Source: a virus
Virus record (IMG/VR): IMGVR_UViG_3300042691_012182
Span: 1 to 24,012 of that record
Direction: 5' to 3' (one strand)
DNA length: 24,012 nucleotides
Positions 1 through 24,012 of the stretch are shown here, in pieces. The translations under genes and the position numbers were made by a program. Under the pieces are notes generated by a model. The model searched no databases and was not told where the DNA came from. It saw only the letters and a program-made list of their open reading frames with translations. Positions within the stretch are counted from its first letter, which is position 1, and every line of letters begins with the position of its first letter.

Positions 1-72
1 TTCTTCATCTAGATAAAATGCATACTGTTCGTCTACTTGATGCCATTCGTGTTTGACTATGGTGACCATCAT
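1..72 (-). CDS. Hypothetical phage protein, N-terminal part only
   Basis: The frame opens with two consecutive ATG codons (72 and 69) and stays open to the window edge, so only the first 23-24 residues are seen (MVTIVKHEWHQVDEQYAFYL and on). A clear ribosome binding site GGAGAAG lies just upstream at 74-80. The start overlaps the stop of the preceding gene as TGATG, which implies translational coupling. The KHEWHQVDEQYA stretch resembles, from memory, small conserved T4-like phage proteins of unknown function. Nothing can be said about the C-terminal part. Confidence 0.7.
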   Translation of the reverse strand, partial: MMVTIVKHEWHQVDEQYAFYLDEE

Positions 73-509
73 TCTTCTCCTTCAATCACTTCATTACCAT
101 CAGTATCATACTTCTTACCAGCATTAGGACCATCAACACGCTCAAAGATAGGATCACAGTCGATGATCATCTCAGAGTCACCTTGTATCCAATCTTGTTC
201 CTCTAAGTCGTATACACTGTTACCTTCTTCAAAATATTCTTCAAGTAGTTGTTGTGTTTCTTCATCACAACCATCTAGGTCTTGACTATCCCAGCAACCA
301 TCCCATGTTTCTATGAGTTCTACATCATACCCACAGTCCCATAGATTATCACCCGCACTAATCTTTGGTACGTTCTCATCTTCTGTCTCTACTTCAAAGC
401 TACCCCAACGCCAACCTGTCTCTGACATAACAGTATTATCGCCTTTGTGATAATATTGACGTTCAACTAATGATTTCTTCCAACTTGGGTGAATTATCCA
501 TTGTGCCAT
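69..509 (-). CDS. Conserved hypothetical phage protein, acidic
   Basis: A 146-residue, strongly acidic, Trp-rich protein with no recognised catalytic motif. It begins MAQWIIHPSWKKSLVERQYY and has a repeated D/W pattern in the middle (ETWDGCWDSQDLDGC). It resembles, from memory, conserved proteins of T4-like cyanophages, which have no known role. The start at 509 is well supported by AAGGAGCAATC directly before ATG. It overlaps the preceding small gene by 16 bases and the following one by the TGATG junction. No signal peptide or membrane helix is seen, so it is probably cytoplasmic. Confidence 0.75.
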   Translation of the reverse strand: MAQWIIHPSWKKSLVERQYYHKGDNTVMSETGWRWGSFEVETEDENVPKISAGDNLWDCGYDVELIETWDGCWDSQDLDGCDEETQQLLEEYFEEGNSVYDLEEQDWIQGDSEMIIDCDPIFERVDGPNAGKKYDTDGNEVIEGEE

Positions 510-670
510 GATTGCTCCTTCTCTCGTAGTTTCTCAATCTCATTTGCAGCTTCTTCTAGCAGGTCAGCTATTCTGTCAGGCTGTCCTTCTTGTACCGATT
601 TTCTAGAAGGTATCTGACGGCGTATCTCTGCTCTCTTACGAAGTCTATACACTAAGTCGTTCTCGCTCAT
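494..670 (-). CDS. Small hypothetical protein with amphipathic C-terminal helix
   Basis: A 58-residue protein starting MSENDLVYRLRKRAEIRRQI and continuing into a helix with the pattern IADLLEEAANEIEKLRE (about residues 34-50). This helix pattern is common in short early phage proteins and may mediate dimerisation. AAGGT lies 7 bases before the ATG. The start overlaps the stop of the upstream 33-residue gene as ATGA, and its own end overlaps the next gene by 16 bases. Function unknown. Confidence 0.65.
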   Translation of the reverse strand: MSENDLVYRLRKRAEIRRQIPSRKSVQEGQPDRIADLLEEAANEIEKLREKEQSWHNG

Positions 671-768
671 GCTCGTACCTTATGAGTTACATACAGAACT
701 ATTCCCATGGCTATAATGATTCCTACTGCTACTCCATAGAAGAATGTGGTCCAGGCTAGTAGTGTCAT
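667..768 (-). CDS. Tiny single-helix membrane protein (33 aa)
   Basis: The frame encodes MTLLAWTTFFYGVAVGIIIA followed by MGIVLYVTHKVRA and a stop: almost entirely one transmembrane helix (about residues 4-28) with a short basic tail, so the C-terminus probably faces the cytoplasm. It is joined by 4-base ATGA overlaps to the genes on both sides, the main reason to accept so short a frame. The ribosome binding site is weak, which fits translation coupled to the lipoprotein gene before it. Function unknown. Confidence 0.55.
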   Translation of the reverse strand: MTLLAWTTFFYGVAVGIIIAMGIVLYVTHKVRA

Positions 769-902
769 TTTGTTTTGTACTCACAGATAATCTGATTATT
801 CTGTATACATTGCTTTGTAGATGGATCGGATACTGATATCACTCTCATCTGATATTGAGTGGTGCAGGCTGAGAGGAATAAAATCGGTATCAGGAGTTTC
901 AT
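765..902 (-). CDS. Mini-lipoprotein (45 aa)
   Basis: A 45-residue frame with an N-terminal signal (MKLLIPILFLSAC) ending in a lipobox L-S-A-C, so residue Cys13 should be lipidated and the product anchored in a membrane after signal peptidase II cleavage. The mature part is about 33 residues with two more Cys (near 32 and 40) that could form a disulfide. Stop and start codons overlap the neighbours by ATGA on both sides. Phages use small lipoproteins for superinfection exclusion (T5 Llp is one example) or lysis control; which, if either, applies here is not shown by the sequence. Confidence 0.65.
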   Translation of the reverse strand: MKLLIPILFLSACTTQYQMRVISVSDPSTKQCIQNNQIICEYKTK

Positions 903-1153
903 TCTATCAGCGTCCTGCTCTGAATGTTCCAGTAATGCTCGACGGCTTTCTTAGCGTAGTCTTGTTCAATGTATTGTCCTAGAGGTTTCTCATCATCAAA
1001 CTTCAAAGGATATGCATAGGTACCTGTATGGACGGCGGCGCACCAAATGTCCTGGAGGGCGAATTTATGGGCGGCTCCCACAATCATACCAGAGTCAGTA
1101 TCATAGTAATACCACTTAGCGTTTCTCTCACGCCATTCATAAGTCTTGTTCAT
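899..1153 (-). CDS. Conserved hypothetical phage protein
   Basis: An 84-residue soluble protein, rich in Tyr and Trp, with the recognisable stretch WCAAVHTGTYAYPLKFDDEK (about residues 37-56) and a C-terminal helix AKKAVEHYW. I recall similar frames in marine T4-like phages but know of no function. It starts at ATG 1153 inside the end of the upstream mini-lipoprotein gene (17-base overlap) and hands over to the next lipoprotein gene by ATGA. No membrane segment or metal site is visible. Confidence 0.7.
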   Translation of the reverse strand: MNKTYEWRERNAKWYYYDTDSGMIVGAAHKFALQDIWCAAVHTGTYAYPLKFDDEKPLGQYIEQDYAKKAVEHYWNIQSRTLIE

Positions 1154-1286
1154 AGACTTCTTTCTTTAGAAAAACTCTGGAGAAGTCTGCTTTGAAACCA
1201 TTGACTTCTTTTTTAAATTCATTCTTGGCTTCTTTTATAGAAGCACAACCAGATAGCAATAGACAGATTAGCAGTAGTTTTTTCAT
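1137..1286 (-). CDS. Mini-lipoprotein (49 aa)
   Basis: A 49-residue frame with a textbook lipoprotein signal: basic start MKK, hydrophobic run LLLICLLL, then lipobox L-S-G-C with Cys14 as the lipidated residue. The mature part (about 36 residues) is charged and probably helical (ASIKEAKNEFKKEVNGFKAD). Its ATG overlaps the upstream stop as TAATG, and its end overlaps the next gene by 17 bases. It is the second tiny lipoprotein within 400 bases. Membrane anchoring is a firm prediction; function is unknown. Confidence 0.68.
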   Translation of the reverse strand: MKKLLLICLLLSGCASIKEAKNEFKKEVNGFKADFSRVFLKKEVYEQDL

Positions 1287-1486
1287 TACCAATCACTCTC
1301 GTCAGCAATGGATGCTGTAACCTTCAAAGGAGTACCATGAATCACTGTTTCCCATTCCATCTGTAGTGTATAACCAATACCAGAATGGTTGTCATAGATT
1401 AAATCAAAACCTCCTTTGATATTGTGTTTCTCAACAAGTTCATTAATAACCTTGAGGTCAGCAATGTTAATAGACATTTTATTCAT
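1286..1486 (-). CDS. Hypothetical protein (66 aa)
   Basis: A 66-residue soluble protein (MNKMSINIADLKVINELVEK, then a probable beta-rich second half with GFDLIYDNHSGIGYTLQMEW). AGGA stands 7 bases before ATG 1486, and the start overlaps the upstream stop as ATGA; a second ATG three codons in is also possible. No family recognised. It belongs to the chain of coupled small early genes. Confidence 0.6.
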   Translation of the reverse strand: MNKMSINIADLKVINELVEKHNIKGGFDLIYDNHSGIGYTLQMEWETVIHGTPLKVTASIADESDW

Positions 1487-1677
1487 TTGAGGTTCCTATC
1501 AATTAGAAAGCGAACATAGTCAATATCACCTTCCGATTCTTCTATATAGGTTTCTATTTCTTGTATGATTAAATTGGCAAACTTGACTGAATCAAAATGC
1601 AAGTGGCCATCAATCAGTACACCATTGATATAATGACTCCAGCATTGACCAGTTAGTTCTTGTATTTTCTTATTCAT
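1483..1677 (-). CDS. Small phage protein of the MNxKxxEL paralogue family
   Basis: A 64-residue protein opening MNKKIQELTGQCW, then a His/Asp loop and an amphipathic helix VKFANLIIQEIETYIEESE. The N-terminal MNxKxxEL motif and the F-(A/E)-x-L-I-x-x-E helix are shared with the frames at 1670-1918, 2181-2438 and 2641-2889. Such families of short repeated genes are common in T4-like marine phages. It overlaps both neighbours by a few bases. Function unknown. Confidence 0.65.
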   Translation of the reverse strand: MNKKIQELTGQCWSHYINGVLIDGHLHFDSVKFANLIIQEIETYIEESEGDIDYVRFLIDRNLK

Positions 1678-1918
1678 CTAGTTGTAACGGTCCAAAATGT
1701 TGACGGATACGCATAGCAGCTCCACCAGAAGTCATCTGTGTAGTCATACCATTCACGCAGATATTAACACATTCTTCTACAATTAACTCATAGAACTTTT
1801 CTAGTTCTTTATCATAATTAGATGACCAGTCAACAAAGGCATCTCGTGGACGCCAATCTTCATCTTCCCACAGAGCAAAACCTGCTTTGTCTACTAGTTC
1901 TATAAATTTAGGATTCAC
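1670..1918 (-). CDS. Small phage protein of the MNxKxxEL paralogue family
   Basis: An 82-residue member of the local family: MNPKFIELVDKAG at the start, the helix LEKFYELIVEECVNIC in the middle, and IRQHFG near the C-terminus, the most complete set of the three family motifs. The start codon is GTG at 1918, supported by GGAG at a 6-base spacing and by the GTGA overlap with the stop of the MazG-like gene. It is probably a soluble helical protein. No function is known to me. Confidence 0.68.
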   Translation of the reverse strand: MNPKFIELVDKAGFALWEDEDWRPRDAFVDWSSNYDKELEKFYELIVEECVNICVNGMTTQMTSGGAAMRIRQHFGPLQLDE

Positions 1919-2184
1919 AGATTACTCCATTTCTTTAGTTTCTCACGTTTCTGTTCTTTATAGAATTCTAAGTCAGCCTCTTTGAGAATGTTATGCTTTA
2001 TGCATAGATCAATCATACAAAGTAAATCACCAATTTCTTTGTGCAGCAGTTCATCATTATATTCTTTTGTAATAGGATTGTAGCCATGTAGACCATATCG
2101 ATGTATCTTTGAGATAATCTGTATGACCTCTCCACATTCTTCTTGTAGAATGACTAAAGCCTCATCACAATTGAGTGTACTCAT
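1915..2184 (-). CDS. MazG-like nucleotide pyrophosphohydrolase family protein
   Basis: An 89-residue all-alpha protein with the two acidic metal-binding motifs of the MazG/dUTPase-like superfamily: EECGE (residues 15-19, in helix QEECGEVIQIISKI) and KEIGD (49-53, in helix LLHKEIGDLLCMIDLC). These residues bind Mg2+ in enzymes that cleave (d)NTPs to the monophosphate and pyrophosphate. Its length matches single-domain phage MazG-like proteins. In a phage it could clean up non-canonical nucleotides or lower alarmones, but the substrate cannot be read from the sequence. It sits between two members of the MNxKxxEL family and is joined to both by ATGA/GTGA overlaps. Confidence 0.75.
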   Translation of the reverse strand: MSTLNCDEALVILQEECGEVIQIISKIHRYGLHGYNPITKEYNDELLHKEIGDLLCMIDLCIKHNILKEADLEFYKEQKREKLKKWSNL

Positions 2185-2438
2185 TTTGGTAGATTATATT
2201 CTCTGGTATATTGACTTGTGATTGAACCATGAGCATCAGGTCCTTCATATCTAACATTTGATTCTACAGGCAGACCAAAACGCTTTCGTATGTTCTTTTT
2301 GTCTGCTTGTGAACCGCAACAAGCAACACATTCTTGAACAACTAACTCAAACAATGTTTCAATTCTATTCTGACATTCTTCGCTGATATACTTGTGTGTA
2401 CCAGACTTCAACATCAGTTCTTTTAATTGTTCATTCAT
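2181..2438 (-). CDS. Small phage protein of the MNxKxxEL paralogue family
   Basis: An 85-residue protein with the family motifs MNEQLKELMLKSG (1-13), IETLFELVVQECVACC (about 26-41) and IRKRFG (about 50-55), followed by a tail of about 30 residues not shared with the paralogues (ending TREYNLPK). The two adjacent Cys after the helix and the VNIC of the 1670-1918 paralogue are in the same place. ATGA junctions link it to the genes on both sides. Function unknown. Confidence 0.67.
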   Translation of the reverse strand: MNEQLKELMLKSGTHKYISEECQNRIETLFELVVQECVACCGSQADKKNIRKRFGLPVESNVRYEGPDAHGSITSQYTREYNLPK

Positions 2439-2641
2439 TTTAACACACTTCTGTCAATACAATGAAAACCTTCCATACCTCTTATCATGATTCCATTTCT
2501 TTCTTCACATTGTTCAGCATCATGCCGTACAGATTCACTAGCTAACCATGCAACAATAAAAATCATTGCCATTCCAATACCAAATACAATCAGTATATGC
2601 TTCCAAGTTTTAGATTTAGATTCGGTTTCAAATTCGTACAT
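2435..2641 (-). CDS. Single-pass membrane protein (68 aa)
   Basis: A charged N-terminus (MYEFETESKSKTWK) precedes one transmembrane helix (about residues 15-34, ILIVFGIGMAMIFIVAWL) and then ESVRHDAEQCEERNG with a second Cys at HCIDR. With a Lys-rich N-side the C-terminal Cys-containing part is likely periplasmic. The SxSxRHxxxxC stretch after the helix recurs in the neighbouring 2886-3059 protein, so the two may be distant paralogues. It starts at ATG 2641, overlapping the previous stop as TAATG. Function unknown. Confidence 0.63.
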   Translation of the reverse strand: MYEFETESKSKTWKHILIVFGIGMAMIFIVAWLASESVRHDAEQCEERNGIMIRGMEGFHCIDRSVLK

Positions 2642-2889
2642 TATAATATCCCAAATTCGTTTTTAATGGCACTTATATAAATCTCTGCACCTTTACCATA
2701 AAGAAAGCCTGCAGGAATCTTGTCTTGCTCTCGTATAATTCTGAATACTTCTTGAAGAATGTTTCTACCATAATCTTCAAGTTCGGCCATGTCTGCCCAA
2801 TCTGAAACAAAATACACTCTAGGTGTTTCGTTGTCAATGTAGTTCAGAACACCAGCATCAAGAGCTAGTTCTTGAAACTTCTCGTTCAT
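2641..2889 (-). CDS. Small phage protein of the MNxKxxEL paralogue family (divergent)
   Basis: An 82-residue protein starting MNEKFQELALDAG, the same opening as the three paralogues downstream. The helix YGRNILQEVFRIIRE corresponds to the F-x-LIVxEC helix but lacks its Cys, and IKNEFGIL at the C-terminus matches the IRxxFG motif. It also has an insertion with an acidic patch (DWADMAELEDYG). It is coupled to the upstream membrane protein by ATGA. Function unknown. Confidence 0.65.
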   Translation of the reverse strand: MNEKFQELALDAGVLNYIDNETPRVYFVSDWADMAELEDYGRNILQEVFRIIREQDKIPAGFLYGKGAEIYISAIKNEFGIL

Positions 2890-3059
2890 GATTTACACAC
2901 AACTTGAATTTCAGATGCATTCAAACCTTTTTCAATTGCTTTCACTCGGCACTCATGTCTGATTGAATCTGAATGTAGACTCGCACCAAACATCATTCCA
3001 AAAAACGCTAGAACACCAACAACAAAAATTAAAGTTTGTTTAATATCATCACTCATCAT
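2886..3059 (-). CDS. Single-pass membrane protein (57 aa)
   Basis: I place the start at ATG 3059 (or the adjacent ATG 3056) because AAGGAGAAA precedes it; the frame is open further upstream but has no such site there. The product begins MMSDDIKQTL, has a transmembrane helix (IFVVGVLAFFGMMFGASL) and a C-terminal part with SIRHECRVKAIEKGLNASEI ending VCKS. The two Cys could pair in the periplasm. The RHEC segment parallels the RHDAEQC segment of the 2435-2641 protein. Function unknown. Confidence 0.65.
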   Translation of the reverse strand: MMSDDIKQTLIFVVGVLAFFGMMFGASLHSDSIRHECRVKAIEKGLNASEIQVVCKS

Positions 3060-3195
3060 TTTCTCCTTCAGGTTTAGTTGCTTGTTTATATGCTTCAAGT
3101 ATTTCAAATAACGAAACTTTTTCTTCCCAATAATCTGAATAGATTACTGGTTCTGTATTAGCTTCTGGTTTCTTAAACGGGATGATAATCGACAT
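3049..3195 (-). CDS. Small hypothetical protein (48 aa)
   Basis: The preferred start is ATG 3195, giving MSIIIPFKKPEANTEPVIYS, then YWEEKVSLFEILEAYKQATK and an acidic end. The frame could be extended to GTG 3234, but the extra residues have no good ribosome binding site, and the IIPFKKP opening is typical of a true start in such proteins. With this start it overlaps the upstream zinc-motif gene by 23 bases. No family recognised. Confidence 0.5.
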   Translation of the reverse strand: MSIIIPFKKPEANTEPVIYSDYWEEKVSLFEILEAYKQATKPEGENDE

Positions 3196-3616
3196 GTTCT
3201 GGACGCCCAAAAGAATCATTATAGTGTTTATCACACAGAGTTTTCCACCAACCGGTAGTTCTCAGTTCTCCTTTAGCACCACACACTTCACAGATATGAC
3301 AAGACATTTTCTCTGCCATGTCTATAACACCATTCATATACTTGTCGGTATTATCAGCATAAAATCTTAGCATACCATACTTTTCTTTAATCTGGACTAC
3401 TTTAGGATATTCTATTTCATCAGGAATTTTTTCGTATTGTTTTTCGATATAATACTGACGGGCATCATTACTAGACTTTACATGACTGTAGATGATTTCA
3501 GATACCATATCAATTAGATGATACCATCCTTTATCAATGTATACACCACAATAAACATCATCATACATTTTAGGATAAGTTTCTTTGAGGTATTTCTCAA
3601 AATTATCAAAAGTCAT
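3173..3616 (-). CDS. Conserved hypothetical with C-terminal zinc-binding motif
   Basis: A 147-residue protein. The middle has VVQIKEKYGMLRFYADNTD (about residues 72-90). The C-terminal part has a putative zinc site: CHICEVCG near 105-112, followed some 15 residues later by GWWKTLCDKH. The CEVCG/LCDKH arrangement with a Trp pair resembles a widespread small bacterial and phage family of unknown function (from memory). It may bind Zn2+ and nucleic acid or protein; the sequence does not say which. It overlaps the gene before it by 11 bases. Confidence 0.7.
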   Translation of the reverse strand: MTFDNFEKYLKETYPKMYDDVYCGVYIDKGWYHLIDMVSEIIYSHVKSSNDARQYYIEKQYEKIPDEIEYPKVVQIKEKYGMLRFYADNTDKYMNGVIDMAEKMSCHICEVCGAKGELRTTGWWKTLCDKHYNDSFGRPEHVDYHPV

Positions 3617-3818
3617 AATCTAAAGTTCTCCGTGATATTTCTTCCCACTCTGGTCTTGGTGCTCCTGCTGCATCAAGAACCATCATATATTCTTCTGTTA
3701 CTTGCCAATGTTCTAACCAAACTATGTATTGTCCAACGATGGTGGGAAGCAATGCAAATTCTTTTAGATGACGAATATCACCTATCTTAGGTTCAGGATT
3801 TTTTATTTTCCATCTCAT
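3606..3818 (-). CDS. Conserved hypothetical phage protein (70 aa)
   Basis: A 70-residue soluble protein beginning MRWKIKNPEPKIGDIRHLKE, followed by FALLPTIVG and a Trp-rich central strand (YIVWLEHWQVTEEY). The opening 'WKIKNP-PKxGD-R' is familiar from marine T4-like phages, where it has no assigned role. It starts at ATG 3818, five bases after the stop of the promoter-proximal gene 3824-4060. No membrane or metal motifs. Confidence 0.68.
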   Translation of the reverse strand: MRWKIKNPEPKIGDIRHLKEFALLPTIVGQYIVWLEHWQVTEEYMMVLDAAGAPRPEWEEISRRTLDYDF

Positions 3819-3823
3819 AACAA

Positions 3824-4060
3824 TTATTCCGTATCGTATGGATTCAAATATGCATCTATCTTCTTATTTGCTTCTTCAAGTGATACAGCATAAACAGTAA
3901 ATGTCATCACACCTTTAGCACTGATAGAAATGCTAAATGGTACAGGACCACCAGGAAACTCAAAATCATCGGGCACAGGTCGCATGATGCGAAACTTCTG
4001 TGTCTGTTTCATTCTATCAATGATTTCGCTGGTAAGCTGGCTTGGAGTTTTATCTTTCAT
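3824..4060 (-). CDS. Hypothetical protein, first gene of the early block
   Basis: A 78-residue soluble protein with a helical N-terminus (SQLTSEIIDRMKQTQK) and a probable beta-rich C-terminus (FSISISAKGVMTFTVYAVSL, then EEANKKIDAYLN). It is the first gene after the promoter at 4067-4095. The ATG at 4060 lies only six bases past the -10 box, so the mRNA from that promoter would start at or on the ATG (leaderless). The next in-frame ATG (4012) has no better ribosome binding site. Function unknown. Confidence 0.65.
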   Translation of the reverse strand: MKDKTPSQLTSEIIDRMKQTQKFRIMRPVPDDFEFPGGPVPFSISISAKGVMTFTVYAVSLEEANKKIDAYLNPYDTE

Positions 4061-4066
4061 GGTAGT

Positions 4067-4095
4067 ATCATATCAAAAGTGAGATGAAATGTCAA
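4067..4095 (-). promoter_or_regulatory. Sigma70-type promoter P2 for the early small-gene block
   Basis: Reading leftward: TTGACA (4095-4090), a 17-base spacer ending in TGA (extended -10 TG), then TATGAT (4072-4067). The -35 overlaps the stop codon of the cupin gene. The predicted start point is about 4060, the A of the ATG of the following gene. Matches are 6/6 and 5/6 to the bacterial housekeeping consensus. Confidence 0.75.
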
Positions 4096-4451
4096 GTCTT
4101 TTGTGAGTCTCCTGGTAAAACTCTATGATTATCTTCCACCGAATCTGGTGTTGATACTTCTATAATTGTTCCTTTTACAAAACAAATAAGTTGATGCGGA
4201 AGTAATGGTGGATTATGCCAAGTCATTCCTGGTGTCAATCTATTACTTTTCATTGTTGCATCTTTAGTATCTATCCAGTTCACTTGAAACTCACCAGACA
4301 ATACATACCAAGTTTCGTCTTTCTCGGCATGGAAGTGCATACTGAATTTAGCACCTTCATTGAAGTGCATCATTTTACCACAGTATTTGTCGTTGGTGCA
4401 CCAGATTTCTTCGTGACCCCAACCTTTTGGTACTTTACCCGATAGCTTCAT
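4092..4451 (-). CDS. Cupin-domain protein of the sugar module
   Basis: A 119-residue single-domain cupin. Motif 1 is visible as H39-x-H41-xxxx-E46 followed by G53 (FSMHFHAEKDETWYVLSGE), and motif 2 as PG-TWHNPPLLPHQ about 30 residues later, so a divalent metal is likely bound. The fold is shared with sugar-nucleotide epimerases and the C-terminal part of type II mannose-6-phosphate isomerases. Being the last gene after the two HldE-type genes (17-base overlap with the kinase), it probably acts on a sugar or sugar phosphate, but the reaction is inference. The start at 4451 follows GAGGAAATAG. The promoter for the next block overlaps its stop. Confidence 0.72.
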   Translation of the reverse strand: MKLSGKVPKGWGHEEIWCTNDKYCGKMMHFNEGAKFSMHFHAEKDETWYVLSGEFQVNWIDTKDATMKSNRLTPGMTWHNPPLLPHQLICFVKGTIIEVSTPDSVEDNHRVLPGDSQKT

Positions 4452-5202
4452 CTATTTCCTCTTTTGTAGGTGCGTATACTCCAAGATGTTGTACAGTTAC
4501 CGATGATGCAATGTTAGCATAACGAATGGCTATTTCAATATCGTTGAAAGAATAGTAATACGTTGCAAGTGCTGCTAAGAAAGTATCTCCCGCACCACAA
4601 GCATCCGCAACACTAACAACAGGAGCAGGATAAACAACACCTTTATATTTCGCTCCATTCTTTCCATCAGTAACAATAAGATTCTTATGTTGTGAGATAA
4701 TTTTTTTATTTTCTACCGAATTAATTTTAATGAACACATTGGTCTTTGGGAAAATTTGATCAAACTCTCCAATATCTGTTTTCTTTGTGTCGATAAAAAT
4801 TGGTTTGTCCCTAAACTTGTTTATAATCTGCTTTATGTTCTGATATGAGAGAGTTCCTTTGTTGTAGTCGGAGATAACAACACAATCATATTCTTTTTCG
4901 GGAATGTTTTGAACTTTTATTGGATCAGAAATTTTATCATTATCAAGTCTTAGTAGTTGATGACCAGTCTTTTCGTCGATGAATCTTGTTTTTACTGATT
5001 TTGTATTTCCGGAAACTAATGTAACTTTTGCACCGAGTGCAGCAAGGTTTTTATATACGTTTGCTGCCATACCATCTAGTGTTTCAATTTTAGTAAGTTC
5101 GAGTATAGGGACTGGTGCTTCTGGACTGATTCGGTTAACTGTGCCGTATTGATAAACGTCCTTGCAAACATCACCGACTAGTAATACGTTGAATGATTTC
5201 AC
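4435..5202 (-). CDS. HldE/RfaE domain I-type sugar kinase (PfkB family)
   Basis: A 255-residue PfkB-fold kinase. The N-terminus LLVGDVCKDVYQYGTVNRIS then PEAPVPILEL (about residues 7-36) is characteristic of the HldE domain that phosphorylates D-glycero-D-manno-heptose 7-phosphate at C1. MAANVYKNLAALGA (45-58) stands for the family GGAANV region. VADACGAGDTF (198-208) holds the anion hole and catalytic base Asp206. It is shorter than the roughly 310-residue bacterial domain. The start codon is GTG 5202 with AGAGGG about 9 bases upstream, inside the nucleotidyltransferase gene (32-base overlap). ADP-heptose synthesis for LPS-type glycans is the likely pathway; a different sugar phosphate substrate is possible. 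Confidence 0.82.
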   Translation of the reverse strand: MKSFNVLLVGDVCKDVYQYGTVNRISPEAPVPILELTKIETLDGMAANVYKNLAALGAKVTLVSGNTKSVKTRFIDEKTGHQLLRLDNDKISDPIKVQNIPEKEYDCVVISDYNKGTLSYQNIKQIINKFRDKPIFIDTKKTDIGEFDQIFPKTNVFIKINSVENKKIISQHKNLIVTDGKNGAKYKGVVYPAPVVSVADACGAGDTFLAALATYYYSFNDIEIAIRYANIASSVTVQHLGVYAPTKEEIDEAIG

Positions 5203-5563
5203 TTGTTGAATGCCCTCTTATCAAATCAAAGAAAATAATCTCTTTACATACTTCTTGTCCTACAATATCTTTACCTATATAGTCAGAGCCTTTTACCATA
5301 GCGTCATGTTTAGATATTAGATCGATAAGTTCCTCATCAGTATCGAAATTAGCAACCGCACTAACAACTTTTAGATGCATCAGCATTAACATTCTATCTG
5401 CACATGGATTGATAGGTCTAGTTGAACCTTTTAGTCGTTTTACTCTTTCGTCAGTATCTACTGCTACTGTGAGAAAGTCTCCTTGTTCACGGGCAAATAG
5501 TAATAGCTCAAGATGACCTCTGTGTAAAATGTCAAAGGTACCATTAACAAATATTTTTCTCAT
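5171..5563 (-). CDS. HldE/RfaE domain II-type sugar nucleotidyltransferase
   Basis: A 130-residue cytidylyltransferase-fold enzyme. The ATP-binding signature is intact: NGTFDILHRGH (7-17) with HRGH, then VAVDTDERVKRLKG, and STSEII near the C-terminus. Bacterial HldE domain II transfers AMP to heptose 1-phosphate to make ADP-heptose; related enzymes include TagD and glycerol-3-phosphate cytidylyltransferase, so the sugar is inferred from the kinase next door. Here it is a separate gene and precedes the kinase, the reverse of the bacterial fusion order. The start ATG 5563 overlaps the upstream stop as ATGA. Confidence 0.85.
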   Translation of the reverse strand: MRKIFVNGTFDILHRGHLELLLFAREQGDFLTVAVDTDERVKRLKGSTRPINPCADRMLMLMHLKVVSAVANFDTDEELIDLISKHDAMVKGSDYIGKDIVGQEVCKEIIFFDLIRGHSTSEIIQRITSR

Positions 5564-5838
5564 TCTTCGTATAGTTTTCTTTGTTTGTGACTTTTCTCTT
5601 GCATAGTTTCTTCTTCAAAAACTTTTCTAGGATTAGCACACATATAACATTTAGGATCACCACAGTTGAAAATATGTTTCTTATGATTTCTATGTGGTTG
5701 CAAAAGATATTTCCAGTTATGCATTACATTGCTTAACTTATGATATCCATAATTTTTTGCTAATTGTACTTGCCGTTTAATCTTTGTTTCTTTTTGATGA
5801 ATTCTCTTGGAGTGTTTGTCTTTCGTTTCTTGATCCAT
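5560..5838 (-). CDS. Small basic protein with CGDPxCxxCxNPRK motif
   Basis: A 92-residue, very basic protein (Lys/His/Arg-rich). Its mark is the Cys motif FNCGDPKCYMCANPRKVF (about residues 58-75), with three Cys that could hold zinc together with a nearby His, followed by a C-terminal QEKSHKQRK. Small proteins with this CG-P-C-xC-NPRK motif are widespread in bacteria and phages and have no established function that I know. It directly precedes the HldE-type genes (ATGA overlap). The ribosome binding site is weak. Confidence 0.68.
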   Translation of the reverse strand: MDQETKDKHSKRIHQKETKIKRQVQLAKNYGYHKLSNVMHNWKYLLQPHRNHKKHIFNCGDPKCYMCANPRKVFEEETMQEKSHKQRKLYEE

Positions 5839-5842
5839 TTTA

Positions 5843-6001
5843 TTATGTAATGAAAAAATAAAGTGCTAAACAAGCAAAATACAAAACAACATACTGTAAT
5901 GCTTTTGCTCTCCACATTGTTGACGCAAATAACATACCTAAAACAAATGAGAGCAGATTGAATGATGTAAAGGATATCTCAAATACATTCATTCCATCCA
6001 T
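5843..6001 (-). CDS. Small two-helix membrane protein (52 aa)
   Basis: A 52-residue frame filling the space between the methyltransferase and the Cys-motif gene. It has two hydrophobic segments (about residues 14-28, and 36-52 with YVVLYFACLALYFF) joined by the positively charged loop TMWRAKALQ, so both ends probably lie on the periplasmic side. It starts at ATG 6001, one base after the upstream stop; ATG 5992 is an alternative. No clear ribosome binding site, so translation may depend on coupling. Function unknown. Confidence 0.55.
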   Translation of the reverse strand: MDGMNVFEISFTSFNLLSFVLGMLFASTMWRAKALQYVVLYFACLALYFFIT

Positions 6002-6002
6002 T

Positions 6003-6620
6003 TTATTTAAATGCTTCCAATGTCATAGATTCTAGTTGAAGAAAATCTTTACCCATTCTTATATAATTTTCCAAATCTCTTAGTTCAGGATCATCACTTT
6101 CGCATATCTTATGTTCTGTTACGGTATGAAATCTTGTAGACGTTAAACTATGACTCAAGGACGTTTTGTTATAGATGAAAATATGACCCCATGCTCTTAC
6201 GAAATTATTAAATACAAATATTGGATCTACATAAGGAGAATGAGGCATCAAGCCAGGTTCTTTATGTGCCCACTCAAGATATCTTTTGTGTAACTCGTTC
6301 TCGGGATCCACACAAAGACCAATTAAAAAATCTATACTTGGTGTTGTAATCCTTATCTTACCACCTGGCTTTAAAACACGATAGGATTCTCTTATCATGT
6401 TTTGACCTACGTCATATGGTATATGTTCTATCATATGTTCACTATAAACATAATCAAATGTACCGTCGGCAAAAGGAAAAGGTTTACTTACATCTAATAT
6501 AAATGTTTCATGAGGTGGGTGATGATGAACATCACTATTCAACCATCCTGCGAGTTTGTTTGGTCCACATCCTAACTGAAGTTTTTTTATTGGATGAGAA
6601 TTTAAATATTGCTCTAGCAT
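6003..6620 (-). CDS. SAM-dependent methyltransferase (class I)
   Basis: A 205-residue class I methyltransferase of the small-molecule/glycan type. Motif I is KLQLGCGPNKLAGWLNSDV (13-31). The post-motif strand is FADGTFDYVYSEHMIEHI (about 50-67), with the EHxIEH often seen in glycan-cluster methyltransferases. RESYRVLKPGGKIRI then TTPS (about 78-97) is the motif III region. It stands between GalE and the HldE-type genes, so it probably methylates a sugar or glycan, but the acceptor cannot be read. The start at 6620 is flush with the upstream stop. No membrane segment, so cytosolic. Confidence 0.82.
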   Translation of the reverse strand: MLEQYLNSHPIKKLQLGCGPNKLAGWLNSDVHHHPPHETFILDVSKPFPFADGTFDYVYSEHMIEHIPYDVGQNMIRESYRVLKPGGKIRITTPSIDFLIGLCVDPENELHKRYLEWAHKEPGLMPHSPYVDPIFVFNNFVRAWGHIFIYNKTSLSHSLTSTRFHTVTEHKICESDDPELRDLENYIRMGKDFLQLESMTLEAFK

Positions 6621-6818
6621 TTAGTTATCTTCTGTTAGGTATATAGGAGAATTACCTTCATGTACAAAATCTTCGGCTATTTGTTCAGCATCATTTATTC
6701 TGGATTTGGTAATTCTCTGTATGTGTTTACCATCAACAAAGAAATCAATCATGTAGGTGTCTGAGAATCTTGATACTGTTGCTTTTCTATTATCAATCTC
6801 GTATTCCGATAGTAGCAT
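6621..6818 (-). CDS. Hypothetical protein (65 aa)
   Basis: A 65-residue acidic protein, probably beta-alpha (RKATVSRFSDTYMIDFFVDG, then a helix NDAEQIAEDFVHEG). GGAGGACACCAA precedes ATG 6818, a strong ribosome binding site inside the end of galE (26-base overlap), so it is likely expressed. No family recognised. It lies between galE and the methyltransferase, so a supporting role in the sugar module is possible but unsupported. Confidence 0.65.
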   Translation of the reverse strand: MLLSEYEIDNRKATVSRFSDTYMIDFFVDGKHIQRITKSRINDAEQIAEDFVHEGNSPIYLTEDN

Positions 6819-7767
6819 TTGGTGTCCTCCTCTGAATCGCTTCCCACTGATAAGCGGTACTTATTATTTCTTTTAGACTATATTTAGGTTTAAAACCTAA
6901 TACTCTTTCTGAATGCTCAACATCTTTACATACTAACTTAGCAGGATCACCAGGTCTACGATCACTATATTTAATCTCAAGGTTGATACCTGTTACTTCT
7001 TCTACCATTGTAATAACATCCAGAACAGAATAACCTGAACCAGAACCGAGATTAAAAATGCTAGAAGTTTTATTTTCATTTAGAAACTCTGCTGCCTTTA
7101 CATGTGCTTCCGCTAAGTCGGATACATGTATATAGTCTCTTATGCAGGTACCGTCAGGAGTAGGAAAATCATTACCATACACAGTGAAATCATTCCTAGT
7201 AAGAATACGGGGTATGAGATGAGATTCAGGCTCATGATTCTCACCAAACTCGCCATCGGGATCAGCACCAGCAACATTGAAATACCTAAGAATAGCACTA
7301 TTGATTCCTTCCTTGTTTGCATCTGCTAGAATGTTTTCACACATTCGTTTAGTTCTACCATAAACCGATTCGGAATATTCAGCAGCACAAGATGATGAGA
7401 ACACAATGTTTTTACATCCATATTCTTTCATCAATCTTAGAATATTGATTGTGCCAGAAACATTGTTCTCATAGTAATATGTAGGTATTTCTTCACTTTC
7501 ACCCACCTCTATTGAACCTGCAAGATGATAGACAATATCAAAACCAAACTTATCATCATCAAACATCTTACCATATTCTATCTCATCAAGAATATGGTCG
7601 TAGTTTCTGATATCGGTACATATGTACTCATCACAATATTTTGTTACCATGAGTTCTGATGAATGTTTTCGATCCATCACAATCACATAATAACCATTCT
7701 TCTTCAATTCTTTTTGAAGGTGATGGCCAATATAGCCAGCACCTCCAGTCACTAATGCTTTCTTCAT
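6793..7767 (-). CDS. galE: UDP-glucose 4-epimerase-like NAD-dependent sugar epimerase
   Basis: A 324-residue extended short-chain dehydrogenase, near the usual 330-340 of GalE. The NAD-binding motif TGGAGYIGHH (7-16) opens the protein, with TDIRNYDHI as the next GalE landmark. The catalytic triad is present: Ser in IVFSSSCA (121-128) and Y136-GRT-K140. RYFNVAGADPDGEFGE and the GTCIRDYIHVSDLA region are typical of GalE rather than dTDP-glucose dehydratases. It interconverts UDP-glucose and UDP-galactose (or the GlcNAc pair). It starts at ATG 7767, overlapping the upstream VWA gene by ATGA, and is the first gene of the sugar module. Confidence 0.88.
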   Translation of the reverse strand: MKKALVTGGAGYIGHHLQKELKKNGYYVIVMDRKHSSELMVTKYCDEYICTDIRNYDHILDEIEYGKMFDDDKFGFDIVYHLAGSIEVGESEEIPTYYYENNVSGTINILRLMKEYGCKNIVFSSSCAAEYSESVYGRTKRMCENILADANKEGINSAILRYFNVAGADPDGEFGENHEPESHLIPRILTRNDFTVYGNDFPTPDGTCIRDYIHVSDLAEAHVKAAEFLNENKTSSIFNLGSGSGYSVLDVITMVEEVTGINLEIKYSDRRPGDPAKLVCKDVEHSERVLGFKPKYSLKEIISTAYQWEAIQRRTPNATIGIRD

Positions 7768-9890
7768 GCAATCATTCCAATAAAGCGGTTGAGTACAACA
7801 CGGTTAATAACTTTGTTTGTATTGTACTTAGTAAAGGCGTTTACGAGGCCTCGGGTAGTTGTTGATTTTACTTCAAGTTCACTATCACTGTCAACATCAG
7901 TTTCGGCACGAACGATATAATATTCATCATAGCCAGATGTTGTACAAATCACATTCTTTTCTTTCATGAACTTTTCACGAATATCATCCATGTTTGCAGT
8001 TTTAGGAAACAAGCGAGAAGTTGCTGTTCTAAACTCACGGCTATTTACAAGATAGAAGCCAACAACATTACTTTTTGTAACTTGTTTGAATATCTTCAAT
8101 GCTGCTGAAGTAAATCCTTCACATCCACTCTCTTTGATTTTTTCAGAAATACCAGTGCTTTGATGACGCATAACACCAATCTGGGTTCCCGTTGTCATAA
8201 AACGTGAACTTGAACCATATTCACCATCAGTAACTCTTTTCTGTGTTAAGAGATGACCTTCACCATCGGTAAGAAACACAGTATTGACTACTTGCAGTTT
8301 GTACTGTTTCTGAAACTCAGGAACAATCTTCATTGCTGTAAAGATTGTCTCATTGAGTGGAGTATACTGCATGTCCATCCATTGTGGGAAACCATTTATG
8401 CGGTGCGCCATTCTTGCTGCATTTGGATACATACTTGCTGAACCATGTAGCAAAGCAGATGCCATGTAAGACAGGTCACTTGCATTCATTTTGCTAGAAA
8501 ATAAATTTAACAAATTGAATGATCGAATAAGAATATCATTTTCTTTATATTCTGCTAGGCCTTCACTTTTTCTTTCTCCGTTTTCGTGATAGTACATGTT
8601 TGAGAACGCATATACTTCAAACGGAATATTTACTTTCTTGCAGAATAAAACAAGATTTAAGAGTTGCTTGATAGTTGGGTGTAGGTAGTTCACCATTGAA
8701 CCAGACCAGTCTAGAAATATCACAAGACCATGAGATTTACCACCAGGCACAACAGTCAATCGTTTAAAGATATCGTCATTGAACTTATATGAATAAATCT
8801 TACTCATATTCAGTTCGCCAGTTTTTGCAACACTCGCACGTTTCATTTGATCCGCATTTTTACGGAGTTCAAATTCTTTCACAAGATAAGAAACAACTTT
8901 CGCTGATTTGGATTTGAAAGTGTTGAATACGCTCGTGTCTACTTGACCAGCATAATATGAGTCTTTCTTGTAACGATTGATAATACGCTTATATGGTATT
9001 ACAATGCTATCTAGATTGAGATTTTCTGGAATATTGGCATAATTGTAATCCATCGAATCTTCACTTAGAAGTTCCTTTTCATGTTTACGAAATGCATCAT
9101 CAGTGTGTGATTCTACTTTATCTTCACCACTATTGAAATTATCATTTTCAATTTCTTCAGAATCCATCTCATCAGAAAATTCTGGTGATTGACGTTTTTC
9201 TTGTTGTTCATCTTCACCATCTTCTTCTTCACCATCATCAAAATCCATGGTCTCCGATGAATACTCAGTATCATCATCCCACTCATCAGTAGGAGTTTCT
9301 TCTTCTTGACGTTTTTCTTTTTGTTTTTCTTTTTGTTGACGATATAGTTCTTGAATCTTTTTAGAAAGTTCAATAACATCATCAAAAGTTTCCAACTCAT
9401 TCATTTCATCGACAATTGCAAGTTCTTCTTCATTGAACTTGATGCCAAGGTGTGCGCCAATCTTGAAATGAATATTCAAACGGTCAAGAATATTCATACC
9501 ATTTAGATCAACACCTTCAGTTGCAAAAAAGTTATCGTTATAAAGTTGACGATATGCTTTTGAGAATGAGGAACGCAGGCCAGGATACTTGCGTTTGATG
9601 AGTTTCTCAATTCTTGCATCTTCTACAATATTGAGAATAACTTTAGGAATTTTCAAATCAATAACTGAATCATGCCAACCTTCAGCAGGAGTATTTAATG
9701 CATGACCAACTTCATGACCAACAAAGAGATCATACATTTCTGGAGTAAGAGTATCTTTAAGAATAGGAATTACCAGCTTACGTTCTTTTGTATTAAAATA
9801 AGCGGTAGGAACTTTTTTATGTTCAACAATGAGGTTTTCCGTCGCCATCAATTTAGCGAGTTGTGACTTGGATTCTTGTGTAGTTTGCAT
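7764..9890 (-). CDS. Large protein with HExxH metallopeptidase-like and VWA domains
   Basis: A 708-residue protein. Near the N-terminus is H59-E-V-G-H63, a zincin-type motif, with NIVEDARIEK (88-96) supplying a possible third ligand or conserved helix. Residues about 190-265 are a highly acidic, Glu/Asp-rich linker. From about 385 on is a von Willebrand factor A domain whose metal site DWSGS (394-398) is intact, with FLTDGEG further on. The layout resembles CobT-like and other VWA proteins that partner MoxR/CobS AAA+ ATPases; no ATPase gene is in the window. Frames of this type occur in marine T4-like phages and are often called peptidases. Promoter P3 lies just upstream. Substrate unknown. 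Confidence 0.78.
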   Translation of the reverse strand: MQTTQESKSQLAKLMATENLIVEHKKVPTAYFNTKERKLVIPILKDTLTPEMYDLFVGHEVGHALNTPAEGWHDSVIDLKIPKVILNIVEDARIEKLIKRKYPGLRSSFSKAYRQLYNDNFFATEGVDLNGMNILDRLNIHFKIGAHLGIKFNEEELAIVDEMNELETFDDVIELSKKIQELYRQQKEKQKEKRQEEETPTDEWDDDTEYSSETMDFDDGEEEDGEDEQQEKRQSPEFSDEMDSEEIENDNFNSGEDKVESHTDDAFRKHEKELLSEDSMDYNYANIPENLNLDSIVIPYKRIINRYKKDSYYAGQVDTSVFNTFKSKSAKVVSYLVKEFELRKNADQMKRASVAKTGELNMSKIYSYKFNDDIFKRLTVVPGGKSHGLVIFLDWSGSMVNYLHPTIKQLLNLVLFCKKVNIPFEVYAFSNMYYHENGERKSEGLAEYKENDILIRSFNLLNLFSSKMNASDLSYMASALLHGSASMYPNAARMAHRINGFPQWMDMQYTPLNETIFTAMKIVPEFQKQYKLQVVNTVFLTDGEGHLLTQKRVTDGEYGSSSRFMTTGTQIGVMRHQSTGISEKIKESGCEGFTSAALKIFKQVTKSNVVGFYLVNSREFRTATSRLFPKTANMDDIREKFMKEKNVICTTSGYDEYYIVRAETDVDSDSELEVKSTTTRGLVNAFTKYNTNKVINRVVLNRFIGMIA

Positions 9891-9918
9891 TTTGATATCT
9901 CTCTATTGAAGATGATGC

Positions 9919-9947
9919 ATTATCTCATGGATCCAATGATTTGTCAA
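9919..9947 (-). promoter_or_regulatory. Sigma70-type promoter P3 for the VWA/sugar block
   Basis: Leftward: TTGACA (9947-9942), a 17-base spacer ending in TGA (extended -10), then GATAAT (9924-9919). The predicted start is about 9912, giving a leader of roughly 22 bases with AGAGAG eight bases before ATG 9890. It sits in one of the few real intergenic gaps of the window (9891-9968). Confidence 0.75.
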
Positions 9948-9968
9948 TGGAAAACCTCATTGTTGTAT

Positions 9969-10145
9969 TTACGCAACAGCAGTTAACACAATGACATTAC
10001 CTGTAGGATCCTTTCTTATATCAAGATTCAAAGTTTGACCTTCTTTCCATCCTAGGTCTGCCAGCATTTCATCAGGAAGTTCAATATAAACATCTCCAGA
10101 ACCATCCTCGCATTCCTTAACTACCGAGGTATATACTTTTGACAT
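9969..10145 (-). CDS. AbrB/SpoVT-like small protein
   Basis: A 58-residue protein with the swapped-hairpin pattern of AbrB/MazE-type DNA-binding domains: GDVYIELPDEMLADLGWKEG (about residues 17-36) followed by QTLNLDIRK and a last strand VIVLTAVA. Such domains bind DNA as dimers in antitoxins and transition-state regulators. Marine T4-like phages carry many short proteins of this look, and not all bind DNA. No toxin gene is adjacent. It is the last gene before promoter P3, so it could regulate that promoter (inference). The start is ATG 10145, three bases after the upstream stop. Confidence 0.65.
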   Translation of the reverse strand: MSKVYTSVVKECEDGSGDVYIELPDEMLADLGWKEGQTLNLDIRKDPTGNVIVLTAVA

Positions 10146-10148
10146 AGT

Positions 10149-10298
10149 TTATCCATACATGAATTGTTTTCTTAAATCTTCATAGTGATCTAAATCTTCT
10201 TGCCATCGTCTTTTGACAACCCATTGTTTGACAATCTGTTCAATTTCATCCAATGCTTCTTTTTGTTGTTGTGTTTTTACTGTATCTTCGATTTTCAT
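10149..10298 (-). CDS. Small helical hypothetical protein (49 aa)
   Basis: A 49-residue, probably all-helical protein (MKIEDTVKTQQQKEALDEIE, then VKQWVVKRRWQEDLDHYEDL). AAAGGTGAGT immediately before ATG 10298 is a good ribosome binding site, which makes this short frame credible. It lies 11 bases after the upstream gene and 3 bases before the AbrB-like gene. No family recognised. Confidence 0.6.
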   Translation of the reverse strand: MKIEDTVKTQQQKEALDEIEQIVKQWVVKRRWQEDLDHYEDLRKQFMYG

Positions 10299-10309
10299 AC
10301 TCACCTTTC

Positions 10310-10504
10310 TTAATGATAAAAAGAACTGTTATCCATGGACAAGAAACCTTTCTTCTTCTTTGCTTCACCCATCAATTCAACCATAGCTACAAACTCATCA
10401 TATTCTTCTTGTGACATTTCTTGCATCATTTCACACATTTCTTTTAACAGAACAATTTCTTCATCACTAAAGTGATCTAGTTCACTCAAATTTAAGTCCG
10501 ACAT
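10310..10504 (-). CDS. Acidic helical hypothetical protein (64 aa)
   Basis: Starting at ATG 10504 (AAAGGA upstream) the protein reads MSDLNLSELDHFSDEEIVLL and goes on in Met/Glu-rich helices (EMCEMMQEMSQEEYDEFVAM) to a basic patch AKKKKG. The longer frame from 10525 lacks a ribosome binding site. The strong acidity and helical pattern suggest a protein-binding adaptor, but no family is recognised. It overlaps the DNA methyltransferase gene by 23 bases. Confidence 0.62.
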   Translation of the reverse strand: MSDLNLSELDHFSDEEIVLLKEMCEMMQEMSQEEYDEFVAMVELMGEAKKKKGFLSMDNSSFYH

Positions 10505-11180
10505 ACTCGGTGTTCCTTTCATCATAAATTTTATTCAAGCGATTGACCGCAAGTTGATAAACTTCAGGTACAATCTCTGCACCACACCACTTTCTGTCGG
10601 AATATACACATGCCACGGCTGTGCTGCCTGATCCCATAAATGGATCAAACACAGTTTCGCCTGGATTTGTATAAACATCAAGAAAATTTGATATAAGGTC
10701 AGTTGGATAATTGTCAACATAACCTTCAATTGGTTTTATAAAATGTTCGAGTACATCAGGAATAGAAACATCACTAAAACCTTCCCGAGAAAACTGTTTT
10801 CCGGGTCTTTTGAAGGTTAAAATAAAAGAATAGTTAAAGCGATACAGGTTTGCATTCATTGAACGCACCCAAATTCGTTGACTTTTGTGAATCCAACCCA
10901 ATTCTTCCATCGTATCTATGATGAAACTGTGTTTTTTCACCACTTTTCCTCCGGATTTACGGTCACGAAGGATAATTGTAACGACATTGTTGATTGGATT
11001 GATCATGGAAAAGGTGTCATACATCAATCTTTCCCATTTTGCCCTAGATTCGTCGGGATTTTCCCCAATTTCATCAAAATCTGGTGGGGAAGTAATGACA
11101 TAATGGTAGGAGAGGTTACGTTTCATGACCTCCAAGCAGTCATCATTGTATAAAATACAATTATCCAAAGGTTCGTACAT
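10482..11180 (-). CDS. DNA methyltransferase, N6-adenine/N4-cytosine type, beta order
   Basis: A 232-residue amino-methyltransferase. Motif IV comes first (TSPPDF, 30-35) and motif I last (DPFMGSGSTAVAC, 179-191), the beta-class order with the target-recognition region between. The catalytic tetrapeptide reads SPPD, not the usual (D/N/S)PP(Y/F/W), so the stacking aromatic is shifted or lost. The start is ATG 11180, preceded by AAGGAGAAAATTG; a TTG one codon earlier is less likely. The start lies inside the 44-residue upstream gene. It probably methylates phage DNA against host nucleases or for regulation; the site is unknown. No cognate restriction enzyme is visible. Confidence 0.85.
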   Translation of the reverse strand: MYEPLDNCILYNDDCLEVMKRNLSYHYVITSPPDFDEIGENPDESRAKWERLMYDTFSMINPINNVVTIILRDRKSGGKVVKKHSFIIDTMEELGWIHKSQRIWVRSMNANLYRFNYSFILTFKRPGKQFSREGFSDVSIPDVLEHFIKPIEGYVDNYPTDLISNFLDVYTNPGETVFDPFMGSGSTAVACVYSDRKWCGAEIVPEVYQLAVNRLNKIYDERNTEYVGLKFE

Positions 11181-11295
11181 CAATTTTCTCCTTGTGTTTA
11201 ACCTTACGAGTGTATCTTACATCAATTTTGTGTTTTTGTGGGGCAGGAATGGGTGTTCGACACACAGGTTTTGGTATTTTCAATAAAATCTTCAT
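11161..11295 (-). CDS. Small basic hypothetical protein (44 aa)
   Basis: A 44-residue Lys/Pro-rich protein (MKILLKIPKPVCRTPIPAPQ, then KHKIDVRYTRKVKHKEK). GAGGCG lies about 7 bases before ATG 11295. Its 3' end overlaps the methyltransferase start by 20 bases and contains that gene's AAGGAG site, so translation of the two is probably linked. Very basic; possible nucleic acid contact. No family recognised. Confidence 0.58.
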   Translation of the reverse strand: MKILLKIPKPVCRTPIPAPQKHKIDVRYTRKVKHKEKIDVRTFG

Positions 11296-11296
11296 T

Positions 11297-11653
11297 TCAT
11301 CGCCTCATCTTAGCCATATCTTCTGCTTCCGTGTTATTAAAAACAGGAACAGCATTAGATTTGTGTAAAGTACCAACGCCAATCATCTTATCACCAGTGT
11401 ATTGTGTAACTTTATCTTTTTTATTCCAGTTAGCAACTTGTACACCAGTGTCAATCGACTGGAATCGCTTAGGATCACGATCAGCAGGAATAACAAGTTT
11501 AGGAAATTTACCTTTTGACTTGAAAGTTGACGGAGTTATCTTTTTAGAAACAACACCGATACCGACTTTACGGCACCAAGCATCATATTCTGCTTGTTGC
11601 ACTTTTGTCAACTTCTTCGGCTTCGATTTGCGAATGTGTCCGTAAATTATCAT
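11297..11653 (-). CDS. Conserved hypothetical phage protein
   Basis: A 118-residue basic protein with a conserved-looking C-terminal half: YTGDKMIGVGTLHKSNAVPV (about residues 85-104) and EAEDMAKMRR at the end. I recall the GIGTLHKSNxVPVF stretch from many T4-like marine phages, always without function. It is the first gene after the near-perfect promoter P1, with a leader of about 22 bases and ATG 11653 following AGAGA at an 8-base spacing. That suggests strong early expression. Confidence 0.75.
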   Translation of the reverse strand: MIIYGHIRKSKPKKLTKVQQAEYDAWCRKVGIGVVSKKITPSTFKSKGKFPKLVIPADRDPKRFQSIDTGVQVANWNKKDKVTQYTGDKMIGVGTLHKSNAVPVFNNTEAEDMAKMRR

Positions 11654-11661
11654 AATGTAAA

Positions 11662-11675
11662 TCTCTAGTGAGAGA
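11662..11675 (-). promoter_or_regulatory. Short palindrome at the predicted start point of promoter P1
   Basis: TCTCT-CACT-AGAGA on the transcribed strand is a perfect 5-bp inverted repeat with a 4-base loop, lying at about +1 to +14 of the transcript from P1. It could be a small 5' hairpin or a repressor site. At this length a chance origin is possible. Confidence 0.35.
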
Positions 11676-11681
11676 GACTAC

Positions 11682-11710
11682 ATTATAGCAACGAAGCAAT
11701 GAATTGTCAA
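11682..11710 (-). promoter_or_regulatory. Perfect sigma70 consensus promoter P1 with extended -10
   Basis: Leftward: TTGACA (11710-11705), a 17-base spacer ending TGC, then TATAAT (11687-11682). Both hexamers are 6/6, the spacing is optimal and the extended TGn is present. The predicted start is about 11675. It lies in a 70-base gene-free gap and should be read efficiently by unmodified host RNA polymerase. Confidence 0.9.
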
Positions 11711-11723
11711 CTACTATTTTGTT

Positions 11724-11906
11724 TCAATATTTGTAACGTCTAAATTCTTCATCTTCACCATGACGATTCTCATATTCCCATTGTTTTAACTTTTTCTTAA
11801 CTTCGCCATGTTCTTTGAATTTTCTTTTCTTTCTTGAAGATTTTACAAATTCAAAATCATCACCGTAATCATCATTTTTACGGAATTTACCAGCAAATTT
11901 ACTCAT
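11724..11906 (-). CDS. Small highly charged conserved phage protein (60 aa)
   Basis: A 60-residue protein, almost all charged: MSKFAGKFRKNDDYGDDFEF, then KSSRKKRKFKEHGEVKKKLK and an acidic-aromatic end (GEDEEFRRYKY). The KFxGKFRKNxDYxDDxxF opening is familiar from T4-like marine phages. It is probably disordered or RNA/DNA-binding; function unknown. It is the last gene of the exonuclease transcription unit, followed by the P1 gap. Confidence 0.68.
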   Translation of the reverse strand: MSKFAGKFRKNDDYGDDFEFVKSSRKKRKFKEHGEVKKKLKQWEYENRHGEDEEFRRYKY

Positions 11907-11924
11907 TTGGTTTTTTAGACTCCA

Positions 11925-12302
11925 TTATTTCATTAGTAGGAACTTGATGCCTTTCATTTTACCTTCAGGCGAGGTTTCTTTATCTCCATTCCTGGAAATA
12001 AAAAATATATCGGAGTGAGGATAGCACATTTGTACTATTTTGAGAAGTTGACATGCGGTACCGTCAGTATCATTGTACATAAACACTTCATCCACTTGTT
12101 TGATATTTCTGACGATTTCCGATCTTGTGTTGTAGTTTTGAATAAAGCCTTTTTCATATTTTGTCAGGTATATGTCGGAGTGTACGCCGACGATTAACCA
12201 ATCACCTTTCTTTCTAGCCTTTTTGAGAAACTCAATATCTGATAGTTCTACAGGATCAAAAGTACCAATCGTTACGATTATTTTTTCTTTTCTTATTTTC
12301 AT
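11925..12302 (-). CDS. Nucleotidyltransferase-fold protein with degenerate active site
   Basis: A 125-residue cytidylyltransferase-like protein: IIVTIGTFDP (about residues 8-17), VGVHSDIYLTKYEKG, RSEIVRNIKQVDEVFMYND, and a last-strand FFISRNGDK where active enzymes have ISTSEI-like sequence. The catalytic HxGH is replaced by E-L-S-D (FDPVELSDIEF, residues 15-25), so ATP-dependent transfer is unlikely; compare the intact HRGH of the 5171-5563 protein. The start is ATG 12302, overlapping the DUF6433-like stop as ATGA; the frame extends to GTG 12323 without better support. It may bind a nucleotide or act as a regulatory pseudoenzyme (inference). Confidence 0.72.
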   Translation of the reverse strand: MKIRKEKIIVTIGTFDPVELSDIEFLKKARKKGDWLIVGVHSDIYLTKYEKGFIQNYNTRSEIVRNIKQVDEVFMYNDTDGTACQLLKIVQMCYPHSDIFFISRNGDKETSPEGKMKGIKFLLMK

Positions 12303-12721
12303 GGTAACATGTTGGGAAAACACTCCTTGACAAAGTTATATGTCAATCCTTTGACGCCTAAATCTTTTCTAAAAATTCCTATAATAACTTCCGCTTCTCT
12401 TGGTTCTAAAGATTCTAAGAGTTGAATTAGAAGTTCATTCTTTCTCTGCTCATTTAAATTAACAGCAGTAGGATGTCCTTCTTGAAATAAATAAATTCTT
12501 CTCAATTCAGTACCAAGATGAGCAAATGAAACACCAGGTAAAGTATCAGGAATCTTGTAATTATCTGGAATCTCTTTTACTGTCCATCTATAATTTGGAT
12601 GAAAAGCATACTCCAAAACTTTGACAAGTGTGGGAGAAAGATTGTTTTGTATTACAAGTTTTCTATCTGCCTTTGTCTTTGCTTCTTCAAATTCATCAAA
12701 TACTTCATAAATGTTTCTCAT
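12299..12721 (-). CDS. DUF6433-like conserved phage protein
   Basis: A 140-residue, mostly helical protein: IYEVFDEFEEAKTKADRKLV at the N-terminus, a central W-T-V-x-E-I-P-D-x-Y region, LPGVSFAHLGTELRRIYLF, and the C-terminal LLESLEPREAEVIIGIFRKD ending in TYNFVKECFP. I recognise the pattern as DUF6433, common in T4-like marine phages and of unknown function. It begins at ATG 12721, overlapping the exonuclease stop as TAATG, so the two are translated together and a role in DNA metabolism is plausible. Confidence 0.72.
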   Translation of the reverse strand: MRNIYEVFDEFEEAKTKADRKLVIQNNLSPTLVKVLEYAFHPNYRWTVKEIPDNYKIPDTLPGVSFAHLGTELRRIYLFQEGHPTAVNLNEQRKNELLIQLLESLEPREAEVIIGIFRKDLGVKGLTYNFVKECFPNMLP

Positions 12722-13578
12722 TAAAATTCCTCAATAACGTCCATCAGGTTCTTCAATCGATTCTCAATAAAGTAATTTAATAGCTTACTTCTAGGAGCAG
12801 GTTTTGTTTCTTCATAAGTATTTATGATTTTCTCCTTTATATCACCTGGTATTAAAGACAGGTCAATTAGGAGTTGATTGCGAGTGAATCCGGTGTTTGC
12901 AATCGATTCATAGTTGCTGTAATGCTCAGATAAAAACTTATCCAGTTTTCCTTTAGTAATAGGAGTTTGACGTTTATCTAAAACAAAGCAATCTGAAGGA
13001 GATAAGATGTTTGGAATACCATCACCTTTATCACCTTTGATAATTTTCTCTTTTAGGTCTTTTATTGGATTTTCTGAAATGACAAATTTCTTCAATGCAG
13101 GATTATACTGCTTCACGTTGAATTCGCTTCTACTATTGTATGCTTGAAGTTGTAGAAAATCACCATCGCTAGAAATAATTAGAATGTTCTGATGCATGAT
13201 ATGACGAGGCACTAATGTACCAATAATATCGTCTGCCTCAGCGCCTTCAACATCAATTACTTTGTATGGAAAATTTTCTTTGAGTTCACCTTTCAGTTTA
13301 GAAAGAATGTCAAAGATGAGATGCCAGTCCAAATCAGATTTTTCTCTGGCTTTTTTTCTACCGGCTTTGTAGAAAGGAAATACAGATTTACGCCAATAGT
13401 TACGATTATCGCAGCATAGTACGATTTCACCATATTCACGAAATTTATTGGTATGTGTGCGAATGACGTTGAGCACCATATGGCGAACAAGTCCTTCTTC
13501 CAACTTTACATTTTTTTGAGATGCTATCTGAGCCATGATGCCAGATAGTAGGACTTGGTTTAGGTCAATTAATATCAT
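12721..13578 (-). CDS. rnh: T4 RNase H-type 5'-3' exonuclease (FEN/PIN family)
   Basis: A 285-residue flap-endonuclease-family nuclease, close to T4 RNase H (305). Metal-binding acidic residues are visible: D5 (LIDLNQ), the IVLCCDNRNYWRKSVFPFYK segment (D56), VEGAEADDIIG with EADD, ISSDGDF, and KGDKGDGIPN as the helix-hairpin region. It removes RNA primers from lagging-strand fragments in T4-like replication. The start ATG 13578 follows AGAGAG at 7 bases and lies some 20 bases downstream of the predicted start of promoter P5. It overlaps the DUF6433-like gene by TAATG. Confidence 0.88.
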   Translation of the reverse strand: MILIDLNQVLLSGIMAQIASQKNVKLEEGLVRHMVLNVIRTHTNKFREYGEIVLCCDNRNYWRKSVFPFYKAGRKKAREKSDLDWHLIFDILSKLKGELKENFPYKVIDVEGAEADDIIGTLVPRHIMHQNILIISSDGDFLQLQAYNSRSEFNVKQYNPALKKFVISENPIKDLKEKIIKGDKGDGIPNILSPSDCFVLDKRQTPITKGKLDKFLSEHYSNYESIANTGFTRNQLLIDLSLIPGDIKEKIINTYEETKPAPRSKLLNYFIENRLKNLMDVIEEF

Positions 13579-13605
13579 GATAACACTCTCTGTTCAGGAA
13601 ATACT

Positions 13606-13634
13606 ATTCTACTAGATTTCCTTCAATTTGTCAA
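13606..13634 (-). promoter_or_regulatory. Sigma70-type promoter P5 for the exonuclease block
   Basis: Leftward: TTGACA (13634-13629), a 17-base spacer, TAGAAT (13611-13606). The -35 and spacer lie in the last codons of gene 13612-13953. The start is predicted near 13599, leaving a leader of about 20 bases before ATG 13578. The -10 is 5/6 and there is no extended TG. Confidence 0.65.
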
Positions 13635-13953
13635 ATGTATTTTGGATAAATTCATTCGATGTTGTTGTTTTTTTAGCAACCAGTCCATAGAAGTCACATG
13701 TTATCATTCTAGAAACATATTCTAGGGGTTCTGTTAGAATTGCTTCAAATAAGTCTGGGTCTACTGGGTTACCTTTACCATCTTCTCTGAATAGCATGAT
13801 GTGGTACATATCACCCATTTTGTTTCCACCAATACTTTCTCCTGGGTCCTTATATTTTGCTCCTTCTACCCTTACGGTATCTTCTTCGGGACCAGGAATA
13901 AAGAAAAAAGCATCAAATTTTTCATTCTTTATTTCTTTGAGAAAGTCTAGCAT
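13612..13953 (-). CDS. Conserved hypothetical protein (113 aa)
   Basis: A 113-residue soluble protein: MLDFLKEIKNEKFDAFFFIP, then GPEEDTVRVEGAKYKDPGES, KMGDMYHIMLFREDG and an alpha-helical C-terminus. AAGGACTATA precedes ATG 13953, a good ribosome binding site that lies within the end of the GIY-YIG gene (32-base overlap). No family recognised. It closes the primase-to-NrdB transcription unit, and promoter P5 is embedded in its 3' end. Confidence 0.65.
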   Translation of the reverse strand: MLDFLKEIKNEKFDAFFFIPGPEEDTVRVEGAKYKDPGESIGGNKMGDMYHIMLFREDGKGNPVDPDLFEAILTEPLEYVSRMITCDFYGLVAKKTTTSNEFIQNTFDKLKEI

Positions 13954-14359
13954 TATAGTCCTTAATATGTGATTTTCTAACTCTCACCATAATCCATGTA
14001 TTATAGTAATCTTCGCTTTCCATTACACCACGAACAAATTGTTCTTTCGCTTCAAGATATCCACATTCACCTTTTGCTTTGCATAGATGTAATATCTCTC
14101 TAGAAAAGTTTTCTTCTCCATGTAGTTTAACATCATTTACAAGTTCTGTGTTAGAGCCATAGTAAGTTTTCCAATCACTTGGTACTTTCACTCTTTTTTT
14201 CTTACCTTTGACTTGTTTGGTTTTGGCAGAATAAAAAAATTTCTTGCCTATGTATTTTCTTTTATTCGTGAGATTAGTAATCTCGTAGACGAATCCGTAG
14301 TTATCACCAATCAAGTCTTCCGTAAAATCTTCTTTATTATATGTCCAATTTAATCCCAT
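13922..14359 (-). CDS. GIY-YIG family endonuclease
   Basis: A 145-residue, single-domain GIY-YIG nuclease. The signature is GFVYEITNLTNKRKYIGKKF (about residues 22-41), where GFVYEI and KYIGKK replace GIY and YIG. WKTYYGSN-ELVNDVKLHG follows, and the metal-binding Glu is in LEAKEQF (about 102-108). There is no recognisable C-terminal DNA-binding module, unlike typical Seg homing enzymes. Related genes in cyanophages are annotated Seg-like homing endonuclease. It could be a free-standing homing enzyme or a nuclease of host or phage DNA processing. It overlaps the zinc-ribbon gene by 10 bases and the next gene by 32. Confidence 0.8.
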   Translation of the reverse strand: MGLNWTYNKEDFTEDLIGDNYGFVYEITNLTNKRKYIGKKFFYSAKTKQVKGKKKRVKVPSDWKTYYGSNTELVNDVKLHGEENFSREILHLCKAKGECGYLEAKEQFVRGVMESEDYYNTWIMVRVRKSHIKDYNARLSQRNKE

Positions 14360-14535
14360 TCTTCATCATCTTCAGAGTCCTCATCTTCTATATATTCTTC
14401 TTGAATTTCTTCGATGGGTTCTCCGCAGAATGGGCAATGCTCTGGATATTCTTGAGACACAAATTCCTCTGTATAATTAATTTGATAAGATGATTCGCAG
14501 TTGTGACACTCTGCTGTTATTGTTTTGTCGTTCAT
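14350..14535 (-). CDS. Small zinc-ribbon protein with acidic tail (61 aa)
   Basis: A 61-residue protein with two knuckles, CHNC (residues 10-13) and CPFC (34-37), spaced as in a zinc ribbon, and a C-terminal tail of almost only Glu/Asp (EEYIEDEDSEDDEEWD). Zinc binding is a good prediction; the tail suggests a contact with a basic protein surface, such as a polymerase or DNA-mimic binding site. It lies directly after nrdB (9-base gap) in the nucleotide block. Function unknown. Confidence 0.7.
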   Translation of the reverse strand: MNDKTITAECHNCESSYQINYTEEFVSQEYPEHCPFCGEPIEEIQEEYIEDEDSEDDEEWD

Positions 14536-14544
14536 TGTAATCCT

Positions 14545-15531
14545 TTAGTGTGCCCAAACATCTGCCCAATCTCCCGATAAAGCACCTTTCGCATAATCAG
14601 TTGCTCTATTCTCAAAGAAGTTGGTATGTGTTGGTGCATTAATCATTTCTTCTACCCAAGGTAGAGGATTTCTTTTTACTTTGAAGATACCTTTTAGTCC
14701 AAGACTAATCAATCTTCTGTCTGCAATATAACGAATATACCTTTTCACTTCTTCCGCAGTTAATCCTTCCATCTCATTTACACTAAATGCCAAGTCAATA
14801 AACTTATCTTCAAGTTCTACCATTCTCTCTGCAATAGTGTAAATTTTGGATTTTAAATCGTCATTCCATATTTCTTTGTTTTCTTCAACATAAGTTCTAA
14901 ACAACTTAATCATCGATTCACAGTGTTGTGTTTCATCAACAATAGACCAAGTTACAATCTGACCCATACCTTTCATCTTACCATGTCTAGGGAAGTTAAG
15001 TAGCATGATAAAGGAACTGAATAGTTGCATCCCTTCGGTGAAAGCAGAGAATACTGCAATGTGAGTAGCAGTAGAAGTCCTATCGCCATTCTGTGAGCTA
15101 AGATTAAGAATATAATCATGCTTTTCACGCATTTCTGCATATTCCAAGAACTCATTGTATGTTGTCTCCGGTAGTCCTAAAGTTTCAATAAGATGTGAGT
15201 ATGCTGCAATATGTAATGCTTCTCTTGCTGCAAATCCAAGAAGCATCATACGAACTTCTGGTTGAACAAAGTATGGTAAATAGTTCTTTACATAACCACC
15301 AGCAACATCAATGTCGCCTTGTGTAAAGAATCTAAAGATATGTGTTAGAAATTTCTTTTCTGAGTCTGTAAGTTTTTTCTTCCAATCTTTTACATCTTCA
15401 AGCATTGGGACTTCCGTGTGAAGCCAATGGCTCTGCTCATGTTTCAACCATGAATCATATGCCCAAGGATAGTTAAAAGGTTTGAATGATGTTCTTTCTT
15501 CTGTTAAATCTAGGTGCTGCTTTTTAATCAT
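14545..15531 (-). CDS. nrdB: Ribonucleotide reductase class I beta subunit
   Basis: A 328-residue ferritin-fold radical subunit that activates NrdA for reduction of ribonucleotides to deoxyribonucleotides. The expected metal ligands are present with the right spacing: D73 (TQGDIDVA), E104 and H107 (REALHIAAY), E166 (FTEGMQ), E200 and H203 (VDETQH). Y111 occupies the place of the radical tyrosine, seven residues after E104 as in E. coli. It overlaps the thioredoxin gene by 8 bases, and AAGGAG stands about 12 bases before ATG 15531. Five small genes and an amidotransferase-like gene separate it from nrdA, unlike the adjacent pair of most bacteria. Confidence 0.93.
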   Translation of the reverse strand: MIKKQHLDLTEERTSFKPFNYPWAYDSWLKHEQSHWLHTEVPMLEDVKDWKKKLTDSEKKFLTHIFRFFTQGDIDVAGGYVKNYLPYFVQPEVRMMLLGFAAREALHIAAYSHLIETLGLPETTYNEFLEYAEMREKHDYILNLSSQNGDRTSTATHIAVFSAFTEGMQLFSSFIMLLNFPRHGKMKGMGQIVTWSIVDETQHCESMIKLFRTYVEENKEIWNDDLKSKIYTIAERMVELEDKFIDLAFSVNEMEGLTAEEVKRYIRYIADRRLISLGLKGIFKVKRNPLPWVEEMINAPTHTNFFENRATDYAKGALSGDWADVWAH

Positions 15532-15772
15532 TATAGATCCACTCCTTTAGTTCTTTTGGTGATTTGTTTCCTATTAGTCTTTTTATTTCCATATTTTCAT
15601 CTAACATAACAAGAGTGGGTACACTTCTAATTCCATATTCTGCTGCAACTTCCGGATGCACATCAATGTCAATAACTTCAATTGGTAGTTTACAATCAAT
15701 TTCTCCTAAATTGGCGGATAACATTTTACATGGTTGGCACCAAGATGCAGTGAATCGTAGAATTCTTTTCAT
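15524..15772 (-). CDS. Thioredoxin/glutaredoxin-like protein
   Basis: An 82-residue compact thioredoxin-fold protein. The redox site is WCQPC (11-15), and the cis-Pro loop is IRSVPTLVM. It is shorter than host thioredoxin (about 108) and lacks the first helix and strand, as phage thioredoxins often do. Between the reductase genes it most likely re-reduces NrdA; a second role as a structural partner cannot be excluded. It starts at ATG 15772, overlapping the upstream stop as ATGA. Confidence 0.88.
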   Translation of the reverse strand: MKRILRFTASWCQPCKMLSANLGEIDCKLPIEVIDIDVHPEVAAEYGIRSVPTLVMLDENMEIKRLIGNKSPKELKEWIYND

Positions 15773-15906
15773 TTTCCTTGTCCTCTATATTTTTTATATG
15801 AACGCTTTTCAACTTTATTCATACTTGCTGTTTTTTTGTGACCACCTTGTTTGGTTCTTTTTTCAACTGATCTATGACTATTCACTAGTGAGTTTTTCGC
15901 TGCCAT
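15769..15906 (-). CDS. Small basic conserved phage protein (45 aa)
   Basis: A 45-residue protein, about one third Lys/Arg: MAAKNSLVNSHRSVEKRTKQ, GGHKKTASMNKVEKRSYKKY, RGQGK. The KRTxQGGHxxTxxMNK and KRSYKKYRGQG patterns recur in T4-like marine phages (from memory). AAGGAGATATT before ATG 15906 is a strong ribosome binding site. It probably binds nucleic acid; function unknown. It overlaps the thioredoxin start by ATGA. Confidence 0.68.
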   Translation of the reverse strand: MAAKNSLVNSHRSVEKRTKQGGHKKTASMNKVEKRSYKKYRGQGK

Positions 15907-15915
15907 AATATCTCC

Positions 15916-16080
15916 TTAATTACTTTTGTAGTTTGCATTGTGTTTGGCTTCAAGTTCTCTTAGGTCATTAGCAATATCAGACACACCATGCCAATCTTCA
16001 ATGGCTATAGCCACTTGTAAATATTCAAGCATGACCTCTTTCTGCACTTGAAAACTTGTGTAGTCTTTACTTTGTTTCAT
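15916..16080 (-). CDS. Small helical conserved protein (54 aa)
   Basis: A 54-residue helical protein with the notable stretch AIAIEDWHGVSDIANDLREL (about residues 24-43), a D-W-H-x-V-x-D-x-A-x-D-L-R-E pattern that I have seen in other phage small proteins. AAAGGAAAAA precedes ATG 16080. It overlaps the membrane-protein gene by 14 bases. Function unknown. Confidence 0.65.
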   Translation of the reverse strand: MKQSKDYTSFQVQKEVMLEYLQVAIAIEDWHGVSDIANDLRELEAKHNANYKSN

Positions 16081-16258
16081 TTTTTTCCTTTATCTTTATG
16101 CAGTTTAGATTTTTGTCACATCGTTCCATTGTTCCATTTTGTGTATTCATTCTTACTATACTATCACCATCATAAATTATTTGATATTTTCCATTTTCAA
16201 CTGCTGGCATCAATGTTTGATATACCATTATACCTAGTATTAGAATCTCAGTTGTCAT
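16067..16258 (-). CDS. Small protein with N-terminal hydrophobic segment (63 aa)
   Basis: A 63-residue frame: a short hydrophobic stretch (TEILILGIMVYQTLMPAV), then a soluble part YQIIYDGDSIVRMNTQNG and two Cys (MERCDKNLNC) that could pair. It may be a signal-anchored or secreted protein, though the hydrophobic stretch is marginal. It starts two bases after the amidotransferase-like stop, with GGAAAA upstream. No family recognised. Confidence 0.6.
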   Translation of the reverse strand: MTTEILILGIMVYQTLMPAVENGKYQIIYDGDSIVRMNTQNGTMERCDKNLNCIKIKEKNETK

Positions 16259-16259
16259 T

Positions 16260-16898
16260 TTATTTTTCCATTAGTCTGTTCACAAAGTCAAGTAGTAAAT
16301 GATGTTTACTTCCTTTCCAATGTTTCTTCATCCATGAGTAACTGTCATACCAATATTTCTCTGCTTCAGGATGACAACCGATTAGTCCTATTTTATCTTG
16401 AATGATTGCCATAGGAACACCATTTGCATATCTTGCCACAGTTTCAAACTTTGATTCATCACCTATGATAACACTACCATCATAAAAATACAAACTGTCT
16501 GGATTATTATCCCAAACAACATTCATTTCTTTGGCATGTGGTCGTTTTGTGTCTGTGTTTGGTTGTCTTATGTATTGTTCTACTCTTAGGTCTGACATGA
16601 TATTAAAATAGTCTGCATCAGCCCAATACGCACCCATACAGACACCTAAATATCTTCCGCCGTTCTGTATATAGTTTAGTATTTGTTTCCTGTTAGTCCT
16701 GAAAAGAATGTCCCAAGAGTCACTGTCTCCAAAACCACCAGGAAAACAAACCATATCCACATCATCAAAGAAATCATCTTCAATTTCATGTTTGGTAAAA
16801 ATTTTAAACCTGTAGTGTGAATGTAAAGCCTTGATTATTCCATTACCAGATTGCACCGAACATTTCGGGTGATTCAAAAATAATGCTATGGTTTTCAT
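16260..16898 (-). CDS. Class I glutamine amidotransferase-like protein (BPL-N type)
   Basis: A 212-residue flavodoxin-like GATase1-fold protein. CFPGGFGDSDSWD (about 51-63) is the oxyanion strand region, GRYLGVCMGAYWA (81-93) the nucleophile elbow with Cys87, and GCHPEAEKYW (175-184) supplies His176 and Glu178, so a full Cys-His-Glu triad is present. The pattern is closest to the biotin-protein-ligase N-terminal type of amidotransferase-like domain rather than GuaA or PurQ, from memory. No synthase partner is seen, so it may hydrolyse another amide. It is joined to nrdA by a TAATG overlap, with GAGGGG before the ATG. Confidence 0.78.
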   Translation of the reverse strand: MKTIALFLNHPKCSVQSGNGIIKALHSHYRFKIFTKHEIEDDFFDDVDMVCFPGGFGDSDSWDILFRTNRKQILNYIQNGGRYLGVCMGAYWADADYFNIMSDLRVEQYIRQPNTDTKRPHAKEMNVVWDNNPDSLYFYDGSVIIGDESKFETVARYANGVPMAIIQDKIGLIGCHPEAEKYWYDSYSWMKKHWKGSKHHLLLDFVNRLMEK

Positions 16899-18682
16899 TA
16901 CCCCTCACATGCAATACAATCGTTTCCTTGTGCAATTTGTGTCATATCAAGTTCTTTAATAACTTGACGTTCAATTCTTTTTGATACTTTATCTGCTTTA
17001 CCAATCTTTTCACTTCTGCAATAATATAATGACTTTAGACCTTTTTTCCATGCCATGAAATGAATAGCATGTATGTATTTGATATGTGCATCAGGTCTAA
17101 AAAATAGATTTAATGATTGTGCTTGGTCAATATAGTTTTGTCTGTCTGCTGCCAAATCAACAACCCAACGTTGGTCAATTTCCATTGATGTTTTAAATAC
17201 TGCTTTTTCATTTTCATCAAGAATATCTAAGTGTTGTACTGAACCATCATTTGCAATGATACTTGACCAGATATCATTGTATTCTTGCTCATCAGTTACT
17301 TTCTTTTTGATGATTGCATCTAGCCATCTGTTCTTGTTTAAGTATGCACCTGAGAGCGTATCTTGTCTATACGCATTTGCTCTGTATGGCTCGATACTAG
17401 GGCTAGTATTACCCATAATAATAGAAGAAGAAGCATTGGGTGCAATAGCCATGAGATGAGAAAAGCGTTTGCCAGTACCAAGTGCATCAGGAGCCTCACC
17501 ACGAATTTTACCGAGTTCCAAATTTGCATCATCTAGTCCTTTTCGTATGTGACTGAAAATTTTATTGTTGGTAACTTTGGCAACAACTCCTTCAAAAGCA
17601 ATATTGTTACGTTGTAGATAAGCGTGGAAACCGAGAGCACCAATCCCAATGCTACGTTCACGGGATGCAGAATATCTTGCACGGCTGATTGTGTCAGGAG
17701 CATTATCAATAAAATACTGTAACACGTTATCAAGCATCTCAGCAACATCTCTGAGGAATAATGGTTCATTCTTCCATTCATCATAAGTCTCCAAGTTCAA
17801 TGACGATAAACAACATACTGCGGTTCGTTCTTCATTCGTAGGCAATACAATTTCACTGCAAAGATTAGATTGATGAATCTTCAACCCTTTATCTTTTAGC
17901 CACTGAGGCATTTGTCTGTTGCTTGTATCAATGAAGTGTATATATGGTTCACCAGTATGCATTCTCAATTCAAGAATCATCTGCCACAAGTGTCTTGCAG
18001 ATACAATCTCTCTCACTTCACCACTATGCGGATCCCTCAGTTCCCAATCATCACTTGCATTTGGATCTAACATGCAATTTTCAATGATGGACATAAAATC
18101 ATCAGTGATATTGATACCGTGATGCAGATTTAAACATCTGACGTTTGGGTCTCCTGTCGGCTTTCGCATTTCCAAGAACGGAATAACGTCAGGATGAGAT
18201 ATGTCAAGATAAGCGGCATAAGAACCACGGCGAGTGCGGCCTTGACGATAAGCCAAAGAGCTTGAATCATAAATTTTAAGATGAGGCATAACGCCAGTAG
18301 ACTTATCATCAGCAGAGCGGATACCAAAGCCAATACCTACTCCACCTCCGAGCATACTAAGCCAATTAGTTTCTGATAAGTTGTCAACTAGTCCCTCCGC
18401 AGTATCTTCAATATAGTTGAGAAAACAAGATATAGGCATTCCACGCTTAGAACGACCAAAAGAAAGAATAGGCGTAGAATAAGATAGCCAGTGTCTACTA
18501 CTATATTCATACAACCTTTGAGCATGTTCAGGATTACTTCCGAAGCTCTTTGATACAAATGCGAATCTATGTTGCGGTGATTCTTCATCTTCTCGCATGT
18601 ATGATTCTTTAAGTCTTTTGATTCCAAGTTCATCGAATAATTTATCTCTCTCTAAGTCTATCTTGATTCCTAAATATTCCAT
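16898..18682 (-). CDS. nrdA: Ribonucleotide reductase class I alpha subunit, short form
   Basis: A 594-residue catalytic subunit. The redox pair C86 (PISCFL) and C290 (AVCCLSSLNL), the active-site N273/C275/E277 (SNLCSEI), the radical-path Y553-Y554 (LYYCRSE) and the C-terminal CIAC (589-592) are all present, so it should be active with the NrdB encoded downstream. It is about 150 residues shorter than E. coli NrdA: the protein starts in the core, so the N-terminal ATP-cone that mediates dATP inhibition is absent. Loss of feedback inhibition would suit a phage (inference). AAGGTAG precedes ATG 18682. Confidence 0.93.
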   Translation of the reverse strand: MEYLGIKIDLERDKLFDELGIKRLKESYMREDEESPQHRFAFVSKSFGSNPEHAQRLYEYSSRHWLSYSTPILSFGRSKRGMPISCFLNYIEDTAEGLVDNLSETNWLSMLGGGVGIGFGIRSADDKSTGVMPHLKIYDSSSLAYRQGRTRRGSYAAYLDISHPDVIPFLEMRKPTGDPNVRCLNLHHGINITDDFMSIIENCMLDPNASDDWELRDPHSGEVREIVSARHLWQMILELRMHTGEPYIHFIDTSNRQMPQWLKDKGLKIHQSNLCSEIVLPTNEERTAVCCLSSLNLETYDEWKNEPLFLRDVAEMLDNVLQYFIDNAPDTISRARYSASRERSIGIGALGFHAYLQRNNIAFEGVVAKVTNNKIFSHIRKGLDDANLELGKIRGEAPDALGTGKRFSHLMAIAPNASSSIIMGNTSPSIEPYRANAYRQDTLSGAYLNKNRWLDAIIKKKVTDEQEYNDIWSSIIANDGSVQHLDILDENEKAVFKTSMEIDQRWVVDLAADRQNYIDQAQSLNLFFRPDAHIKYIHAIHFMAWKKGLKSLYYCRSEKIGKADKVSKRIERQVIKELDMTQIAQGNDCIACEG

Positions 18683-18695
18683 TTCTTCTACCTTA

Positions 18696-19340
18696 TTATT
18701 GTTGTACGAATTCCTTAATCATCGGAAAAATAGGTTCAATCGCATTTGCACATGCTATTGCAATTTCTTGATGTTCTCTTTGTGTACCATTTGCACTCCT
18801 GAGTTGTATATAGTGAACCCAAGAACGCATGGTACCGTTCATATAAAGGCGAGAAGGGGTCATGCCTTCAGGTAATACTACTCTCGCTTGTTCTTTAGCA
18901 ATCCCGTTTTTTATTGCCCAATCATAGGCTTGTTTAACCCGAAGCATAACACTAGCCTGTTCTTCTTCCCATCTTTCCTTAATATAATCATCTTCAGTTT
19001 CAATGGAATTTTGGCGATTCTTTTGATCCTGTAGTCTTGCTTCACGGTATTCAAATTCATTATCCACTACAGCATACCGTTGACTAAATTCTTGAAAAGA
19101 GAAGGACCTATGGCGTAATATCTGCCTAGCAATATCTCTTGTGGTATTAATTTCTAAACATACATTGACCATTTCAAGTGGCGACCAATGTTGATGTTTA
19201 ATTAGGTAACGAACCAGTTTTTCTGCTGATTCATTATTGTTTTGGTTTGCTGGATTAGAAACTCTAGCAACAAAGGCTACTTGTTCCAAGAGGTTTCTTC
19301 CATCAGTCCCTTGAGAGTGAGACACCAGTTTTACGTCCAT
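18696..19340 (-). CDS. thyX: Flavin-dependent thymidylate synthase ThyX
   Basis: A 214-residue enzyme that methylates dUMP to dTMP with FAD and methylene-tetrahydrofolate. The ThyX motif RHRx7S is seen as RHRSFSFQEFSQRY (76-89), with Ser86. Other landmarks are SPLEMVNVCLEI (53-64), EQARVVLPEG and the C-terminal NGTQREHQEIA. The length is usual for the family. GGAG lies before ATG 19340, 16 bases after the primase gene. It supplies thymidylate alongside the reductase genes that follow. Confidence 0.94.
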   Translation of the reverse strand: MDVKLVSHSQGTDGRNLLEQVAFVARVSNPANQNNNESAEKLVRYLIKHQHWSPLEMVNVCLEINTTRDIARQILRHRSFSFQEFSQRYAVVDNEFEYREARLQDQKNRQNSIETEDDYIKERWEEEQASVMLRVKQAYDWAIKNGIAKEQARVVLPEGMTPSRLYMNGTMRSWVHYIQLRSANGTQREHQEIAIACANAIEPIFPMIKEFVQQ

Positions 19341-19355
19341 TATATAATCTCCATA

Positions 19356-20393
19356 TTAAATTTTTTTCCATTTGGAAAACTCAAGATTTGCTCTCAAATT
19401 ACTGAAAGTAAATTTATCTATAAGATCCACGATTTCACCAGGTGAAATTCCTGATAAAATCATATCATTTATGTCTTTTTGCTTGATGTTTTCCGGCAGT
19501 AATGTTACATTATATCCAGAAGCAATTGCTTTGCCGATTTGTTTGACTATATCTTTGTTTCTAGGTTCATTATCATACACCAAAACAAAATCAGTTAGTT
19601 CTAACTTCGCTGCTCTTGTAAGGTCTGCATCAGCAGTTGCAATTGCATTGGGTAAAAACATAGAATCAATTGGACCTTCAACAACATAAACTTTTTTACT
19701 TCTATCTAATTTATTCAACCCATAAAACTTCATACGTCCTTGAACTCGTTCATTCTCCACCAAAGTGATTGTGATGTAACGGATCTTTGATTCTGATAAC
19801 GCCCTACCCTGTATGGTAAAGAGTTCGTTATTTTCATCGTAGAACGGTATGATAAGCCTAGGGTCTTCCTCTTTGAGGTTTTCATTTTCAACACCGAGAG
19901 ATTGTACCAACATCTTGAAGTCAGGTGCAAAGTATAGTTCTGAGAAATATTTCTCAGGAATCTTCCTGGCTTTAACATACGCTTTCGCATAATGCGATTC
20001 TGGTAAGGACTCAATTGTATCCAAGTCGATCTTCTTTTGCGTTGTTTTTTGATTGAATGTAGGTTGACTCTTGAACTCCTCAAATGTAGGTTTCGGATAA
20101 TTATGATTCCCGGTTTCACCATTGGTAAAACGTTCATAGGTATATTCTTTCAGTAAAGATGGATCTACAAACTTGAGAAAATTGTAAAATGTATGACTAG
20201 CACCACAATTGTGGCATATGAAAAAGTAGTCATTACTTTTCTTGTATACAAAGCCTCTTGCTTTGGATTTATTCTTTTGTGAATCACCACAGATAGGACA
20301 CCGAAAGTTATACAGGTCTGGCTTCTTTTGAGCAAACCGTTCTAACTTTGGTGAGACTAGGTGTAAGAATTTTCTGTCAATGTATATGCTCAT
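19356..20393 (-). CDS. DNA primase, T4 gp61 type
   Basis: A 345-residue primase. The N-terminal zinc ribbon is C32-PI-C35 and C60-HN-C63 (RCPICGDSQK and FFICHNCGAS). The TOPRIM-like core has VYVVEGPIDSMF with the catalytic Glu, TADADLT, and VLVYDNEPRNKDI. The layout and the opening MSIYIDRKFLHLVSPKLERF match T4-like primases, which work with the gp41 helicase to prime lagging strands. The start ATG 20393 lies only six bases beyond the -10 box of promoter P4, so a leaderless mRNA is predicted. Confidence 0.92.
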   Translation of the reverse strand: MSIYIDRKFLHLVSPKLERFAQKKPDLYNFRCPICGDSQKNKSKARGFVYKKSNDYFFICHNCGASHTFYNFLKFVDPSLLKEYTYERFTNGETGNHNYPKPTFEEFKSQPTFNQKTTQKKIDLDTIESLPESHYAKAYVKARKIPEKYFSELYFAPDFKMLVQSLGVENENLKEEDPRLIIPFYDENNELFTIQGRALSESKIRYITITLVENERVQGRMKFYGLNKLDRSKKVYVVEGPIDSMFLPNAIATADADLTRAAKLELTDFVLVYDNEPRNKDIVKQIGKAIASGYNVTLLPENIKQKDINDMILSGISPGEIVDLIDKFTFSNLRANLEFSKWKKI

Positions 20394-20399
20394 ATTGTA

Positions 20400-20428
20400 A
20401 TGATATCACAAACTTGACAGATTGTAAA
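20400..20428 (-). promoter_or_regulatory. Sigma70-type promoter P4 for the primase/nucleotide block
   Basis: Leftward: TTTACA (20428-20423), a 17-base spacer ending TGA (extended -10), TATCAT (20405-20400). Each hexamer matches 5/6. The predicted start, about 20393, coincides with the primase ATG. It occupies the 46-base gap between two genes. Confidence 0.65.
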
Positions 20429-20430
20429 GT

Positions 20431-20448
20431 GGTAAAAAGTTATTTACC
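20431..20448 (-). other. Inverted repeat spanning the end of gene 20440-20868
   Basis: GGTAAA-TAACTT-TTTACC on the transcribed strand: a perfect 6-bp AT-rich stem with a 6-base loop that contains the TAA stop. No T-run follows, so it is not a standard terminator. It touches the upstream side of the P4 -35 box and may be a weak pause site or a protein-binding site. Confidence 0.35.
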
Positions 20449-20868
20449 GAATAGTGTGGAAAATGTGTCTAGATTAACGTGAGATACTAGCCAAGAAAAC
20501 ACAATAACACCACCAACTACCATCCACTTCCATTGCAGAAGTTTATCCAAAGATTCTTTTTCTTTGTTATTATGATCTTGCATATCCTTACGCATGGCTT
20601 TTAATTCATCCATGAGTCTGAATTCTGAGTCTTGCATCTTATCAAGAACCGTATCTATCCTGACATGGATTTCTTTGATATCTGCTTCTGTTTCTAATCT
20701 TCTGTTGTCCATGTCTGTATATATTTTAGCGATATGTCTGTCGTGCTGGTCCACCAGCTTCTCCATTACTTTATCCATTTTGTCGCAAAGAGTACATAGG
20801 GTGCTGACTTGTTGCTTCAGCACCCCAACGTCAATTTGCAAGTTTACTGTATCTTTATCGTCAGACAT
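20440..20868 (-). CDS. Coiled-coil protein with C-terminal membrane anchor
   Basis: A 142-residue protein: a long heptad-like helical region (about residues 10-105, with Cys at STLCTLCDK) and a single C-terminal transmembrane helix (WMVVGGVIVFSWLVSHV, about 115-131). The topology suggests an inner-membrane protein with a cytoplasmic coiled coil, like phage XhlA-type or other lysis accessories. Its place at the end of the lysis region supports that, but the family was not identified. The start ATG 20868 has only a weak AAGAAAAG site. Confidence 0.68.
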   Translation of the reverse strand: MSDDKDTVNLQIDVGVLKQQVSTLCTLCDKMDKVMEKLVDQHDRHIAKIYTDMDNRRLETEADIKEIHVRIDTVLDKMQDSEFRLMDELKAMRKDMQDHNNKEKESLDKLLQWKWMVVGGVIVFSWLVSHVNLDTFSTLFGK

Positions 20869-20878
20869 TTACTTTTCT

Positions 20879-21058
20879 TTACTTCTTTTCCGGAATCTTT
20901 GTGCCTTCTAATTTCTTATGCACTTTGATTGTTTTGCAAACTTCTTTTTCTTTTTTAGTCTTGTTATCAAACTCTTTAACGCAGACTTTCTTTTCTTCTG
21001 CTGCATATACCGATGTTGTGAGAAACAATGCAATTGCTAGGGCATATATGTAGTTCAT
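20879..21058 (-). CDS. Secreted small protein with signal peptide (59 aa)
   Basis: A 59-residue frame with a signal peptide (MNYIYALAIALFLTTSVYA) and a signal peptidase I site after VYA. The mature part is about 40 residues, Lys-rich, with two Cys 15 apart (KKVCVKEF and KEVCKTIKV) and ends HKKLEGTKIPEKK. Short periplasmic proteins like this occur near lysis genes of marine phages. AAAGGAAGAAAA precedes ATG 21058, which overlaps the upstream stop by ATGA. Function unknown. Confidence 0.7.
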   Translation of the reverse strand: MNYIYALAIALFLTTSVYAAEEKKVCVKEFDNKTKKEKEVCKTIKVHKKLEGTKIPEKK

Positions 21059-21282
21059 TTTTCTTCCTTTTTAGTAAATTTTTCAGATGCAGTAAATCCT
21101 AATCCTGCGATTACAATATACATCATTGAATCGAAGGCGTCTTTTGACACTTTGTATGTAGTAAACAATTCAGACATGAATGCTATAGAACACATTGTAA
21201 ATGCAGCTAAAGTAATAAATCTTTTGCTACTAATCGTTCCATTTACTTTATCTGAAAGTAAACTACCAAACCACATTCTCAT
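21055..21282 (-). CDS. Small two-helix membrane protein, holin candidate
   Basis: A 75-residue protein with two transmembrane helices (about residues 23-42 ITLAAFTMCSIAFMSELF, and 52-65 MMYIVIAGLGFTA) and a charged C-terminus SEKFTKKEEK. The opening MRMWFGSLLSDKVNGTISSK is a pattern I associate with short phage membrane proteins near endolysins. Size and topology fit a class II holin, which would permeabilise the inner membrane. Holin function is inferred from position and topology only. It starts one base after the neighbour's stop. Confidence 0.72.
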   Translation of the reverse strand: MRMWFGSLLSDKVNGTISSKRFITLAAFTMCSIAFMSELFTTYKVSKDAFDSMMYIVIAGLGFTASEKFTKKEEK

Positions 21283-21744
21283 TTAAATCTCCGGATGTGG
21301 TGGTTGTGATGGTGCTTCTTTGCCTCCAAATCCTGAAACTACTTCAGCTTTTACTGGCATAATACCACCATTCATCATACCTGAGGGTGCTGATACAACT
21401 GGTGCTGGTGGTGGAGCATCATGCATAACTTTCTTTGTTGCTTCAAAGTTCTCATTGGCCATCTTTTGTGCTTGAAGCATTGCTTCTTTATCTTCTTTAG
21501 AAGATCCTGCTAACATGATACCCGATAATGTACCTGTCAAGAATGTGGCAATAGGAACAATCAACTCAAAGAACTTTTGGTCAATTGGAGAAATTGCATT
21601 AAGAGGTTGTGTTACAAAAATAAGAGAATATAACACAACGAAAACGATACCAGTTAATGTTAATGCTAAACAAATACCAATAAAAAACTTCAATCTAGCC
21701 ATCAACTGTTCATCTGTATATAAGAATGGTTGATTATTTTCCAC
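21283..21744 (-). CDS. Two-helix membrane protein with proline-rich tail, second holin candidate
   Basis: I place the start at GTG 21744, because AAGGAG (21756-21751) stands six bases before it; the frame is open to ATG 21804 but has no site there. The 153-residue product begins MENNQPFLYTDEQLMARLKF and has helices at FFIGICLALTLTGIVFVVLY and FELIVPIATFLTGTLSGIML. It then has a charged helix (KEDKEAMLQAQKMANENFEA) and a Pro/Gly tail. The layout is seen in T4-like marine phages near lysis genes. It may be a holin, antiholin or anchor protein; the sequence does not decide. Confidence 0.72.
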   Translation of the reverse strand: MENNQPFLYTDEQLMARLKFFIGICLALTLTGIVFVVLYSLIFVTQPLNAISPIDQKFFELIVPIATFLTGTLSGIMLAGSSKEDKEAMLQAQKMANENFEATKKVMHDAPPPAPVVSAPSGMMNGGIMPVKAEVVSGFGGKEAPSQPPHPEI

Positions 21745-22021
21745 AGTTGGCTCCTTGAACAGGTGGAGTGTTAGTAGGTGAAATAGTTGTTTGAGTTGGT
21801 TCATCTTTTGGGGGTCCTAATCTAGGGTCACGTTGTCCTTTAAATACATGTTCCGGACAAGTTCTTGTCACATCACATACAGGTGCTTTACAAATATCTT
21901 TATCCCAGTTTGCAGGATCCTGACAAGGATATCTGAATCTATCTCCACTACACATTGCCATACCTATAGGCAACAACAATAACACAAGCATAAACTTTGC
22001 AAGTTTTGCATCTGTTGTCAT
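21734..22021 (-). CDS. Cys-rich secreted conserved protein
   Basis: A 95-residue protein with an N-terminal signal (MTTDAKLAKFMLVLLLLPIG) and six Cys in the mature part (MCSGDRFRYPCQDPANWDKD, then ICKAPVCDV, RTCPEH and a final NCGK), which suggests a disulfide-bonded periplasmic domain. The lipobox is not canonical (Met before Cys), so lipidation is doubtful. CSGDRxRYPCQDPANW is familiar from marine T4-like phages next to the endolysin. The role is unknown; lysis accessory is plausible from position. AGGAG lies about 8 bases before ATG 22021. Confidence 0.74.
   Translation of the reverse strand: MTTDAKLAKFMLVLLLLPIGMAMCSGDRFRYPCQDPANWDKDICKAPVCDVTRTCPEHVFKGQRDPRLGPPKDEPTQTTISPTNTPPVQGANCGK
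21751..21756 (-). promoter_or_regulatory. Ribosome binding site deciding a GTG start
   Basis: AAGGAG, six bases before GTG 21744. This is the only strong Shine-Dalgarno in the region and identifies GTG rather than the upstream ATG 21804 as the start of the membrane protein gene. Confidence 0.7.
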
Positions 22022-22022
22022 C

Positions 22023-22637
22023 TTATGCTCCTAAAACATGTAGTGCGTGTTCGTAGTGTTTTATTCTATCATCAAGTCCTATTGTTCCACCGTTGATTCT
22101 CTTGGTCATACCAACGATATCATTCTTATCCGCAAAAGTATTGATTTTATTTGTTTCCCAGAACCAACATGCAGACTGAGCAGCACCTTCAAATGTCTGT
22201 GTGTACTCTGCGGCTTCTTCTGGTGAGATTTCTAATGATGCAGCAAACCAAGTATAGTTTGTTTTGCCTGTCAACTGAATCAGTCCACGACCACGATATT
22301 TCCATCCATCTCCTGATGCTTCGTTGCCGTTACCCATACGGTCTGCATAAATCCTATTTGCAATTTTTTGTGGATTTCTTTCGTATGCTTTTGCTGTAGG
22401 CATGTCTTTGAAATATTTTGAAAATAATTTCATCAGACTTTCTGCCTTATAGTTCAAATTTTCTGTAAGAAAAACAAAACCACCAGACTCATGGGCACAC
22501 TGAGCCACGAAAGCAGCAATACGCTGAGGTGTATTGATTTCATAGTCAGGAAGAAGTTGGCTTAATGCTTTGTGCCATTGGTCAATGTATGGATTTTTTG
22601 GAAGTAATTGTCTTAGTTGTTCTTTTTTTAGTTCCAT
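22023..22637 (-). CDS. Endolysin, glycoside hydrolase family 19 type
   Basis: A 204-residue GH19 (chitinase-like) lysozyme that cleaves peptidoglycan. The catalytic Glu50 is in FVAQCAHESGGF (43-54), with a second acidic residue at E59 in FLTENLNY. YRGRGLIQLTGKTNY (about 113-127) forms the substrate groove, and MTKRINGG is the C-terminal family mark. No signal peptide is seen, so release needs a holin. The start ATG 22637 abuts the spanin gene stop (1-base overlap), and it is followed by the Cys-rich secreted gene. Confidence 0.93.
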   Translation of the reverse strand: MELKKEQLRQLLPKNPYIDQWHKALSQLLPDYEINTPQRIAAFVAQCAHESGGFVFLTENLNYKAESLMKLFSKYFKDMPTAKAYERNPQKIANRIYADRMGNGNEASGDGWKYRGRGLIQLTGKTNYTWFAASLEISPEEAAEYTQTFEGAAQSACWFWETNKINTFADKNDIVGMTKRINGGTIGLDDRIKHYEHALHVLGA

Positions 22638-22894
22638 TATTTTACACTTTCATAAATGTTTTTTTGCTTATGATACCATTCACCCCATGCATCATTTTTC
22701 GCAGAACATTCATGATAATTTCCGTAATTAATACCTATCTTCTTTGCTATCTCACTTAGAGTAGCATCTTCAGGAGTCATTTGTAACTCCTTGCATTTTT
22801 CTAATAGAACCTCTGGTGCTTTTGGAAACTTTGGTACCACAGGTACTGGCGTTGAGCATCCCACAAGCAACAGAGCAATTAGAGCATATTTCAT
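22637..22894 (-). CDS. Lipoprotein, candidate outer-membrane spanin (Rz1-like)
   Basis: An 85-residue lipoprotein. The signal MKYALIALLLVGC has the lipobox L-V-G-C (Cys13), followed by a Pro-rich linker STPVPVVPKFPKAPEVL typical of Rz1-type o-spanins. Two further Cys (KCKELQ and HECSAK) and a C-terminal Trp/Tyr-rich helix (DAWGEWYHKQKNIYE) complete it. Together with the membrane protein encoded just before it (ATGA overlap), it would link inner and outer membranes during the last step of lysis. GGAG lies 9 bases before the ATG. Confidence 0.82.
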   Translation of the reverse strand: MKYALIALLLVGCSTPVPVVPKFPKAPEVLLEKCKELQMTPEDATLSEIAKKIGINYGNYHECSAKNDAWGEWYHKQKNIYESVK

Positions 22895-23349
22895 TTCGGT
22901 ATCTCCGCTGCTTTATTTATTGCCCCGATAAATTCTTTTGGTATTTCACATTCACCACCAGGTAAGAACTTAGTGTCATACTTGACAACTTCTCTGTCAA
23001 TATACTTGACAACTTCTTTACCTTTTTCTGTTATAATCTTATTCTTTACAACAACTTTCTCAACAATCTCAGTATTAACTTGCTTAGATTGTTCTTCAGC
23101 AATCTTTACTTTTTCTTGTAGTTCTTTAACTTTTGCTTCCCACTGGTCATTATTGTATATTGCACCAGACATAAAAACACCGATAACAATCATAACAATA
23201 GATGCTATTTGTATCGGTGTCTTGTAAACGTAAAGAGGAGGTATAAACTTAGCAAGAATCTTAACAAGATATGTTGATAATAAACCTATGATACCAACAA
23301 CTAAGATTCCATAAAAAATCCAATCAGGTAGCCATTTTAAAATCCACAT
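22891..23349 (-). CDS. Inner-membrane protein, candidate i-spanin (Rz-like)
   Basis: A 152-residue protein with two N-terminal hydrophobic segments (about 11-33 IFYGILVVGIIGLLSTYLV; 46-66 IQIASIVMIVIGVFMSGAIY). After them comes a periplasmic coiled coil (WEAKVKELQEKVKIAEEQSK on, with repeated EVVKY units at about 112-127) and a C-terminal GGECEIPKEFIGAINKAAE. The end resembles the C-terminal Cys-P-x-E/V-F-x-x-x-N-x-A-A of i-spanins. The usual i-spanin has one helix; this has two. It is coupled to the o-spanin candidate by ATGA, and the genes are not nested. Confidence 0.76.
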   Translation of the reverse strand: MWILKWLPDWIFYGILVVGIIGLLSTYLVKILAKFIPPLYVYKTPIQIASIVMIVIGVFMSGAIYNNDQWEAKVKELQEKVKIAEEQSKQVNTEIVEKVVVKNKIITEKGKEVVKYIDREVVKYDTKFLPGGECEIPKEFIGAINKAAEIPK

Positions 23350-23360
23350 GTTACATCCTC

Positions 23361-23603
23361 TTACATTTTAGGTGATTTTCTAGTCAAAGTAGGATACTTC
23401 TTTTTCTTCATTGGTAACTTTACTGCTGTAGCACTTATGGGATCAGTTGCACTTTGTGGTCCAGTAACTACTGTTGGCCCTGCTGATCCACCTACTGCTC
23501 CATCTTCTTTAACACAACTTCCTTTTGAGTATGGTGTTTTACCTGGAACTTTTCTATATCCCGTCCAGCAAAGTTCTCTAATATCTTTAAACTTCTTTTT
23601 CAT
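23361..23603 (-). CDS. Small basic phage protein
   Basis: I choose ATG 23603, which overlaps the upstream stop as TGATG, over the longer frame beginning at 23615. The 80-residue product starts MKKKFKDIRELCWTGYRKVP and continues GKTPYSKGSCVKED, then has a low-complexity Ala/Gly/Thr region and a basic end. The CW-GY-xVPGK-xxxKGSCVK stretch is a recurring short motif in marine phage proteins of unknown role (from memory). No catalytic motif. Confidence 0.68.
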   Translation of the reverse strand: MKKKFKDIRELCWTGYRKVPGKTPYSKGSCVKEDGAVGGSAGPTVVTGPQSATDPISATAVKLPMKKKKYPTLTRKSPKM

Positions 23604-24012
23604 CAGCAATTCCACTTTCTCAACGATTTATTAATTCTGCTATTTGGATCTTTAGCAGTCTTTGCTGAAGTTAATCTACGTTTCATGCCAGACATTCTTG
23701 CACAGAATGACTTTCTACGATTCCATGCTTTTGAACCTTTCTTTAACTTTGATGGCTTCGTTGTTACAGCCATTGAAAGCTTAGAACCTGGATTAGCACG
23801 ACGATATGATGCGATACCTTTACGGTTTAGACCACCTTCAGGATCTTTACCTGCTGCACGTTGCCATGCTGGTGATTTTTCCATGATAGATTCTTCTGTC
23901 AGAACCTCATCATCACCAATATCAAAATCTTCTTTTAAACCCGCAATAAAGTTATAATCGTCCATTGTCAGAACACCTTTATTGCGAATCTCAATCAGTC
24001 TTTCTGTAATGG
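23603..24012 (-). CDS. DUF6321-like conserved phage protein, 5' end beyond the window
   Basis: The C-terminal part matches my memory of DUF6321: KSPAWQRAAGKDPEGGLNRK, GIASYRRANPGSKL, RKSFCARMSGMKRRLTSAKT and the ending INKSLRKWNC. Internal ATG 23965 with AAAGGTG about 9 bases upstream could be the start (120 residues). However, the frame stays open and protein-like to the window edge (ITERLIEIRNKGVLT before the Met), so it is more likely the tail of a longer protein. Function of the family is not known. It is coupled to the next gene by TGATG. Confidence 0.68.
   Translation of the reverse strand, partial: ITERLIEIRNKGVLTMDDYNFIAGLKEDFDIGDDEVLTEESIMEKSPAWQRAAGKDPEGGLNRKGIASYRRANPGSKLSMAVTTKPSKLKKGSKAWNRRKSFCARMSGMKRRLTSAKTAKDPNSRINKSLRKWNC

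Follow-up and report, generated by a model that had tools for sequence, protein, structure and literature searches.

The known small lipoproteins with which phages exclude later phages, such as Llp and those of the BASEL/Rtp group, are encoded by genes that adjoin a receptor-binding tail gene. In phage lambda, the small lipoprotein gene Rz1 is nested in the +1 frame inside Rz. Rtp45, an exclusion lipoprotein of ~6 kDa, binds LptD from the periplasm and carries a Cys30-Cys38 disulfide, a C-x7-C spacing (PMC12685063); the disulfide of Llp bridges Cys11 and Cys58 and is not of the C-x7-C kind (PMC9586334). An overprinted viral gene is typically a younger +1 frame within an older one, its marks being reduced synonymous variation and a restricted distribution (PMC8227390). 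Here we describe two very small phage lipoprotein genes, lip1 and lip2, of which the second most likely arose by overprinting and was later freed. This overprinted origin is the new point, and the nested form of the gene is invisible from the window alone.

The window, by which we mean the whole stretch of DNA analysed, is a 24,012-base IMG/VR virus record, for which a set of 50,697 phage records contained no near match. Its translations include a recognisable ribonucleotide reductase, ThyX and primase; together with an Rz1-like LysC and a GH19-like endolysin, this gene content agrees with a T4-like phage whose hosts are Gram-negative. The features discussed below are as follows.

69..509, minus strand: conserved 146-aa gene, the synteny anchor downstream of lip2 in its free and nested forms.
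494..670, minus strand: conserved 58-aa gene downstream of the 33-aa frame, with relatives in L003, L085, L094, L109, L228 and L235.
667..768, minus strand: 33-aa single-helix membrane frame with ATGA at both ends, plausibly an orphan, unproven.
765..902, minus strand: lip2, a 45-aa lipoprotein with 8 free copies, read as homologous to a +1 frame in phage QueD.
899..1153, minus strand: gene for an 84-aa soluble protein between lip1 and lip2, overlapping lip1 by 17 nt.
1137..1286, minus strand: lip1, a 49-aa lipoprotein whose frame is kept in L084/L085 and L003.
1286..1486, minus strand: 66-aa gene upstream of lip1, joined to it by TAATG, with an 80% identical relative directly upstream of the lip1 of L003.
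22023-23349, minus strand: lysis cassette of GH19-like endolysin, LysC and an i-spanin-shaped membrane protein, joined via ATGA-type overlaps.
22637-22894, minus strand: Rz1-like LysC (Pfam E 1.4e-7).
22891-23349, minus strand: membrane protein of i-spanin shape.

Elsewhere in the window, small paralogues (64, 82, 85 and 82 aa) with a FAELIVQEC-like core flank a MazG-like gene (1483-2889, minus strand), and similar small proteins occur in all related loci. A 708-aa protein (7764-9890, minus strand) has a metallopeptidase/vWA-like look, with a GHEVGHAL motif and an LDWSGSM stretch; its Pfam matches were all below cut-off.

A first-pass annotation had seen at this locus a chain of three tiny envelope proteins, locked together with their neighbours by overlapping starts and stops. 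The frames of 49, 45 and 33 codons were found as described, with ATG starts on the minus strand (1286..1137, 902..765 and 768..667); the lipoboxes LSGC and LSAC are present in the 49-aa and 45-aa products, respectively, and the 33-aa product has a single hydrophobic helix (Kyte-Doolittle mean over 19 residues, 2.42 at its maximum). The junctions likewise exist, with TAATG leading into lip1, ATGA into lip2 and again into the 33-aa frame, and ATGA from that frame into the 58-aa gene, but the 84-aa gene that separates the two lipoproteins had been omitted from the chain. Relatives of this 84-aa gene occur in all eight contigs with free lip2 or lip1 and in one bridge contig described below (G028); in L003 (5001-5111) the relative stops after 36 codons, and the lip1 upstream of it is intact.

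The check proposed with that annotation, a search of relatives for the short frames with synteny, came out differently for the three. The lip1 and lip2 frames are kept, whereas a relative of the 33-aa frame was absent in 18 related contigs and in the 50,697 phage records. Its junctions alone leave this frame unproven, because frames 28-60 codons long that are bounded by ATGA on either side number 13 on the coding strand of the window, 2 on the other strand and 3.8 in shuffles. It is plausibly an orphan membrane protein, and the chance that it is spurious is considerable, if short of even. Pfam, NCBIfam and PADLOC gave no match above cut-off for lip1, lip2 or the 33-aa frame.

The lip1 product has the lipobox LLSGC and a charged mature part of 36 aa that is probably helical. 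In three pairs, dN/dS (Nei-Gojobori) was 0.07/0.65, 0.13/0.71 and 0.09/1.24 (ratios 0.07-0.18), and both alternative frames are interrupted by stops in all three copies. The lip2 frame is kept in L002, L085, L086, L094/L128, L109, L228 and L235, with dN/dS of 0.10/1.86 and 0.08/1.24 in two pairs (Nei-Gojobori), and the eight free copies have in common a lipobox and an invariant C-x7-C tail. In the window, the lip2 lipobox is FLSAC, with the lipid Cys at 864-866, Cys32 at 807-809 and Cys40 at 783-785; the AlphaFold2 model, of low confidence (pLDDT 62), folds the tail into a hairpin. Both genes are shorter than the usual limits of gene callers, which is what might be expected of spurious frames, but that reading is extremely improbable given frames kept across diverged phages at dN/dS of 0.05-0.18 over the lip1 and lip2 pairs. 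This conservation indicates that lip1 and lip2 are genuine genes under selection despite their reshuffled neighbours, so that the first-pass picture of three tiny genuine genes is partly confirmed, for two of the three frames.

The two genes adjoin directly in L085, with an overlap of 8 nt, and lip2 lies before a MazG-like gene in L002 and after one in L086, L109 and L228. From these changing neighbours, lip1 and lip2 appear to move as separate units within a small-gene cassette. Neither gene, nor the nested lip2 described next, was found in named phages; no lip2 was found in bacterial genomes, and a PDB sequence search with lip1 and lip2 returned nothing relevant. L099 was rejected as a relative of lip1, as the match falls within an unrelated 189-aa frame.

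A search with four free lip2 proteins gave matches contained entirely in the +1 frame of a longer gene. This nested lip2 is a lipoprotein frame of ~56 codons, represented by 25 distinct sequences. AlphaFold2 modelled the outer gene product at pLDDT 88, and the predicted structure has the T-fold of 6-carboxytetrahydropterin synthase, with E. coli QueD as top Foldseek match (E 1.4e-4). In named phages, the neighbours of QueD are TGT, QueE or GTP cyclohydrolase I. Fold and neighbourhood together identify the outer gene as a phage QueD, of 7-deazaguanine DNA modification. The TGT-like gene of the nested contigs owes its name to its motif and to the annotated neighbour in phage X1. A conserved "hypothetical protein" of phages Phosso, RHph_I1_18, PA5oct, ACP17 and X1 (L215-L219; PHROG 17812) is likewise a QueD-like enzyme. 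The TGT-like gene by nested lip2 in G032 (the contig of L270), at 8408-9955, contains a single in-frame TGA: either the sequencing is at fault or the modification module is beginning to decay.

Most +1 frames contain stops in 80 loci chosen by QueD similarity alone, as do those of most QueD relatives, named phages included, and the nested frame is therefore not a by-product of general QueD conservation. When the QueD segment was recoded synonymously, the +1 frame was open in just 5-13% of trials. Among 15 distinct QueD genes that carry the frame, synonymous codon diversity was 0.156 in the overlap with mature lip2 v 0.37-0.43 elsewhere, whereas 72 QueD genes without the frame showed no dip (0.525 in the overlap region v 0.48-0.53). 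Differences that are silent in QueD and alter lip2 were 3.4-fold lower inside the overlap than outside it in genes with the frame (0.163 v 0.557; P = 1.5e-5, permutation test excluding the search-pattern codons), against 0.712 inside and 0.676 outside in genes without it. A larger set of 24 genes gave 0.211 inside v 0.433 outside (P = 1e-5). Differences silent in both frames, a class that rests on few sites, were not reduced in the overlap, which argues against recent segment exchange or a nucleotide-level signal. Because QueD-silent, lip2-changing differences are so suppressed, both the QueD frame and the nested lip2 frame are under selection. In the older frame, synonymous variation is reduced within the overlap alone, a dip absent in the controls, and QueD is more widely distributed than the younger lip2 frame. 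Nested lip2 resembles described overprinted viral genes (PMC8227390) in its +1 nesting, lowered synonymous variation and restricted distribution; lip2 differs from them in having free-standing relatives in phages without the older gene.

Every one of the 25 nested peptides scored 33-60 bits against a profile of the eight free copies alone (E 1e-3 to 9e-12 at an assumed 8e8 frames, the estimated size of IMG/VR); the same profile gave other phage lipoproteins no more than 17 bits. The reverse search of 19,868 frames placed L085 (2e-11), L002 (5e-10) and the window (4.5e-8) among the top matches. These values became 1.8e-6, 0.003 and 0.014, respectively, when the columns of the search pattern were masked, and with pattern and leader both masked the similarity was no longer significant. 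That loss would be expected if the likeness of lip2 to the QueD +1 frame were due to chance, the hydrophobic leader and lipobox arising from +1 translation of the conserved PHRHIFHFRVSID motif, and the best look-alikes having been selected by a search with a short motif. The link did emerge when 2.9 million contigs were scanned with a motif, and among the 72 QueD genes lacking the lip2 frame, 34 read a hydrophobic leader and then a lipobox in +1 (e.g. MMYRFLLVLIGTFFISGC). These latent frames lie at the PHRHIFHFRV motif (L132-L211 QueD genes) and are open for ~30 codons; as expressed genes they were rejected, their distal part being without clear constraint. We nevertheless consider a chance likeness improbable, since the free-copy profile reaches E values of 1e-3 to 1e-11 in an IMG/VR-sized search space, dual-frame selection independently marks the nested frame as a gene, and the downstream gene and strand are common to both forms. 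We read the relationship of free and nested lip2 as homology, short of certainty.

Each of 22 contigs tested had one full-length lip2, nested or free. TGT was found in 8/8 nested contigs v 0/8 contigs with free lip2 or lip1, and QueD was found in 0/6 of the free lip2/lip1 contigs tested (G001-G004, G010 and G019), most of the contigs compared being fragments. The 146-aa gene lay 0.4-8.4 kb downstream of nested lip2, on the same strand, in 11/11 contigs having it (some of them near-copies), and 0.26-5.2 kb downstream of free lip2, again on the same strand, in the window, L085, L086 and L094. On a single strand, the bridge contig G028 (L120) carries TGT and nested lip2 together with the 146-aa gene and a relative of the window's 84-aa gene. 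The trait clusters on the QueD tree (8 changes v 21.6 in shuffles), and a single origin is unsupported by the tree. When a residual QueD frame was sought in free lip2, the two best of 24 frames were the predicted ones, at values that did not reach significance.

The order from nested to free is the simplest, given that the QueD family is the wider of the two and that the frame is missing from most of its members; on these sequence comparisons, we infer a single origin of lip2 and a change in that direction. The gene would have been born as a +1 frame overprinted within a phage QueD gene. The lineage of the window has neither QueD nor its partner TGT, and in it lip2 would have persisted free-standing, close to the gene that also lies downstream of the nested form. 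Taken as one statement, that selection maintains lip1 and lip2 as real genes and that the lip2 family arose by overprinting in QueD is, in our judgement, probable.

In E. coli, a +2 residue other than Asp leads to outer-membrane sorting. The lipobox and +2 residue read LSGC-A/S in lip1 and LSAC-T in lip2, with SGC-Q in relatives, and lipid processing followed by Lol sorting to the outer membrane is therefore predicted for both products. The envelope targeting proposed earlier stands in this predicted form for lip1 and lip2, with their conserved lipoboxes.

Short length, a lipobox and an outer-membrane-type +2 residue are also properties of exclusion lipoproteins, and the C-x7-C spacing of lip2 is that of Rtp45 (PMC12685063). 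These features speak for the earlier suggestion of a single superinfection-exclusion or receptor-masking cassette, like T5 Llp, made up of the three frames, but we regard it as unlikely: homology to Cor or Rtp45 was not found, no tail gene is adjacent, the genes fail to travel together and the 33-aa frame is an orphan. The neighbours of lip1 and lip2 are small genes or, for the nested form, QueD and TGT. With T5 Llp and Cor (PHROG 1119), lip1 and lip2 have in common that all are small outer-membrane lipoproteins of phages, that placing being predicted for lip1 and lip2; the cysteine spacing of Llp is unlike that of lip2, and the match is confined to the signal peptide. This match, of lip1 to PHROG Cor (E 0.0028, signal peptide alone aligned), vanished when the mature part was searched, and membership of Cor was rejected; the mature parts of lip1 and lip2 had no PHROG match. 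Compared with Rtp45/Oekolampad (PHROG 4281), lip2 is also a small lipoprotein with a C-x7-C pair in its mature part and an outer-membrane-type sorting residue, but that mature part has 33 aa v 57 and the gene lies away from the tail fibre gene. The hhalign probability against Rtp45 was 3%. PHROG 3641 was rejected as a bridge to Rtp45, being a leader match that also appears in Gram-positive control genomes.

An outer spanin of the lysis system would likewise be a small outer-membrane lipoprotein beside other small genes, and lambda Rz1 is nested in +1 as nested lip2 is. The gene harbouring nested lip2 is, however, the metabolic enzyme QueD and not a spanin, and the window has its own LysC, i-spanin-shaped protein and GH19-like endolysin in a lysis cassette outside which lip1 and lip2 lie. 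A spanin role for one of the two lipoproteins is very improbable, and a lysis role for lip1 and lip2 was rejected.

For lip2, the C-x7-C spacing common to it and Rtp45 favours a protein of the outer membrane as its target, reached from the periplasm. Its mature part would form a disulfide-closed hairpin that binds such a protein, blocking or reshaping it, so that later phages are excluded. By this analogy with Rtp45 and LptD, superinfection exclusion by lip2 is a possibility that we advance tentatively and would not yet favour. The full history, in which the QueD motif supplies a +1 signal peptide and lipobox, one lineage selects it, and the product survives loss of the module and acts on the outer membrane, is one to which we give almost as much credence as doubt.

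De novo genes are usually caught at a single stage, whereas here the parent frame, the nested gene and the free relatives can be compared. Gene callers miss a selected lipoprotein within an enzyme gene, and a phage family of unknown function, PHROG 17812, gains an identity as QueD. The product of lip2 has a testable place, the outer membrane, and a testable shape, the C-x7-C hairpin, both of them predicted.
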